Origin: Asticcacaulis sp. SL142
Lineage (GTDB): Bacteria > Pseudomonadota > Alphaproteobacteria > Caulobacterales > Caulobacteraceae
Assembly (NCBI RefSeq): GCF_026625745.1
Contig: NZ_CP113061.1
Coordinates: 1,203,501-1,267,500, forward strand
Direction: 5' to 3'
Length of the DNA stretch: 64,000 nt
Program-made: the position numbers and the translations under genes
In this document: piece after piece, positions 1 to 64,000 of the stretch
Layout of the letters: each line of letters opens with the position of its first letter
Position numbering within the stretch: position 1 is the stretch's first letter
Notes under the pieces: model-generated
What the model saw: only the letters and a program-made list of their open reading frames with translations
Told to the model about the DNA's origin: nothing
Database searches by the model: none

Positions 1-986
1 ATGCAGCGCAGAGCGCCCGACGCCAAAGCGGGTTTCAGCAGGTTGGACGCATCCATCGCCCCGCCCGACGTGGCTCCTGCACCGATGACGGTGTGGATTT
101 CGTCGATGAACAGGACGGCGTTCGGATGGGCCTCAAGCTCCTTGACGACCTGCTTGACGCGCTCCTCAAAGTCACCGCGATAACGCGTGCCCGCCAAAAG
201 TGTACCCATGTCGAGGCTGTAGATGGTGGCCCCAGCCAGAACTTCCGGCACTTCGCCGTCAACGATTTTTTTGGCCAGACCTTCGGCAATGGCGGTCTTG
301 CCCACGCCCGGATCACCGACCAGCAGCGGGTTGTTCTTGGTCCGGCGGCACAGGATCTGAATGGCGCGCTCAACCTCGGCATGACGGCCGATCAGCGGAT
401 CAACCTTGCCGTGGCGCGACTTTTCATTCAGGTCAACGCAGTAGGCGGCCAGAGCATCGCCGGTTGACTTTTCGCCCTTGGATTTTTCATCCGACGGCGC
501 ACCGTCTTCGGAGGCGCTGCGCACGGCGCGCGGTTCCGACGCACCCGGCTTCTTGGCAATACCGTGAGCGATGAAATTGACCGCATCATAGCGCGTCATT
601 TCCTGCTCCTGCAGGAAAAAGGCGGCGTGAGACTCGCGCTCCGAGAAAATGGCGACCAGCACATTAGCGCCGGTAACTTCATCGCGGCCCGACGACTGGA
701 CGTGAATGACCGCGCGCTGAATGACGCGCTGGAAACCGGCCGTGGGCTTGGCTTCTTCGGACTGCGGCACCACCAGCGATTTGAGGTCGGTCTCGATATA
801 GGCGTTCAGCGCCACGCGTAGTTTTGATAAATCCACATTACACGCGGTCATGACGGCGGCGGAGTCCACATCGTCAATGAGGGCGAGGAGGAGGTGCTCT
901 AAGGTCGCATACTCATGATGATGAGCATTGGCGTGCCCGACGGCCCGATGAAGCGTGTCTTCAAGCGCGCTGGAAAATGATGGCAT
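1..986 (-). CDS. clpA: ATP-dependent Clp protease ATP-binding subunit ClpA (5' part, runs off left edge)
   Basis: This is the AAA+ unfoldase that feeds substrates to ClpP in the cytoplasm. About 328 N-terminal residues are in the window. The Clp N domain (roughly residues 1-145) contains the typical [11 protein letters not shown] stretch. An acidic linker follows, then the first ATPase module with Walker A GDPGVGKT near residue 222 and Walker B LFIDEIH near residue 287. The ATG at 984-986 is preceded by a strong TAAGGAGG-like ribosome site, which fixes the start. The C-terminal half and second ATPase module lie outside the window. The gene lies just downstream of clpS on the same strand, with 163 bp between, the usual arrangement for adaptor and unfoldase. 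Confidence 0.95.
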
Positions 987-1149
987 GTTCAGCCTCCTTA
1001 AAGCTGTGAGTCAAAACTCTATACTCTCTAGTCCTTTATTCTTGCCCCATAGGTAGTTCGCGAAACTTAAAGTAAGCTAGTTGTTCGCTTGCCAAAAACG
1101 CGGCCGGAATTCTAAAAACTGTATCTTCATCTATTACATAGGAAGCGGA

Positions 1150-1536
1150 TCAATCCTTTTCCATAGTACATTGCAGCGGATGCTGATGTCGGCGGGCCAT
1201 ATCGACGACCTGAGCCACCTTCGTTTCCGCCACTTCGTAAGTAAACACCCCGCATACGCCCACGCCCGTCTGATGGACATGCAGCATGACGCGGGTGGCG
1301 TCCTCACGCGACTTGTTAAAGAACCGCTCAAGGACATAGACCACAAACTCCATCGGGGTGTAGTCGTCATTGAGGATCAGCACGCGGTACAGCGACGGCT
1401 TCTGAGGCTTCGGCTTGGCATCAACAACCGCAAACGGGGCCTGGTCAGGCTTAATGTCGGGAGTCTTCGTCCCGCCCTTACCCGCTGCCGTCACTGCGCC
1501 TGCTGACTTTACTGCGATCGTCATCGACTGTGCCAT
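1150..1536 (-). CDS. clpS: ATP-dependent Clp protease adaptor ClpS
   Basis: ClpS binds the ClpA N domain and delivers N-degron substrates to ClpAP. The conserved core is present: [17 protein letters not shown], then the helix with [26 protein letters not shown], and the [11 protein letters not shown] tail. The ATG at 1536 gives 128 residues, close to the 106-120 usual for the family. A longer in-frame version starting with TTG at 1590 (146 aa) has its own AGAGG ribosome site about 8 bases upstream, so the start is not settled. The N-terminal extension is rich in Ala, Lys and Pro and looks disordered. Expected to be transcribed toward clpA. Confidence 0.93.
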
Positions 1537-1590
1537 GATGTTAGCGCCCTCAACCTCCTCAAGCGCGAAATCAAACCCGTTACCCGACAA

Positions 1591-2045
1591 GACTAAACCT
1601 CTTTGTTTTAACCATACCCTAACGGCGTTCTTTCAACTTAACGCCACCGACCTGAAGGTCGGATGAACGAAGCGATTTTAACGCCGGTTGGGAACGTAGC
1701 CTAATGAAGATAGTACAAACTTTGAACCTGTTAAGGGGCAATCGCCAATACTATCCCCCGTTACGATCACAGTTTACGCCTCTCCGTTACACGCCCACAA
1801 CACTCTGTTTTTATTAACCAATTTTTGAGCAAAAGCGCCAAAATAGCACTTTAAGCCCTGAAATTAGTTAGCACCTCAATTTTATCCTTCTCGTTGGTGT
1901 AAATTAGCACCAGTGAATTTGGCTAAAATCAAAACTATCTGAAAACGATCAGATACTGATTCAAAGTTTGGAACCATCGCCGCAGCGCAACAACTCACGA
2001 TTTGGTGACGATTGTTTCAATCCACAAGTATGAGCCATTGGTATG
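1591..2045. other. Intergenic region between clpS and prophage relic
   Basis: About 450 bp, AT-richer than its surroundings, with no convincing reading frame on either strand. It probably carries the clpS promoter on the minus strand. It also abuts the 3' end of the prophage relic, so it may contain a decayed attachment site. I found no clear direct repeat that would mark one. Confidence 0.4.
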
Positions 2046-2594
2046 TCAGCACTTCAAATTCGCAAACGGTAATTTTCCGCACCGCGCTTTAAAATCTCTG
2101 AGCAGCTTCGTTTCAAATGCCGATGGTGATGGATCACTTTCGCCTAATGATTTCCACGCTACGATCAGGTCATTGGCATAGGCTAATTGCCATATGTAAC
2201 GACCGCCCCAATGCCCTACGGGTTTGCCAGTTCCAAAATCAAAGTAGGATTTAAGACGCTTTCTTAGAGTCGCTTTGCTACCACGACTACCAGCCTTGCC
2301 GACATAGACCACGGATTCATCATCCAACCATTTAGCGGTCAGTTTATCAGTGCTGACAGTAGGGTCACGACCTTTGAAATGACCACCAGTGCTTTCGATT
2401 ATGAACGATGGCGTTGAACCTGACACCGATTTATTGATCGATTCAACGCGCGTAATAACCTGACGCGGCGTCCCTTTTTTGTCCGGTGCCAGATTTGGAA
2501 CCAGTGCGGTTACGGTCGAGGTCTCGTTCGAGAACGACTTAGATGTGTTAAAAAACCAAGCGTCAGAATAGAGCCTTGATGATTTCTTTGTCAT
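2046..2594 (-). CDS. GIY-YIG-like nuclease domain protein in prophage relic
   Basis: A protein of about 182 residues if the ATG at 2594 is used; the open frame extends to 2627. The C-terminal half looks like a GIY-YIG endonuclease core: VVYVGKAG near residues 85-91, a downstream LRKRLKSY helix with basic residues, the HWGGRYIWQLA block, and a Glu in the FETKLLRDF helix where the family has its metal-binding Glu. The N-terminal half is not recognised. Its 5' end overlaps the 3' end of the tape measure frame by about 30 bp in another frame, which suggests either a compact phage gene junction or a deletion join. Substrate unknown; a homing or morn-type phage endonuclease is one possibility. Confidence 0.6.
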   Translation of the reverse strand: MTKKSSRLYSDAWFFNTSKSFSNETSTVTALVPNLAPDKKGTPRQVITRVESINKSVSGSTPSFIIESTGGHFKGRDPTVSTDKLTAKWLDDESVVYVGKAGSRGSKATLRKRLKSYFDFGTGKPVGHWGGRYIWQLAYANDLIVAWKSLGESDPSPSAFETKLLRDFKARCGKLPFANLKC

Positions 2595-4083
2595 CAGCCC
2601 TACGACCAGCCGGTGTTCTGGCTTCATTTTTAGAAATGGATGACCTGAGTGCTATTTGCTCACGCTCAATTTCAGCCAATGCAGCAGCTTTTTGAGCCTT
2701 AGCGTATTCATATAATGATTGAGCCGCAGCGCCGGTCTGACCAGCGAATGATGTCATTTTACCAGCGGCATCATCGGCATTATCGCCAAGGGTTTTAGTA
2801 TCGTCAGCCGCTAGCTTTAAGAGATTGCCATATTTCTTGATGACATTTTCAGCGGATTCAGATGTTGCTTGAAGCTCTTTCAAATCGTTGTTGGCATCGT
2901 TCATTGCCAGCGCTAAAGCGCCAAAGACAACCGTCAAACCAGTGATCGCTAACCCAACGGTTCCCCCAAATGCCATCAGCGTCTTATTAGCCGCGCCTGT
3001 CAGAGCGTTCATCGCCATTGTGGTTCTGGCTGATGCGATGCTGACCCCATTCAATGATTCCATTTTCGCAGCATCAGCAGCAGCGGATGCGTATGTGGCA
3101 GCGGTCAGGTTGACGGTCATGCCGATCAGTCGCGCACCAGCCACGGTCATACCAATAGTAATAGCCGCCGTGACCAGATCAAGATTTTCAGCGATCAGTT
3201 CCAGCGCCTGACCCAAACGCTGGCTGACATGAAGTGACTGATCGCCCATGCCAACATACATTGTGATGGCATTGGTCAGCTTGGTCATGCCTTGCTCGAC
3301 GGTCTGGACTGACTTTCCAGCATTGGCTTCTAATTCGGCTGAACCAGCGATTAACAGGTCAAAGAACTGACGGCTGGAAACACCCCCTGAAATGATGTCA
3401 GCCTTGAGAGCCGACACATTACCCGCGTATTTTGATGACGCATTAGCAGCAGCCAGCACCAGAGAAGGCATGGATTCAATGATAGAATTATATTCTTCGG
3501 CTTGAACACGACCAGAACCCAAAGCCTGTGATAGCTGTAATAATCCGCCTGATGCCGCCGTGGCATTGGTGCCTGACACCTTCAAAGCCAGACCAACGGT
3601 ATTTGTCAGGTCAGTGATTTCAGCCTGAGTGACGCCAAGGTTTTTAGCGCTTTGAGACACCTTGCCATACAGGCTACCCAACGCTTCAAGAGGTGCCGCG
3701 TTTTTCTGAGCCTGTTCAAATAAAGTCTGTTGAACGCCTTCGAGATTAGCGCCTTCGAGACCGGCGACTTTCAAACTGTTAGAAAAACGGATGGACGCAT
3801 CATTGGCAGCGATGGCTTTGCTGACGGTCACAATACCGGCAAGCGCCGGAACCAACCGTGTCGCAGCGGCGCTCATGCTGTTCAGACCACTTACCTGATC
3901 CGATATCGACTTTTGGATATTTGAAGATTTCCACGCTTTATCAATTGCGGTTGTCGTTTTGACATTATCGTTCGCAATCTTTTTCATGGTCGCGTCGATC
4001 TTTTTACCGAGCGCATCCATCTGTTTTTGGACTTTGAGCGTGTCCGCCGTGAATTGGGTCTCTAACTGAGTTTGAATAGCCAT
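2563..4083 (-). CDS. Phage tail tape measure protein, truncated
   Basis: 506 residues, rich in Ala, Asn, Ser and Thr, with long amphipathic helices. The N-terminal part resembles the lambda/TP901-type tape measure N-terminal region (the ASIRFSNSLKVAGLEG stretch, then the segment with LNTV-like repeats and VEQGMTKLTNAI near residue 270). Two hydrophobic stretches lie near residues 310-335 and 370-395. Functional tape measures normally run beyond 600-1000 residues, so this one appears cut at its 3' end and closes on a short tail after ARTPAGRR. It sets tail length in an intact phage; here it is most likely non-functional. It sits 17 bp downstream of a tail-chaperone-like gene, the normal phage order. 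Confidence 0.72.
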   Translation of the reverse strand: MAIQTQLETQFTADTLKVQKQMDALGKKIDATMKKIANDNVKTTTAIDKAWKSSNIQKSISDQVSGLNSMSAAATRLVPALAGIVTVSKAIAANDASIRFSNSLKVAGLEGANLEGVQQTLFEQAQKNAAPLEALGSLYGKVSQSAKNLGVTQAEITDLTNTVGLALKVSGTNATAASGGLLQLSQALGSGRVQAEEYNSIIESMPSLVLAAANASSKYAGNVSALKADIISGGVSSRQFFDLLIAGSAELEANAGKSVQTVEQGMTKLTNAITMYVGMGDQSLHVSQRLGQALELIAENLDLVTAAITIGMTVAGARLIGMTVNLTAATYASAAADAAKMESLNGVSIASARTTMAMNALTGAANKTLMAFGGTVGLAITGLTVVFGALALAMNDANNDLKELQATSESAENVIKKYGNLLKLAADDTKTLGDNADDAAGKMTSFAGQTGAAAQSLYEYAKAQKAAALAEIEREQIALRSSISKNEARTPAGRRADDKEIIKALF

Positions 4084-4100
4084 CAGTTATTTATTGCTGG

Positions 4101-4367
4101 CTAATCAAACATCCCTTCGTAATACTCACCAGCAGCCTTTAGCTTTTCGATGACCTGGTCTTTAGTTAGGGTCTTAGCTTTCTTGTCCTTTTCCGATTTA
4201 GGCAGGGTTTTGAGAAAGCCGATTTTGGCTTGTTCAAATTCATATAATGACATCCCATTCACCTCTTGAGGCGTGAATCCCATCGCCGCCGTTGAATATG
4301 TGGATTCTGCCCGATCACTTAAACTTGATCGCAGGTGCAGCATCCTGTGAATATCATCACGAACCAT
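4101..4367 (-). CDS. Phage tail assembly chaperone-like protein (remnant)
   Basis: 88 residues, mostly helical and charged. Its position directly upstream of the tape measure gene is where tail assembly chaperones (lambda G/GT type) lie. The segment with MSLYEFEQAKIGFLKTLP and the acidic-basic C-terminus fit that class only loosely. The frame stays open upstream of the ATG through an imperfectly duplicated segment and is cut by a stop near 4420, so the gene has probably lost its original 5' end. No capsid, portal or terminase genes are present, so this is a relic. Family assignment rests mainly on context. Confidence 0.45.
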   Translation of the reverse strand: MVRDDIHRMLHLRSSLSDRAESTYSTAAMGFTPQEVNGMSLYEFEQAKIGFLKTLPKSEKDKKAKTLTKDQVIEKLKAAGEYYEGMFD

Positions 4368-4450
4368 TTTACGTTGCGCTAACGCCGCTCGGGCGGCCCC
4401 GTTCGCCTCTTGAGCTACATTTTAGTGCGCTAACGCTGCGCTTCTTGAGC
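4365..4450. repeat. Imperfect tandem duplication at prophage relic edge
   Basis: Two tandem copies read on the plus strand from CATTTTA through GCGCTAACGC to TCTTGAGC. Copy one is 4365-4415. Copy two is 4418-4450 and lacks about 18 internal bases found in copy one. Upstream of the tail-chaperone-like ATG the copies stay partly in frame, so the duplication touches the lost 5' end of that gene. Confidence 0.6.
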
Positions 4451-4453
4451 GCG

Positions 4454-4491
4454 AAAAAAAATCCCCGGAAGGTTGTTGAGACCATCCGGGG
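4454..4491 (-). terminator. Rho-independent terminator of the phasin gene
   Basis: On the minus strand, a CCCCGGA / TCCGGGG stem (4463-4491) is followed by eight T residues (4454-4461 as A on the plus strand). It lies about 95 bp beyond the phasin stop codon and would also insulate the prophage relic from phasin transcription. Confidence 0.8.
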
Positions 4492-4585
4492 CTACAGCAA
4501 TTTGGCGAATTGCAGCTATAAATTTTAAGTGCCGGTCTGATACGCGACCGGCCAATGACCGGCGAATAACCGAAGATTACTAAAA

Positions 4586-5023
4586 CTACTTGTAAGACTG
4601 GAACTTCTCAACCGCCGCCGTCATGCGGGCGTTGATCGGCTTGAAGGTGTCTTTGAACGAGGCCGACAGGGTTTCAGAAATCGTATTCATTTCCGACACA
4701 TAGGCTTCGATCGACGACTTGGCCCAGGACGATTGCAGTTCAATCACTTCCTGTACGCTCTTGGCGGTCGACAGGCTCTTGCCCGCTGCAACTGCGTCTT
4801 CCCAGTTCTTTTTGGCGAAAGCGGCGGTTTGGGCGCCAACGGTTTCAACACCCTTGGTCGCGGCCGTCATGCTCTCGATGACCGCTTCAATGTTGCCCTT
4901 GGACAGGCTGTTGACTTCGTTGAGCATACCCAACGACTTTTCAACGCCGTCTTTGAAGGCTTGGTTGCCGGCAACCGAGGCGCGCTCGACGGTTGATTTG
5001 AAAGCTTCTGTACCCGTATCCAT
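4586..5023 (-). CDS. Phasin family protein (PHA granule-associated)
   Basis: 145 residues, almost entirely helical, without cysteine or signal peptide. Phasins coat polyhydroxyalkanoate granules and limit their size. The family pattern is visible: an Ala/Ser/Glu-rich helix, then KNWEDAVAAGKSLSTAKSVQEVIELQSSWAKSSIEAYVSE, the phasin core with alternating hydrophobics, and a C-terminal helix. The ATG at 5023 has GGGAGA about 8 bases upstream. Monocistronic, with its own terminator and a perfect palindrome TTGTGCA-G-TGCACAA about 150 bp upstream, which is a good candidate for a PHA-responsive repressor site. No phaC or phaZ is in the window. Confidence 0.85.
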   Translation of the reverse strand: MDTGTEAFKSTVERASVAGNQAFKDGVEKSLGMLNEVNSLSKGNIEAVIESMTAATKGVETVGAQTAAFAKKNWEDAVAAGKSLSTAKSVQEVIELQSSWAKSSIEAYVSEMNTISETLSASFKDTFKPINARMTAAVEKFQSYK

Positions 5024-5171
5024 GTCAAATATCTCCCTATTTGATGCTAAAGGACTCTTGGTCGAGTCTCAGTCTTATTGGCGAAAAAATATCGCCATAA
5101 GTGCAAAACCACTCAGAAACACAACCATTGAAAGCATTTATAACGCAAGCGCACACCGATGTCAAACATTA

Positions 5172-5186
5172 TTGTGCAGTGCACAA
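5172..5186. promoter_or_regulatory. Palindromic operator candidate upstream of phasin gene
   Basis: A perfect inverted repeat TTGTGCA-G-TGCACAA lies 149 bp upstream of the phasin start. PhaR-type repressors of alphaproteobacteria regulate phasin genes through TGC/GCA-containing palindromes, so PhaR is the leading candidate. Seen: the palindrome. Inferred: its regulator. Confidence 0.5.
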
Positions 5187-5501
5187 AATTCTACGTACGC
5201 AAATACCGCCGGTTACCTCACTCAGGATTCCCCCATTGCGGGAGGCCCCTTTATAACCAGCCAAAAGACGCGGCTTAATGCCAAAGGTAGGATTTGTAAA
5301 AAATTTAATCTGTAAGCGTTTTACGACACGACGCGGCTTAAACTACGTCACAGCTTATATATTAGCGCGACTCACGCCGGATAAGCCTGATCCTGCGCGT
5401 TAAGGGTTTGTAAGCCATAACGGCGTTTTATAGTAAGCTTATTTAACGGCGGCGCGTACCTCCGCTACATTTTGGGCTCAATTGCGCGTTATCGTGACCA
5501 T

Positions 5502-5543
5502 ATAGTTACAGGTAGTAAGTTGATAGTTACAGGTAGTAAGTTG
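5502..5543. repeat. Perfect tandem duplication, 2 x 21 bp
   Basis: The 21-bp unit beginning ATAGTTACAGG and ending GTAAGTTG occurs twice with no spacer and no mismatch (5502-5522, 5523-5543). It lies in the 640-bp gap between the divergent phasin and D,D-carboxypeptidase genes. It could be a recent slippage product or a doubled protein-binding site. Confidence 0.9.
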
Positions 5544-5593
5544 ACTAATCCGCCCCAGCCTGTTGAATTAAGCTTAACCGTGTGGCGGATGGG

Positions 5594-5637
5594 ATCGGGA
5601 ATCGTGACACGCCTTACCCAAGGTATGATTTCCCGAT
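5594..5637. repeat. Inverted repeat upstream of D,D-carboxypeptidase gene
   Basis: ATCGGGAATC at 5594-5603 pairs with GATTTCCCGAT at 5627-5637 with a single bulged base. The loop of about 23 bases contains a smaller TACC/GGTA pairing. It lies roughly 90 bp ahead of the preferred start codon, in the probable 5' leader. Role unknown. Confidence 0.4.
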
Positions 5638-5728
5638 GCTGACTTAAGTTTTTTAATCAGTGCCCGATTTTTTTATAAAAAAGGCACAAGGTTGTGGCGT
5701 AAATCTAGTAAATAAGGAGCTTGGCCCG

Positions 5729-7180
5729 TTGCGTATCCTCCCCTCAGCCAAGACGCGAATGTCTCTTGAACGCATTTCGCGTAAAACTGCCGTACCGGCC
5801 TCAAAAGCCCGTGCGATTGCTGTAGCACGTCCCCAGCGCACCGCGCTGTCCGCGCTGATCGCGACCCTTATTTGCCTGATGATGGTGATCGGTTTTGCCA
5901 CCGCCGCACGAGCTCAGGACTTGTCCGAACAAAGCGCGCGTTATGCCGCCATTGTCGTCGATGCCCAATCCGGTGAAGTCTTTTACGCCAGCCGCGCCGA
6001 TAGTCAGCGCTACCCCGCCTCCCTCACCAAGATCATGACACTCTATATGGCATTTGAAGCCATCTCGATGGGTGAGTTAAAGCCCACCGACCTGATCACC
6101 ATGTCGCCGCACGCCGCCTCCATGCAGCCGGTCAAGGTCTGGCTGAAAGCTGGCGAGACTATTGACGTCGATTCGGCCATGAAGCTGGTCGCCCTCTATT
6201 CCGCCAACGATCTGGCTGCGGCGCTTGGTGAAAAGATCGGCGGCACCGAAGCGCGGTTTGGGGCCTTGATGACCCTCCGCGCTAAGGAACTGGGCATGAC
6301 CCAGACCAATTTCGTCAATGCGTCGGGTCTGCCCGATAACCGTCAGGTGTCTTCTGCCCGCGACTTCGCCATTCTGGCGCGCGCGGTGATGCGCGACTAC
6401 CCGCAATATTATGAATATTTCCACATCAAGAACTACACCTGGCGCGGTAAGACCTATCATAACCACAATCCGCTGCTGGCCATGTCCGGTGTCGATGGCA
6501 TGAAGACCGGCGTGACCAATGCCGCCGGCTACAATCTGGTCGCTTCTCAGGTCAAGGGCAACCGCCGCCTGATCGCCGTCATGTTGGGCGGCGACAACAA
6601 ATCCCAGCGCCGTGAGCACGTCACCGCCCTGCTCAACACCGGTTTTGACGTCATCGCCCGCCGCAATAAGGGTGAAGAAATCCTTGTGGCTCAAACGGCC
6701 TTTACGCAGTCTTTTGGATCGGCCTCGGCATCGCCCTACACCGTTCTGGCCCGCAACGATCAACTGATGAGCGACGCCCAGTTACGCGACGCCCTGCAAG
6801 GGTCGGAAATGGCCAATTTGTCCGAAGACGTGCAGCGCCTAAGCTCCACCGCCAATGCTCCGGCTGTGGCCAAAGCGCTGGCGGAGGCCAAGGCCAAACC
6901 GGCGGCCAAGAAAACCGCGACCAAGGCCAAGAAAAAAGACCCTGACGCCATCTGGGCCATTCAGGTCGGCGCCTTTAAGCAAAAGTCACTGGCTCAGGAC
7001 TGGACTAAGGATTTGAAAAAGCGCTTCAAATCCAATCTGGCCGAGGCTGTGTCTGACGTCAGCCGTAACGCCAACGGCTGGTATCGCACCCGCTTTGTTG
7101 AGATGACCAAGGCGCAGGCCCAGAAAGCCTGTAAGGCGATTGAGGCCAAGCGGCTCGATTGCATGGTGGTCAAATCTTGA
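5729..7180 (+). CDS. D-alanyl-D-alanine carboxypeptidase with SPOR domain
   Basis: A penicillin-binding protein of the DacC/DacF type (peptidase S11) that trims the terminal D-Ala of peptidoglycan pentapeptides in the periplasm. Motifs in order: a hydrophobic signal/anchor segment ending ATAARAQ, SLTK (catalytic Ser and Lys, about residue 98), SAN near the middle, and KTG in DGMKTGVTNAAGYN near residue 259. A Lys/Ala-rich linker leads to a C-terminal SPOR domain (AIQVGAFKQ to CMVVKS), which in this family binds denuded septal glycan and suggests action at the division site. A TTG at 5729 has AAGGAG about 9 bases upstream and is preferred; ATG at 5759 (no ribosome site) or 5660 are alternatives. 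Confidence 0.9.
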   Translation: MRILPSAKTRMSLERISRKTAVPASKARAIAVARPQRTALSALIATLICLMMVIGFATAARAQDLSEQSARYAAIVVDAQSGEVFYASRADSQRYPASLTKIMTLYMAFEAISMGELKPTDLITMSPHAASMQPVKVWLKAGETIDVDSAMKLVALYSANDLAAALGEKIGGTEARFGALMTLRAKELGMTQTNFVNASGLPDNRQVSSARDFAILARAVMRDYPQYYEYFHIKNYTWRGKTYHNHNPLLAMSGVDGMKTGVTNAAGYNLVASQVKGNRRLIAVMLGGDNKSQRREHVTALLNTGFDVIARRNKGEEILVAQTAFTQSFGSASASPYTVLARNDQLMSDAQLRDALQGSEMANLSEDVQRLSSTANAPAVAKALAEAKAKPAAKKTATKAKKKDPDAIWAIQVGAFKQKSLAQDWTKDLKKRFKSNLAEAVSDVSRNANGWYRTRFVEMTKAQAQKACKAIEAKRLDCMVVKS

Positions 7181-7184
7181 TCAT

Positions 7185-7228
7185 AAAAAAGCGCTTTGCC
7201 CCAAGACTGTGGTTGAAGCGCTTTTTTT
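7185..7228. terminator. Bidirectional rho-independent terminator
   Basis: AAAAAAGCGCTT (7185-7196) pairs with AAGCGCTTTTTTT (7216-7228) around a 19-base loop. A- and T-runs on the two sides suit both the carboxypeptidase gene on the plus strand and the convergent acyltransferase gene, whose last codons overlap the 3' arm. Confidence 0.8.
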
Positions 7229-8375
7229 ATGCCGCCTGATCGTTAGCAGCGCGGCTTAAGGCCCGTTTGGCGGTGCCGCCCATAGCTTTCAGCCAGCCTG
7301 ATGCCGACACCTCACAGGCCTGAATAATATTAAAGCGGCGGCGCAGGCTCAGGCGCACGCTTTTCGCCTGACTTTTCAACATCGGCAGGGCCTCGACCAG
7401 ACTATCCAGAATAAGCTCGCCCACGCTCGGTACTGACGACACAACCCCTTCAAGGCATGCCGTCTCCGGCGTCGTCAGAACGTGCTTATACTGCTCGCCG
7501 CCACAGCCGAAATCGACCCGCTTCACCCCCAGCGCCTCAACGTGCTGCATGATGCGCATAGAGAGCAGAATGCCGGGGCTATAGCGGCCATAGCTTTCCG
7601 CATAGGCCGGGAACCAGAAATGCAGATTATCGCCCTTGATCAGGCAGATCTCAGCCGCAACCAACGCGCCCTCATGGCGGAAAACACCTACCCGCAGACC
7701 AAAGCCCTGATCTTGATAGCCAGCCAAGGTTTTAAGCAGGGTCAGGGTCCAGCCGCAGGTAAAGACATCATGCAGGCCTGAGCGCTTATATTGCAGGCGT
7801 TTCTGGTCGATGATCCATTCGATGATGGCCGATGTCGCCATTTCCCACGAAAACTCAAAGCCGCCAAAGTCTTTATCGACATTACGAGTACATCTGCCGA
7901 TGTTCTTGAAAAACTTGTGGTGTTCGGCTTTTTGAGTCTCAAACCACGCCTCATAGCTGTGCGACAGATCGGCGATGCGGCGGATATGGTTGGTGGTTCT
8001 GGCCGCCGGGTTCATCGGCCCGACCCAGCCCTGAAACACCAGATGTTGAGCCCCCAGCGATTTTAACAACGCTTTGAAATCGATCTGTAAATCGCGGCGA
8101 CCGATAATGCCGTGATAATCGGTTAGCGGTGCCCCCAGCGGCTGAATAGTCCGCCCGCGGCGCTGAAACGGAAAGAAACCGGCCACCTGGTCGCCTTCAT
8201 AGAGCCGCGCCACAAACGCCTTGGGCACACTTTGACCAATGGCCATGACGTAACGCACATCGAAATAGGGCCCGATCAAGTCGTCGCGCTCGGTCATAAA
8301 GCCTTGCCACAGCCTGACATCCTCCGCGCTCAATTGATCGGGCTTAATGATGTCAACACGGGAGTGTTTGACCAT
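7227..8375 (-). CDS. GNAT-type acyltransferase, CelD/BcsL (FemAB-like) family
   Basis: 382 residues, cytoplasmic, with no signal peptide. The central block (HHKFFKNIGRCTRNVDKDFG, then the ALVAAEICLIKGDNLHFWFPAY stretch and GILLSMRIMQHVEALGVKRVDFGCGGEQYKH) matches the acetyltransferase fold called CelD or Acetyltransf_6, a double GNAT fold related to FemAB. Members acylate cell-surface polysaccharide or related precursors. The final 60 residues are basic and may contact membrane. Transcribed convergently with the carboxypeptidase gene. Substrate cannot be told from sequence. Confidence 0.7.
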   Translation of the reverse strand: MVKHSRVDIIKPDQLSAEDVRLWQGFMTERDDLIGPYFDVRYVMAIGQSVPKAFVARLYEGDQVAGFFPFQRRGRTIQPLGAPLTDYHGIIGRRDLQIDFKALLKSLGAQHLVFQGWVGPMNPAARTTNHIRRIADLSHSYEAWFETQKAEHHKFFKNIGRCTRNVDKDFGGFEFSWEMATSAIIEWIIDQKRLQYKRSGLHDVFTCGWTLTLLKTLAGYQDQGFGLRVGVFRHEGALVAAEICLIKGDNLHFWFPAYAESYGRYSPGILLSMRIMQHVEALGVKRVDFGCGGEQYKHVLTTPETACLEGVVSSVPSVGELILDSLVEALPMLKSQAKSVRLSLRRRFNIIQACEVSASGWLKAMGGTAKRALSRAANDQAA

Positions 8376-8484
8376 GGGTGTGTTTCCGCGCGTTTAAGTT
8401 CGTCGCCACCCTACCCGAATATGATTAAACCCTACCTAAGCACCATAGTAAACAAGCGATTACCACATGCGCCATGTTACCGCA

Positions 8485-9111
8485 TTATGACCGCCCCGGC
8501 GGGCTGAAGGTCTGGGCTATGGCCTGAAACACCGGCAGGGCCTCGCAGGCCTGATGATGGGCCTCAAGGGCCGGACAGGCTTTGAAATCCAGCAGACCGC
8601 CATGGGCTTCGGCAATGAACCTGAGCGCACAGGCGACCGCAATATCGGCATGGCCGGGCTGCTCCCCGAACCAGAACTGTGTGGTCAGTCTCAAACACTC
8701 GGATTCCAGCACGGCCAGTCCCTCGGTAATTTGCTGACGGCAACGATCAACCCACAAATCGGACGGTGCCGGGTGAAACGCCTGCTCATAAAACAGGCTG
8801 ACCGCCTTATCAGCCAGCCCGGTCGCCAGAGCCATGATGTACAGCGCCTTTTGGCGGTCGACACCGCGTCTGGCCATCAAAGGCACCACGGCTTGCGCAT
8901 CCAGATAGTCGATCATGGTCGGGCTGTCGATCAGGACTTCACCATCATCCAGCACCAGAACCGGCACCCGGCGCAAAGGATTATACGGGGCAATCTTATC
9001 CCCCTCACGAAAGGTCGACCATGGTTTATGCTCGAACCCGATCCCATATAGCGTCAGGGCAATACCGACACGGCGCACAAAGGGGCTGTCATACTGGCCA
9101 ATCAGGATCAT
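8485..9111 (-). CDS. Glutathione S-transferase family protein
   Basis: 208 residues with the two-domain GST layout: a thioredoxin-like N domain (MILIGQYDSPFVRRVGIALTLYGI, the cis-Pro motif RVPVLVLDDGEVLIDSPTMIDYLD at about 48-71) and an all-helical C domain with the WFGEQPGHADIAVACALRF block typical of the family's N-capping Asp motif. The N-terminal Ser at SPF is a possible catalytic residue. Substrate is unknown. It lies 16 bp downstream of the DUF2007 gene on the same strand, so the two are probably cotranscribed. Confidence 0.85.
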   Translation of the reverse strand: MILIGQYDSPFVRRVGIALTLYGIGFEHKPWSTFREGDKIAPYNPLRRVPVLVLDDGEVLIDSPTMIDYLDAQAVVPLMARRGVDRQKALYIMALATGLADKAVSLFYEQAFHPAPSDLWVDRCRQQITEGLAVLESECLRLTTQFWFGEQPGHADIAVACALRFIAEAHGGLLDFKACPALEAHHQACEALPVFQAIAQTFSPPGRS

Positions 9112-9127
9112 GCCGACCTCACGAAAA

Positions 9128-9355
9128 CTATTTCAGAGGCCGCAGTTCGTCCCCTAAGCCTGCGTCTTGCATCAAAGTGCGTGCTTCGTCAAACCCGTCG
9201 GCCTCAACCAGTATGCGCTTGGGGAACAACCCGATCGAGCCTTCGGTCGCACTGATGTTTCTATCCGCTACGAAATAGGCCAGCCCTGCCGATTTCAGCA
9301 GGGTTTCCACATAGGAAATGAGGACCATATTATTGGTGCGGATCAGTTCTTTCAT
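9128..9355 (-). CDS. DUF2007 domain protein
   Basis: 75 residues, matching the small DUF2007 family (putative prokaryotic signal-transducing protein): an N-terminal MKELIRTNNMVLISYVETLLKSAG, a central aromatic FVAD segment, and RILVEADGFDEARTLM toward the end. The fold is ferredoxin-like in solved relatives. Function is unknown. First gene of a short minus-strand unit with the GST gene. Confidence 0.8.
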   Translation of the reverse strand: MKELIRTNNMVLISYVETLLKSAGLAYFVADRNISATEGSIGLFPKRILVEADGFDEARTLMQDAGLGDELRPLK

Positions 9356-9423
9356 AAAATGAGTGTGTCATCTTTCCACAAGGGGGCAAGCCCCCTTGAC
9401 CCGTTAGTTAATGCTAACCGGAC

Positions 9424-9464
9424 TGTATCAAGTCAGGAATTTGTGATACATTGATTACATGTAT
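9424..9464. promoter_or_regulatory. Operator candidate of the RHH/RelE locus
   Basis: TGTATCA at 9424-9430 faces TGATACA at 9444-9450, and ATACAT at 9446-9451 faces ATGTAT at 9459-9464, giving three TGTAT-type half sites about 16-20 bp apart, immediately before the AAGGAG ribosome site of the antitoxin. Such clustered half sites are what RHH antitoxin dimers bind in autoregulated loci. The binding itself is inferred. Confidence 0.5.
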
Positions 9465-9478
9465 TCAAAGGAGCAGTT

Positions 9479-9706
9479 ATGGCTACGTCCATTCGACTTG
9501 ATAGCGAAACCGAAGAGCGCCTAAACCAATTGGCCTCATATACAGGACGAACCAAGGCTTTTTATCTGAGAGAACTCGTTGCGCGCGGGCTCGAAGACCT
9601 TGAAGATTACTATCTCGCATCTTCGACCATAGAACGCGTTCGCAAAGGTGACGAAGCCGTTCATTCAACCAAGGACGTAAGGCGAGACCTTGGCCTGGAC
9701 GATTAA
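9479..9706 (+). CDS. Ribbon-helix-helix antitoxin, RelB/DUF6290-like
   Basis: 75 residues. The N-terminal MATSIRLDSETEERLNQLASYTGRTKAFYLRELVARGLED is a ribbon-helix-helix DNA-binding unit: the SIRL beta strand, two helices and the turn at TGRT. The acidic C-terminal tail would wrap the toxin. AAGGAG lies 7 bases ahead of the ATG. It overlaps the toxin gene by 17 bp and follows a set of palindromic half sites, both typical of an autoregulated type II module. Confidence 0.88.
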   Translation: MATSIRLDSETEERLNQLASYTGRTKAFYLRELVARGLEDLEDYYLASSTIERVRKGDEAVHSTKDVRRDLGLDD

Positions 9707-9965
9707 TTATACCGACACCGCTAGAAAACAGCTTAAAAAGCTGGATAGGCAAATCGCTATTCGTATCCTTGATTATATGGATGCGAGAGTTGCAACGGCT
9801 GACGATCCCCGCCAATCAGGAAAGGCGCTCACCGGCCCACTAGGTTCATTCTGGCGCTATCGTGTCGGAGACTATCGCGTTATCTGCGATATTCAGGACG
9901 GGGAACTATGCGTGCTCGTCGTCGAAGTCGGGAACCGGAAAGAGGTTTATAGAAAGGATATTTGA
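9690..9965 (+). CDS. RelE/ParE-family toxin
   Basis: 91 residues from a TTG start at 9690, inside the 3' end of the antitoxin gene. The fold signature is clear: WTINYTDTARKQLKKLDRQIAIRILDYMD, then GPLGSFWRYRVGDYRVICDIQDGELCVLVVEVGNRKEVYR. The Arg/Tyr set (WRYRVGDYRVIC and GNRKEVY) matches the RelE/StbE branch that cleaves ribosome-bound mRNA. Translation is probably coupled to the antitoxin by the 17-bp overlap. Stop codon TGA is followed one base later by the GTG of the next gene. Confidence 0.88.
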   Translation: MAWTINYTDTARKQLKKLDRQIAIRILDYMDARVATADDPRQSGKALTGPLGSFWRYRVGDYRVICDIQDGELCVLVVEVGNRKEVYRKDI

Positions 9966-9966
9966 C

Positions 9967-10614
9967 GTGTGGCTTCGCACAGATGAACGCAGAGATGTAA
10001 TTGCCTCACTCAAAATGTGCCTAATTGCCGTGATAGGGACTCGTAGCGACTTAGCGTTATGGAAATGGGCAATCTTATCTCTGCATAATGCACTTCAAGG
10101 GGCTATGGTTTGCCATCTTTCAGGGACGGCACAGCTTGGAGCATTATCAGAGAAGTGCGCCTACGAATGGCTGAAATGGTATGAAAAAGATGCAAGTGGC
10201 GAAATTGAAAGGGTCGAAACAGGCGTAGACGAATTCGGCGTAATCCAGACAAAAATAGTTAATCAACAGGATCTTCCACCTAAAGAACACTTAGCCACGC
10301 CCTTAGAACTCTTTAAGCGTTTGTACAGTGATCGGAAAAGAATCGAATCTGGATGTGGAAGCATTTTACCCTTGAGCCAAACTGATAAGAAGTCTTTTTC
10401 AGTTTTAAATGCCTTTAGAAATGAATTCACTCACTTTTCCCCCAAAGGGTGGTCTATTGAAACTGAAGGATTAGCGGTGTTATTTTCGAATAATTTGAAT
10501 ATTTTAGAAAAAATATTCAATGATCCGTGGCCTTTTAGGCATATGAACAATGATGATAATGAATGCTTACGCAAAACACTTGCTGACTTACGCGAGGAAT
10601 TAAAGAAGCTCTAA
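9967..10614 (+). CDS. HEPN-like hypothetical protein, third gene of the TA locus
   Basis: 215 residues from a GTG at 9967, one base after the toxin stop. The frame stays open further upstream inside the toxin gene, but that part is a shadow. The protein is helical and soluble. It holds ALWKWAILSLHNALQGAMVCHLSG near residues 30-55 and RNEFTHFSPKGWSIE near residues 155-170. RNEFTH fits the R-x4-H motif of HEPN RNase domains. The last third is AT-rich compared with the neighbours, hinting at transfer. It could be a translationally coupled partner of the RelE pair or an independent passenger. Function is unknown; the HEPN call is an inference from one motif plus helical content. Confidence 0.65.
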   Translation: MWLRTDERRDVIASLKMCLIAVIGTRSDLALWKWAILSLHNALQGAMVCHLSGTAQLGALSEKCAYEWLKWYEKDASGEIERVETGVDEFGVIQTKIVNQQDLPPKEHLATPLELFKRLYSDRKRIESGCGSILPLSQTDKKSFSVLNAFRNEFTHFSPKGWSIETEGLAVLFSNNLNILEKIFNDPWPFRHMNNDDNECLRKTLADLREELKKL

Positions 10615-10624
10615 ATTTAAAAAC

Positions 10625-10658
10625 AAAAAACCCCTTCGGTTTGCACCGAAGGGGTTTG
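10625..10658. terminator. Rho-independent terminator, str operon / HEPN-like gene
   Basis: CCCCTTCGGT (10631-10640) pairs perfectly with ACCGAAGGGG (10645-10654) around a TTGC loop. Six A residues precede it and TTT follows, so on the minus strand it ends the tuf transcript; it can also stop plus-strand reading from the HEPN-like gene. Confidence 0.85.
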
Positions 10659-10715
10659 ATTTAGCTACAAGTTTGTCCGCCGCGCCTAGTTAGGGGTGCA
10701 GGGACAAGTCCCTGC

Positions 10716-11906
<1,191 letters not shown>

Positions 11907-12022
11907 TTCAAATCCCCGCGCATTAGGCGGGCCTTCACTCGGTTAGGGGTTGAACTTTGTAAGTTATGTTTAGGGTTGCTGGCCCGTAGCATACAAAATG
12001 CGACGGGCCAAGCGGTTTGATA

Positions 12023-14101
12023 TTAAGCGTACTTCTTGATCACTTCGTCGGCGACGTGCTGTGGCACGGGCTCGTAGTGATCATAGACCATCGAGAACTG
12101 GGCGCGGCCTTGCGACATGCCGCGCAGGGTGTTCACGTAGCCGAACATGTTGGCGAGTGGCACGAAGGCGTCAACGACGATGGCGTTACCGCGCATGTCC
12201 TGACCCTGGATCATACCGCGACGACCGTTGAGATCGCCGATGACCGAACCGAGGTATTCTTCGGGGGTGACGACTTCGACCTTCATGATCGGCTCGAGCA
12301 GCTTGGGCCCGCCCTTCTCACGAAGTTCCTTGAACGCTGCACGGGCCGCGATTTCAAACGCCAGAACCGAGGAGTCGACGTCATGGTACGCACCGTCGAT
12401 CAGGGTGACCTTAAAGTCGATCACCGGGAAGCCCGCCAGCAGGCCGTTTTCCTTGGACGATTCAAAGCCCTTGATGACGCCTGGGATGTATTCCTTTGGA
12501 ACCGCACCACCAACGACGCCGGATTCGAACACAAAGCCGGTGCCGGGTTCACCCGGCTCAACCACAACCTTGATACGGGCGAACTGGCCTGTACCACCGG
12601 TTTGCTTTTTGTGGGTGTAGTCGATTTCAGCCTTGCGGGTGATCGATTCGCGGTAAGCCACCTGCGGCGCGCCGATATTGGCTTCAACCTTATAGGTACG
12701 CTTCAGGATGTCGATCTTGATGTCGAGGTGAAGTTCGCCCATGCCCTTCAGGATCGTCTGGCCCGACTCGTGGTCGGTCGAGACGGTGAAGGATGGATCT
12801 TCGGATGCCAGTTTGGCCAGAGCCACGCCCAGCTTTTCCTGATCGGCCTTGGACTTGGGTTCCACGGCGATTTCGATAACCGGTGCCGGGAATTCCATGC
12901 GCTCAAGGATAACCGGCGACTTCAGCGGATCGCACAGGGTATCGCCGGTGCGGGTGTCCTTGAGGCCAGCCAGAGCGACGATATCGCCGGCATAGGCTTC
13001 CTTAATGTCTTCACGGTTGTTGGAGTGCATGAGCAGCATGCGGCCAACGCGCTCGCGCTTATCGCGGGTCGAGTTGAGCAGGCCCATGCCGGCTTCCATC
13101 TTGCCCGAATAGAGGCGGCAGAAGGTAAGCGAACCCACGAACGGGTCATCCATGATCTTGAACGCCAGAACCGACAGAGGCTCTTCGTCAGACGCGCGAC
13201 GTACAACTTCTTCTTCGGTTTTGTAGTCGATGCCCTTGGTCGGCGGGATATCAACCGGCGACGGCAGATAATCAACCACGGCGTCGAGCAGGGTCTGAAC
13301 GCCCTTGTTCTTAAAGGCCGAGCCGCACAGGATCGGATAGAAGGCGCCGGTCAGAACAGCCTTACGGATGCACTTCTTGATGACTTCCGTCGAAGGCTCA
13401 TTACCTTCGAGATAGGCTTCCATGGCGTCGTCGTCGAGTTCAACGGCGTTGTCGATCAGGTACTGACGGGCTTCGTTAGCCTTATCGACCAGATCGGCCG
13501 GGATTTCGTGTTCGGCATAGTTGGCACCGAGCGCATCGTTGTCCCAGATGATCGCTTTCATCTTAACGACATCAACGAGGCCGGACAGCGTGTTTTCCGA
13601 ACCGATCGGGAACTGGATCGGCACAGCCTTGGCGCCCAGACGGTCGCGGATCGACTGAACCGATTTGTCGAAGTCAGCGCCGATCTTGTCCATCTTGTTG
13701 ACGAAGACGATACGCGGCACGTTGTACTTATCGGCCTGACGCCAGACGGTTTCGGTCTGGGGTTCAACACCGGCGTTACCGTCGAGCACGGCAACCGCGC
13801 CGTCGAGCACGCGCAGCGAACGCTCAACTTCAATGGTGAAGTCCACGTGGCCTGGGGTGTCGATGATGTTCAGGCGCTTGCCTTCCCAGAAAGCGGTCGT
13901 CGCAGCGGACGTGATCGTGATGCCACGCTCCTGCTCCTGCTCCATCCAGTCCATGGTGGCCGCGCCATCGTGGACTTCGCCGATTTTGTGGGATTTGCCG
14001 GTGTAATAGAGGATACGTTCCGTGGTCGTGGTCTTACCGGCGTCGATGTGCGCCATAATACCAAAGTTACGGTAGTCCTCAATGTTGTGACTGCGGGGCA
14101 T
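12023..14101 (-). CDS. fusA: Translation elongation factor G
   Basis: 692 residues, full length. EF-G drives GTP-dependent translocation. Motifs: G1 [19 protein letters not shown] near residue 18, G2 RGITITSA, G3 DTPGHVDF near 80-90, G4 NKMD near 134-141, then domains II-V with the domain IV loop [24 protein letters not shown] and the C-terminal [27 protein letters not shown]. Lies between rpsG and tuf in the conserved str order. The opposite strand carries a 712-residue open frame that is a codon-bias shadow. Confidence 0.98.
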
Positions 14102-14182
14102 AGGGGTAGCCTCAAACTAAGGGTCAAATTCGGGGTATTGGTCGTTTCAGGCTAAAAAAACCCGGCGACCTGAACCATAAGG

Positions 14183-14215
14183 CGCGCGGGCGGTTTAAAC
14201 CAAACCACCCGCGCG
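14183..14215. repeat. Long GC-rich inverted repeat between rpsG and fusA
   Basis: CGCGCGGGCGGTTT (14183-14196) pairs with AAACCACCCGCGCG (14202-14215) over 14 bp with one mismatch and a 5-base loop. On the minus strand the next T-run (seven T) comes about 25 bp later, so this is not a standard terminator. It may act as a partial terminator, RNA processing site or translational control element inside the str operon. Confidence 0.6.
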
Positions 14216-14280
14216 TTAAAGCTCTTTTTTGACAGGGTGATGACACTCTGTCCGCTGTAGTCGCTGTTGCCAGCGCCAGA

Positions 14281-14754
14281 CTACCAGCGATAGTGCGAGA
14301 AGGCGCGGTTCGCTTCGGCCATCTTATGAGTATCTTCGCGCTTCTTAACCGCTGTACCACGGTTGTTGGAAGCATCCAGCAGTTCGCCGGCCAGCTTTTC
14401 CGTCATGGTGTTTTCACCACGCTTGCGCGCAGCGTTGACCAGCCAGCGGATGGCCAGAGCGCGACGGCGCTCCGAGCGGACTTCGACCGGAACCTGATAG
14501 GTCGCCCCACCGACGCGGCGTGAGCGGACTTCGATCGAAGGCGCTACGTTGTCGAGGGCGGCATGGAAGGTTTCGATGGCGGTTGCGTCTTTTTTCTTGG
14601 CAACCAGGATGTCGAAAGCACCGTAAACGATGTTTTCAGCCACAGCCTTTTTGCCTTCATACATGACGTAGTTCATGAACTTGGTGACAACCAGATCGCC
14701 GTATACGGGATCGGGAAGAACGTCGCGCTTCTCTGCGCGGTGACGACGTGACAT
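14281..14754 (-). CDS. rpsG: 30S ribosomal protein S7
   Basis: 157 residues, the normal length for bacterial S7, which nucleates assembly of the 30S head and contacts the 3' major domain of 16S rRNA. Typical start [20 protein letters not shown], then the [26 protein letters not shown] block and the C-terminal [20 protein letters not shown]. It begins 12 bp after the end of rpsL, so the two are cotranscribed. Confidence 0.97.
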
Positions 14755-14766
14755 GTGGTGTAATCC

Positions 14767-15138
14767 TTACTTAGGACGCTTCGCACCGTAGTGCGAACGG
14801 CGTTGCTTACGGTTCTTAACGCCTTGCGTATCGAGCACGCCGCGCAGGATGTGGTAACGGACGCCGGGAAGATCCTTCACACGGCCGCCGCGGATCAGAA
14901 CCACGGAGTGTTCCTGAAGGTTGTGGCCTTCACCGGGGATATAGCACACGGCTTCGATTTGCGAGGTCAGACGGACCTTGGCGACCTTACGCAGCGCCGA
15001 GTTCGGCTTCTTCGGGGTCGTGGTATAAACGCGCGTACACACGCCGCGACGCTGAGGACAACCCTTAAGGGCCGGAACCTTGTTGCGCTTTGGCTTGGGG
15101 TGGCGAGGCTTACGGATAAGCTGGTTAACTGTGGGCAT
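14767..15138 (-). CDS. rpsL: 30S ribosomal protein S12
   Basis: 123 residues, standard length. S12 sits at the decoding centre. Sequence signatures include [31 protein letters not shown] (around the Lys whose changes give streptomycin resistance in other bacteria; here the Lys is wild type), [29 protein letters not shown] and the GAKRPK tail. First gene of the str operon, preceded by a leader of roughly 210 bp and a strong sigma-70 type promoter. Confidence 0.97.
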
Positions 15139-15352
15139 TAGGGTTTCGCTTCTATGCTCTGGTAAAGTCTGTGCCGTTTGGCCGGAGGACTTCGGTTGGA
15201 TGGTTACGCTTTAAAGGCCCCGCCCCGTCCCGCATTCGTGACAAACACAAAAGCCGCAACCTGCGCTATGGAGGTTACGGCGGGCACTCAGGCCCTGCAT
15301 GATTTGGATTGGGAAAGAGGGTTTTATCCCTCAGCCTCAAAAATGATGGGCC

Positions 15353-15381
15353 GCTATAACTTAGGGATTAACGGGCGTCAA
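15353..15381 (-). promoter_or_regulatory. rpsL: Candidate sigma-70 promoter of the str operon
   Basis: On the minus strand TTGACG (plus 15376-15381) and TATAGC (plus 15353-15358) are separated by 17 bp. This lies 215 bp upstream of the rpsL start, implying an untranslated leader of about 200 nt, which holds some short self-complementary stretches. Confidence 0.6.
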
Positions 15382-15431
15382 GGTCGGAATCGCTAAAGGC
15401 CATGGAGTTTACCGCGCCTTACTACCGGCGT

Positions 15432-16874
15432 TTACCGCCTCGTCCCCGGCGTTTGGCGTCCGGATTGATGCAAGATCATGGAGGCGACCTTGCCGTCAGC
15501 ACCTCTGACGAACTCGAACTGAACCTCAAGCGCCTTGGCAAAGAACCGGTTCTCGGCTTCGGGGAAGACGGGCAATCGCCACTGGCCGGGAGACTCAGCA
15601 AACAGTTGAGTGCCTTCCAGCGTAATGACGATGGTGCGGCTTGGCGACAGTTCATAGGTTCCCGGATAATCGGGCAGAACCGCCGTGTTAATCGGCACCT
15701 CTTTGTGGACCACAGGCGCCGGCGCATCCTTGCCACTCATGACCGCGACAAGGTTGTTGCGCATCTCTCCCGGCGACGGCGCGGGTTGCCGGGGCTCGAC
15801 ATTTTCAAGGATAATCACCGATAGCCTGAGATCGGGATACCAGGCAAGGTTGGCACTAAAGCCGGGAATAGTGCCGCCATGTTCAATGCGCCTGAACTCA
15901 CCACGGGGCGCACGAATAACCACACCAAAGCCATTGTTGCCGTTGACGCCGCGATCGTTCTTATAGGCCGTCGTCATCCGGGTCAGCGACGCGGGCTTCA
16001 GGAGTTTACCGCCGTCTAGGCCCTGCTGCCATTTAAGCAGGTCATGGGTGGTCGTTGAAATGCCGCTGTCACCCAAACTGGAGGTGTGATCCAGCACCGG
16101 GGGTATTTCCACATCCAGACCGCCGGGTCGCGACACATAGCCCTTAAGGCCCGTCAGCGGGACGTTGTAGCGCGTGGCCTCCATCTTCAGGGGTTTGAAA
16201 ATGTTAGCCTGAAGGAATGTACCAAAGGGTTTACCACTAACCTTTTCAACCACCATCGCAAGCAACACATAGTTAGTATTGCTGTAAGCGTATGCGGTGT
16301 CGGTGGGGAAATCGAGCGGCTTGTCACTGACATAGGCCAGCATTTGACCGGCCGTTATCGGCTGACGTGAGGCCGCACGCGCTTGCGGCTGGTTACCCCA
16401 ATCCGGAATACCGGACGTATGGGTCAGCAGGTTCTTAAGCGGGACGGAGTTCCACGCCGCGGGCAGTCCGGGTAAATATTTTCCGACCGGATCATCAGTG
16501 CTGAGCTTGCCGCGCTCTTCCAACAGCAGAATCGACGTCGCTGTGAACTGCTTGGTGACCGAGGCAATATAAAAACGCGTATCGGGCGTAATCGGCGTTT
16601 TCGCGTCCCGATCGGCAAAGCCATAGCCTTTGTCGAGCACGATCTGCCCGTCCTTGACGACCAGAACAGCGCCCATAAACTGATCGGCATCGACATAGGA
16701 TTGTATCATGCCGTCCATCCTGGCCACAGTTACGGGATCAGTGGCGATGGATGGAAGCGCACGCGCAGAGGGGCTGACTTTAGGCGCCTCAGCTCGGGCG
16801 GGTGCCGCCAACGCGTACACAATACTAACGGACAGGCAAAGCGCTGCGGCGCGACGCGCGTATTTAAATTTCAA
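15432..16874 (-). CDS. Secreted serine hydrolase, class C beta-lactamase family (copy 1)
   Basis: 480 residues with a clear Sec signal peptide (basic start, hydrophobic stretch to YALAAPARAEA). Beta-lactamase/PBP4*-type hydrolase: catalytic SVTK in FYIASVTKQFT, YSN in YAYSNTNYVLLAMV, and HGG in RRIEHGGTIPGFSANLAWYPD as the third motif. A C-terminal domain of about 100 residues follows (TYELSPSRTIVITLEG..). Members include esterases, D-aminopeptidases and beta-lactamase-like peptidases, so the substrate is open. A close paralogue lies at 62006-63400 with about two thirds identical residues by eye. Confidence 0.85.
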   Translation of the reverse strand: MKFKYARRAAALCLSVSIVYALAAPARAEAPKVSPSARALPSIATDPVTVARMDGMIQSYVDADQFMGAVLVVKDGQIVLDKGYGFADRDAKTPITPDTRFYIASVTKQFTATSILLLEERGKLSTDDPVGKYLPGLPAAWNSVPLKNLLTHTSGIPDWGNQPQARAASRQPITAGQMLAYVSDKPLDFPTDTAYAYSNTNYVLLAMVVEKVSGKPFGTFLQANIFKPLKMEATRYNVPLTGLKGYVSRPGGLDVEIPPVLDHTSSLGDSGISTTTHDLLKWQQGLDGGKLLKPASLTRMTTAYKNDRGVNGNNGFGVVIRAPRGEFRRIEHGGTIPGFSANLAWYPDLRLSVIILENVEPRQPAPSPGEMRNNLVAVMSGKDAPAPVVHKEVPINTAVLPDYPGTYELSPSRTIVITLEGTQLFAESPGQWRLPVFPEAENRFFAKALEVQFEFVRGADGKVASMILHQSGRQTPGTRR

Positions 16875-17094
16875 GATGAGCCCCTTAAACCTGCAAAGTG
16901 CTGGTAAATAGTTATTCGAGGATTAGGGAAGTATTTCTGAACGGGCAATGAATGATTCTCTGAACATCGCCTAAAATCCCAATGACCCCTGCCAAATTTT
17001 TACCGCCCCCTTGCAAACTCTGGCCCCCTTCCCCCTTTGCCTTGAGGGCGATCTGAGCCTATAGTTTACGCGAGCAACCATAGGGGATGACCGC

Positions 17095-17931
17095 ATGAAA
17101 TGGGATCTGGGCCGCAGAGGCGGTGTCGAAGACCGCAGAGGCTTAAGCGGCGGCGCGATAGCTGGTGGCGGCGGCATAGGCGTGATCGTCATCGCCCTGA
17201 TCGGTTATTTCCTTGGGGTTGACCCGCAGCAACTGGCCCAGATCGTCAATCAGGCACAAGGCCCCGCCCAGCAACAGGCCGGTGTCGAGGGCACGCCCAC
17301 TGACGAGGAAGGCGCGTTTGCCGATGTCGTTCACACGTCGGCCAATGATGTCTGGGCTCAGATTTTTCAGCAAACCGGCCGGTCGTATCGCCCATCAACG
17401 GTCGTGCTCTATACCGAAGGCACCTCGACCGGCTGCGGCTATGGTCAGGCGGCGATGGGGCCGTTCTATTGCCCGGCGGACGAGCGGGTTTACCTCGATC
17501 TCAATTTCTTTCAGACGCTGGACACCCAGATGGGTGCCGGCGGCGATTTCGCCAAGGCCTATGTCATCGGCCACGAAGTCGGCCACCATGTCCAAAACGT
17601 GCTGGGCCTGAGCCAAAGAGTTCAGAACGCCCAGGGCCGCCTGAGCGAGGCTGAGGGTAACAAACTTTCGGTCAAGCTCGAGCTTCAGGCCGATTGTTAC
17701 GCTGGCATCTGGGCGCGGCAATCGAACGATCAGTTGAACTGGCTGGAAAGCGGCGACCTTGACGAAGCCCTGCGCGCGGCGTCGGCGGTCGGGGATGACA
17801 CCCTGCAAAAGCGCTCGACCGGCAGCGTTGTGCCCGACAGCTTCACCCACGGCTCCTCAGCTGAGCGGATGCAGTGGTTCAAAACCGGCTATAACTCCGG
17901 CAACCCGGACGCCTGCGATACGTTTGGGTAA
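17095..17931 (+). CDS. ypfJ: Neutral zinc metallopeptidase, YpfJ family
   Basis: 278 residues. One N-terminal membrane segment after MKWDLGRRGG (Gly-rich GGGIGVIVIALIGYFLG near residues 24-41) anchors the protein, with the catalytic domain outside the cytoplasm. The zinc motif HEVGHHVQ is at about residues 161-168 and the third ligand side is in LELQADCYAGIWA. The C-terminal GSSAERMQWFKTGYNSGNPDACDTF ends as in the family. Substrate is not known. Monocistronic on the plus strand, divergent from the serine hydrolase. Confidence 0.9.
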   Translation: MKWDLGRRGGVEDRRGLSGGAIAGGGGIGVIVIALIGYFLGVDPQQLAQIVNQAQGPAQQQAGVEGTPTDEEGAFADVVHTSANDVWAQIFQQTGRSYRPSTVVLYTEGTSTGCGYGQAAMGPFYCPADERVYLDLNFFQTLDTQMGAGGDFAKAYVIGHEVGHHVQNVLGLSQRVQNAQGRLSEAEGNKLSVKLELQADCYAGIWARQSNDQLNWLESGDLDEALRAASAVGDDTLQKRSTGSVVPDSFTHGSSAERMQWFKTGYNSGNPDACDTFG

Positions 17932-17999
17932 ATGTGGCATCGCCATACTTTGCCCCCAATCAACGCGATTAATGGGGGGACATTCAGAGGACAAATACC

Positions 18000-18563
18000 G
18001 TGCGTGCATTCATTATAGCCACCCTCGTCCTGGCGGCCCCGTCTGTAATGGCACAAGCGCAGGTACAACCTGTCTGGGAACCAGCTTGTGTTCGCCCCAT
18101 GATCATAGAGCATGATGAGTTTCCATCTGAGTTCAAATGGGCAGCAGTCACTACAGCAGGCTTTGAAACCTGGGCCACCCCCGCCGAAGTCAATGCTGCC
18201 ACCAATGCTGCCAACGCGCCTTTCATTGAGACCAGCAAGGCCTATAAAGCGGCCCTGATCGCCGCCCCGCAGGTCACCTTTGCTTCAAGTCCCGCAAAGC
18301 CCCAAAGCCCCGACAGTTTCGCCGGGCTTCTGCTGATCAACATCACCACCAGCGGCACCTATGGAATTGCCGCCTCAAGTGGCGTGTGGCTTGATCTGAT
18401 CAAGGATCAGTCGGCTCTGAAATCAGCCGGGCAAGGCCAAGTCCCCAACTGTACCGGCATCCATAAGATTGTGCTCTTTGACCTTCAACCGGGCGACTAT
18501 GTGCTGCAAATCGCGTCCAGCAAATCGTCAGACGTAACGGTACAGGTCGCACCCCAGCCTTGA
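18000..18563 (+). CDS. Hypothetical secreted protein
   Basis: 187 residues from a GTG at 18000 with AGAGG 9 bases upstream. The first 20 residues form a Sec signal (FIIATLVLAAPSVMAQA). The mature part has two halves with moderate hydrophobicity and a C-terminal pattern (GVWLDLIKDQSALKSAGQ, then LQPGDYVLQIASSKSSDVTVQV) that resembles small beta-sandwich lipoprotein-like or homogentisate-type extracellular domains, but I do not recognise a family. Follows ypfJ by 68 bp on the same strand. Confidence 0.6.
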   Translation: MRAFIIATLVLAAPSVMAQAQVQPVWEPACVRPMIIEHDEFPSEFKWAAVTTAGFETWATPAEVNAATNAANAPFIETSKAYKAALIAAPQVTFASSPAKPQSPDSFAGLLLINITTSGTYGIAASSGVWLDLIKDQSALKSAGQGQVPNCTGIHKIVLFDLQPGDYVLQIASSKSSDVTVQVAPQP

Positions 18564-18688
18564 CCTGACAAAAGTTGCCGTTCGCGGAAACTTTTTGCTT
18601 TGACATTTCCAAATCCGCGCTATGGTAGGTTAATAATAAGCCTTGCCCAAAAAAGGCGAACCCTACAGGTACAAGCGGAATCCAGGAT

Positions 18689-20497
18689 ATGAACCTATTT
18701 GACGGGATCAAACGCGAATTCATCTTCCTCAAACGGCTGGCGCGCCTTTTGCGGCGCATCAAGCCGATTGACCCGAAGTCCCGCAATCTGGTCTGCGATG
18801 ATTTTGAACGGGTGGTCGATAGCCACGGCGGCGCGTCCGCCATTATCTTTGATGGCAAAAGCCTGACCTATCGCGATCTGGATGCGATGGCCAACCGCTA
18901 TGCCCACTGGGCGCGGGCGCGTGGTTTGAGAATCGGCGATACGGTGGCCCTGCTCATGCCCAACCGTGCCGAATATATCGCCGTGTGGATGGGGCTGAAC
19001 AAGGTCGGCGTGGTCACGGCCCTGATCAACAATGGCCTGACCGGCGCCGGGTTAGCCCACTGCATCAATATCTCAAACGCCAGCCATACGATTGTTGACC
19101 AGAGCACCCGCCATGCCTTTGAGGACATAGCCTCCCAGCTTAGCCACCACCAAACCGAGTGGGTGCTGGGCATGGATAAGGACCATGAAACCGAATCCGT
19201 CCGCAGTCTGGATCATGCCCTGCGCGGGGTATCGTCGGTGCGACCGGATCGCCAGATTCGTCAGGACATGACCGCCCACGACACCGCGCTTTATATCTAT
19301 ACCTCCGGCACGACGGGGCTGCCCAAGGCGGCCAAGATTTCCAACTCTCGCGCCCAGCTTTATATGCAGGCCTTTGCCGGTATCTCCCGCATGAAGGAAG
19401 GCGAGCGCATCTATATCACTCTGCCGCTGTACCATTCGACCGGCGGGCTGTGCGGGGTTGGGTCCGCCCTGATGAACGGGGCGGCGATTGTTCTGAAATC
19501 ACGGTTTTCCGCCACCCAGTTCTGGAGCGATATCCGCACCTATAACTGCCAGTATTTTGTCTATATTGGCGAACTGTGCCGCTACCTCGTCAACCACCAG
19601 TCGCCTAACCCGGAAGACGAAACCCGCCACAGCTTGAAAATGGTCTTTGGCAACGGTATGCGCCCGGATGTGTGGAAGACCTTCAAAGCCCGCTTTCGTA
19701 TTCCGGTGATTATTGAATTTTACGGCTCGACCGAAGGCAATGTGTCGCTGTTCAATTTCGATGGTCAGGCCGGAGCCATTGGTCGCGCCCCGCCCTACCT
19801 GCGCAGCGCTTTCAATATCCGGCTGGTTAAGTTCGACGTCGAGCAGGAATTGCCCGAACGTAACGCCAAGGGCCTGTGCATCGAATGTAAACCCGATGAG
19901 ATCGGTGAGGCCATCGGCATCATCGGTCAGGACGCCCGCCATTCATATTCCGGCTATGCCGATAAGGCGGCGTCGGAAAAGAAAATCCTGCGCGATGTTT
20001 TTAAAAAAGGCGACATGTGGTTCCGTACCGGCGACCTGATGAAGCAGGATAAGGACGGCTATCTCTATTTCGTCGACCGTATCGGCGACACTTTCCGCTT
20101 TAAGGGCGAGAACGTCTCAACCTCCGAGGTGGGTGAAGTCTGTGCGGGTGCTGCCGGGGTCGATGAAGCCATCGTCTACGGCGTCGAAGTGCCCCATTAT
20201 GACGGCAAGGCCGGCATGGTCGCCCTGATCGTGCGCGACAGTTTCAAAATCGAAGACTTCTGCCAGCATGTTCTGGCCGGTTTGCCAACCTATGCGCGGC
20301 CGCGGTTTGTACGCCTGCTGCAACAGGCTGAGACGACCGGCACCTTCAAGTACAAGAAGATGGATCTGGTCAAGGCGGGCTTTGAACCGGCGGCGGTCAG
20401 CGACCCGTTGTTTGTCATGAAGGAAGACGGCGGAGTGTATGAACCGTTCGACGCCGCCTGCTATGGCCGCCTGATATCGGGGTCTTACCGCCTCTAA
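18689..20497 (+). CDS. Long-chain acyl-CoA synthetase (FATP-like)
   Basis: 602 residues, ANL superfamily. It activates fatty acids to acyl-CoA with ATP for beta-oxidation or lipid synthesis. The P-loop YIYTSGTTGLPKAA is near residues 204-217, EFYGSTEGNVSLFN near 347-360, and the C-terminal hinge and lysine region FRTGDLMKQDKDGYLYFVDRIGDTFRFKGENVSTSEV near 448-484. The FATP-like arrangement (conserved GKSLTYRDLDAMANRYAHW start) fits the long-chain/very-long-chain group. Not in an operon with fadJ-fadA but functionally linked to it. Confidence 0.88.
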   Translation: MNLFDGIKREFIFLKRLARLLRRIKPIDPKSRNLVCDDFERVVDSHGGASAIIFDGKSLTYRDLDAMANRYAHWARARGLRIGDTVALLMPNRAEYIAVWMGLNKVGVVTALINNGLTGAGLAHCINISNASHTIVDQSTRHAFEDIASQLSHHQTEWVLGMDKDHETESVRSLDHALRGVSSVRPDRQIRQDMTAHDTALYIYTSGTTGLPKAAKISNSRAQLYMQAFAGISRMKEGERIYITLPLYHSTGGLCGVGSALMNGAAIVLKSRFSATQFWSDIRTYNCQYFVYIGELCRYLVNHQSPNPEDETRHSLKMVFGNGMRPDVWKTFKARFRIPVIIEFYGSTEGNVSLFNFDGQAGAIGRAPPYLRSAFNIRLVKFDVEQELPERNAKGLCIECKPDEIGEAIGIIGQDARHSYSGYADKAASEKKILRDVFKKGDMWFRTGDLMKQDKDGYLYFVDRIGDTFRFKGENVSTSEVGEVCAGAAGVDEAIVYGVEVPHYDGKAGMVALIVRDSFKIEDFCQHVLAGLPTYARPRFVRLLQQAETTGTFKYKKMDLVKAGFEPAAVSDPLFVMKEDGGVYEPFDAACYGRLISGSYRL

Positions 20498-20507
20498 GTT
20501 GGGGGGG

Positions 20508-21209
20508 TTAGACGACCGCCCCAAACAGCCGCCCGATCCCCGCCGTTACCGCCAGAGCCAGCGCGCCCCAAAAGGTGACGCGCAATACCGCCTTAGTCAC
20601 ATTGGCCCCACCGCTGATCGCCCCTAAGGCTCCAAGTACCGCCAGAAACAGCAGGGCGCACACCGACACCACCGGCACAATCAGATCGCGAGCACTGAAA
20701 ATCATGGCCAGCAACGGTAAAAAAGCACCCACCGCGAACGTCACGGCTGAGGTCACCGCCGCCTGAACGGGCTTGGCTTCGGTATGGTCGCTCATGCCCA
20801 GTTCATCGCGTAGATGGGCTTTGAGGGCATCCTTCTGCATCAGTTGCACCGCCACCTTCCGGGCCAGATCAAGCTCAAGACCGCGCTCAACATAGATATG
20901 GGTCAGTTCATCCTCTTCGGCCTGCGGGAAATCGCGCAGTTCCTGGGTTTCGCGCGCCAGGTCAGCGCTTTCAGTATCAGCCTGAGAACTGACCGAGACA
21001 TATTCCCCTGCCGCCATCGACAGAGCGCCCGCCACAAGGGCGGCCACCCCGGTCAGCAGGATCGTGGCCTTGTCCGCAGGGCTTGCCGCCACACCGACGA
21101 TCAGGCTGGCGGTCGAGACGATGCCGTCATTGGCACCCAGCACTGCGGCCCTCAGCCAGCCAATGCGGGAGATGAAATGCAGTTCAAACCGCGAATGTTT
21201 GTCAGTCAT
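20508..21209 (-). CDS. VIT1/CCC1 family metal transporter
   Basis: 233 residues with five membrane segments: GIVSTASLIVGVA, ILLTGVAALVAGALSMAAGEYVS, and three C-terminal hydrophobic helices (AVTSAVTFAVGAFLPLLAMI, IVPVVSVCALLFLAVLGALGAISGG, and VLRVTFWGALALAVTAGIGRLFG). The Glu-rich cytoplasmic stretch between TM2 and TM3 (TQELRDFPQAEEDELTHIYVERGLE) is the metal-binding region seen in this family. Members export Fe(II) or Mn(II). Starts 8 bp inside the GFA gene (ATGACTGA overlap), so translation is coupled. Confidence 0.85.
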   Translation of the reverse strand: MTDKHSRFELHFISRIGWLRAAVLGANDGIVSTASLIVGVAASPADKATILLTGVAALVAGALSMAAGEYVSVSSQADTESADLARETQELRDFPQAEEDELTHIYVERGLELDLARKVAVQLMQKDALKAHLRDELGMSDHTEAKPVQAAVTSAVTFAVGAFLPLLAMIFSARDLIVPVVSVCALLFLAVLGALGAISGGANVTKAVLRVTFWGALALAVTAGIGRLFGAVV

Positions 21210-21651
21210 GATCAGGGTGCTGATAGTTTATCAGGTCATTTAAAAACGGCGCGGCGTCGATGTCTTCGAGTGTTGTGCGCGTCGGCAGGCTGTGCAGGTC
21301 ATCAACATAGGCCAGTTTGGCCTCAACGCCGAACTGAATTTCAGGCACAATTGTCGCAGGCTCATCAAAGGCGGCAATGGATACCGCCACCCCGTCGGGC
21401 GCTTCGTAGGTCAGGGGCGTGCCGCACTTAGCACAAAACCCGCGCTGCACAAGGTTTGAGCTTTGAAAACGCGCCGGTTCAGCCTTGGTCCAGATCAGGG
21501 TCGCTTCGCGCACGCTGACCAGAGGCGCAAAGAAATTGCCATAGGCTTTCTGACACATCCGGCAATGACAGATCGAGGCGTGGCCAAGTTCGCCCTCAAC
21601 CCTGAACCTAACCGCCCCACATTGGCATCCGCCGGTTTTGACTGCTGGCAT
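21202..21651 (-). CDS. GFA family protein (glutathione-dependent formaldehyde-activating-like)
   Basis: 149 residues from the ATG at 21651; a longer frame to 21762 runs through a repeat-like intergenic stretch and is less credible. Zinc-binding cysteines: CQCGAVRF, CHCRMCQKAYG and FCAKCGTPL, the GFA/CENP-V pattern. Many members are only loosely annotated and have no proven formaldehyde role. The last 8 bp overlap the VIT transporter start, giving a two-gene unit that may serve metal handling. Confidence 0.82.
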   Translation of the reverse strand: MPAVKTGGCQCGAVRFRVEGELGHASICHCRMCQKAYGNFFAPLVSVREATLIWTKAEPARFQSSNLVQRGFCAKCGTPLTYEAPDGVAVSIAAFDEPATIVPEIQFGVEAKLAYVDDLHSLPTRTTLEDIDAAPFLNDLINYQHPDHD

Positions 21652-21680
21652 TTTTAACCCCACCCGGCGCTGCGCGCCAC

Positions 21681-21701
21681 CCTCCCCTGCATCAGGGGAG
21701 G
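21681..21701. repeat. Short GC-rich inverted repeat (intergenic element)
   Basis: CCTCCCCTG and CAGGGGAGG face each other across ATCA-like loop bases, preceded by CCACCCGGCGCTGCGCGCCACC. This type of palindrome in a GC-rich frame recurs in intergenic regions of alphaproteobacteria and may be a mobile palindromic unit. A T-rich tail after it (TTCTTTTAT) leaves open a terminator role on the plus strand. Confidence 0.35.
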
Positions 21702-21826
21702 TTCTTTTATGCAGCCCTCCGCGCGCATAGGCTAGGGATTTTGTCATGTAAGCAGGAGGCAAGCGCCGCAGGTACAGATAGTACCTGCAAGCCGCAGCCG
21801 ACGAACTTACAGGGCAAAAGACCCGA

Positions 21827-22495
21827 CTAGGCCAGTGACATCTTTTTGAGGACTTTATAAGCCTTGATTACGCGTTGCAGCTTATCCTCGGCGGAGCGGT
21901 CACCACCGTTATTGTCGGGGTGGCAGCGCTTCAACATTTCGGTGTAGCGCACCCTGATCTGCTCGGCAGTGGCGCCGACATCTAGATCAAGATCCGCAAA
22001 GGCCTGACGCTCGATCTTGCCGTACTGGCGCTGGCTAGGGGCGGCCTTGTTACGATCAGGGCTGGCGCCAGCGCCAAAGACGCTGTGGGGGTCGTACATG
22101 CCGTTGCCGATTTTCGCGCCCTTGGTGGCGAAGTTGGCGGCTTCGCGGCTGACGCGGGAGGCGCGGAACTGCCAGGTTGGACGGCCGCCAGTAATGGTGG
22201 CCTCACGATGCTGCTTGGCTTCGCCCTCAGACATACCGGAAAAGAAGTTCCAGTTTTTGTTGTACTCGCCCGCGTGCGCCTGACAGAAGTTATAGTATTC
22301 GTTCATCATTTCGCGCGACTTAGGCGCCTTGGCAGTCGATGCCCGATGACATTCCGTCCATTCACAGCGAATCTGGCCGGGTTTTAGGGACAGGACGTCG
22401 TCTTCGGGGCGCTTGCCCTGCACTTCGCCTTCTTTGGGCGGGCGGATGCGCATGTCCAGACCAAATTTGGGGGTATATTTGTAACCGTCGCTCAT
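21827..22495 (-). CDS. DnaJ-domain protein (C-terminal J domain)
   Basis: 222 residues. The first 150 residues are not recognised in detail but carry IRCEWTECHRASTAKAPKSREMMNEYYNFCQAHAGEYNKNWNFF, with a Cys pair and aromatic residues. The C-terminal 60 residues form a J domain: FADLDLDVGATAEQIRVRYTEMLKRCHPDNNGGDRSAEDKLQRVIKAYKVL, with the HPD tripeptide intact, so it should stimulate an Hsp70. Conserved beside bolA in Caulobacter relatives, here divergent from bolA with 70 bp between. Confidence 0.8.
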   Translation of the reverse strand: MSDGYKYTPKFGLDMRIRPPKEGEVQGKRPEDDVLSLKPGQIRCEWTECHRASTAKAPKSREMMNEYYNFCQAHAGEYNKNWNFFSGMSEGEAKQHREATITGGRPTWQFRASRVSREAANFATKGAKIGNGMYDPHSVFGAGASPDRNKAAPSQRQYGKIERQAFADLDLDVGATAEQIRVRYTEMLKRCHPDNNGGDRSAEDKLQRVIKAYKVLKKMSLA

Positions 22496-22565
22496 AGTAT
22501 GAACTGTGATCCTGAAGCTTTAAAAAAACCGATCGAACATCCTAGCAGAAAGGTGTAGCGAAATC

Positions 22566-22838
22566 ATGGGAATAGTCACTGGGCGGCTGAAATCCAAGCT
22601 GGAAACCGCCTTTAACCCGCAACGACTGGAGATTCATGATGATAGCGACAAACATAGTGGACACTCAGGCGCGCGTGAAGGGGGCGAAAGTCATTTTTCT
22701 GTGTTGATCGTATCTGACGCGTTCGAAGGCTTGAACCGTGTCGCGCGCCAGAGAAAGGTCAATGAGGCTTTGCGTGAGGAACTGGCGGGCCCCATTCACG
22801 CCCTGTCGATTCAGGCGAAGACGCCAGACGAGGGATAA
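22566..22838 (+). CDS. bolA: BolA family protein
   Basis: 90 residues. A BolA domain begins MGIVTGRLKSKLETAFNPQRLEIHDDSDKHSGH, followed by the Gly-rich loop AREGGESHFSVLIVSDAFEG and LNRVARQRKVNEALREEL with the AGPIHALSIQAKTPDEG end. The conserved His of the HSGH segment and the later His are consistent with glutaredoxin/[2Fe-2S] binding in this family. Divergent from the DnaJ-domain gene and followed by a terminator. Confidence 0.93.
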   Translation: MGIVTGRLKSKLETAFNPQRLEIHDDSDKHSGHSGAREGGESHFSVLIVSDAFEGLNRVARQRKVNEALREELAGPIHALSIQAKTPDEG

Positions 22839-22844
22839 AAGCAA

Positions 22845-22873
22845 AAAGGCACCGGGGGGAGCCGGTGCCTTTC
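22845..22873. terminator. Bidirectional rho-independent terminator
   Basis: AAAGGCACCGG (22845-22855) pairs with CCGGTGCCTTT (22863-22873) around a short GGGGGAG-type loop. It stands between convergent bolA and the secreted-protein gene and has A- and T-runs for both directions. Confidence 0.85.
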
Positions 22874-22895
22874 GCGTTTCAAAATTAAGCCAAAC

Positions 22896-23267
22896 CTAGT
22901 TCAGCTTGATCGCCTTGGAGAACAGACGGTCATCGGAGGCAACGAAGATATCGCGACCACCCAGATTGACCGTGGCAACCTTGTCGTCGGTGATCTTAAC
23001 TGAACCGTTGACGGTCTTGGTGTCGCTGCCGTCAAAATAGATATAGGTAAACTCGGATGCGATCACGCCGTCTTCGGCCACACATTCCTTGAGTTTAATG
23101 GTCTTGCGCGACACATCGGTGGCGCTCATGCCGAGCTTTTCAGACACGGCCAGGGTCGTCAGACGACCGGTTTCCAGGAACTGAGCCTGATTACATTCAG
23201 CAAAGGCCGAGCCGCCGATAAGGACCGAAGAGATGGCAACGGCAAACGCGAGGGCGAAATTTTTCAT
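22896..23267 (-). CDS. Hypothetical secreted protein
   Basis: 123 residues from the ATG at 23267 (a longer frame to 23282 is open). Sec signal peptide MKNFALAFAVAISSVLIGGSAFAE. The mature part has two cysteines, at ECNQAQFLETG and KLKECVAEDG, which could form a disulfide, then a beta-rich stretch (EFTYIYFDGSDTKTVNGSVKITDDKVATVNLGG). No family recognised. It is preceded by a TTGCA-C-TGCAA palindrome about 85 bp upstream and stands alone. Confidence 0.55.
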   Translation of the reverse strand: MKNFALAFAVAISSVLIGGSAFAECNQAQFLETGRLTTLAVSEKLGMSATDVSRKTIKLKECVAEDGVIASEFTYIYFDGSDTKTVNGSVKITDDKVATVNLGGRDIFVASDDRLFSKAIKLN

Positions 23268-23351
23268 GACACACACATCCATAAGTTAGCGCTGGCATCA
23301 ATGACAGCGCTGTCATTATTCAAAACGATACGAGTCCGTCAATCCAAAATA

Positions 23352-23362
23352 TTGCACTGCAA
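23352..23362. promoter_or_regulatory. TTGCA-C-TGCAA palindrome
   Basis: A perfect inverted repeat lies about 85 bp upstream of the secreted-protein gene. Like the phasin-upstream site at 5172-5186, it has a TGCA core on both sides of a single base, so one regulator might read both. Not proven. Confidence 0.35.
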
Positions 23363-23403
23363 CACAATGTGAACAGGATTTATTCGCATACGCAAAACAA
23401 AAA

Positions 23404-23430
23404 CAGCCCGCAAGCTTTAGCCGCGGGCTG
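23404..23430 (-). terminator. Rho-independent terminator of fadJ operon
   Basis: CAGCCCGC (23404-23411) pairs with GCGGGCTG (23423-23430). An A-rich stretch lies just before it on the plus strand, giving the T-run on the minus strand beyond the fadJ stop at 23457. Confidence 0.75.
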
Positions 23431-23456
23431 TTCGTAAGGTGCTAACCCGAACTTTT

Positions 23457-25664
23457 TTAAGCCGCCGTCTTGTACGCCTTACCAAACCGGCCATAGAAGG
23501 TCTCGCCCTTGGCCGCCATGTCGCGTAAAAGCTGCGGCGGGGCAAAACGGTCGCCATAAAGCCCGGTCATGCGGTCGAGTTCCGCCACAAACGACGCGGT
23601 ACCGATTGAGTCGATCAGTGAGATGATCCCGCCCGACCACGGCGCAAAGCCCCACCCCAGGATCGAGCCGACATCGGCCTCACGCGGGTCGGTGATGACG
23701 CCTTCCTCGAAACAACGCGCCGCCGTCACCGCCTGAATATAGAGCAGGCGTTTTTTCAGTTCCTCGGCCTGTTTCGGATCGGCCTCAGACATAGTCACCG
23801 GGAACATGTCCTTGGTGCCTGACCACAGGGCCTTGTTGCCGCCCGCTTCGGGATAGTCGTAGAACCCCTTGCCGTTCTTGCGCCCCAGACGGCCATCGGC
23901 GACCATTTTGGCGACCTCCCCCTCACCGGGGATGGGGATATAGTTCGCCCCTTCGGCCTTTGCGGTTTCAGAGGTGATCTTGACCAGCAGGTCGAGTGCG
24001 ACATCATCCATCATCTCCAGCGGCCCGCGCGGCATACCCGTCGCACGACCGACATTGTCGATAATGGTCGGTGCGATCCCTTCGGCCCACATGTGCAGGC
24101 CTTCGGCGGTGAACGGAATGAAGCAGCGATTAGCAAAGAAAAAGCGCTCATCATTGACCACGATCGGGGTTTTCTTGATCTTCAGTACATAGTCAATGGC
24201 CTTGGCCAGCGTTGTGTCTGAGGTCTGCTCGCCCATGATGATCTCGACCAGCATCATCTTATCGACCGGCGAAAAGAAATGGATGCCGATATAGTTTTCC
24301 GGCCGCACCGACGCCTTGGCCAGCAGAGAAATCGGAATAGTCGAGGTGTTGGAGCCGAACACCGCCGTTTCGGCCAGTTCCGCCTCAGCCAGTTTGGTCA
24401 CACCGGCCTTGAGTTCAGTGTTTTCAAACACCGCTTCGACCACCAGATCGGAACCCTTGATAAGGCCGTAGTCCGGCGTGGCGGTGATAAGATCGAGCAC
24501 GCCTTTGGCCTTATCCTCAGTCATCTTTCCGCGTGAGACGGCCTTTTTCAGCAGGCCCTCGCAGTGGGATTTGCCCTTATCCGCCGCCGCCTGATCACGA
24601 TCGATAAGGATGACCTTGATGCCAGACATGGCTGTTACATAGGCGATCCCTGCCCCCATCATGCCGGCCCCCAGCACGGCCACTTGGGTAAACTCGGTCT
24701 TTGGCACACCCGCCGGACGGCCAGACCCCTTGCCCACCGCCTGCATCGAGAAAAACAGGGTCCTGATCATGGCCTTGGCCTGCGGTGTCATCAGGGTCCT
24801 GGCGAAATAGCGCGTCTCGACCTTAAGTGCCGAATCGATCGGCAATTGCAGCCCCTCATAAACCGCATGCATCAGGTTGATGACCGCGGGATAATTGCCG
24901 TAAGACTGCTTCCTTAACAGGGCATTGCCCATCATGAACACCTGCGCGCCCGCCGGATGGTACGGGCCACCACCGGGGATTTTAAACTCTTTTTTGTCCC
25001 ACAGAGCAACCGGATCGCCTTTTGTTTTGATCCAGGTCTTTGCGGCTTCAACCACCTGATCATCGGCCACGACTTCGTGGACGATACCGGCGGCCAGCGC
25101 TTCTTTCGGTTTGAAGCTCTTGCCTTCCGACATGGCCATCAGTGCGGCCTGCGCACCAATCAGACGCGGCAGGCGCTGCGAACCACCACCGCCGGGAAAC
25201 AGGCCGATCTTGACTTCGGGCAGGCCCATTTGAACCTTCGGGCCATCCGACAGCACCCGGTAATGGCAGGCCAGCGTCAGTTCCGTACCACCGCCCAGCG
25301 CCAGTCCGTTGATCGCCGCCGCCACCGGCTTACCGCAGGTTTCTAGTGCGCGGTAGACCCGGTTCATCTCGAACGCTGCGGCAAACGCGCCCTTGAGTTC
25401 GGCTTCGGGGTCGGATTTGTCGATGCCCTCGGCCTCCCAAGCGCCGCCCAGCATTTCCTCAAGGTCGGCGCCCGCGCAAAAACCGTTGGACTTGGCCGAG
25501 GTGATCACGACGCCCTTAACCGCCGCATCGGTTTTGGCGCGCTTCGCAATCGTCATCAGGTCATCGAGCGCGGCCTTGGTGAAGGTGTTCATGGTCTTGC
25601 CGACCGTATCAAACGCGCAGACCAGAATGCCGTCGGAATCGAGTTCAACTTTAAAATTGTCCAT
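23457..25664 (-). CDS. fadJ: 3-hydroxyacyl-CoA dehydrogenase / enoyl-CoA hydratase (fatty oxidation complex alpha subunit)
   Basis: 735 residues, typical for a FadB/FadJ-type bifunctional protein. It hydrates trans-2-enoyl-CoA and oxidises 3-hydroxyacyl-CoA to 3-ketoacyl-CoA in beta-oxidation. An N-terminal crotonase domain has GFCAGADL and INGLALGGGTELTLACHYR. The NAD domain begins VAVLGAGMMGAGIAYVTAMSG near residue 330, and the catalytic His/Glu lies in the IGIHFFSPVDKMMLVEII block. The C-terminal 3HCDH regions close with DRMTGLYGDRF. Together with the thiolase 23 bp upstream it forms a multienzyme pair. Confidence 0.95.
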   Translation of the reverse strand: MDNFKVELDSDGILVCAFDTVGKTMNTFTKAALDDLMTIAKRAKTDAAVKGVVITSAKSNGFCAGADLEEMLGGAWEAEGIDKSDPEAELKGAFAAAFEMNRVYRALETCGKPVAAAINGLALGGGTELTLACHYRVLSDGPKVQMGLPEVKIGLFPGGGGSQRLPRLIGAQAALMAMSEGKSFKPKEALAAGIVHEVVADDQVVEAAKTWIKTKGDPVALWDKKEFKIPGGGPYHPAGAQVFMMGNALLRKQSYGNYPAVINLMHAVYEGLQLPIDSALKVETRYFARTLMTPQAKAMIRTLFFSMQAVGKGSGRPAGVPKTEFTQVAVLGAGMMGAGIAYVTAMSGIKVILIDRDQAAADKGKSHCEGLLKKAVSRGKMTEDKAKGVLDLITATPDYGLIKGSDLVVEAVFENTELKAGVTKLAEAELAETAVFGSNTSTIPISLLAKASVRPENYIGIHFFSPVDKMMLVEIIMGEQTSDTTLAKAIDYVLKIKKTPIVVNDERFFFANRCFIPFTAEGLHMWAEGIAPTIIDNVGRATGMPRGPLEMMDDVALDLLVKITSETAKAEGANYIPIPGEGEVAKMVADGRLGRKNGKGFYDYPEAGGNKALWSGTKDMFPVTMSEADPKQAEELKKRLLYIQAVTAARCFEEGVITDPREADVGSILGWGFAPWSGGIISLIDSIGTASFVAELDRMTGLYGDRFAPPQLLRDMAAKGETFYGRFGKAYKTAA

Positions 25665-25687
25665 TTTGTTTTCTCCCTCGATCTTTG

Positions 25688-26908
25688 TTAAATACGCTCA
25701 ATAACCGTGGCCGTGGCCATGCCGCCGCCGACGCACAGGGTGACCAAAGCCGTCGATTTACCTGTACGCTCAAGCTCATCCAGCACGGTGCCGAGGATCA
25801 TCGCACCCGTCGCCCCCAGCGGATGACCCATCGCAATCGCCCCACCGCAGACATTGATCTTATCGTGCGGAATATCGAGCACCTGCATGTAGCGCAAAAC
25901 CACCGACGCGAACGCTTCGTTCAGTTCATAAAGGTCGATATCGGCCACACTCATGCCCAGCCGCTTCAACAGCTTTTCGGTGACGTAGCTTGGCCCGGTC
26001 AGCATGATCGAAGGCTCCGAGCCGATTGAGGCCATGCCCTTGATACGGGCGCGCGGCTTCAAGCCCGCCGCCTCACCGGCGCGTTTATTGCCGACCAGAA
26101 CGGCGGCTGAACCATCAACAATGGCCGACGAATTGCCCGGCGTATGGATGTGATTGATGCGCTCAAGCTCAGGGTAGCGCTGATTGATGACTGCATCGAA
26201 ACCGCCCATTTCGCCCATCATAGCAAAGGACGGATTAAGCCCGGCCAGCGTTTGCATATCGGTGTTGGGGCGAATGGTTTCGTCGCGATCCAGAAGGGTG
26301 ACACCCAACTGATCCTTGACCGGATGCACCGACCTTTTGAACCGGCCCTCGGCCCAGCTTTTGGCTGAGCGCTTGTGCGATTCGACGGCGTAGGCATCTA
26401 CGTCATCGCGCGAAAAACCCCACTTGGTCGCAATCGTATCGGCCGATACGCCTTGCGGGACAAAATAGGTCGGAAAGGCCGCCGCCACGTCAATCGCCCA
26501 GGCCCCGCCGTCGGAGCCCATAGGAATACGGCTCATCGACTCAACGCCGCCGCCAATGGCCATATCGGCCTCACCCGACATCACCTTGGCCGCCGCCATA
26601 TTGACCGCCTCAAGGCCCGACGCGCAAAAGCGGTTGATCTGCACCCCGCCGCAGGTTTGTGCGTATCCGGCCGCCAGAACCGCGGCACGGGCGATGTCCC
26701 CGCCCTGCTCACCCACCGGCGTCACGCAGCCCCAGACGACATCTTCGACCAGCGCCGTATCGAGGCCATTACGCCCCGCCAGCCCCGCCAGAACCTGCGC
26801 CGATAAGTTAAGGGCGGTGATTTCGTGAAGTGACCCGTCTTTTTTACCCTTACCGCGCGGGGTGCGCAGCGTGTCATAGATATAGGCGGCATTAGCACTG
26901 TTGGCCAT
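25688..26908 (-). CDS. fadA: Acetyl-CoA acyltransferase (3-ketoacyl-CoA thiolase)
   Basis: 406 residues, full length. It cleaves 3-ketoacyl-CoA to acetyl-CoA and a shortened acyl-CoA. The nucleophilic cysteine is in [15 protein letters not shown], the substrate-binding His in [15 protein letters not shown], and the C-terminal active Cys in [16 protein letters not shown]. Start codon is ATG at 26908. First gene of a two-gene unit with fadJ. The FadL-type or regulator genes are not adjacent. Confidence 0.95.
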
Positions 26909-27004
26909 GTAGCGTCCTCCGAAGCTTTTAATTGGTGAAAGGTGTGCGCCAACTTTACGCGAACGTCAAGATACGATGTTGGTAAACTTCGCGCGAGCGG
27001 CCTG

Positions 27005-27041
27005 ATATTTCACCGCATAATTATCATACAAATATTTCACC
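27005..27041. promoter_or_regulatory. Direct repeat ATATTTCACC upstream of sugar-acid operon
   Basis: ATATTTCACC appears at 27005-27014 and 27032-27041, start-to-start 27 bp, in the 210-bp region shared by divergent fadA and the gluconolactonase-like gene. The spacing (about 2.5 helical turns) fits a regulator binding two half-sites, but no regulator gene lies in the neighbourhood. Confidence 0.3.
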
Positions 27042-27119
27042 CATCGCACTTTCCAGACTGGATTTTTGGAGCGTATGCGTTAAATAAAGTCCGACAAAAT
27101 CAATAAACAGGGCATGACT

Positions 27120-27992
27120 ATGACAGATGACATCATTCGCATTTCACCGCCGGGGTCGTTTCTGGGCGAAGGACCGCTGTGGTCGGCGCGCGATAATGCC
27201 GTCTATTGGGTCGATATCTTAGGCCATAAGCTGCACCGTTATAAGCTGGACGACAAATCCCTGAAACACTGGGTATTCCCTGAGCCGATCGGCTGGGTGA
27301 TTGAGCGCGAAAAAGGCGGGTTTATCGCGGGCTTGAAGTCCGGCTTCACCCAACTGACGCTGGAGCCCTTCACACTGAAACACATCGGTGATCCGGAACC
27401 CCACCATCCCGACAACCGCCTCAATGACGCCAAGGCCGATAAGTGGGGCCGCATCTGGGCAGGGTCCCTGCACATGCCGCAGACCGAAAAAAGCGGTGGA
27501 CTTCATCGCCTTGAGGCGGACCTGACGTTCAAACATATCGACGGCCCCTATCAGGTCGCCAATGGCCCGACCTTCAGCGTTGATCACACAAAAATCTATC
27601 ATACCGATTCTGGTGTTGGCGAAGTCTATGTCTTTGATCTCGACGCTGACGGCAACGAATCCAACAAGCGGCTATTTGTCGCCTTTAACGAAGATGCTGA
27701 TGGCTCACCTGACGGCATGACCACGGACGCCCAAGGCGGCATCTGGATCGCTCACTGGGGTGGCGCACGCATCAGCCGCTTTAGGCCTGACGGCACGCTT
27801 GATTTCGCCGTCCCCATGCCTGCAAAGCAAATCACCTCCATGACGTTTGCAGGGCCTGACCTTGACCGCCTGTTTGTGACCTCGGCGGCGGTCGATCAGC
27901 CTGACGATAAAGAGGCCGGGACTTTATTTGAGGTGCCAAGTCCGCTATTACGCGGCCATACCGGATTACCGACGCTGCAATTTGGCGGCTGA
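27120..27992 (+). CDS. SMP-30/gluconolactonase family lactonase
   Basis: 290 residues, six-bladed beta-propeller of the SMP-30/LRE family. It opens sugar lactones to the acid with a divalent metal. Metal ligands are suggested by SFLGEGPLWSAR (Glu), NRLNDAKADKWGRIWAGSL (Asn) and GSPDGMTTDAQGGIW (Asp). The ATG at 27120 is preceded by CAGGG; one at 27114 is also possible. Being first in the operon with a KDGal kinase and KDPGal aldolase, it probably hydrolyses galactonolactone or a related lactone. Confidence 0.85.
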   Translation: MTDDIIRISPPGSFLGEGPLWSARDNAVYWVDILGHKLHRYKLDDKSLKHWVFPEPIGWVIEREKGGFIAGLKSGFTQLTLEPFTLKHIGDPEPHHPDNRLNDAKADKWGRIWAGSLHMPQTEKSGGLHRLEADLTFKHIDGPYQVANGPTFSVDHTKIYHTDSGVGEVYVFDLDADGNESNKRLFVAFNEDADGSPDGMTTDAQGGIWIAHWGGARISRFRPDGTLDFAVPMPAKQITSMTFAGPDLDRLFVTSAAVDQPDDKEAGTLFEVPSPLLRGHTGLPTLQFGG

Positions 27993-28012
27993 ATTATTTA
28001 GGACTCAAAGTG

Positions 28013-28909
28013 ATGTCTACACCTACGCTGATCGGCGCCGATTGGGGCACGACCAATTTCCGCATGTTCCTTTATGATGAAACGGGCGCGGTCATCGCCA
28101 AGCACGCCGCCAATATCGGCCTGAAAAACCTTGGGGTGTTAAGCTTTGAACAGGCCCTGATGAGCGTGCTTAAGGACGATTTCGCCGGGTTAGATCACCT
28201 GCCGTTCATCCTGTCGGGCATGGTTGGCTCGCGTCAAGGCTGGATCGAAGCGCCCTATGCCGCCTGCCCGTCGACGGTTAAGGACATTGCCGGACATTTG
28301 GTGCGCGCCCCCCACCCGCGCCTCGATATCGCGATTGTGCCGGGTCTGTTTGCCAAGTCGCCGGACACTGGGTTGCTTAACGTCATGCGCGGTGAAGAAA
28401 CCCAGATTTTCGGTTTGGGTGAAGAGGCCGAAGGGCTGGTCATCCTGCCCGGCACCCATTCCAAGTGGGCACAGGTCGAAGGTGGCGAAGTCAAAACCTT
28501 CTCTACCCACATGACCGGTGAAATGTTCCAGGTGCTTAAGGCCAATTCGATTCTGGGCCTGCTGATGGACGATGATAAGGATGACGACACCGCCTTCCTT
28601 AAGGGTGTTGAGCGCGCCCTGAACGATAAGGCTTTCCTGTCGCTGATTTTCAGCGTGCGCACCGAAGCCCTGTTCAACAATATCAAACCGGAGAGTCTGT
28701 CGTCCTATATGTCGGGCATACTGATCGGCTCGGAAATCGCCGCCGAGAAGGAAAAGCACGGCAACAAGCCGGTCGGCATCGTCGGTGACGGGGCCTTGAT
28801 CGAGCTTTACAAGGCCGCCCTGAAATTTGCCGGTTTCGACCGCGTGACCCAACATGACGGCGATACCGCCTCCAGCCGCGGCCTGTGGGCCATCAATTCG
28901 TTACGATAG
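28013..28909 (+). CDS. dgoK: 2-dehydro-3-deoxygalactonokinase
   Basis: 298 residues. It phosphorylates 2-keto-3-deoxy-galactonate to the 6-phosphate. Family signature near the N-terminus is GADWGTTNFRMFLYDETG, a phosphate-binding loop; later come SGMVGSRQGWIEAPYA and ILPGTHSKWAQV and STHMTGEMFQVL, all typical of DgoK. A GTG immediately before the ATG at 28013 is also in frame. It lies 20 bp after the lactonase gene and just before dgoA in one operon. Confidence 0.9.
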   Translation: MSTPTLIGADWGTTNFRMFLYDETGAVIAKHAANIGLKNLGVLSFEQALMSVLKDDFAGLDHLPFILSGMVGSRQGWIEAPYAACPSTVKDIAGHLVRAPHPRLDIAIVPGLFAKSPDTGLLNVMRGEETQIFGLGEEAEGLVILPGTHSKWAQVEGGEVKTFSTHMTGEMFQVLKANSILGLLMDDDKDDDTAFLKGVERALNDKAFLSLIFSVRTEALFNNIKPESLSSYMSGILIGSEIAAEKEKHGNKPVGIVGDGALIELYKAALKFAGFDRVTQHDGDTASSRGLWAINSLR

Positions 28910-28919
28910 GAAACCTCCG

Positions 28920-29558
28920 ATGTCCCTTATGGAACAATGGCGCGATGCGCTGAACACCCTGCCGCTGGTCGCTATCCTGCGCGGCCTTAAACCCGAAGAG
29001 GCCGAAGCGGTTGGCGATGCCCTGATTGAGGCCGGCTTCAAGATCGTCGAAGTCCCGCTCAATTCGCCCGACCCGTTCACCTCGATCCAGATGCTGGCCA
29101 GCCGTCTGGGTGAGCGCGCCATCGTTGGCGCCGGTACGGTTCTGAAAGTCTCTGATGTCGAAACATTAGCGTCCGTGGGCGGGCAGATCTGTATATCGCC
29201 CAACACTAATATCGAGGTCATCAAAAAGGCCAAGGCACTGGGCCTGATCTCATTCCCGGCCTTCTTCACCCCGACCGAAGCCTTTGCCGCCATTGAGGCC
29301 GGTGCTGATGCCATCAAACTGTTTCCCGCCGAACTGGCTGGCCCCAAGGGGCTTAAGGCCATGAACGCCGTCATCCCCCGCACTACGCCGGTCTTCCCGG
29401 TCGGCGGGATCGAGCCTACCAATATGGGCGAATACTTAAGCGTAGGTGCGCGCGGTTTTGGCATTGGCTCCAGCGTCTATAAGCCAGGCGACACCGCCGA
29501 AATCGTGTATGAAAAGGCCAAGGCGTTCGTGACCGCCTGGCACGGCCTTAAGGGCTGA
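28920..29558 (+). CDS. dgoA: 2-dehydro-3-deoxy-6-phosphogalactonate aldolase
   Basis: 212 residues from ATG 28920, with AGGA 9 bases upstream; a longer frame from 28854 overlaps dgoK and is rejected. It splits KDPGal to pyruvate and glyceraldehyde-3-phosphate. The class I aldolase motifs are clear: KIVEVPLNSPDPF (Glu), VGAGTVLKV, and Schiff-base Lys in DAIKLFPAELAG. The C-terminal VFPVGGIEPTNMGEYLSVGARGFGIGSSVYKP matches the KDPGal branch of the KDPG aldolases. Confidence 0.92.
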   Translation: MSLMEQWRDALNTLPLVAILRGLKPEEAEAVGDALIEAGFKIVEVPLNSPDPFTSIQMLASRLGERAIVGAGTVLKVSDVETLASVGGQICISPNTNIEVIKKAKALGLISFPAFFTPTEAFAAIEAGADAIKLFPAELAGPKGLKAMNAVIPRTTPVFPVGGIEPTNMGEYLSVGARGFGIGSSVYKPGDTAEIVYEKAKAFVTAWHGLKG

Positions 29559-29584
29559 TAGCGAATAAAGGGGCAAGGGGCACT

Positions 29585-30862
29585 ATGACATCGACACTGA
29601 CACCGGCCAAACCGGTGAACTCACCTGCGCAGGTGCTGGTCGCCAGCCTGATCGGCACGACCATCGAATTTTTCGATTTCTATGTCTATGCCACCGCCGC
29701 CGTGCTGGTGTTTCCGGCCCTGTTCTTCCCCGACAGCGACCCGACCACGGCCCTGCTACAATCGTTTGCGACCTTCTCCATCGCCTTTTTCGCCCGCCCG
29801 ATCGGAGCCATCGTTTTTGGCCACTTTGGTGACCGGATAGGCCGTAAGGTCACGCTGGTGGCGGCGCTTCTGACGATGGGGATATCCACCGTCATTATTG
29901 GCCTGCTGCCGTCCTATGCCCAGATCGGGGTATGGGCGCCGCTGTTGCTATCGCTGTGCCGGTTCGGTCAGGGCTTTGGCCTCGGCGGCGAATGGGGCGG
30001 CGCAGTCCTGCTGGCCACCGAAAACGCCCCCGAAGGCAAGCGGTCATGGTACGGCATGTTTCCGCAACTGGGGGCGCCGCTGGGGCTTCTGCTATCATCG
30101 GGCGCGTTCTGGATATTGCTGCACTTCATCTCTCAGGACGATCTGCTTAGCTGGGGCTGGCGGATACCCTTCATTGCGTCAATCGCCCTGATCGCCATTG
30201 GCCTGTGGGTGCGGCTGTCGATCACCGAGACGCCTGAGTTCCAGCAGGCCGTCGATAAGCACGAGCGTGTGAAAATACCGCTGGTCGAGATCTTTACCCA
30301 CTATAAGCGCAGCCTGTTTCTGGGCACCTTTGTGGCGCTGGTCACCTTTGTGCTGTTCTATATCGGCAGCGCCTATCTGCTGTCCTATAACGTCAAGATC
30401 CGTCAGATTCCGTTTCTGGATGCGCTGGGCATCCAGATTCTGGGCTCGATCGCGTTCGGTATTTTCATTCCTATTTCCGCCAAAATGGCCGAACAATATG
30501 GCCGACGCGAAGTGCTGATCGGCACCACGGTCACCATCGGCGTGTTTTCGTTCTTCCTGCCGACGTTGATGGGCGGCACAGGCGTTGAAATCGCGGGCTT
30601 TTCGATCTTGGCGATGGCGCTGATGGGCATGACCTATGCCCTGATCGGCACGGCGCTGGCCGCGCCTTTCCCCACGCGAGTCAGATATACCGGCGCGTCA
30701 TTGACGTTCAATTTTGCGGGTATCGTCGGGGCATCACTGGCTCCCTATGCCGCGACATGGTTGCAGGCCAATTACGGTCTGAACTATGTCGGCTATTACA
30801 TGCTGGTGGCGGCGATCATCACCCTCGTCTGCATCCTGCTGTCAGGCAAGGACGAGGTCTAA
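29585..30862 (+). CDS. MFS transporter, metabolite:H+ symporter family
   Basis: 425 residues, 12 predicted helices. The N-terminal [28 protein letters not shown] and the motif [38 protein letters not shown] are typical of the MHS branch (shikimate, alpha-ketoglutarate, and other organic acid carriers). The loop [18 protein letters not shown] follows. The neighbourhood suggests uptake of the sugar acid or lactone handled by this operon. The final 4 bp overlap the convergent hxlR-type gene. Confidence 0.88.
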
Positions 30863-31296
30863 TCCTTCGCGGCCTCAAAATCCGCCCGCGCCTTAAGAAT
30901 GCGGGCGTGGTTATCGACCGCCCAGGCCATCAGCGGGCTTAAGGTCACAATCAGACTGTCGCCCAGATCGGTCAGGCGGTATTCGACGCTCGGCGGATTG
31001 GTCGGAAAGACATGACGGCTGATCAGGCCGTCACGCTGCTGATCGCGCAGGGTCTGGGTCAGCATGCGTTGGGAAATATCGGGGATGGCGCGCTTAAGCT
31101 CCCCGAAGCGATGCGGTTTGGCCTTGAGGTTCAGCAGGATCAGGCTCGACCACTTGCCACCGACGTGATCGAGCACATCGCGCACTGGGCAATCAGACGG
31201 GTTCATGTCAACAGTTGCGCCGTCCAATACCGCATGGACAATCGTGTCGACATCCGCGCCTGTAAGCCCCTCTGCTAAGGGTAGTTCCTTCAACAT
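30859..31296 (-). CDS. HxlR-family transcriptional regulator
   Basis: 145 residues from the ATG at 31296, with GGGAG 6 bases upstream; the open frame goes to 31374. The winged helix begins at [59 protein letters not shown], followed by the wing [17 protein letters not shown]. The leading Cys in SDCPVRDVL is the redox-sensing position in many HxlR proteins. Divergent from the quinone reductase-like gene with a GTCTC/GAGAC repeat in between, the standard pairing in which HxlR controls its neighbour. Confidence 0.88.
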
Positions 31297-31356
31297 GCCT
31301 ATCTCCCGAAAACCTGCCGTCTTTACAGGTGGCAATAAGTTCCTATTTTGCATATA

Positions 31357-31379
31357 GTCTCGGAAAGAGACCAAGTCTC
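31357..31379. promoter_or_regulatory. HxlR operator candidate
   Basis: GTCTC (31357-31361), GAGAC (31367-31371) and GTCTC (31375-31379) form two overlapping inverted repeats about 20 bp upstream of the ATG of the reductase gene, in the shared promoter region of the divergent pair. Confidence 0.45.
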
Positions 31380-31398
31380 TTATATAGGATACACGTCC

Positions 31399-32271
31399 AT
31401 GTCACAAGATACCCTGCTCATCACCGGCGCCAGCGGCCAGTTGGGCCAACTGGTTTTGAAACATATCGTCGGTAAGACCGATGCTAAAGTCATCGCCGCC
31501 TCGCGCGATCCGTCGAAACTAGGCACAGCGTTTGAAACCCGTGCCGCCGATTTCGACAGACCCGAAACCTTGGCCACAGCTTTCGCAGACGTGGATCGCC
31601 TGCTGATCATTTCAACCGACGCCCTGGCCGTGCCGGGTCATCGCCTCAAGCAACACAAAGCTGCCATCGCTGCCGCCAAGGCCGCGGGTGTGAAGCACAT
31701 CGTCTATACGTCGCTGCCTAATCCCGAACCGGGCAATCTGATCAGCTTTGCGCCCGACCACTACGGCACCGAGCAGGCGATCATCGACAGCGGCCTTGAT
31801 TACACTATCCTGCGCAACACCTGGTATGCCGAGAACACCCTGATGGCCCTGCCCCATGCCGTCCAGACCGGCCAGTGGTTTACGTCCACCAAGGGCGGTA
31901 AAATCGGCTACGTCACCCGCGAAGACGCAGCACTTGCCGCCGCCTCAGCCCTCGCCACTCCGCCCTCGTCTAAGGCGACTTTCACGATCACGGGCGTAGA
32001 GGCCCTCAGCCATGCGGATGTGACCGCTCTGGTCACCGAAATCACCGGCAAGCCCTTAACCGTCGTTGATGTCTCAGATGCTGATTTCAGAGGCGGCTTG
32101 ATTGCGGCAGGCCTGCCCAATTTTGTGGCCGACATGCTGACCTCAGCCGAAGCCGCCATCCGCGCCGGTCAATTGTCGTCCGTGACCACCGACCTGCACA
32201 CTTTAACAGGCAAGTCGCCGACGACATTCCGCGATTTCCTGATCGCCGCCAAGGGGGCCTTGCTGGCCTAA
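31399..32271 (+). CDS. NAD(P)-binding NmrA/QorB-like oxidoreductase
   Basis: 290 residues. The Rossmann fold starts [18 protein letters not shown] with the NADPH-binding GxxGxxG and continues [35 protein letters not shown], and [12 protein letters not shown]. The family is the quinone oxidoreductase QorB/NmrA-like group of atypical short-chain dehydrogenases. ATG at 31399 with AGGA 10 bases ahead; a longer frame to 31348 passes through the operator and is not favoured. Likely repressed by the divergent HxlR regulator and induced by quinone or electrophile stress. Confidence 0.82.
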
Positions 32272-32294
32272 ACCAGTCAGGCTATGGGAGGGAT

Positions 32295-32807
32295 ATGCAC
32301 ATCCTTCCCATAGCCCCTGAGCATGTTCCAGCCCTGTCGGCGCTGGCCATAAAGACCTTTTGCGACACCTTTGCCCATCTCTATCCGCCAGAGGATTTAC
32401 AGGCATTCCTGCGCACCTCTTATGCACCAGAGGTTCTGGCCCCGCAGGTCGCTGATCCAGCCCAGTTCTGGCGCATGGCGTGGGACGCGGACAAAGCTGT
32501 CGGCTACCTGCACGCTGGCCCCGTCGGTTTGCCCCACACCGATGCCGATCCTGCCAATCAGGGCGAGATCAAACGGCTCTATATCGACACCTCACAGCAG
32601 GGCCGTGGCCTGGGCAAACAGCTTCTGACGATCGGTCTCGACTACCTGTCGTCACGCTATGGCGACGCCCCGCAATGGATCGGCGTGTGGAGCGAAAACC
32701 ACCGCGCGCAAAACCTATATCGCACCTACGGCTTTGAAAAGGTGGGCGAATACGGCTTTCCGGTCGGTACCACCATCGACCATGAATTTATCCTGCAGAA
32801 ATCCTGA
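32295..32807 (+). CDS. GNAT-family N-acetyltransferase
   Basis: 170 residues. The acetyl-CoA binding segment is IKRLYIDTSQQGRGLGKQLL near residues 93-112 (Q-x-x-G-x-G form), followed by WIGVWSENHRAQNLYRTYGFEKVGEY, the GNAT motif B. N-terminal part is variable. Substrate cannot be told. It overlaps the convergent Nudix gene by 20 bp at the 3' ends. Confidence 0.85.
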   Translation: MHILPIAPEHVPALSALAIKTFCDTFAHLYPPEDLQAFLRTSYAPEVLAPQVADPAQFWRMAWDADKAVGYLHAGPVGLPHTDADPANQGEIKRLYIDTSQQGRGLGKQLLTIGLDYLSSRYGDAPQWIGVWSENHRAQNLYRTYGFEKVGEYGFPVGTTIDHEFILQKS

Positions 32808-33246
32808 GCCATTTGGTGATCGCCCAGGCATAGCCGTCATTGCGAATACGCTTTATGATCTCCAGCGGCTCCAGCCAGACCAGTTCGTGATCGTCCTCGA
32901 TCTTGGCCTCCAGCCGCTCACCGATCAGCGATACCTCAAAAAAATGGGCGTGGTTGAGATATTGCTGGCGCGGATTATTGCGGTTGACGACATACTGACG
33001 CACATCGGTGATGAACCGGCCCGGCGTAACCTCAAGCCCGGTTTCCTCAAGGCATTCCCGCACCAGCGCCTGATGATGGGTCTCATCGCCATCGATGGCC
33101 CCGCCCGGCACATCATAGATCAGATCACCAAATCCAATGGCAACGCAGGCTAAGCGCCCGTCACGGAGCAAAATGCCGTGCGCGGTGGTGCGCCGGACCA
33201 GTTCAAGATCGGGGTTGCGTTCGCCGAACGTCAAGGTCCCCGCCAC
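32788..33246 (-). CDS. Nudix hydrolase
   Basis: 152 residues. The Nudix box is intact: GGAIDGDETHHQALVRECLEETGLEV (positions about 48-72, GX5EX7REUXEEXGU). It should hydrolyse a nucleoside-diphosphate-linked compound. FxDVPGGA with preceding Asp and Tyr suggests binding of ADP-linked substrates, but that is only a guess. Transcribed with the P1-nuclease-like gene upstream, 5 bp from its stop codon. Confidence 0.88.
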   Translation of the reverse strand: MAGTLTFGERNPDLELVRRTTAHGILLRDGRLACVAIGFGDLIYDVPGGAIDGDETHHQALVRECLEETGLEVTPGRFITDVRQYVVNRNNPRQQYLNHAHFFEVSLIGERLEAKIEDDHELVWLEPLEIIKRIRNDGYAWAITKWLRISAG

Positions 33247-33251
33247 GGCCC

Positions 33252-34268
33252 TTAATCCTTTAAATATGTGTACGGATCAGCAACCTTGCCGGATATAAAT
33301 TCATCATATGCGGCACCCGGATATCCCACCGGTAAGCTTTTGGAATCTTGCCAGGCATTTATAACTATGTCGCGTAGGTCAGCCGCGCCGATACCAATCA
33401 ACGAGGACATGAAATCGACCGCTTTAGGGGTGCCCTTGTCAAACTCACCTTCCTTTTCCAGTTGATACATCGGCACTAATTGCTTGAAATTACGCTTCAT
33501 CCGCTCTCGAAGGCACACTTCAATTTTTGACGCACAGACTTCAACGGCTGGCATATGCGCGCGCACCAAATCGGCGGTGATGTGCTTATCTATGAAATCC
33601 CCCTCCAAAGGGCTGTGGACGGGTTCGGTCGTAAATCCTTGCGGATTAGGCGCATCCTTGTCCCAGCCGTTATAGTGGATACTAAGGTGCATCGGATTGG
33701 TGGCATCGCCGATATAGTGCGATAAAACGCCTATATCCCGCAGTAACAATTCTTCACGACGTATGCGGTCGGCCTTATACCAGGCGCGTTTGACCGCATC
33801 TTTCTCACGACTTTCCAAATAGGAAAGCACCCGCCAGTAAGCCATATCCTTGGTGACCAATTGATAACCCTCTAATTGGGCATAGGGCAGGTAACCCGCC
33901 TTCCAAGGCTTCTCACCTTTTTTTTCCAGCGCAATATTATAGTCAAAAAGGCTACGCGGTAATTCATCCAAAGAAACGCCAGCGAAGGTCATGCCATCGT
34001 CATAAATATCGATGAAATGAGCCGCGGCATTAGTTGAGTTGTGTGCAAAACCCGCCTGACGCCAGCGATCGGGCTCACGCGAATATTCACCGACATCGGT
34101 GATAGCCTTAGTGGATTTCAGAAATCCGGGTAGATGCGACGGCAGAGCGCGCATGGCCTCTTCCCCAATCAGGCGGTGTCCGTGGGCTTCCCAGGCCAGC
34201 GCCTGAGACGCTCCGCAGGTCGCCACAACAACCGCCAGTACCGCAACCGATCTATACCATTTCGACAT
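33252..34268 (-). CDS. S1/P1-type nuclease or zinc phospholipase C-like enzyme
   Basis: 338 residues with a Sec signal peptide ending QALA. The mature protein begins W-E-A-H-G-H, and an N-terminal Trp zinc ligand is the hallmark of the S1/P1 nuclease and phospholipase C superfamily. Further ligands are suggested by NAAAHFIDIYDD and LRDIGVLSHYIGDATNPMHLSIHYNGWD, the core with His and Asp residues, and by HSPLEGDFIDKHI. It would be exported and act on nucleic acids or phospholipids outside the cell. It follows the ferredoxin gene and precedes the Nudix gene on the minus strand. Confidence 0.78.
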   Translation of the reverse strand: MSKWYRSVAVLAVVVATCGASQALAWEAHGHRLIGEEAMRALPSHLPGFLKSTKAITDVGEYSREPDRWRQAGFAHNSTNAAAHFIDIYDDGMTFAGVSLDELPRSLFDYNIALEKKGEKPWKAGYLPYAQLEGYQLVTKDMAYWRVLSYLESREKDAVKRAWYKADRIRREELLLRDIGVLSHYIGDATNPMHLSIHYNGWDKDAPNPQGFTTEPVHSPLEGDFIDKHITADLVRAHMPAVEVCASKIEVCLRERMKRNFKQLVPMYQLEKEGEFDKGTPKAVDFMSSLIGIGAADLRDIVINAWQDSKSLPVGYPGAAYDEFISGKVADPYTYLKD

Positions 34269-34307
34269 CGGGGTTCCCCTTTAACTAAACATAAAGTCAG
34301 TCCCGGC

Positions 34308-34631
34308 TCAGCCCTCCGGGGCCAGCGTAACCTCAAGACCGTTAAGCTCATCGCTCATCAAAATCTGGCACGACAGGCGCGAGTTGCGCTTGACCATAAA
34401 GGCTTCGTCGAGTTTTTCATCCTCTTCGTCGCGCTTTTCGGCCAGCTTATCCAACCATGCCGGTGCAACATAGACGTGACAGGTCGCACACTCAAGCGCG
34501 CCGCCACACTCGGCCTTAATCGGCAACCCGTTGTCGCGGATGATTTCCATGATCCGCCAGCCGTCAATGGCCGGCAGGTTATGGGTCACGCCGTCGCGGT
34601 CGGTACACAGGATATGAAGGTCTTCGCTCAT
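34308..34631 (-). CDS. 2Fe-2S ferredoxin, adrenodoxin type
   Basis: 107 residues. The cluster cysteines are in ECGGALECATC (C-x5-C-x2-C) and the last in SRLSCQILMSDELNGLEVTL, matching the vertebrate-adrenodoxin/Pseudomonas putidaredoxin type. It carries an electron in redox reactions such as P450 monooxygenation or Fe-S assembly; the partner is not in the window. Monocistronic or leading the unit with the downstream P1-nuclease-like gene (39-bp gap). Confidence 0.92.
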   Translation of the reverse strand: MSEDLHILCTDRDGVTHNLPAIDGWRIMEIIRDNGLPIKAECGGALECATCHVYVAPAWLDKLAEKRDEEDEKLDEAFMVKRNSRLSCQILMSDELNGLEVTLAPEG

Positions 34632-34741
34632 GATATCTTCAGGGTTCGCAATATTTTAGGTTTCGTGATTTTAGGTTTTGTGGGGAATTTCGCTCCCGCT
34701 TTAGACACTCCGGAGGCAGAATCCAACCAAAAACAATCCCC

Positions 34742-35095
34742 CTACCCCTTCAGCGACTTAAGCTGCAACTCATGCAGATAGGCCGACACATCCATCAGCG
34801 CCTCATCCAGCCCGGTTTTCAGCCGCTCAAGCCGTGTCGGCGCCCCTTCCACGTCGCCGTGCTCGGCCGCATGGGCCAGTTCGGACAGTTTCATGGCGCC
34901 TATCCCCGATGCCGCGCCCTTGATGGTATGAGCCGCATCGCGCCAGCCTTCGTGGGACGCCTCCAGCAGCGGCGCCCAAAGCTGGGCCTGCTGCTGAAAC
35001 AGGTTCAGCACCTCTTCAATCACCACCGCATCATTGAGGGTGAAGTCCTCAAGCCGTGAAAACTCAACGGCACCAGAAAGATCGCGGCGGGCCAT
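34742..35095 (-). CDS. Histidine phosphotransfer (HPt) domain protein
   Basis: 117 residues from the ATG at 35095; an ORF from 35122 is also open. All-helical four-helix HPt domain with the phospho-accepting His in AHTIKGAASGIGAMKLSELAHAAEHG (conserved H-x-x-K-G). It relays phosphoryl groups between a hybrid kinase and a response regulator. No kinase is adjacent, so the partners are elsewhere. Stands alone just before the tRNA-Lys gene. Confidence 0.82.
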   Translation of the reverse strand: MARRDLSGAVEFSRLEDFTLNDAVVIEEVLNLFQQQAQLWAPLLEASHEGWRDAAHTIKGAASGIGAMKLSELAHAAEHGDVEGAPTRLERLKTGLDEALMDVSAYLHELQLKSLKG

Positions 35096-35227
35096 ATCGG
35101 TCTTTTCCCCATGATTGCGCAATAAAAAGGGTCATAGACTGATTTTGTGCTTGAATCCCAGAGGAAAATGCGTATTTTCCGCCGCTCTGCCGCCGGTGAA
35201 TACCAAGCACTGGCCTGAAAATAGTGT

Positions 35228-35303
<76 letters not shown>

Positions 35304-35462
35304 TTTCGCCTTCCGTCCAAGTCCAGTGACGTTGAAAAATCCAACAAAATCAAGTATATTATGCTCGTGATTTCCACGAGCGTCCCCCTATTTCCACCTA
35401 CATCCACGAAATTTGGGGGTCACGGTGGGGGTCACGAGAATCCCTCAAAATGGTGCCCCCCA

Positions 35463-36761
35463 ATGGCCCTTAAAGACACACATATTCGTGCCGCTAAACC
35501 TTTGGATAAACAGTACAAAATGTACGATGAAGGCGGCCTCGTACTTCTGGTTAGACCCTATGGTCAGAAGCTCTGGCGCCTCAAATATCGCTTTCGCGGC
35601 ATTGAATACCAATTATCGCTAGGGACGTACCCTGCGACAGGACTGAAGGACGCCCGCAAACGACGCGATGAGGCTAAGGAACTGCTTGAAAGTGGCGTAA
35701 ATCCTGGCGTTGAGAAAAAGCGTGAAGCGTTGAACGCCCGTCTGGTCGCGACAAATACCTTTGGAATCATCGCACGCGAGTTCTCAGAGAAGCTGCTGAA
35801 GGAAGGCATCGCTCCGGCCACCAAAGCCCGAAATGACCGGTGCATCATCCAGCTTGATGACGATCTGGGTCATAGGCCCGTTGCGGAAATCGAAGCTTAC
35901 GAACTCTTGGCCGCCCTCAAGAAATATGAGCGTCGAGGCCTGCACGAGACTGCGCATCGCATTCGCTCCTTTGCCACACGCGTCTTTCGCTATGCCATCT
36001 ATACCGGCCGCGCCAAGGTAAACCCTGCTGCTGACCTCGCCGGTGCGCTGGTGACCCATAAGAAAAAGCATCTGGCCGCAATTACGGACCCGTTGGAATT
36101 TGGCCAACTTTTACGGACGATCGAAACGCCCGACAAATACGCCCTGACAACCTTAGCGTTGCGGCTTACCCCTCACCTTTTTGTTCGGCCGGGTGAACTG
36201 AGACATATGGAGTGGTCCGAACTCGACTTCGAGCGCAACGTCTGGCGTATACCCGGTGCGAAGATGAAGATGAGGACTGAACACGTCGTACCCCTTTCCC
36301 GGCAAGCTCTGGAAATTCTCGACGAGGCTAAACTCCACGGAGGCCACAGCAAGTACGTGTTTCCGTCTATCCGATCCGGCCTCAGACCCATGAGCGAAAA
36401 TACGGTCACCGCCGCGCTCAGACGGTTAGGCATATCAGGTGATGAGATGACGGCGCATGGGTTTCGAAGCACGGCCAGCACGCTCCTCAACGAGACTGGT
36501 TGCTGGAGCCCCGACGCCATAGAACGTTCACTTGCCCATAAGGGCGCGGACAAGGTTCGCGTGATCTATCATCGCGGCGTTCACTGGAAAGAACGCGTAG
36601 CAATGGCCCAGTGGTGGTCGGACTACATCGACAATCTCCGTGCCGGGAAAGACAAATATCCGCCCGTACCACGGTGGATACGCATTGAGTACGAAAGTGA
36701 CGCCCCGACAAACGAGCGAGAGACTGACGACACCGATGCGCGTTCGCTTGAAGGGGTTTAG
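35463..36761 (+). CDS. Tyrosine-type site-specific integrase (DUF4102 / P4 family)
   Basis: 432 residues from the ATG at 35463; a longer frame to 35361 is open. The N-terminal arm-binding domain (MALKDTHIRAAKPLDKQYKMYDEGGLVLLVRPYGQKLWRLKYR) is typical of DUF4102 integrases. The catalytic domain contains Arg in LFVRPGELRHMEW, HGFRST (H-x-x-R) and the nucleophile Tyr in VIYHRGVHW. It integrates DNA at tRNA genes, and it lies directly downstream of one. The first codons have no clear ribosome site, so the start is inferred by family length. Confidence 0.88.
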   Translation: MALKDTHIRAAKPLDKQYKMYDEGGLVLLVRPYGQKLWRLKYRFRGIEYQLSLGTYPATGLKDARKRRDEAKELLESGVNPGVEKKREALNARLVATNTFGIIAREFSEKLLKEGIAPATKARNDRCIIQLDDDLGHRPVAEIEAYELLAALKKYERRGLHETAHRIRSFATRVFRYAIYTGRAKVNPAADLAGALVTHKKKHLAAITDPLEFGQLLRTIETPDKYALTTLALRLTPHLFVRPGELRHMEWSELDFERNVWRIPGAKMKMRTEHVVPLSRQALEILDEAKLHGGHSKYVFPSIRSGLRPMSENTVTAALRRLGISGDEMTAHGFRSTASTLLNETGCWSPDAIERSLAHKGADKVRVIYHRGVHWKERVAMAQWWSDYIDNLRAGKDKYPPVPRWIRIEYESDAPTNERETDDTDARSLEGV

Positions 36762-36871
36762 GTCTCAAGACGTACAATGGGATGCCAGGCCTACGACTGG
36801 CTTTGTAAATTGCCCCACAATAGCCTGTGGCGTCCTTGCATCCCAACGTCTCATAAATTCGTTGAAGTTGA

Positions 36872-36886
36872 TAACCAAGTAGGTTA
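36872..36886. promoter_or_regulatory. MqsA-type operator candidate
   Basis: TAACC-AAGTA-GGTTA, a perfect inverted repeat five bases ahead of the mqsR start. Escherichia coli MqsA binds AACCT/AGGTT palindromes, and the half sites here share the AACC/GGTT core. It also covers the ribosome-binding region, so binding could block both transcription and translation. Confidence 0.55.
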
Positions 36887-36891
36887 ATATC

Positions 36892-37194
36892 GTGACCGAT
36901 AAAAGCACACCATCCTACACACTATCTGTCGTTCAGGACCTCATAAGGGCCCACAAGGTCCGGATCACGTTCACGGCTCTGACCACAGCGACTGAATTGG
37001 GTTACGACGCTGACGGCGTGTTTGAGGTGATGCTTGAACTGACATCTCGTGATTTTGACAAAAGCACAACCAGCTTCAACAATCACTCGGAATGGCAGGA
37101 TGTATATAAACCCGTTGCCGACGGCTTCGACCTCTACATCAAGTTTAAGGTCGTCGAGAACGTCGTCATTTTGTCATTCAAGGAGAGATCATGA
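36892..37194 (+). CDS. mqsR: MqsR family mRNA interferase toxin
   Basis: 100 residues from a GTG at 36892. Close to E. coli MqsR in the core: LSVVQDLIRAHKVRITFTAL, LGYDADGVFEVMLELTSRDFDKSTTSFNNHSEWQDVYKP and the C-terminal FDLYIKFKVVENVVILSFKE. MqsR cleaves mRNA, preferentially at GCU in E. coli. As in mqsRA, the toxin comes first, and the last 4 bp (ATGA) overlap the antitoxin start, so translation is coupled. Confidence 0.88.
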   Translation: MTDKSTPSYTLSVVQDLIRAHKVRITFTALTTATELGYDADGVFEVMLELTSRDFDKSTTSFNNHSEWQDVYKPVADGFDLYIKFKVVENVVILSFKERS

Positions 37195-37643
37195 AGTGTG
37201 ATGTTTGCAATGCCGAGGGCGTGACAAAATCAACTCGCGACCTTCCCCACGTCTACAAAGGGCAACGAACGACCATCCAAAACGTCGAAGGCTTTGGGTG
37301 CGCTGAATGTGGTGAGTTCATCTTGGGCGCCGACGAGGCGCAGCGCGTATCTACAGAGATGTTGAAGTTCAATCAGCATGTGAACGAAGGCGACGGGCGC
37401 GGTGCTTACATCGCCGCCGTTCGTGAGAAACTTGGACTTGATCGCAAGGCCGCCGGCCAGGTCTTCGGTGGTGGCGTCAACGCGTTTTCGCGCTATGAAC
37501 TTGGCAAGACGGAGCCAGCTCCAAGCTTGATGTTGCTGTTGCGCCTTTTGGATAATCACCCAAATCTGCTTCCGGAAATTCAGCAGATGGCGTCTAGCGC
37601 GCATCTCGCATCGAGACGACGGGATAGTCGTCGGACGGCTTAA
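37191..37643 (+). CDS. mqsA: MqsA family antitoxin (zinc and HTH)
   Basis: 150 residues. The N-terminal zinc unit has KCDVCNAEG and FGCAECGEF (C-x2-C pairs). The C-terminal HTH is VREKLGLDRKAAGQVFGGGVNAFSRYELGKTEPAPSLMLLLRLLD, an XRE-like domain as in MqsA. It binds MqsR through its N domain and the operator through its HTH. The tail after residue 130 is basic and probably disordered. Overlaps mqsR by 4 bp. Confidence 0.9.
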   Translation: MKCDVCNAEGVTKSTRDLPHVYKGQRTTIQNVEGFGCAECGEFILGADEAQRVSTEMLKFNQHVNEGDGRGAYIAAVREKLGLDRKAAGQVFGGGVNAFSRYELGKTEPAPSLMLLLRLLDNHPNLLPEIQQMASSAHLASRRRDSRRTA

Positions 37644-37830
37644 CCTATACTGGCGAGCGCTACTCGGTGGTCGATGGAGGGTTCGGTGGCGATACGGGAC
37701 ATGGGCATTTCAACTCGGATCAAAATGGACAAACCCATTTGCGGCGAAAGAGCTATTTGTGACGCCGTAAAAACGATTCGAAAAAAACGGCGATGGATCA
37801 ATGATAAAGCTTCACAAAGGAGTTTTTCAG

Positions 37831-38019
37831 ATGGCGCCAATTCCAGAGAAAATAACTTATCGTATCGACGAGGCCTCGAAACTAACCGGACTTAGCCGGT
37901 CCTTTATCTACGAGCGAATGTCTCGCGGGGAGTTGAAGTCTCTCAAAGTCGGTAAGACACGGCTTTTGCTCCGTAGCGATTTGATGGAATTTCTCTCGCC
38001 CAGTCCGCCACGACCTTAG
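37831..38019 (+). CDS. AlpA/excisionase-like helix-turn-helix protein
   Basis: 62 residues from ATG 37831, with a strong AAGGAG 9 bases ahead; a longer frame to 37801 is open but lacks this. The sequence KITYRIDEASKLTGLSRSFIYERMSRGELKSLKVGKTRLLLRSDLMEFL is a MerR-like/excisionase HTH. AlpA proteins in P4-type islands control integrase and excision. Its place downstream of the integrase and MqsRA fits that. Confidence 0.8.
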   Translation: MAPIPEKITYRIDEASKLTGLSRSFIYERMSRGELKSLKVGKTRLLLRSDLMEFLSPSPPRP

Positions 38020-38141
38020 TGCCTGCAGAAATGAACACTGGTCCAAACTGACGTTATGAGTCGGCAAACACTGGACTAACCGTCGATCCTTCGATCTGCC
38101 AGAGGTTGCGGGAGCGCACAACCACCGAGATTTACACTTAA

Positions 38142-38453
38142 TTAAAACAGCCATTTAGCCGCTGTGGTCCCGCTGCTCACCGAGCCAAGCCACCTTGGTG
38201 CCGTGCCGAATCCACAGTGATCGAGGTGCAAGGACCTACTCAAACGGGACGGATCGGCCTCCCATGTGTCGCTGACGAGTTCATTGTACCTATTGGAGTG
38301 ATGGCCTCGTGAAAGTGCCAATGAAGCTTCCACATCCGACCACTGTCCGATCCAGACTGCGTCGGAAGCCGTACAGCGCACGGCATAAATACCCGCGTTA
38401 CTCTTCCGCTCTTTATAGGCCACGACCGCAGCCTTTCGTGCTTCGCTTTTCAT
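38142..38453 (-). pseudogene. GIY-YIG nuclease-like gene, degraded
   Basis: The N-terminal 70 residues resemble short GIY-YIG proteins of alphaproteobacteria: RKAAVVAYKERKSNAGIYAVRCTASDAVWIGQWSDVE and then RGHHSNR. After that the protein loses similarity; in another frame a stretch ending TKVAWLGEQRDHSG looks like the natural C-terminus, so at least one frame change is likely. 103 residues remain open, without a convincing start site. It lies near the presumed right end of the island. Confidence 0.5.
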
Positions 38454-38496
38454 CCCAGCTCCTAATTGGTCACCCCTTCAACCCATAATTCGGTAG

Positions 38497-40512
38497 TTAA
38501 TTGCGCCCGTGTCTTTGATGCGTCTCCAGGTGATCGCCACCAGCCCAGACAGGGCGAAACGCCGTGTGCGATGCCTCGGCCTGCGGGCGACCAAAGTAGT
38601 ACCCCTGAAACTCATCCACTCCGATTTCATAAAGTGCCTTGGCTTGTTCCACCGTTTCAACGCCCTCAGCGATGATTTCAAAGCCGAATTGGCGCGCGAT
38701 CATAACGGTACTTTCAATGACAACGCGCCCCTTACCGGAGAGCTCATTCACGAAGCACCGATCTATTTTTACAGCCCCAACCTGGAAGCGGTGAAGCCGC
38801 GACAGCGATGAATATCCGGTTCCAAAATCGTCGATATGAACGTCGACACCAAGGTCCCGAAGATTTTTCACGCAGGACAGCACCATTTCCATATGCTCAT
38901 CATCAAAGACTGACTCAGTGACTTCAAGTTGAAGCCGGCTTGGGCTGAGGCCCGTGGCATTCAAAATTTGAACAACCTTTAAATCGAAATGCCCCCGCAC
39001 CATTTGTTTAATGGAAACATTGACGGCAATTTTCACATGCGACGCGTCAGAGCTCCAGCTTTTTGCATAACGGCAGGCTTCAGTAAGGGTCCATTCCCCT
39101 AAGGCATTAATTCTATCCGTATCTTCTGCAAGTCTGATGAATTCGTCGGGACTGATCTGACCCAGGAGGGGATGGTTCCAGCGGGCCAGTGCTTCCTGGG
39201 CTACGACACGCCCGGTTTTTGCACTCACAATTGGCTGATACACTAAACTCAGCTCGTTCGTGCCAATCGCCTTGGCGAGGGCTCGACTGAGATCATAGCG
39301 CCGGCGCTGCACCTCGGCGTAGGTTTCACTATAAGCCAGAACGCCGCCGCGTTCGGTACGTTTGACCTCCGCGACCGCCAGATCAGCCGCCTGGATGATA
39401 TTTGTAAAAGACGGGTCATCATCCGGGTAAATTGCGTAACCTATACTAACCCCTAATTTAATTTCTTCGCCATTCAGCATAACAGGCATACCTGCCGCCT
39501 CGATAATCAATGACGGGAGGTGCTGAAGATGCTCGGTATCCCCCGACTTCAGAGGCACCGCAATCACAAACTCGTCGCCGCCCCAACGGGCCATCACACT
39601 ATCTGAAAACAACTGCTCATGGATCCGCCTGGACACACATGCGAGCACATGGTCACCCACATCATGACCCAGAGCGTCATTGACCTGTTTGAACCGATCA
39701 AGATCAAGAAACAAGACAGCCAGGCGCAAACCGGGGTTTTCATCTAAGGTTTGATGTGCCCACTCCATCAAGCCTCGGCGATTTAGCAGGTTCGTGAGTG
39801 CATCCTTGTGCGCAATTTCCTTCAAAGCCACAGTGCGTTCGACCACCTTAGCTTCCAGCGAACTGTTTAAGGTACGTAGGCTATGAATGAGGTTCGAGTT
39901 TTCGTGCTGAAGTTCATAGCTCTGGCGGAGGATATGATGGTTATTCTTGTGGCCCACAAGCATAACGACCCAGAACACAATACCAAGCCCCGCGATAACA
40001 ATATCGCCGGAATTTGCAACCGCCAGAGCCACCGAAGCTGGCAGCAAAAGTATGCTAATATATAGACGCCCTTCCCGCTTCAGGGCTGCCGTTACGCCTG
40101 TGGCACCACCCGCCAGGGAGGATATGATGATGATAAGTGTATATTTTGCGGACACGCTGGCCGTTCCGCTCACACCCAGTACAACGTCACATGCCAGGAT
40201 CACCCACAATAACCCTGATGAACACAGCCCTACGCCATAGTATTTCTTCCACTGGGTAAGGTCGCTTTTCTTGGTTATCAACGCCCGTCGAAGCAGGGCG
40301 TTAAATCTCTGCAAACCTGCTAATCGAAGCAGGCTTAAGAAAATCATGCCGCCAAACCAGTATATGGCCGCCGCAAAGCCCGCGCTCATTAATACCCACG
40401 TCGCCCCAAGCGCAGCCGCCACATTCACAAACAGCATTGGCAACAAATTACCATAGGCGCTTTTTACCAGTTTAAAGTAAACCGCATCCCCTATATAGTA
40501 TTCACGTACCAT
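38497..40512 (-). CDS. Membrane-bound GGDEF-EAL protein (c-di-GMP turnover)
   Basis: 671 residues. The first 200 residues hold about five to six hydrophobic segments. A coiled coil (ILRQSYELQHENSNLIHSLRTLNSSLEAKVVERT) leads to a GGDEF domain with intact RWGGDEFVIAVPL near 333-345 and LFLDLDRFKQVND. An EAL domain follows with QEALARWNHP, VNVSIKQM, HIDDFGTGYSSLS and EGVETVEQAKAL. Both catalytic signatures look intact, so the protein may make or break c-di-GMP depending on input. Starts at ATG 40512 or GTG 40518. Confidence 0.9.
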   Translation of the reverse strand: MVREYYIGDAVYFKLVKSAYGNLLPMLFVNVAAALGATWVLMSAGFAAAIYWFGGMIFLSLLRLAGLQRFNALLRRALITKKSDLTQWKKYYGVGLCSSGLLWVILACDVVLGVSGTASVSAKYTLIIIISSLAGGATGVTAALKREGRLYISILLLPASVALAVANSGDIVIAGLGIVFWVVMLVGHKNNHHILRQSYELQHENSNLIHSLRTLNSSLEAKVVERTVALKEIAHKDALTNLLNRRGLMEWAHQTLDENPGLRLAVLFLDLDRFKQVNDALGHDVGDHVLACVSRRIHEQLFSDSVMARWGGDEFVIAVPLKSGDTEHLQHLPSLIIEAAGMPVMLNGEEIKLGVSIGYAIYPDDDPSFTNIIQAADLAVAEVKRTERGGVLAYSETYAEVQRRRYDLSRALAKAIGTNELSLVYQPIVSAKTGRVVAQEALARWNHPLLGQISPDEFIRLAEDTDRINALGEWTLTEACRYAKSWSSDASHVKIAVNVSIKQMVRGHFDLKVVQILNATGLSPSRLQLEVTESVFDDEHMEMVLSCVKNLRDLGVDVHIDDFGTGYSSLSRLHRFQVGAVKIDRCFVNELSGKGRVVIESTVMIARQFGFEIIAEGVETVEQAKALYEIGVDEFQGYYFGRPQAEASHTAFRPVWAGGDHLETHQRHGRN

Positions 40513-40698
40513 TATCACATTAAACCCATACCGCCTGAGCTTTTATTGTAACAAATCTGAATTAATTTATCGTTGTGGCCATGAAACAGGATCGACATCA
40601 CCGGCAATGATAAGCCCCACACAACTGAAATCACGGATTAGGCGATTTCGTTCGGAATTGATTTATCACGTTTGCAAACCAAATCTGGCTCCCTGCCT

Positions 40699-41496
40699 TT
40701 ACTTTGCCACCATCTCGTCCAGTCGGGCCCTTAATCGTTGAACCTCGACCGTAAGAGTTTCCAACGCGGCGGTTTGAGAATCCGGACTGTTGGCATCTGA
40801 GTCAATAGTTACTCTCTGCATGGCCTCCAGCATAACGCTGATAAACAAGTTGAGAACCGTGAACGTGGAGACCAGGATGAAGACCACCATGAACGGTATG
40901 GCGAGCGTCTGGGTCTGGGCCAGTTCACGTGTCATATCAGCCCAACCCTCCAGCGTCATGATCTGAAACAGGCTAAACAAAGACGCCTCAAGACTGCCAA
41001 ACCATTGCGGTGCGCTGGTGGCGAAGAGCTTGGTGGCCATGACGGCAAAGACGTAATACAGAATAAGCAGTATAGCCCCGATTGAGCCTATGCCCGGCAG
41101 CGCGGCAGCGATGCCGGAGATGACGCGACGCAAACTGGGAAAGATAGAGATAAGTCGCAGGACGCGGACAACGCGCAAAGCACGCAGTACACTCAAGGCG
41201 CCTGACGCAGGTAGCAGAGCCAAGGCGATCACGACGGTGTCGAAAAGGTTCCAGGGATCGCGAATAAAACGTCCCCCCTGAGCGAACAAACGCAGCAGCA
41301 ATTCCACTACGAATACACCCAGAAGCAGTTGGTCTAGCATTAACAACTGTGAGCCTATAAGCGCCATGACCATCGGGTAGGTTTCAAGGCCCAGGACTAT
41401 GGCATTAATGACGATCAGACCTACAATAACCGTCGTGGCTGCGGGATGATCCAGTCCGTCCCTTAGCCGCGCCCGCCAGGTCTCAATCGCGACCAT
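40699..41496 (-). CDS. Bacterial voltage-gated sodium channel-like protein (BacNav/ion transport)
   Basis: 265 residues, six transmembrane segments of the ion transport family. S4 shows arginines at regular spacing in VLRALRVVRVLRLISIFPSLRRVI, so it should sense voltage. The pore loop has TLEGWADMTREL, corresponding to the TLESWxx filter of BacNav channels, with Gly after the Glu and an extra Asp two positions after Trp. A C-terminal coiled coil (AALETLTVEVQRLRARLDEMV) would form the tetramer. ATG at 41496 overlaps the TerC gene by 14 bp; a longer frame to 41622 is not favoured. Ion selectivity cannot be settled here. Confidence 0.85.
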   Translation of the reverse strand: MVAIETWRARLRDGLDHPAATTVIVGLIVINAIVLGLETYPMVMALIGSQLLMLDQLLLGVFVVELLLRLFAQGGRFIRDPWNLFDTVVIALALLPASGALSVLRALRVVRVLRLISIFPSLRRVISGIAAALPGIGSIGAILLILYYVFAVMATKLFATSAPQWFGSLEASLFSLFQIMTLEGWADMTRELAQTQTLAIPFMVVFILVSTFTVLNLFISVMLEAMQRVTIDSDANSPDSQTAALETLTVEVQRLRARLDEMVAK

Positions 41497-42475
41497 GGTC
41501 TGCCTCCGGTGCTGTCTTGGCAGTTTTGACCAGAGAGACAATAACGCCCATGGCAATGAGACCCAGGGTAACCGCCAAGGAAATATTCGCCGGGAATTTT
41601 TCCAGCCCCAGGGCGTCGGCAATGAATATCTTGGAGCCGATGAAGATCAGAACAAACGCCAGGGCAGGCTTTAAGTACTTGAAGCGATGGATAATCGCGG
41701 CCAAAGCAAAGTATAAAGCCCTCAGACCCAGGATCGCAAATATATTGCTGGTGAATACGATGAAGGGATCAAGGGTAATCGTGAAGATTGCCGGAACGCT
41801 GTCTACCGCAAAGATGAGATCGACAAACTCGATGAGTAACAGTGCCACCAGCAAGGGCGTGGCGTAAAGCCGCCACTTCCCGGTTTTGGGGTCGGGCTGA
41901 CGCGTCAGAAACTTCTGGCCATCAAGCTGGTCGCTGATGGGGAATGCCCGGCGTATTAGCTTCAGCAAGGGATTGCTGGCGATATCGGGATGCTTGTCGC
42001 CCATAAGCAACATTTTGATGCCGGTAAAGATCAGGAATACGGCAAAAACATAGAGGACCCAGCTATACTGGGAAACCAAGGTAGCCCCCAAGGCGATCAT
42101 TATGCCACGCAGAACGATCACACCTAATATGCCCCAGAAAAGCACCCTGTGCTGGTAGATCGGCGGGATCGCGAAATAGGTGAAAATCAGTGAGATCAGG
42201 AAGACATTGTCCATCGCCAGGGTCTTTTCGACGATGAAGCCAGTCAGATACTCCTTGCCCGCCTGATCCCCGAGCGACCACCACACCCAGCCGCCGAAAG
42301 CCAGGGCGATGGTTATGTAAAAGGCGGACATCCACAAGCTTTCGCGGATGCTGATCTCATGGGTTTTGCGGTGCAGGACGCCGAGGTCGAACGCCAGCAG
42401 GGTCACCACGATGACGATGAAGCTGGCCCACATCCACACGGGCTTGCCCATAAAGAGCTCGAAAAAGATTTCCAT
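41483..42475 (-). CDS. TerC/Alx family membrane protein
   Basis: 330 residues from ATG 42475; an ATG at 42505 is also in frame. Seven to nine membrane segments. The charged positions GFIVEKTLAMDNVFLISLIFTYF and LIEFVDLIFAVDSVPAIFTIT are the paired acidic motifs of the TerC/Alx family, which exports manganese or supports membrane protein metallation. The following DPKTGKWRLYATP segment is cytoplasmic. Overlaps the downstream channel gene by 14 bp, so the two proteins are made together. No yybP-ykoY riboswitch could be recognised upstream. Confidence 0.9.
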   Translation of the reverse strand: MEIFFELFMGKPVWMWASFIVIVVTLLAFDLGVLHRKTHEISIRESLWMSAFYITIALAFGGWVWWSLGDQAGKEYLTGFIVEKTLAMDNVFLISLIFTYFAIPPIYQHRVLFWGILGVIVLRGIMIALGATLVSQYSWVLYVFAVFLIFTGIKMLLMGDKHPDIASNPLLKLIRRAFPISDQLDGQKFLTRQPDPKTGKWRLYATPLLVALLLIEFVDLIFAVDSVPAIFTITLDPFIVFTSNIFAILGLRALYFALAAIIHRFKYLKPALAFVLIFIGSKIFIADALGLEKFPANISLAVTLGLIAMGVIVSLVKTAKTAPEADHGRD

Positions 42476-42575
42476 AGAAGACTTTCTGAAATTCGGCCCG
42501 TTCATGCTCTGTGGGGAACGGGTTGCGCAAATGTGCTTGGGTTATGTGGCAGGGAGGCGGCAGGGCGCTAAGCGC

Positions 42576-42794
42576 TCAATCCAGATCGGAAAGTGAACGA
42601 CCCCGGCGGCGGGTAAAGGGCGTTGGCATGACGCTGTGCAGGGTCATTTCGACGATTTGTGTCATCTCACCTTTGTCGAGCCAGATGCCGCCACATTGCG
42701 GGCACTTGTCGAAACTAAGGGCTTCGTGGACCTCCAGCCTGAGAGGGATAAGGCAGTCGGGGCAACTGCGATCTGATCGGGTAGTCGGGTCCAT
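42576..42794 (-). CDS. TFIIB-type zinc-ribbon protein (zf-TFIIB family)
   Basis: 72 residues. CPDCLIPLRLEVHEALSFDKCPQCGGIWLDKGEM is a C-x2-C/C-x2-C zinc ribbon with the typical FxxCPxCGGIWLDxGE tail. The last 20 residues are basic. Function unknown; these proteins often lie beside transport or protease genes. It is the first gene upstream of the TerC-channel pair on the minus strand (about 100 bp from TerC). Confidence 0.85.
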   Translation of the reverse strand: MDPTTRSDRSCPDCLIPLRLEVHEALSFDKCPQCGGIWLDKGEMTQIVEMTLHSVMPTPFTRRRGRSLSDLD

Positions 42795-43121
42795 GGGGCA
42801 CTCTCGATATTTTGTTTCAGACTATGGGCGTGACTTCGGGTGTCGCTGCCATCCCGTCAGGATAGCGCCGCACACCGTTTGAAATCTGCCTGAGTTTGCT
42901 GACCGGATCGCTGTGAAGGCGCCGCCGTCTGTTTACGGAATGGCTACACTGCGGCAGCACAAACACAGCGCGTACAAGCCCACATCGCCACAGATTTTTG
43001 GCGACCCTTGCGGCTAGTGTGGTGGTGCGAGAGAGGCGCTCAACGTGTCGACCCAGACCAAGCGAGACTCGCTACAGCTTTAAAGGTGTGAGGACACTGT
43101 TTTTTGGAGAGGAACATACCC

Positions 43122-43295
43122 ATGCGTGCCCATGACGACCTAGGCTTTACCAACCCTTACAGCGCTCTGCATCAGCGGCCCGCGCCGTTACGCTCGAGAG
43201 AGGATGACGGGGAGATTCCCGGGCAGACTTTCAAGTCCTCTCGACGTGAAGGTAAAAAGCGTACGCTACGTCAGAAACCCGACATGATGCGTTGA
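43122..43295 (+). CDS. Small hypothetical protein
   Basis: 57 residues from the ATG at 43122 with GGAGAGG 9 bases ahead; a longer frame to 43104 is open. Basic C-terminal half (FKSSRREGKKRTLRQKPDMMR) and a proline-rich centre, with no membrane segment. It stands alone before the terminator at 43402 and upstream of the sensor kinase. I do not recognise it. The good ribosome site and the following terminator make translation plausible. Confidence 0.5.
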   Translation: MRAHDDLGFTNPYSALHQRPAPLRSREDDGEIPGQTFKSSRREGKKRTLRQKPDMMR

Positions 43296-43401
43296 TCTGT
43301 TTCGAACCCGCACCGCCCCCCCGTTGGGGGTTCGAAATATCCCTGTGGCTCGTTTTACCCCTCGGGCCCTGGGATGGTCGCAACGTTTTTGCGACCGCAC
43401 C

Positions 43402-43435
43402 GCTGCCAGGGCTAAATGGCCCTGGCAGCTTTTTT
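43402..43435 (+). terminator. Rho-independent terminator
   Basis: GCTGCCAGGGC (43402-43412) pairs with GGCCCTGGCAGC (43418-43429) around TAAAT and is followed by six T. It should end the small-protein transcript and isolate the two-component genes. Confidence 0.88.
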
Positions 43436-43535
43436 CTTTAAAGCTAATTTTGTCAGGTTGAGCGAAAAATCGTATGGGTCGCGCTCCGGGCCTTAAAATG
43501 ATAGTCATTTTGATAACTCCAACCGGTCAGGTCAC

Positions 43536-45056
43536 ATGTCACCCGCTCTCCTCCTCGAAGATCATGTCCGCGCGCTCCGCAGAGATCGACTGACGCTCTG
43601 GCAAGAGAGCCTTCTGAGTTTCGGTCTGGTTATCCTGGCGGCAAGTCTGGCCTTCGGGCTGGGACATCTGGGGTTTAAATCGCCAGAGTCTTTAGGTATT
43701 CTCTTTGTATTGCCGGTCTTGTGCGCGGCCGTATATTTCGATCCCAGATTAGCTTTGGGCGCGGTCGCCCTGAGTGTCATGGCTTATAACCTTGTCCTGA
43801 GCACCGCTTATGGGTCGCAGAGCGTCACCAACCCGCAAGTGCTTGCCAAGGTCGTCGTCCTTCTGACCGTAAGCCTTGTTGTCAGCGCGCTTGCCACACG
43901 CCTGCGACGCATGACGCGCGAAGGCCAGGCGCGGGAAAACTTTCTAACGGACCTCTATCAGCTCAACCAGGATCTGATCGGCAAAACCTCTGTCGGCGAC
44001 GTCTGCGCCGCCGCAGAGCACAGGATTTCGACCATCATAAAGGTGCCGTGCCGCGTTCACCTGAAATCGATGTCCGACCTTGATCCCGTTTTCGACGAGG
44101 TCATGACCCATTGCCAGGCGGCAGGGCAAGGTCAGGCAATATTTGCCACCGACCCACGCCTTATTCTCCCCCTCGGAGAGGCCGGGGATGTGGTGGGTGT
44201 TCTGGTGTTTGAGCCACGAGAGGGGCTTGTCCCGGTCGCGGACGCCTTCCCGCCCCGCTTCCTCTCGACTTTGGCAGGTCAGGTCGCCCTCGCCATCAGT
44301 CGCGCCGCCCTGACCGAGGCGCGTGCCGAACAGGTTCGTCAGGCTGACCGCGAACGATTCATGCGTGCTATGTTGTCCTCTCTATCGCACGACTTCAAAA
44401 CCCCCCTGGTCGGGATTATTGGCGCCTTCGAAGCCCTGCAGGGGCGCGGGGACGACACCGCCGCTGAGATTGTCGGAGACGGTCTTGCGGAGGCGCAGAG
44501 ACTGAACCGTTTTGTCATCAACCTTATCGAAATGAGCCGTCTTGAGACCGGCGTTCGGCCTAAATCCGAACCCGTACATATTCGCGACGCACTTTCGGGT
44601 GTGCTGAGGTCTTTGCGCCCCCTGATAGGTCAACAAAGCTTTAGAATAGAGATTGATACGGGCTTTCCGCTGCTAAACGTAAACCCGTCGCTGTTCGATC
44701 TGGTACTGCTGAATCTAATTGAAAATGCGCTGAAATATGGGCCCGCGAACGGCACCATTACGGTCGGGGCGCGACAGGTGGAACGCGGGGTAATTATCGA
44801 TATAGATGATGATGGCGAAGGCATAGCTCCGACGCAACGCGATCTGGTTTTCACGAAATTCTATCGTGCCGTCGAAGGCGACCATAAGATCGCTGGCACA
44901 GGACTGGGGCTATACATCTGCCGTGAGATTATGGACATCTACGGTGGCGCAGTCCAGGCTATCGATCCGCCGGACGGCACGGGGGCTTGCATGCGCCTTA
45001 CCCTCCCCATAGACGCCACGCTGGCCTTGATATTGCCTGAAGAGGAAACCGAATGA
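43536..45056 (+). CDS. Short KdpD-like sensor histidine kinase
   Basis: 506 residues. N-terminus holds four hydrophobic helices in about 100 residues (DUF4118-type, as in KdpD): SFGLVILAASLAFGLGHLGF, LGILFVLPVLCAAVYF, and two more. A GAF-like linker follows, then H-box MLSSLSHDFKTPLVGIIGA near residue 276 and the ATPase motifs NLIENALKYGP (N), DDDGEGIAP (G1) and GTGLGLYICREI (G2). Full KdpD has an N-terminal USP/KdpD nucleotide domain, absent here. The overlap of ATGA with the regulator gene shows coupling. No kdpABC genes in the window. Confidence 0.86.
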   Translation: MSPALLLEDHVRALRRDRLTLWQESLLSFGLVILAASLAFGLGHLGFKSPESLGILFVLPVLCAAVYFDPRLALGAVALSVMAYNLVLSTAYGSQSVTNPQVLAKVVVLLTVSLVVSALATRLRRMTREGQARENFLTDLYQLNQDLIGKTSVGDVCAAAEHRISTIIKVPCRVHLKSMSDLDPVFDEVMTHCQAAGQGQAIFATDPRLILPLGEAGDVVGVLVFEPREGLVPVADAFPPRFLSTLAGQVALAISRAALTEARAEQVRQADRERFMRAMLSSLSHDFKTPLVGIIGAFEALQGRGDDTAAEIVGDGLAEAQRLNRFVINLIEMSRLETGVRPKSEPVHIRDALSGVLRSLRPLIGQQSFRIEIDTGFPLLNVNPSLFDLVLLNLIENALKYGPANGTITVGARQVERGVIIDIDDDGEGIAPTQRDLVFTKFYRAVEGDHKIAGTGLGLYICREIMDIYGGAVQAIDPPDGTGACMRLTLPIDATLALILPEEETE

Positions 45057-45766
45057 GTGGTTTGCAGCCCAAAATTTTGGTCATCGAAGACGACCCTCAG
45101 ATCCGCAAGTTCCTGACCATTACCCTGACCTCACATGACTATGCCGTCATTCCGGCTGAGACGGGCCGCGAGGGGGTGCGTCTGGCCACATCGGTTAAGC
45201 CTGATGCGGTGCTGCTGGATCTAGGCCTGCCGGACATGGACGGCACCGAGGTCATCTCTATGCTGAGAAGCTGGTCGAAAATACCCATTCTTATCGTATC
45301 CGCCCGCGACCTTGAGGACGAAAAGATCAGGGCCTTCGACATGGGAGCCAATGACTTCGTGACCAAGCCTTTTGGCACGGGCGAGTTGCTGGCGCGATTG
45401 CGTGCCGCCCTGCGGGATTCAGTCCTGGTCGTCGCCGAGGATACCGTGGTGCGGGTCGGTGACCTGTGCATAGATCTGACGGCGCATAAGGTTACGGTGC
45501 GTGACATCACTATCAAGCTTTCACCCAAGGAATTCGCCCTATTGAAGATCCTCGCTCTGCACTCGGGTAAGCTTTTGACACACAAATATCTCATGCAGAA
45601 GGTATGGGGAGATGCCTATATCGAGGACAATCAGTATCTGCGGATCTACATTGCCCAACTCCGCCAGAAGTTAGAGCTTGATCCGGCCCGTGATCAGTTC
45701 ATCGTCAACGAACCCGGCATTGGCTATCGCCTGGAAGCCTCCGGGGGCGTTAGTGCGTTGAGTTGA
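45053..45766 (+). CDS. OmpR-family response regulator (KdpE-like)
   Basis: 237 residues. The receiver has IEDDPQIRKF, phosphorylation Asp in VKPDAVLLDLGLPDMDG, the Thr/Ser and Lys positions SARDLEDEKI and FVTKPFGTGEL. The output domain is OmpR-type winged helix: LSPKEFALLKILALHSGKLLTHKYLMQKVWGDAYIEDNQYLRIYIAQLRQKLELDP. It resembles KdpE. Four-base overlap with the kinase gene. Targets are not known; the divergent/adjacent permease genes are candidates. Confidence 0.92.
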   Translation: MSGLQPKILVIEDDPQIRKFLTITLTSHDYAVIPAETGREGVRLATSVKPDAVLLDLGLPDMDGTEVISMLRSWSKIPILIVSARDLEDEKIRAFDMGANDFVTKPFGTGELLARLRAALRDSVLVVAEDTVVRVGDLCIDLTAHKVTVRDITIKLSPKEFALLKILALHSGKLLTHKYLMQKVWGDAYIEDNQYLRIYIAQLRQKLELDPARDQFIVNEPGIGYRLEASGGVSALS

Positions 45767-45775
45767 GGCGCTATT

Positions 45776-46654
45776 TTAGTTGGAGCGCATCTGGTCAAGG
45801 CTGTCAATTATGTGCCGTGCCAACATAGTGCCGGCCGGACCTAGCCCGTCGGCAGTCAACATGGCGATTTCGGCATCGGCAAGATCAGGCAAGCCCAGCC
45901 AGTGGTCAGCCACCCTGACGCCCTTGGGTATCATATTGGCGGGCAGGACGCTGACGCCTAACCCCGACCTCACCGCCGCCAGGGTGCCCGTCAGACTAGG
46001 GCTGGTATAGCCTATGCGCCAGTTCCGACCCTGACGCGCCAACGCGGCCAGGGCGCGGGCCCGGTAGATGCACGGCGGCGGGGAAAGCGCCAGGGTAAGT
46101 GCCGTATCGTTGACCGAGCCAGACGCTCCCCTTGAGAGCTCTCCGGTCACCCAGACCAGCGGTTCGCGCCACACCCGAACACCGCCGTCCACCGTCTGAG
46201 GGTCGCGTTTAACCAGTACAATATCGTGCTGGCCCTGCTCGAACGCCTTGACGAGGTTCAGGGTCAGGTCGCAACTGACATTGAGCAGCACCCGCGGATG
46301 CAGGGCGCGAAACGCGGCAAGAACATCGGGGAGGTAGTGGGTGGCAAAATCCTCCGGCGTACCCAGACGAATCTCGCCCTCAACCTCCGGCTCATGCATC
46401 CGTGAAAAGGCTTCGCGCTGGAGGTCCAGAATAGATCGCGCATAACCCAGAAATATTTCTCCCTCATGCGTCAGCTTCACATAGCGCTGCGTCCGCTGAA
46501 ACAGGGCATGGCCGACACTGTCCTCAAGGCGGCGTATCTGCATACTTAGGGCGGATTGGCTTCGACCCACCTTATCGGCGGCGCGGGTGAAATTTAAGGT
46601 TTCAGCCAGGGCCATGAAGGCCTTCAAAGTCTGACTATCGGTATTGAATGACAT
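45776..46654 (-). CDS. LysR-family transcriptional regulator
   Basis: 292 residues. The N-terminal HTH is MSFNTDSQTLKAFMALAETLNFTRAADKVGRSQSALSMQIRRLEDSVGHALFQR. The C-terminal effector domain has the periplasmic-binding-protein fold (EIRLGTPEDFATHYLPDVLAAFRALHPRV onward). It is divergent from the SbtA-like permease gene across about 90 bp containing an ATCG/CGAT palindrome, the standard layout for an autoregulator of a neighbouring transporter. Confidence 0.9.
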   Translation of the reverse strand: MSFNTDSQTLKAFMALAETLNFTRAADKVGRSQSALSMQIRRLEDSVGHALFQRTQRYVKLTHEGEIFLGYARSILDLQREAFSRMHEPEVEGEIRLGTPEDFATHYLPDVLAAFRALHPRVLLNVSCDLTLNLVKAFEQGQHDIVLVKRDPQTVDGGVRVWREPLVWVTGELSRGASGSVNDTALTLALSPPPCIYRARALAALARQGRNWRIGYTSPSLTGTLAAVRSGLGVSVLPANMIPKGVRVADHWLGLPDLADAEIAMLTADGLGPAGTMLARHIIDSLDQMRSN

Positions 46655-46667
46655 CGGTTATCTATGA

Positions 46668-46683
46668 ATCGAATAATTGCGAT
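46668..46683. promoter_or_regulatory. LysR-type binding site candidate
   Basis: ATCG-N8-CGAT, a 16-bp inverted repeat 14 bp upstream of the LysR start and 63 bp upstream of the permease ATG. Position and form match a LysR recognition site but spacing differs from the canonical T-N11-A. Confidence 0.4.
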
Positions 46684-46745
46684 AAGAATATTCCATTTTA
46701 CGAATAACAGCAACTCCTCTACCCCGACGTCCAGTGGAGGTGAAG

Positions 46746-47699
46746 ATGAGTTTTTCTTTGGTTCAGGGCATGGTTTCCGCCCCGGTTCTGTTTTTCGGTC
46801 TTGGCATCTTTGCGGGTCTTGTTCGCTCCAACCTGAGCGTGCCGCGTAGCATCAGTCAGTTCCTGTCGATCTTCCTGATGATGGCGATCGGCCTTAAGGG
46901 GGGTATGGCTCTAAGAGCGGAAGGCGTGCCAACGCTCGAATTTGCCGCTACCCTCGTTATTGGCATACTGTTCGGGCTGATTCAGCCCGTGATCGGCTAT
47001 GCGCTTTTAAAGTTTACCACTTCGCTCGACAGGGCGACGGCTGCCGCAACGGCGGCGCACTATGGTTCTGTTAGCATCGTCACCTTCGCGACCGCCGTCA
47101 GCTATCTGGAACTCAATCAGGTGGCCTTCGCGGGCTATATTGTTGCCGTGGTGGCTATGATGGAGGCCCCGGCGATTGTGTCTGGGCTGATGCTGGCACG
47201 CGGTAAGGGGGCGCAAAAGCGGTTCGGTCACCTTCTGGCAGAGACCGCCACTAACGGCGCGGTCTTGCTACTCATTGGTTCACTGCTCATTGGTGCGGCC
47301 CTCGGATCAAGCAGGTTAACCGGCGTAAGTGCCCTGTTCATTGACCCGTTCCAGGGCGTTCTTTGCCTGTTCCTGCTCGACATGGGGCTGACCGTTAGCC
47401 GAAACCTCGTGCACGTCCGGCAGTTCTCGTTAGGCTTGTTGGCTTTCGGGCTATATATGCCCCTGATCGGTGCCGTTTTGGGTTTAATCGCCAGCCGAAT
47501 AATTGGTCTGGACGATGGAACGGCCTTCTTGTTTACGGTCCTGTGCGCCTCGGCGTCTTACATCGCCGTTCCGGCCGCGATGCGCGTCGCCTTGCCCCAG
47601 GCACAGCAAGCGATCTACGTACCCATGAGCCTTGCCATAACCTTTCCGTTCAATATCCTGATAGGTATTCCTACATACTTTTACCTAACCCATCTATGA
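46746..47699 (+). CDS. SbtA-like sodium-dependent bicarbonate-type permease (DUF897)
   Basis: 317 residues from the ATG at 46746, with GGAGG 5 bases ahead. About ten membrane segments. Pattern is SbtA/DUF897: SVPRSISQFLSIFLMMAIGLKGGMALR, RATAAATAAHYGSVSIVTFATAVSYLEL, and FLFTVLCASASYIAVPAAMRVALPQAQQAIYVPMSLAITFPFNILIGIP. Cyanobacterial SbtA takes up bicarbonate with Na+; in heterotrophs the substrate is not certain. Divergent from a LysR-type regulator that probably controls it. Confidence 0.85.
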   Translation: MSFSLVQGMVSAPVLFFGLGIFAGLVRSNLSVPRSISQFLSIFLMMAIGLKGGMALRAEGVPTLEFAATLVIGILFGLIQPVIGYALLKFTTSLDRATAAATAAHYGSVSIVTFATAVSYLELNQVAFAGYIVAVVAMMEAPAIVSGLMLARGKGAQKRFGHLLAETATNGAVLLLIGSLLIGAALGSSRLTGVSALFIDPFQGVLCLFLLDMGLTVSRNLVHVRQFSLGLLAFGLYMPLIGAVLGLIASRIIGLDDGTAFLFTVLCASASYIAVPAAMRVALPQAQQAIYVPMSLAITFPFNILIGIPTYFYLTHL

Positions 47700-48209
47700 C
47701 ACCTTAATATGGAGCCCCTAAGGCTTGCCTCGGAAATTGTGATGGAGGCATACCGCCACGGAAAGCGTGCCATCTTACGCCGCTCCAGTTGTCCGGCTAA
47801 CGGCTTGCCAACCAGCTACGCACCGCGGTGCCGGACCTACAACGCTACCTGAGTTTGGCGTTATGCCGCCTGATCGGGATCTGGCTCATAAGCACAGTGT
47901 TAAAAAAGTTAATGGCCGTTCCAGATGAGCGGAGCTTTGTTGCGCAGGCGATAACTCCCGGACGAAGTGCGACAGATTTCCCACAGGTTGGTGTCTAAAA
48001 CCTATGTGATTTCCCTCGGGGCTCAATCGCTTAATCAGTCTCGATCGCCCGATAACACTAGCTTAAGTTCACCGGAAGTGACTGCCCCTGGGCAAAAAAG
48101 CTGATTAATTATAATATTATTGAACAACGGCTTGATTTTCACCGACTCCAGTATATCGTATAATTTATATAGCCCGAATTTAAAGCAGGGCTCACGACAA
48201 GGGAAACAC
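47700..48209. other. Intergenic region between SbtA-like permease and glycoside hydrolase cluster
   Basis: About 510 bp. No frame longer than a few dozen codons looks coding. The last 90 bp are AT-rich (ATTATAATATTATTG and TATAATTTATATAG) and probably hold the promoter of the hydrolase cluster. The rest may be gene debris that I cannot name. Confidence 0.4.
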
Positions 48210-50798
48210 ATGAGACATTTTATCCGCAGCAGCCTGCTCGCTGGCGTTGCCTTTCTGGGACAATGCGCCCTGCCTTCAGCCTCATATGCCCAAGCGGCGC
48301 CAGCTATTGCTGCCGCGGACAAGGAGGCTCGTAACGGCGTCCTTAAACCCCAGACTGTCCTTGATAGGATGAGGTTCCTCGATAATCAGGACTGGGATTG
48401 GTACACGGCTAATGTGCCGATGTTAGAAACACCGGATAAAGAGATCGACGCCACCTACTATTATCGCTTCGACATGATGACGAAGCACTTCGTCTACGGG
48501 TCGCCGGAACACGGCTATTCGGTCACAGAGTTCATCGACCGCCCATGGTGGTCGGGCACCTACGGCGCAATTGTAGCCCCGGTGGGGTTGCAGTTCTCAG
48601 ACATGCGCTGGTTGAAGGATCAGCGCGTCACCCGTGATTATGCCCGCTACTGGTTTCATACACCGGGCGCTCAACCACGAAATTATAGCAACTGGTTTGG
48701 TGCAAGCATGTGGGGTCTCTATGAGACCTGGGGTGACAAGTCGTTCGTCTTGAGCTTGCTTCCTGACATGGTGGAGCAATATAGCGGTTGGGAGCGGGAC
48801 CGTTACAATGCCGATTTCAAGATGTTCTATCAAACTGGACATCAAGATGGCATGGAAACCAATATTAACTCGCGACAAGTCAAAGACTGGTTTTCAGGGG
48901 CACCTGGTTTCCGCCCCACACTGAACAGCTATCTGTATGCGGACGCTGTGGCGATCTCAAATACGGCCGCTTTGGCGGGTGATGCTGACACGGCCAAGCT
49001 CTATTCGGCCAAAGCCGCCGATCTGCGGGCTCAAGTCCAAAATCGTTTGTGGGATCCCAAGCGTCAGCATTTCTTCCATATGTTCTCTCAAGACGAGCAG
49101 GACGGAATAAAGGCTGGAACGCTTACTTACGAGACGGGTAAGTATGCGGGTAACACGCACGGTCGTGAACTCCTCGGCTTTGTGCCTTGGCAATTCAATC
49201 TGCCCGACCCGAAGGCGAAGGTCGACTATGCGGCGGCATGGAAGACGATTATGGACCCGAACGGGTTTTTCGCGCCGTATGGACCGACCACGGTCGAGCG
49301 GAACGACCCCCAGTTCAAGATAACGCCTCGTTGCTGCGTCTGGAGCGGCGATTCATGGCCTTACGCCACAGCGCAAACTCTTGAAGCGATGGCCAACCTG
49401 CTTAACAACTATGAGCAGGTCTATGTCACTAAGGCCGACTATGTGAAGCTTTTAAAGGTCTATACCCTCACACAGCGCCACGAGGGTAAGCCTTACATCG
49501 CGGAAGCGGCTAATCCGGACACCGGTGCCTGGCAAATTGTGGATGGCCATAGCGAGCATTATTTCCACTCGTCCTACATCGACCTTGTCATTACCGGACT
49601 GGCGGGCTTGCGCCCGCGTGCCGACGACGTGCTGGAGGTCAATCCGCTGTTTCCGGCAGAGTGGGCCTATTTTGCATTGGATGACATTTCCTATCACGGT
49701 CATAACGTCTCGATCCTGTGGGACCAGGACGGCACGCGCTACAACAAGGGCAAGGGCCTGACCCTCATCGTCGATGGCAAGATCGCCGGCAACGCCCCTA
49801 CCCTGCAGAAGCTTGAGGTCGCCATACCGGCGCCTGTACCTGCGCTGCCGACTGACGCTGCGATTAATTTCGCCGTTAATAATGAAGGCAGCTATTTCCC
49901 CAATTTTACCGCATCCTTCAGTGATCCCAAGACGGCGTTGCAGCGGCTCAATGACGGGGTCGCCTGGTATCTCAACGCCCCGCCCAACCGTTGGACCACG
50001 GAGGGTTCACCGAATAAGTCTGACACCTTGGTGATGAACTTTGGGGCGGTTCGACCTGTCTCATCGCTCAAACTTTATTTCCTGGATGATGGCGACACGT
50101 TGCGCCCACCTAAAGACTATGAGGTTGAGTACTGGAAAGACGGCGCGTGGCTTAAAGTGCCCGCAAGCACCAAATATCCTAAACAACCCGAAGGTCGTCG
50201 ACCGAATATTGTCACCTTTGCGGATCCCGTTTCGGCTGAAAAATTCCGCTTCACCTTTATTCATAGCCCGGGCAGCTTCACCGGATTGTCGGAAGTTGAG
50301 GCGTGGGGTCATGCCACTCTCCCCTTGTCTGTACCTACGGCTGAAATCGATGATCTGGCTTACAATCCAGGACATCAGGAATACCCCAAGGCAAGTGCGT
50401 CCTATACGTCCAACTTTGACAAGATCGAAGAGGTCAATGACGGCAAGGTTTTCTTCTCATCCAACTCCAGAAACCGCTGGACAGCCTTTGAATCCCCCAA
50501 TGAGACGGATTGGATTCAGATCGATTTTGGCGCGAAAAAGACGGTTGGACGTGTCGATCTTTATTTGTTTGGCGATGGCGCAGGTATTCGCTCCCCCCTT
50601 GGTTATTCATTGATCTTTTGGAATGGCACGGACTGGAAGCCGATGGAGATCGTGTCAATGACACCAAATCAGCCGACACAGGGGACAGTTAATAGCGTTC
50701 AAGTGAAACCGGTGAAAGCCAGCAAGGTCGGCGTCATCTTCAAACATGATTCACCGGGTCGTACCGGTCTTACCGAGCTTATGGTATTTGAGAAATAA
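48210..50798 (+). CDS. Secreted MGH1-like glycoside hydrolase with two discoidin domains
   Basis: 862 residues from the ATG at 48210 (AAGGG 7 bases ahead). Sec signal peptide to SASYAQA. The central (alpha/alpha)6-barrel of the MGH1/GH63-like type runs over about residues 60-550, with NWFGASMWGLYETWGDKSFV, NSYLYADAVAISNTAALAGD and CCVWSGDSWPYATAQTLEAM blocks. The C-terminus carries two discoidin/F5-8C-like modules (from about residues 580 and 730; both have an NRWT(T/A)xxSPN pattern). Substrate unknown. It begins a three-gene plus-strand run with GH43 and GH31 genes. Confidence 0.75.
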   Translation: MRHFIRSSLLAGVAFLGQCALPSASYAQAAPAIAAADKEARNGVLKPQTVLDRMRFLDNQDWDWYTANVPMLETPDKEIDATYYYRFDMMTKHFVYGSPEHGYSVTEFIDRPWWSGTYGAIVAPVGLQFSDMRWLKDQRVTRDYARYWFHTPGAQPRNYSNWFGASMWGLYETWGDKSFVLSLLPDMVEQYSGWERDRYNADFKMFYQTGHQDGMETNINSRQVKDWFSGAPGFRPTLNSYLYADAVAISNTAALAGDADTAKLYSAKAADLRAQVQNRLWDPKRQHFFHMFSQDEQDGIKAGTLTYETGKYAGNTHGRELLGFVPWQFNLPDPKAKVDYAAAWKTIMDPNGFFAPYGPTTVERNDPQFKITPRCCVWSGDSWPYATAQTLEAMANLLNNYEQVYVTKADYVKLLKVYTLTQRHEGKPYIAEAANPDTGAWQIVDGHSEHYFHSSYIDLVITGLAGLRPRADDVLEVNPLFPAEWAYFALDDISYHGHNVSILWDQDGTRYNKGKGLTLIVDGKIAGNAPTLQKLEVAIPAPVPALPTDAAINFAVNNEGSYFPNFTASFSDPKTALQRLNDGVAWYLNAPPNRWTTEGSPNKSDTLVMNFGAVRPVSSLKLYFLDDGDTLRPPKDYEVEYWKDGAWLKVPASTKYPKQPEGRRPNIVTFADPVSAEKFRFTFIHSPGSFTGLSEVEAWGHATLPLSVPTAEIDDLAYNPGHQEYPKASASYTSNFDKIEEVNDGKVFFSSNSRNRWTAFESPNETDWIQIDFGAKKTVGRVDLYLFGDGAGIRSPLGYSLIFWNGTDWKPMEIVSMTPNQPTQGTVNSVQVKPVKASKVGVIFKHDSPGRTGLTELMVFEK

Positions 50799-50854
50799 GG
50801 TCATAGGCTCGCTTAGTCATCGTATTTAATCTCCTTTTTTAAAGAAGACGAATT

Positions 50855-52447
50855 ATGTCGCCCTTAAACTATGCCGTACTGACGGCCAGCCTGGCCTTGT
50901 GCGCAGGCAATGCTATCGCCCAGCAAGCTCCGCTCAATGCGCCGGCATCCATTGCCATACATCGAGACTATAACACCCTGATTTCCGACGGCAGCCGGTA
51001 TTCTGCTGACCCGGCGCCACTGGTGGTTGGTGACACGTTCTACATACTGTCCGGACGTGACGAGGCACCAGTGGACGCTGGCGGCTTTAAAATGCTGAAC
51101 TGGCAAATCTTCGAAGCCAGTAATCCCGCTTCAAGGGAGTGGAAGCTTTATCCCGATATATTGCGCCCTGAGAAAGTCTTTGCATGGGCACAGGAGGACG
51201 GGGCGTGGGCCTCCCAAATCATTCAAGGTAGGGATAAGCGCTTTTATCTTTATTCGCCAGTCAGGGCCAAAAGCTGCGATACAGATGACTGTTTTGGCAT
51301 CGGGGTTGCCGTTGCCGACAGCCCGTTAGGGCCCTATACCGACCTTCACCCGGAAGGCCCCATTCTCTCTCAGTCTACGCCGGTCAGAAACACAATTCAT
51401 AATATAGATCCGACCGTTTTGATTGATGACGATGGCCGCGTCTATATCTATTGGGGCACGTTCGGACAGCTTAAAGGCATTGAACTGGAGGCGGACATGA
51501 AGACGCCAAAGGGTACGCCGATTGATGTAACCACACTGACTGGTTTCTTTGAGGCGCCATGGATTCTTAAGCGAAACGGCGTCTATTATATGGCCTATGC
51601 CGCCAATAATGCCAGCCCGACCTCATCGTGCACCGAAGCCGTTTATCATGCCTGCCAGGCATATGGCACGGCCACCTCCCCGCTCGGCCCCTGGACCTAT
51701 CGCGGCGTATTTCTTGACCCGGTAACCTCAGCCACATCCCATGCTGGCATAGTCCCCTATAAGGACAAATGGTATATCACCTACCACAACGGCGATGCCA
51801 AAGACGGCAGCCATTTCCGTCGCAGTGTTGCGGTGGACGAGCTATTCTGGGACGACACGGTCTCTCCGCCCGCTATTAAAAAAGTCGTTCAGACCCGCCC
51901 GCCAGTTGATTCAACGCCGACAAACAATGTTGCCCTCACCGCGCGTATAACGGCCTTTAATACCCCTCTGCCGGTTCAGTATCGTTTGCGAGCCCTTACG
52001 GACGGCAGAGTCCCGCCCGCGCCCTTGCCGCCCGACATGTGGGGGAACTGGACCGGACGAAACGATGCCCCCAAAGGCTGGATACAATACCAATGGGATA
52101 AGGCGGTCACCATTGATGGAACTAGCCTCTACTTCTGGGGCGACCAACCCACCGGGGCGGGTGCCGGAGTCGCTATACCTAAAGCCTGGCATGTTGAGTA
52201 CTGGGATGAAAAAGAATGGCAAGCCGTGAGCCCAACGCAACCTTACAGGACCAAATCCGGTGATTATTCAAAGGTCGCCTTTAAACCGGTAACCACACGC
52301 TGCCTTCGTGCGGTGCTTGATGCCTCAACCGACGGCAAAACCTACGCCGCCTTCGGCGTACTGGAATGGCAGGTTTCATCCAAGTTTAAAATCATACCGC
52401 CGCAGTCAAAACCGCCAATTGACGGGGCTCCTGACTGTGCAAAGTAA
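50855..52447 (+). CDS. Secreted GH43 family glycoside hydrolase with C-terminal binding module
   Basis: 530 residues. Signal peptide to GNAIAQQ. Five-bladed propeller features of GH43: the catalytic base region YSADPAPLVVGDTFYILSGRDE, the transition-state Asp in IDPTVLIDDDGRVYIYWG, and the acid Glu in TGFFEAPWILKRNGVYYMAYAANN. A discoidin/CBM-like C-terminal domain from about residue 360 contains DMWGNWTGR and a Trp-rich sheet. Such enzymes are beta-xylosidases or alpha-L-arabinofuranosidases. Starts 56 bp after the previous hydrolase gene. Confidence 0.88.
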   Translation: MSPLNYAVLTASLALCAGNAIAQQAPLNAPASIAIHRDYNTLISDGSRYSADPAPLVVGDTFYILSGRDEAPVDAGGFKMLNWQIFEASNPASREWKLYPDILRPEKVFAWAQEDGAWASQIIQGRDKRFYLYSPVRAKSCDTDDCFGIGVAVADSPLGPYTDLHPEGPILSQSTPVRNTIHNIDPTVLIDDDGRVYIYWGTFGQLKGIELEADMKTPKGTPIDVTTLTGFFEAPWILKRNGVYYMAYAANNASPTSSCTEAVYHACQAYGTATSPLGPWTYRGVFLDPVTSATSHAGIVPYKDKWYITYHNGDAKDGSHFRRSVAVDELFWDDTVSPPAIKKVVQTRPPVDSTPTNNVALTARITAFNTPLPVQYRLRALTDGRVPPAPLPPDMWGNWTGRNDAPKGWIQYQWDKAVTIDGTSLYFWGDQPTGAGAGVAIPKAWHVEYWDEKEWQAVSPTQPYRTKSGDYSKVAFKPVTTRCLRAVLDASTDGKTYAAFGVLEWQVSSKFKIIPPQSKPPIDGAPDCAK

Positions 52448-52534
52448 TAATCCCGCAGGCGCAGCCCCCCCCGCTGCGTCTGCCATTCTCAACTTGAAGC
52501 CCATGGCCATCGTGAAGAAGACTGTATCTAGCCG

Positions 52535-52711
52535 TTAAGCACCGGCCTTTACCTCACTAACCCGCCGTTGAGGCGCGATGTCGTGGAACTCTGGGTCAAT
52601 GGACTTTAACGCCCATCCGCTCTGGTTTACCGCACCGATAAACTCAGACAATTGCCAGTTCAGCGTTTTGCATGATAGGTTCTCAAGAAAGTCAGCCCGC
52701 TTAATCTTCAT
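52535..52711 (-). CDS. Small uncharacterised open frame between GH43 and GH31 genes
   Basis: 58 residues on the minus strand, beginning MKIKRADFLENLSCKTLNWQ and ending SEVKAGA, inside the 316-bp gap between two plus-strand hydrolases. The composition is that of a globular protein and it contains no low-complexity run. No ribosome site is convincing and no family is recognised. It may be the end of a lost gene or chance. Reported because it is the only protein-like frame in the gap. Confidence 0.3.
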   Translation of the reverse strand: MKIKRADFLENLSCKTLNWQLSEFIGAVNQSGWALKSIDPEFHDIAPQRRVSEVKAGA

Positions 52712-52763
52712 TGTGTGCCAGAAATGGTCGGGCGGTTAGAATATTATGAACAGGGAACATCCT

Positions 52764-55679
52764 ATGACGACACGCAGGCTCGTATCGATTGGTGTATTGG
52801 TTTGGGTCGCAATTTTAGGCACAACTGCCGATGCCACACCCGCAACGGGTTTGGACGTTAACGGTCACCTGCTTTCGGTTACATCAAAGTCTCAAGGCTT
52901 CTCGTACTCGCGCACTGATAGCGGCGTTCAAATCCGTGTCGGGATCCAAACTAAGAATATCATTTTTTACGGACCCGGGCTTGTTCGGGTAAATACGACG
53001 CTGGGTGAAAACTTTTGGAAGCACCCCAGCCTGGTCGTTATAGATAAACCCGCCGCGCTAACATTCAATATTTCCGAGACGCCGGATACTCTAACGCTTG
53101 TGAGCGCGTCACTGCATGTGCTCATCGATAAGGCGACCGGTGCGGTTACCTTTTCTGATCTCAACGGCAAGGTATATACTCAGGAAAAACGCGACGCCCC
53201 GCAGACCCTGAAAAATGTCGAGATTGCCGGCGCGCTAACCTACGAAGCCGAAAACACATTCACGCTGAAACCTGATGAAGCCATCTACGGCTTCGGCTTT
53301 GTCGGCGAGGGTGAGATCAATCGCCGTAACAAAGAACTGCTTCTGGTTCAGACGAATATCGGCATCATCATTCCCGTGATGGTCTCTTCCGAACGCTATG
53401 GCATCTTATGGGACACCTATTCCAAGATGCGCTTCAGGGACTCAGCCGAGGGTGCCAGCCTGTGGGCCGAAAGCGCACCCGGGGGCGTCGATTACTACTT
53501 CATGGCCGGTGAGACCATGGACGATGTCGTGAAGGGCTACCGTGAGTTGACGGGTGACGCCCCTATGTACCCAAAGCAAGCGTTCGGTCTTTTCATGAGC
53601 AAGGAGCGGTACCGGACTCAGGATCGGCTCCTGGAGGTGGCCCAGACCTTCCGCAACGAACAGTTCCCGCTCGATTATATCGTACAGGACTGGCAGTATT
53701 GGGGCAGCGATACTGATGGCACCTGGAGCGGCATGATCTGGAATAAGGAACGCTTTCCTGACCCGAAGGGCATGACTAAGACCATCCACGACCTGAACCT
53801 GAAATTGATGGTTTCGATCTGGCCGTCGGTCGGCAATGACACGGATCTGGGTCGTGAGCTTGATGAGCACGATCTGCGCTTTGAGCCCTTGCACTGGATA
53901 TCAAAAAAAGCGCGCATCTATGACGCGTTTAGCCCGCAAGGACGCGAAATCTATTTCAAGCACATCAAAAAGGGCCTTCTGGATGTCGGCGTCGATGCAC
54001 TTTGGATGGATGGCACTGAGGTTGAAGTCGGCACGGCCGTGCACGATGCCGGCGAAACTGAACGCGACATCAAGGGGCTGGGGACCAATGCGCTTGGTGA
54101 CTTCACCCGTTATCTGAACCCCTACTCTCTTGTAACGACGCAAGGCACCTACGACGGGCAGCGCGCAACCTCTAATCAGCGCGTTTTCACGCTGACACGA
54201 TCCGCTTGGGCGGGTGCGCAACGAACGGCCGCAGCATCTTGGTCAGGCGATACAAGAGCGAGTTGGAAAACCCTCAGAGACCAGATTAACGGCGGCGTAA
54301 ACGTCACTATTACAGGCAATCCGTACTGGACTCAGGACACCGGCGGATTCTTTGTGTGGGACTTCTTAGGGGGCGAGAAAAACCCAGCCTACCGCGAACT
54401 CTATGCGCGCTGGGCCCAATACGCGACCTTTAATCCGATCATGCGTATCCATGGCACCAGTATCGAGCGGGAACCTTATATTTTCAAGGATACAGATCCT
54501 GAGATGTATAAGGCCCTGCGCGACTCTGTTTATCTGCGTTACCGGCTCCTGCCCTATATCTACAGCCTGAGCTGGCAAGTCACGCACAACGACTATACGC
54601 TGATGCGGGCGCTGCCGATGGATTTCCCGGGTGACCGCGCAACACACAATATCAGTGATGCCTTCATGTTCGGGCCATCCTTCCTGGTTCATCCGGTCAC
54701 CCGGCCCATGTACCGGTTTGAGCCCCCACCTGCTTCGACCATACCGGCTACAGCTCTGCGCACGCCCGAGGGACAGCCGGGGCTGTCGGGACAGTATTTT
54801 GAAGGCATCAATTTCGACATTCCAAAGGGCAAGACGACGGACTCAACCCTCGACCTGCAGTGGCCGGGGCCACCTTTGGCCGATATGCCAGCAGGCCTCA
54901 CCAGCCTCGACAACTTTTCCGCACGTTGGACAGGCTCGATTGTCGCGCCGGAAGACGGTGAATACGAGCTCGGCGTCGAAGGTGACGACGGCTTCCGGCT
55001 GTTCGTCAATGACAATCTATTTGTTGAAGACTGGAAAAACGGCGCCAAACGCTACAAGAGCGCGCGGATCACCCTAAAAAAAGGGCAGACGATCCCCATC
55101 CGGCTGGAATATTATCAGGCCACCTATGCCCGCGAATTGCGCCTTACGTGGCGCACACCGTCGCAACAGGTTGAACTTGCTCGCACAACCAAGGCCATCG
55201 ATAACCGAGTCGAAACCTATCTGCCGAAAGGGATGGACTGGTATGACTTCTGGACTCATAAGCGCTTCACTGGCGGGCAGTCAGTTGCGAAGACCGTCCC
55301 TCTCCACATCACGCCGCTCTATGTCCGCTCAGGGGCAATCGTACCCATGGGGCCGGTCGTACAATATGCGACGGAGCGGCCAGACGCGGAATATGAGATC
55401 CGGATATATCCCGGAGCGGACGGCAAGTTCACCATATACGAAGACGACAACGAAACCTACGACTACGAAAAGGGGCAATATGCGACTTACGACCTCATTT
55501 GGAACGATGCGTCCAAAACCCTGACGATCGGTGGGCGAAAAGGCGGCTACGAGGGCCTTATCAAAAGCCGAAAGCTGAATTTCGTTCTGTTAGGCGCAAG
55601 TAAAGCCACGGGCATTGATACCGGCACAGCCACAAAGACCGTCACCTACACAGGCAATACAATTTCGATTAAGTTCTAA
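52764..55679 (+). CDS. Secreted GH31 alpha-glycosidase (alpha-xylosidase-like) with PA14 domain
   Basis: 971 residues from the ATG at 52764 (AGGG 8 bases ahead); ATG at 52746 also in frame. Signal peptide ends TADA. The GH31 barrel includes IVQDWQYWGSDTDGTWSGM and the nucleophile region DVGVDALWMDGTEVEVG near residue 420, then RSAWAGAQRTAAASWSGDTRASW and ITGNPYWTQDTGGFF. A PA14 module is inserted near residues 670-800 (GLSGQYFEGINF to RELRLTWRTPSQQ), followed by the C-terminal DUF5110-like part. PA14-bearing GH31 enzymes include xyloglucan-active alpha-xylosidases, so this is the likely role beside the GH43 enzyme. Confidence 0.88.
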   Translation: MTTRRLVSIGVLVWVAILGTTADATPATGLDVNGHLLSVTSKSQGFSYSRTDSGVQIRVGIQTKNIIFYGPGLVRVNTTLGENFWKHPSLVVIDKPAALTFNISETPDTLTLVSASLHVLIDKATGAVTFSDLNGKVYTQEKRDAPQTLKNVEIAGALTYEAENTFTLKPDEAIYGFGFVGEGEINRRNKELLLVQTNIGIIIPVMVSSERYGILWDTYSKMRFRDSAEGASLWAESAPGGVDYYFMAGETMDDVVKGYRELTGDAPMYPKQAFGLFMSKERYRTQDRLLEVAQTFRNEQFPLDYIVQDWQYWGSDTDGTWSGMIWNKERFPDPKGMTKTIHDLNLKLMVSIWPSVGNDTDLGRELDEHDLRFEPLHWISKKARIYDAFSPQGREIYFKHIKKGLLDVGVDALWMDGTEVEVGTAVHDAGETERDIKGLGTNALGDFTRYLNPYSLVTTQGTYDGQRATSNQRVFTLTRSAWAGAQRTAAASWSGDTRASWKTLRDQINGGVNVTITGNPYWTQDTGGFFVWDFLGGEKNPAYRELYARWAQYATFNPIMRIHGTSIEREPYIFKDTDPEMYKALRDSVYLRYRLLPYIYSLSWQVTHNDYTLMRALPMDFPGDRATHNISDAFMFGPSFLVHPVTRPMYRFEPPPASTIPATALRTPEGQPGLSGQYFEGINFDIPKGKTTDSTLDLQWPGPPLADMPAGLTSLDNFSARWTGSIVAPEDGEYELGVEGDDGFRLFVNDNLFVEDWKNGAKRYKSARITLKKGQTIPIRLEYYQATYARELRLTWRTPSQQVELARTTKAIDNRVETYLPKGMDWYDFWTHKRFTGGQSVAKTVPLHITPLYVRSGAIVPMGPVVQYATERPDAEYEIRIYPGADGKFTIYEDDNETYDYEKGQYATYDLIWNDASKTLTIGGRKGGYEGLIKSRKLNFVLLGASKATGIDTGTATKTVTYTGNTISIKF

Positions 55680-56113
55680 GACCGATCGGCAGGGAAACCT
55701 TCTAGTGGAATGCGTCATTCACAAGACGCTCAAGCCTTAACATGGCGACATATAACCTAATCTTGAATACCGAATTCCATTAGCTTTAACCAGCAACCTA
55801 ACAATGGGCGCAAAGCCAGTCAATTCTATCAGTCGTCCTCACAAAATCGACCACGAGCGAAAACCACCAGACGTTAGCGATTTACAGCAGATTATAGCGA
55901 AAGGATGCTGGACAATGCGCTTGTTGATCCGCGAAGTACTACTCTAAACACAAGCTTCGGAGTTGGCCCTTTGACGGTACCTCGCCCAATCCGGACATCG
56001 CACTATCTGCGTATAGCCTCATCTTGAGCGGACATTGGCCGTCCACACGTAGCCACTCCAAAAGCGACATTATTTACTGGGAAGTTCGCGCGGTTTTTCG
56101 ACAAGGATTAAAG
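55680..56113. other. Intergenic region after the glycoside hydrolase cluster
   Basis: About 430 bp. I see no gene. It includes GAGCGGACATTGGCCGTC near 56028, a string of the same kind as AAGCGGACATC near 61896, typical of decayed alphaproteobacterial intergenic repeats. No clear terminator follows the GH31 gene. Confidence 0.35.
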
Positions 56114-56508
56114 TCAAGGCTCGCCAGCTAGAATACGAACCAGTTCGGCGATTTTACGGCGCTGGGCTGGCTCTTTAATTTTTGGAAACGCAACCGCCAT
56201 TGCCGCCTCTTCTCCCGTGAGTGTAAATGTAAGTGGGTTATTGTCCAATTCCGGCCGAGGGTCATTCTTTTCAACCCACACATCATAACCGTCAAAAAAT
56301 ATCCGATTTGCACCCCTAAAAAACGGGACATATCAAATAATACCGACGCGCTTACGCGATTTGAACCGCTCTCGTATTTCTGCACTTGCTGAAATGTGAG
56401 GCCCACAGCTTTTGCCAGTTCAGTCTGGCTGATACCGCTAGTCTTTCGGCACGCCTTAATACGCGACCCCACGTAAATATCGACCGGATGAGAAGATTTT
56501 CTCGCCAT
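56114..56508 (-). pseudogene. XRE-family repressor, frameshifted
   Basis: The ATG-started frame (126 residues to 56128) has a proper XRE HTH: VDIYVGSRIKACRKTSGISQTELAKAVGLTFQQVQKYESGSNRVSASVLFDMSRFLGV. It then runs into basic nonsense (LTVMMCGLKRMTLGRNW). A shift at the six-T run (56294-56299, read as A on the plus strand) restores the natural C-terminus FFDGYDVWVEKNDPRPELDNN, ending ELVRILAGEP, with stop at 56114. The original thus had one more T. Whether the loss is real or a reading error is open. Confidence 0.75.
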
Positions 56509-56550
56509 TTCAAAACCTCACTGTAATGCTTTTACTGAAGATACGTGGCA

Positions 56551-57345
56551 TCAGGCCGCCCGGACGTTCGCCAGGAACTGGTTGACTTCGGAGTTTAGGT
56601 GCTCGGCCATGCTGCCAAGCTCTTTCGCGGCACTCAAAGACTGCTCTGCGGCGGCCCCCGTCTCGGCTGAGCCGGAAAGCACGCCCGCCATACGTTGCGA
56701 GACTTGCTCCGAAGCCGTGGCGACATCCGTTGTAGAGCGGCCAATCTCCTGAACCGTTGCCATCTGCTCTTCGACGGCAGTAGAGATTGAGGCTGCGACG
56801 CCGGCGATCTCACCGATTGCGCGTGTGATTTCAGAAATGGCCTCGACCGTCTCACCTGTGGCTTTCTGAACGTCACTAATCTGATCGACAAACTTTTTAT
56901 CATTTCGACGCCGACGATCGGGGCCAAAATAGCCTGAGACTTTTAAGAAGGGGCGCGGCGAATTCACGATCGCCGATATCTTGCGGTACAACTCGTTGGC
57001 TGTAACCGGCTTGGCGCAAAATTCCGTAACACCTGCATCTCTGGCACTGGTAACGCGCGATTTTTCAGAATGGGCGGTCAACATGATGATTGGCACGAAG
57101 CGATTAGCGCTATCAGTTGAGGTGCGGACAAGCCTCACAAAATCCACGCCATCAAGAACATGCATTTGATAGTCCACAATGACGATATCTATGGAATCAT
57201 TGCGTAAAAAAGCAAAGGCATCTGTAGCGTCTTTTGCCTCAAATATCTTTACGACGCCAAAGCTGCGCAAAATAGTTTTCACAATGGTGATCATGTGGCC
57301 GTTGTCATCCACTACCAAAAATCGGACCCTTTCCAATCCAGCCAT
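56551..57345 (-). CDS. Response regulator receiver fused to a short methyl-accepting segment
   Basis: 264 residues from ATG 57345 (AGAGG 9 bases ahead). CheY-like receiver: VRFLVVDDNGHMITIVKTIL, Asp in DIVIVDYQMHVLDG, Thr in IIMLTAHSEKSR, Lys in EFCAKPVTANEL. After a basic linker (YFGPDRRRRNDK) comes about 110 residues resembling the C-terminal half of the MCP hairpin (GETVEAISEITRAIGEIAGVAASISTAVEEQMATVQEIGRSTTDVATASEQVS). The MCP tip itself is missing. This could let phosphorylation gate assembly with an MCP or make a cytosolic switch. First member of the signalling cluster read after the EAL gene. Confidence 0.8.
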   Translation of the reverse strand: MAGLERVRFLVVDDNGHMITIVKTILRSFGVVKIFEAKDATDAFAFLRNDSIDIVIVDYQMHVLDGVDFVRLVRTSTDSANRFVPIIMLTAHSEKSRVTSARDAGVTEFCAKPVTANELYRKISAIVNSPRPFLKVSGYFGPDRRRRNDKKFVDQISDVQKATGETVEAISEITRAIGEIAGVAASISTAVEEQMATVQEIGRSTTDVATASEQVSQRMAGVLSGSAETGAAAEQSLSAAKELGSMAEHLNSEVNQFLANVRAA

Positions 57346-57405
57346 GTGCCTCACCTCTCGTGTAATTTCTGTACAAAGTTTTATGTAATTGAGCGCACTA
57401 AGCGC

Positions 57406-59060
57406 TTATCGCCAGGATTCGACCTTACCCAGACGCTGCTCGCCTTTAAGGCCAGATGGCAATTGCGCGGCAGGTCGGCCATAGAGATAGCCTTGCCCGT
57501 AATCAATGCCCAGATCGATAGCAAACTGTTCATCGCCGCCGGTCTCTATCATCTCTCCGATCAGGGACGTCCCAAGATCCCGGCACAGGACAACTATAGA
57601 CTGGACAATCGCGCGTTGACGTCTGTCTTTAGCGGCGCGTTTAAGAAAGGGGCAATCCACTTTGACATAATCGACATCAAAATTACAGAGATAGTTATAC
57701 GCCGTTGCCCCCGCCCCAAAGTCATCAAGACATACTCGAATGCCATTTGTGCGTAGCTTTTGAATGAATTTCGCCACGGGCTCGAAGTTTTCGACCATAG
57801 CCGATTCCGTTAGCTCGATCATTAGCAGGTGGGCATAGGCCTTTTCCGCTTTGATCACATCGAACAGGCGGTCGCGGAAAGCTTCGTTCTCCACGGAGCG
57901 ACCTGACAGATTGACCGCCACAGTCTCAGCCGGATGATGACGCAACTCACTGAGAACCTTTGAGGCGATTGCCATATCGAGGTCATTAATCAAGCCAACC
58001 TGCTCGGAAAATGCTATAGTTCCAAACGGATCAGAACCATCGTTTAACCTCACCAAGGCCTCGTGATGATGGACGGATCGGCTGCGGATATCGACTACGG
58101 GCTGAAAATTCAGTGAAAACTGATTGAGAGATATCGCCAGTTTAATTTTCGAGAACTTGGATACGGTTTGCTCGACGACGGCGTCAAGACACGCCGAGAG
58201 CGACGCCAGCCCACAGGTCTGACTTTTTCCGAAGGCAGTAATGGCGTAAGCTAGGGCCTTGGCGGCTTCGGCTGAGCTAATATTGGTCAAATCCAATTTC
58301 ACGGTATCGCCCGTTGCCTTTATCGTTGGATTCGCCACACCCGCCGCTCGCAATAGATCACCAACGTGAGAGCATACAGATGAAAGCTCAGGAGCGGGCT
58401 TGACGCCGAGGCTATGATACCAAACCTGTCACCATTCAACTGGGCGGCAATGCCGCCTTCAGTGGATTGCGCACGAATATAGGCACCAATTTCTGCCATG
58501 ACCAGTTTTGACTTGGCGCTGGGCAAGCGCTCCAAGTTAGATGGCAAGCCTTCCAGCCTGATCATCCTGAGTTCATTGAGCATCTGCGAGCCGGAACCGG
58601 AGTCAAATGGTCTCGCCATACCCGCCACTATTTGCTGAAACGCACCACGATCCAAGAGACCCGTCGCGCGTTCTCGCCTTGGAATATACTTGACGATATG
58701 CGGGGGAAGGACGGTAAAGGTCATATGGACGCCATCCGACCCCGGTCGCGACATCATACCCATATTGACAAATGCCGCATCCCCACTTCGCGGCGTCAAA
58801 CTGACAATACAGGGACCAATTCTGCCCGCGGCTTTCGCATTCTTTATCAAATGGACGATGTAAATAGCTTCCGCGCCTTCAAAAAGGCTCAGGACATCCC
58901 GCCCGGTCAGATCCTCAGCACAGCCACCAAGCAGTGTGTTGGTTGCTCCGACCACCTGCGTAATTCGGTTCTGGTCATCGCTGGAAATGAGCACATCGGC
59001 CGCCGCAAGAGCAAATGTAAGATAGCTGTCCCGCTGTTGTTTTAGGTCCTGACCTTGCAT
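57406..59060 (-). pseudogene. PAS-(degenerate GGDEF)-EAL protein, frameshifted
   Basis: Two overlapping frames, 58320-59060 (246 residues) and 57406-58353 (315 residues), read as one gene of about 551 residues. The N half has a PAS-like domain and a degenerate GGDEF-like domain (LERLPSAKSKLVMAEIGAYIRAQ, GGIAAQLNGDRFG). The C half is an EAL domain: HHEALVRLNDGSDPFG (EAL motif), VAVNLSGRSVE, CLDDFGAGATAYNYLC, and the E-T-x-x-D tail GEMIETGGDEQ. In the region 58413-58425 a one-base change links GDRFG to YHSLGVKPAPELSS in the other frame. EAL residues look intact, so c-di-GMP hydrolysis is possible if the frame is restored. Confidence 0.78.
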
Positions 59061-59076
59061 GTTTCACTCCCCATAG

Positions 59077-60522
59077 TTACGCGACCAAGGCTTCGACATT
59101 ACCCATTACGTGATTTGATGCCTGAGTGACCTCACCGAACGTCGTCGTAAGATGGTTGAGTTTTTCGTCGATCTCCTGAACGGCCATCACCGCGGCCTGC
59201 ATGTTACCGGAAATCTCCGCACTGACCGCATTTTGCTGCTCAATAGCACTGGCTATACTGGACACATTTTCGAGAACCGAGGTCATATTCGATGAGATAG
59301 ACCTTAGGGCTTCAACCACCTCGGTCGTCATGGTCTGCATATTGGTGATTTCTTTTGAGATGGTTTCGGTGGACCTGGCTGCCTGATTGGCAAGAGACTT
59401 GACTTCCGAAGCCACGACCGCAAATCCTCTGCCGGCCTCGCCGGCACGCGCCGATTCAATCGTTGCATTGAGGGCAAGTAGATTGATCTGGCTTGCGATG
59501 TCTTGAATCATTTCGACCACGCTGGTCATTGACGTCGCCGAATCATTCAAGGCTCTTGCCGAACTCCCTGCGCCCTCAGCGTGCTTGAAAATACCTTCCA
59601 CGCTGGTTCTCGCATGCCCCATGCTGCTAGCGATCTCCCGGACGCTTGCACTCAACTCCTCTGACGCCGCCGCAACGGCATGAACGACCGAGCCCGTTTC
59701 GGTTGACGCACTTGAGGCGGTTGACGCCATCTCTGTTGCGGACACCATTCGCGTGGTTACATCTTGTAACTGTTCATTTATATGACGGCCAAGCTCGTCA
59801 TTTCGAAGACGCATGACAGTCTCAGTGATGTCTGTGGCGAACTTAACCACTTTTATTACCACGCCTGTGTCGTCAAAAACAGGATTGTAAGACGCCTGAA
59901 TATAGACTTCGCGGCCACCTTTTCCGATACGCTTGTATTCTGCCGCCTGGAATTCACCGTTTCGCAAGGCCTCCCAAAAGGCGTTGTATTCCTTGGACTG
60001 GCTATAGTGAGATTCACAGAACATCCGGTGGTGCTGGCCCACGACCTCATCAAGGGAATAACCCATAGTTTTTAGAAAATTATCATTGGCGGTGAGTATT
60101 TCGCCCCCGGGTGCAAATTCGATAACCGCTTGGGCACGTTCAATGGCGTTGACTTTACCGGCATGGTCCAAGCTTTTGGCCTTCGCTTCGGTAATATCTG
60201 ATGCCAGCTCGACTATTCTTACGACCTTGCCCGTGCGGTCACGGACAGGATTATAGCTTGCTTGGAGCCATAAAATTTTGCCCCCGGCCCCGACCCTCTT
60301 GAATTCACCCGTCGTAAACTGACCAGCTGCAAGCCCACGCCATAACTGGCTGTAGTTTTCAGATTGAACATACTCGGGAAGACAAAACAAACGATGATGT
60401 TGCCCTATGACATCCTTTTCAGCGTAACCTACCGCTGCGAGGAAATTCTTATTCGCCCGGATTATCTTGCCGTCAGGATCGAATTCAATGATGGCTTGGG
60501 AGACGTTTATGGCCTCGACCAA
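59077..60522 (-). CDS. PAS-PAS methyl-accepting chemotaxis protein (cytosolic)
   Basis: 481 residues as an intact frame from a TTG. Two tandem PAS domains (about residues 1-115 and 125-240) share the repeat (I/V)GQHHR(L/M)FC and QASYNPV(R/F)D and end ITEA/ITET. The MCP signalling domain has the tip [49 protein letters not shown]. No membrane segment, so it is cytoplasmic. An upstream ATG at 60557 with an excellent GGGAGGG ribosome site is out of frame; adding one T to the run at 60540-60544 would give [16 protein letters not shown] and join it. That suggests the real start is at 60557 with a one-base loss. Confidence 0.85.
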
Positions 60523-60746
60523 AAACCGATCCGCACTAGAAAAACATCTGTTAACATGGACTTCCCTCCCAATGAGCGCGTAGCCATTCGGCCATACTCA
60601 TGTGTCTTCTTATCTCGAGGGTTCTGTCGCCCTTTGAGATCAAAGTTATCCGATATTGGTGCAAATAAATTAACAACACCGAAATAGCGGATGTGACATC
60701 CCGACGCACCTGAGTTAAAGTACGCAAGTTTCGGAGCTTTGGTTTT

Positions 60747-61562
60747 CTATTTTATAAGATTGCGGCGAAATGCCTCGGAAATTGCATGCGTCCGGCCTTT
60801 GGCGTGAAGTTTTTTCGAGGCCGATTTAACGTATGAATAGAGGGTCTCAATCGAGTATGTTGTCATCTGATGTATGCCCGCGATTTCATGACCGTCAGCC
60901 AGTAGCTGAAGGCAGGTGATCTCTCCCGCCGACATTCCTAAATGCTGATTCATGGACAACAATAGTTCCTTCGATAGCTCTGCATGAACGACGCGGGTAG
61001 CCATCTCTAGGATAAACTTCTCTGCTTCAGAAAATGGCGTGGCGCGGCAAAATATCCCTCCTCCGAACCTATACTCTTTATCAAAGAAGCCCACGGCAGA
61101 CCGCCTCGAAATTCCATATTCACGTTCAAGTTCGCGAATTCGACTAAGAGAAGAAACATTTAAAACCTCCGAAGGAAGGTCATGCCAACTTCCCCAATGT
61201 TTCTCTGGGGTTATCAGAACTGAAAGGGGGTCATGAGGATATAACCCTTCAGCAACAAACTTCCGTAAGAAGCCTTCAGGCATGTCAGAAGCCAGCATAA
61301 CGCCATTGCCAACCCCCAAGCCCGAAAAGGCCATTCCGGAGATGGCGAAAAAATCAAATGCGACTAGCTTCCGCACTTGTGCCATTTTCGGATGGTTGGC
61401 ATGGGCTCTGCCGAACTCAATGGCAACAACTTCCATCTTAGCTTGCTGAGCAGGGTCTGCTGTGCGCTTGGAACGGTAACTGGGCAATTGGTCAGCTCTA
61501 CATTCATGAAACGGTGTCAGTGTAGGTTGGCGTAATTTTACCGCCCATTCAAGCCCGCCCAT
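60747..61562 (-). CDS. LuxR-family regulator with autoinducer-binding-like domain
   Basis: 271 residues if the first ATG is used; an ATG at 61436 (229 residues) gives a more usual length. The N-terminal sensor domain is of the autoinducer_bind type by layout (LVAFDFFAISGMAFSGLGVGN, then GLYPHDPLSVLITPEKHWGSWHDLP, with conserved Trp and Asp positions). The C-terminal HTH is LGMSAGEITCLQLLADGHEIAGIHQMTTYSIETLYSYVKSASKKLHAKGRTHAISEAF. No luxI-type synthase is in the window, so it would be an orphan sensor. First gene of the cluster on the minus strand. Confidence 0.78.
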   Translation of the reverse strand: MGGLEWAVKLRQPTLTPFHECRADQLPSYRSKRTADPAQQAKMEVVAIEFGRAHANHPKMAQVRKLVAFDFFAISGMAFSGLGVGNGVMLASDMPEGFLRKFVAEGLYPHDPLSVLITPEKHWGSWHDLPSEVLNVSSLSRIRELEREYGISRRSAVGFFDKEYRFGGGIFCRATPFSEAEKFILEMATRVVHAELSKELLLSMNQHLGMSAGEITCLQLLADGHEIAGIHQMTTYSIETLYSYVKSASKKLHAKGRTHAISEAFRRNLIK

Positions 61563-62005
61563 GTAAACGCCGTTGACTAATCCAGGCCCGCGCGCTTGGC
61601 AATTATCTCTACTGTTGTCTTTAGGAAGTCCGCGCTCATTGAAACTGGCTGCCTCCGTGGTGAAAGTGGACGCGGTGACAAGAGCGGATAACTTTCTTGA
61701 TCAAAGCTCTTCAGGCCATTCTGCGGCGCATGAAAGGCTGCCAGTATATTTACTCTGTCGGCTACATTGGTCCGCTATGAAATTTTAGAGCACACTCGCC
61801 AATGTCGCCTTTGGGCCAAATCGAGCCGACTGCCCGATTGTCGCGTTCGCGCCCAAAGCGGGAGCCAACCCCGTCGTTTGTATCAATTTGCCCAGAAGCG
61901 GACATCGGTCTCGATTCCACCGCAGCATTGGCGACTGATCTTCGCTTGAAGTCGAGCTGTTCATATCAGGTTCAGCCGGCGCTCCCTATTCATCTGATAC
62001 CGTCC
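61563..62005. other. Non-coding stretch with degenerate intergenic repeats
   Basis: About 440 bp. GCCCAAAGCGG (61851-61861) and GCCCAGAAGCGGAC (61890-61903) repeat a motif also found downstream of the next gene. In-frame translations here (for example a frame beginning MSPLGQIEPTARL) look like the well-known over-called alphaproteobacterial junk frames, not protein. Around 61960-61995 another frame reads RFSRRSLFI, which resembles the lost N-terminus of the following serine hydrolase. Confidence 0.5.
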
Positions 62006-63400
62006 ATGGCCTGCACGATTGCAACGCCGGTTCATGCGGCAGATGCGCCCGCATCAGCTCTGGCTCAGGCACCCGCAATTGCGACGGATCCGGCGACAAT
62101 GGCCAAAATCCAGTCCATGATTCAGACCTATCCAGATGCCGGGCAGTTCATGGGCGCGGTTCTGATCGCCAAGGACGGACAGGTCGTGCTCGACAAGGGC
62201 TTCGGGTTCGCCGACCGTAACGCAAAAACACAGATCACACCCAACACACGCTTTTACATCGCTTCGATGACCAAGCAGTTCACAGCGGCGGCGATCCTGC
62301 TATTGGAAGAGCGCGGCAAGCTCAGCATCAATGATCCTATCGGCAAGCACGTGTCGGGACTACCGGCGTCCTGGGCGGCCATTCCTCTGATAAATCTGCT
62401 CACCCACACGTCGGGCATTCCTGATTGGGGCAACCGACCTGAAGCGCAAGCGACACAGCTGAAGCCTATGACGGCGGAACAGATGCTGGCATTTGTTACG
62501 GCGAAGCCGCTCGATTTCGTACCGGACACGGCTTACGCCTACAGCAACACCAATTACGTCCTGCTCGGCATGGCCGTTGAAAAGGCCAGCGGCCAGCCCT
62601 TTGTGACCTTCCTGAAGGACAATATCTTCGTTCCGTTGGGGATGGAGGCCACCGCTGTCAATGTCGCGCTTCCGAGCCTCAAAGGCTACATTTACCGGCC
62701 GGGCGGCTTGGACATTGAAACACCTAAAACCTACGATCAGACCTCAGCGTTGGGAGATAGCGGCATTGTCTCAACTACGCATGATCTTATGAAATGGCAG
62801 CAGGGCCTGTTTGGTGGCAAGCTTCTGACACCGGCTTCACTTAGCAAGATGATAACGGCTTACAAGAACGACCGCGGCGTCAATGGCAATAACGGTTTCG
62901 GGTTGGTCGTCCGGGCACCGCGCGGGGGCTTACGCCAATTTCACCACGGTGGGGCGCTTCCGGGTTTTCAGTCGACCATAGCTTGGTATCCCGACGCAAA
63001 ACTGTCGGTGATCCTTCTTGAAAACGTCGAAGCGCGCAAGCCCGCGCCGTCGGCGGAAGAGATGCGCGGTAATATCGTCACCGCCCTGACCGGAGGCGAT
63101 GTGCCGCCGCCCTTGGTCCATAAGGAGATTCAGGTCAGCCCCGACGTGCTGGCGGCTTATCTCGGCACCTATGAATTGGCCCAGCCGAAATTACACACGA
63201 TGACCATCACGCTCGAAGACGGTCAGTTGTTCGCTGAGTCTAAAGGCGCCTGGCGGTTTCCGGTTTACCCCGAAACCCCGACGCGGTTCTTCAGCAAACA
63301 TTTCGAGGCGCAGTTCGAATTCGTCACAGCCGCGGATGGTAAAGTCACCGGACTGGTCTTCCACAATGGCGGACGTTCAACGCCGGGCGTGAGGAAGTAG
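62006..63400 (+). CDS. Serine hydrolase, class C beta-lactamase family (copy 2), N-terminus uncertain
   Basis: 464 residues from the ATG at 62006; an open frame extends to 61802 but through non-coding repeat sequence. Catalytic FYIASMTKQFT, YAYSNTNYVLLGM and the HHGGALPGFQSTIAWYPDAKLSV motif are all present, as is the C-terminal domain ending FHNGGRSTPGVRK. Closely similar to the copy at 15432-16874. From 62006 the protein starts MACTIATPVHAADAPASA, an incomplete signal peptide; the missing basic/hydrophobic part seems to be in another frame just upstream, so export may be lost. A TIATPVHA|AD cleavage site is suggested. Confidence 0.78.
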   Translation: MACTIATPVHAADAPASALAQAPAIATDPATMAKIQSMIQTYPDAGQFMGAVLIAKDGQVVLDKGFGFADRNAKTQITPNTRFYIASMTKQFTAAAILLLEERGKLSINDPIGKHVSGLPASWAAIPLINLLTHTSGIPDWGNRPEAQATQLKPMTAEQMLAFVTAKPLDFVPDTAYAYSNTNYVLLGMAVEKASGQPFVTFLKDNIFVPLGMEATAVNVALPSLKGYIYRPGGLDIETPKTYDQTSALGDSGIVSTTHDLMKWQQGLFGGKLLTPASLSKMITAYKNDRGVNGNNGFGLVVRAPRGGLRQFHHGGALPGFQSTIAWYPDAKLSVILLENVEARKPAPSAEEMRGNIVTALTGGDVPPPLVHKEIQVSPDVLAAYLGTYELAQPKLHTMTITLEDGQLFAESKGAWRFPVYPETPTRFFSKHFEAQFEFVTAADGKVTGLVFHNGGRSTPGVRK

Positions 63401-63889
63401 CCGCTTTGAGCACAGCGTTGAGTTTCTGTGCACTTCCTGACCACAAGAGTCAAAAGTGCGCCCGAAGCGGTAACTTACGCGGCACCGCAGGCTGAGCCCG
63501 AAAGCGGAACTTGGCGAACTGTTAAGGCCCCACAATGGGGCAAAAAATTGGATAACGGCGGGCTTTACGTATGTCGCCACCGTTGCATCAGAATACCAAC
63601 ATCGACTCCTCAAATACAGCGGGCGGTAGTTATATGGACTTCGGCAAGTGGTAAAATAGAACCAATTCAAATACTGCAAGCAATTTAGACGTTTTATTGG
63701 TGAAATATAATTTCCAGGTCTGATACTTATTGGCTATCCGCCAAACATTTATTCAACATATTACCGCTCCCAGAGCCTTTGACTTTTAATCGTTCAGATT
63801 AAGCGATTAGCAATATTGATCGATTAAATTGTCATTTGAAAATACCTCACGCGTTGCGTCTGAAAGAGGTGTCGTAGAAGAATGAAGAC
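63401..63889. other. Intergenic region after the second serine hydrolase
   Basis: About 490 bp. The first 110 bp contain GCCCGAAGCGG (63460-63470) and GCCCGAAAGCGGAAC (63496-63510), two more copies of the motif seen ahead of the serine hydrolase. The remainder is AT-rich (TTTATTGGTGAAATATAATTTCC and onward) and likely holds the promoter of the PAS-domain gene. No gene is seen. Confidence 0.4.
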
Positions 63890-64000
63890 ATGGAAACACA
63901 CCGGCCTCTTACTGTAGGCGAAAGTCAATGTCTCGACTGGCCGTTCGAGGATAAGGATATGTTCGAGATATTTTTCGAACACAATCCCATCCCCATGTGG
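63890..64000 (+). CDS. PAS-domain signalling protein, 5' part (runs off right edge)
   Basis: 37 codons from the ATG at 63890 with no stop before the window end. The residues DMFEIFFEHNPIPMW are the usual opening of a PAS sensor domain. Likely the N-terminus of a histidine kinase or GGDEF/EAL protein. Only this fragment is visible, so the output domain is unknown. No strong ribosome site; an upstream ATG at 63882 is in another frame and stops soon. Confidence 0.6.
   Translation, partial: METHRPLTVGESQCLDWPFEDKDMFEIFFEHNPIPMW

Follow-up and report, generated by a model that had tools for sequence, protein, structure and literature searches.

The terC–channel locus

The window, which is the whole stretch of DNA that was analysed (64,000 nucleotides of Asticcacaulis sp. 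SL142), contains a predicted cation channel gene that overlaps a terC gene. The features of the locus are as follows.

40699–41496, minus strand: predicted one-domain (6TM) voltage-gated cation channel of the BacNav superfamily, 265 aa, ATG start (ORF, PF00520, NavMs match)
40936–40956, minus strand: selectivity filter TLEGWAD, T181 to D187, with Glu183 as the high-field site, Gly184 and Asp187 (codons, translation)
41155–41184, minus strand: S4 voltage-sensor arginines R105, R108, R111 and R114, at three-residue spacing (aligned with the NavMs arginines)
41483–41496, minus strand: overlap of the terC 3′ end and the channel 5′ end, 14 bp (ORF coordinates)
41483–42505, minus strand: membrane protein of the TerC/Alx metal-homeostasis family, 340 aa, or 330 aa if started at the Met at 42475 (ORF, Pfam, TIGR03718)
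41503–41507, minus strand: Shine-Dalgarno-like GGAGG inside terC, 6 nt 5′ of the channel ATG (by eye)
42576–42794, minus strand: zinc-ribbon protein (zf-TFIIB, PF13453), 72 aa, upstream of terC, perhaps the first operon gene (seen beside the pair in seven of eight genus genomes)
43536–45056, plus strand: DUF4118-HisKA sensor kinase, divergent from terC, like KdpD in its membrane and kinase part, N-terminal part of KdpD absent
45053–45766, plus strand: KdpE-like response regulator

The first-pass annotation had described two genes overlapping by 14 bp, and both genes and their overlap are real. It placed the end of the pair at 42475. This is not the end of the TerC ORF, which runs to 42505, but it is a possible start, since residue 11 of the ORF is an internal Met at this position. 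The alignments of TerC to four genus-mates (L004, L005, L007, L008) begin at residue 11, while those to two nearer genus-mates (L002, L003) begin at residues 1 and 3, which leaves both starts possible. The GGAGG within terC favours, without proving, a joint reading of terC and the channel gene. The two genes, with the zinc-ribbon gene in front, probably form one operon in which they would be transcribed together.

The window genome has a single match to the channel, and a second TerC, 46% identical, is encoded elsewhere in it. The dN/dS of the channel is 0.08–0.10 against five genus-mates and 0.07–0.20 over all 15 pairs, and that of terC is 0.03–0.09 among genus-mates; these values are rough, as synonymous sites are near saturation. 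The channel is under purifying selection. At some distance from the pair, between 35228 and 37643 of the window, a tRNA-Lys is followed by genes for a tyrosine integrase and an MqsA antitoxin, which is probably the border of an integrated element.

The channel protein

The channel matches Ion_trans (PF00520) in Pfam with E 5e-40. The best match among solved structures has E 1e-60 and belongs to an entry which we take to be NavMs, making this its closest solved relative; both matches bear out the earlier description of the gene as BacNav-like. As in canonical BacNavs of the NavAb/NavMs kind, the protein has a single Ion_trans domain, is nearest to the solved BacNavs and has the regular arginine spacing in S4. 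The TLESW filter, a further mark of this group, is absent and TLEGWAD is found instead. Therefore, the channel is considered a variant of the canonical BacNav lineage and not a typical member. In a tree computed without the filter columns it also places among the canonical BacNavs, although the deep forks of this tree are weakly supported and its rows were hand-picked.

Compared with NavMs and NavAb-like BacNavs, the channel has the same single 6TM domain, S4 arginines, pore and C-terminal tail. It differs from them in the filter (TLEGWAD versus TLESWSM), in having one residue fewer than NavMs just after the filter in the alignment, and in its probable operon partner TerC.

Two other channel types resemble it in the filter. 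CavMr of Meiothermus ruber, a member of the AnclNav group, shares Glu3, Gly4 and Asp7, whereas Val6 of CavMr is replaced with Ala6. The window channel has no cysteine, whereas a disulfide has been reported in the L6 extracellular loop of CavMr. In the tree, the channel groups with the canonical BacNavs, apart from four rows that we judge to be AnclNav-like (L137, L160, L207, L281); CavMr itself and NavPp lie outside this tree. Given this separation and the missing L6 disulfide, an assignment of the channel as a CavMr orthologue is not supported. The second type is Cav3 (T-type): when the solved chain 9ayg is aligned to a bacterial relative, its domain I filter is seen to be TLEGWVD. Unlike the one-domain window channel, the Cav3 proteins are four-domain eukaryotic channels.

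Selectivity filter and predicted ion preference

The first-pass annotation read the filter as TLEGWAD, which the codons confirm, and described its aspartate as an added residue that in engineered channels shifts selectivity toward Ca2+. The Asp is not an addition, as it stands in place of the Met found at filter position 7 of TLESWSM channels. The calcium argument can be examined against CavMr, a native Ca2+ channel with the filter TLEGWVD, for which a PCa/PNa of >200 is reported (PMC7041947). According to the mutant data given there, the D7M variant of CavMr keeps a PCa/PNa of ~144, while G4S and G4D fall to ~12 and ~8, so that Asp7 is dispensable and Gly4 is needed for Ca2+ selectivity (PMC7041947). 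An argument for Ca2+ from the aspartate alone has been set aside on these data. A comparative “beacon” model likewise attributes the Ca2+ selectivity of one-domain channels to a Gly right after the high-field residue (PMC10120453). In its text, an aspartate is put at the CavMr high-field site, which differs from the filter given in the eLife paper (PMC7041947).

Gly4, rather than Asp7, is thus probably the informative residue of the window filter. Since Asp7 is dispensable and Gly4 is needed in CavMr, calcium is still the best guess, on grounds other than the Asp, and by this analogy the window channel likely prefers Ca2+. The part of the earlier claim that stands is the probable leaning of the filter toward calcium, while the reason given for it does not. 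The scaffold of the window channel probably differs from that of CavMr, and exchanges of the filter between CavMr and NavAb are reported to have given no current (PMC7041947). With Ala6 in addition, the selectivity of this filter in a NavMs-like frame is not confidently predictable.

The TerC partner and RNA motifs

The assignment of the overlapping gene to the TerC/Alx family, made already in the first-pass annotation, is well founded. The protein scores 400 bits against TIGR03718 (TerC/Alx; cut-off 246) and 165 bits, E 2e-48, against PF03741 (TerC; cut-off 27.8). The TIGR03718 match above the curated cut-off places it in a common family with E. coli Alx and B. subtilis MeeF and MeeY. TerC proteins are described as having Mn2+ efflux activity; those of B. 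subtilis load Mn into exported enzymes and copurify with the general secretory pathway (PMC10550928).

In contrast to those proteins, the window terC overlaps an ion-channel gene and has no yybP-ykoY riboswitch. This Mn2+ riboswitch is common but not obligatory in the family, and none was found in the window at the gathering threshold or at E<=5. Another motif, the terC RNA motif RF03067, was found 5′ of terC in all six Rhodobacterales terC–channel pairs that were searched (L107, L141, L154, L201, L202, L218). No match to it was obtained in the window, the Asticcacaulis pair included, in eight further stretches from seven genomes of the genus, or at the window genome's second terC. The position of the motif suggests that in the Rhodobacterales the channel joined a terC unit that is probably RNA-controlled, the cis-regulatory nature of RF03067 being Rfam's label. 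We know of no ligand for RF03067, and the channel partner may hint at an ionic signal. RF03067 was also considered as a marker of the terC–channel pair and rejected. It is widespread in the class, with matches in 51 of 385 genomes (50 above the cut-off), often beside TerC matches, and it is absent from all four class-sample genomes with a linked channel.

The pair in the genus Asticcacaulis and its neighbouring genes

The channel is present in 8 of 25 Asticcacaulis genomes, and the TerC type of the window (>=87% identical) is present in exactly those eight, adjacent to the channel in each. One of them, G010, has an extra, channel-less TerC copy that is 75% identical. The filter is TLEGWAD in all eight genomes, and the overlap of the two genes is 14 bp in four and 4 bp in the other four. 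Named hosts among the genus-mates are Asticcacaulis biprosthecium C19 and Asticcacaulis sp. AC402. A check for co-occurrence in other genomes had been proposed together with the pairing itself, and restriction to this strain had been named as one result that would speak against it. As the pair is found in eight genus genomes and also in other Alphaproteobacteria, that objection falls away.

At the pair of G010 (L096) the zinc-ribbon gene was not found, and in the same genome a zinc-ribbon gene precedes the channel-less terC copy (L097:4275-4460). This gene therefore accompanies terC rather than the channel, and it is not taken as a fixed part of the module.

The best match of the divergent sensor kinase is to KdpD, in its membrane and kinase part, far below the cut-off of that model. 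Among the 25 genomes, kinase orthologues of at least 63% identity occur in the eight that carry the pair and in no others, the next-best matches being ~30% identical. The kinase adjoins terC in seven of the eight; in G005, the kinase and the pair are on two contigs, each close to a contig end. About 740 bp separate the zinc-ribbon gene from the kinase (window 42800–43536). No Rfam match was found in the gap between terC and the kinase, nor any tmRNA or tRNA with ARAGORN. Stretches of this gap align with L094, L095 and L096, and a terminator-like hairpin on the plus strand is visible by eye near 43420–43450. Beside the module, at 45776–47699, lie an Sbt_1 Na+/bicarbonate transporter gene and a divergent LysR regulator gene, both of which are also present in A. 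biprosthecium (L095).

TerC linkage and filter type outside the genus

Within the order, TerC was found beside none of the 22 next-best channel loci (L009–L030, ~1.5 kb flank), including two loci, L029 and L030, with the filters TLEGWAE and TLEGWPD. A class sample of 385 genomes was then compared, in which TerC lies directly 5′ of the channel and on the same strand in four (the window genome, G509, G304 and G555). The filters of these four channels are TLEGWAD, TLEGWAE, TLEGWPD and TLEGWPD. Among 120 channel rows from this sample, TerC linkage was found for 4 of 11 with a TLEGW[AP][DE] filter, leaving 7 of 11 unlinked, versus 0 of 109 others, 70 of which are TLESW types (Fisher p 4e-5, no kinship correction). 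The rows extend down to E 1.4e-23, with those at E 1.4e-16 and worse left out. Six loci were removed as duplicates, 12 rows in which no filter could be recognised were scored as “other”, and some flanks were limited to ~1.5 kb. The only TLESW case near a TerC is G203 (filter TLESWSV), which has a convergent, 33%-identical TerC-like gene alongside. Neither this locus nor three with TerC a few kb off (G201, G524, G348) was scored as linked.

Species genomes were also searched by pattern for filters with an acidic position 7, which gave at least 115 stretches, in blocks of <=8 kb with the match at an arbitrary place. Among the matches listed, a TerC gene lies within the stretch in 15 of 61 TLEGW[AP][DE] loci versus 1 of 54 loci with other TLEGWx[DE] filters; L155 joins the TerC-bearing TLEGW[AP][DE] group once its contig was matched. 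TerC lies directly 5′ and on the same strand in 14/61 versus 0/54 of the matches listed (Fisher p 7e-5, no kinship correction), or in 14/44 versus 0/41 when only loci that are linked or have at least 1.2 kb visible upstream are counted. TLEGW[AP][DE] channels without an adjoining TerC make up 45 of the 61 among the matches listed. Of the 46 such loci that first appeared to have no TerC, 43 were traced to whole genomes (all except L163, L195 and L213), which added L155; for the remaining traced loci, adjacency is excluded by place or contig size. L125 is one example, as one TerC of that genome is on a contig of 32,722 bases and the other lies beyond base 24,700 of its contig, and the channel contig has 18,638 bases.

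The linked hosts among the matches listed include Rhodobacter kunshanensis and R. ruber (record names), other Rhodobacterales, and Hyphomicrobiales, Ca. Jidaibacter and Rhodospirillales MAGs. Other arrangements were also seen. TerC is divergent from the channel in L110, a Rickettsiales MAG, and lies ~1.2 kb downstream of the channel in L175, a Bacteroidetes MAG. In another Rickettsiales genome (L148 and L305), the channel and a TerC are each at a contig end, which is compatible with the divergent layout of its close relative L110.

A phylum sample of 23 loci (~1.5 kb flank) contained two TLEGW[AP][DE] channels, of which one is linked to TerC (L376, TLEGWAD) and one is not (TLEGWPD); none of its 19 TLESWSM channels is linked. 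These samples overlap in part: L376 is probably from the genome of L218, L379 coincides with L222, L345 is identical to L365, and four further pairs come from the same genomes (L122/L087, L206/L089, L112/L003, L176/L004). Starting from the other partner, a channel was found in 0 of 50 other TerC regions (40 fetched and 10 from the genus).

History of the pairing

A channel tree of 247 rows was computed from a set cleared of duplicates and of four short rows (L133, L164, L195, L208). From it, 86 rows were hand-picked, every linked row together with a varied selection of the rest, for a second tree that omits the filter columns. The linked channels fall in two places of the 86-row tree. The first clade (support 97) contains Asticcacaulis, Rhodospirillales, Hyphomicrobiales and Rickettsiales-type rows, 15 of its 20 rows being linked. 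The second (support 96), near NavMs, consists of six Rhodobacterales, and its neighbour (support 98) is a TLESWSM channel that lacks a TerC. On the same tree, the placement of all 21 linked rows in one clade is rejected (p 2.6e-7).

The linked TerCs require six changes on a 74-row TerC tree, from which the partial TerC of L099 was omitted, and five of these changes are forced by well-supported branches. With two channel lineages and several TerC lineages involved, the coupling is recurrent, and the scatter on both trees indicates that TerC and channel joined, or exchanged partners, several times. The TerC–channel pairing arose more than once in bacteria. When kinship is taken into account on the 247-row tree, the association between filter and TerC comes down to two independent pairs (2 with, 0 against and 6 tied of 8; sign test p 0.5).

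Proposed function

In the titles and abstracts searched (best-ranked matches, with subscription papers outside the scope), no description of a pairing of TerC with a bacterial Nav/Cav channel was found. Both protein families are known. Bacterial Nav/Cav channels are structural workhorses, and their physiological role outside the alkaliphiles is largely open. For CavMr, the authors offer suggestions on this point (PMC7041947). A recurrent, filter-biased operon gives a concrete hypothesis, in which divalent-metal homeostasis would be tied to membrane voltage, and the bacteria concerned are harmless. The locus also supplies native filters with Gly4 and an acidic position 7 in a NavMs-like frame, for the study of the origin of Ca2+ selectivity.

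We tentatively prefer, with somewhat less than even confidence, the reading that the locus is a probable terC–channel operon for the entry and exit of divalent cations. A channel whose filter is of the calcium type would be co-produced with a TerC/Alx exporter, and the divergent KdpDE-like system would probably control both. Depolarisation would open the channel and divalent cations would enter, chiefly Ca2+ and perhaps Mn2+. TerC would expel the divalent ion that has entered, or Mn2+, or else load it onto exported proteins. Voltage would set the entry and the exporter would set the exit, both in one membrane, and how much channel and TerC is made may depend on the KdpDE-like sensor of ionic state. 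Co-transcription, voltage gating, Ca2+ selectivity, the substrate of TerC, the two-component control and the physiological loop are the parts of this model that we infer. A broader proposal, possible but doubtful, is that canonical BacNavs repeatedly gained a calcium-type filter and became locked with TerC, which would make the pair a bacterial voltage-to-metal circuit, one regulated unit that in Asticcacaulis is under a KdpDE-like sensor.

The locus could instead serve sodium and pH. The channel would then mainly give Na+ or non-selective re-entry at alkaline pH or low membrane potential, with an Alx-type TerC as its alkaline-pH partner and metals as a secondary matter. E. coli Alx has been called a Mn2+ exporter active at alkaline pH, a Na+/bicarbonate transporter gene is close by, and Nav channels of alkaliphilic prokaryotes are reported to import Na+ for pH homeostasis (PMC4225499). 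We nevertheless regard this as rather unlikely, as direct TerC linkage was seen for none of the 70 TLESW-type (Na+-type) channels of the class sample and Gly4 filters have been tied to Ca2+ (PMC7041947, PMC10120453).

The co-inheritance of the divergent KdpD-type kinase and its regulator, and the zinc-ribbon gene 5′ of the channel-less terC copy, would also suit a shared regulon, in which channel and TerC answer the same ionic or envelope stress through the KdpDE-like system without handling the same ion. This, too, appears improbable, as the three other hosts checked (L087, L154, L303) have the TerC–channel link without a match to the kinase, and only L154 has a regulator match, at 28%.

TerC may also help to assemble or metalate the channel or exported proteins, the channel giving control of membrane potential and not of metal, and the B. 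subtilis TerCs that copurify with the secretory pathway and metalate exported enzymes offer a precedent (PMC10550928). Most channel relatives have no TerC neighbour, and we consider this explanation quite unlikely. To our knowledge, no metal cofactor of BacNavs has been described, which counts further against TerC as a factor for channel assembly or metalation. Despite the patchy occurrence in the genus (8/25), a chance neighbourhood of two genes that merely spread together is very improbable because the pairing recurs, with several TerC and two channel lineages sharing order and strand, and the channel is under purifying selection.

Other channels seen in the surveys

Two further observations concern channels of other filter types. 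One alphaproteobacterial genus has tandem duplicates of TLESWSM channels (L234, L237, L241) in three of its genomes (G380, G473, G550). The unusual filter type TLSSWE[NQT] was found in one-domain channels of small-genome Alphaproteobacteria (L285, L288–L292, L294, L297).
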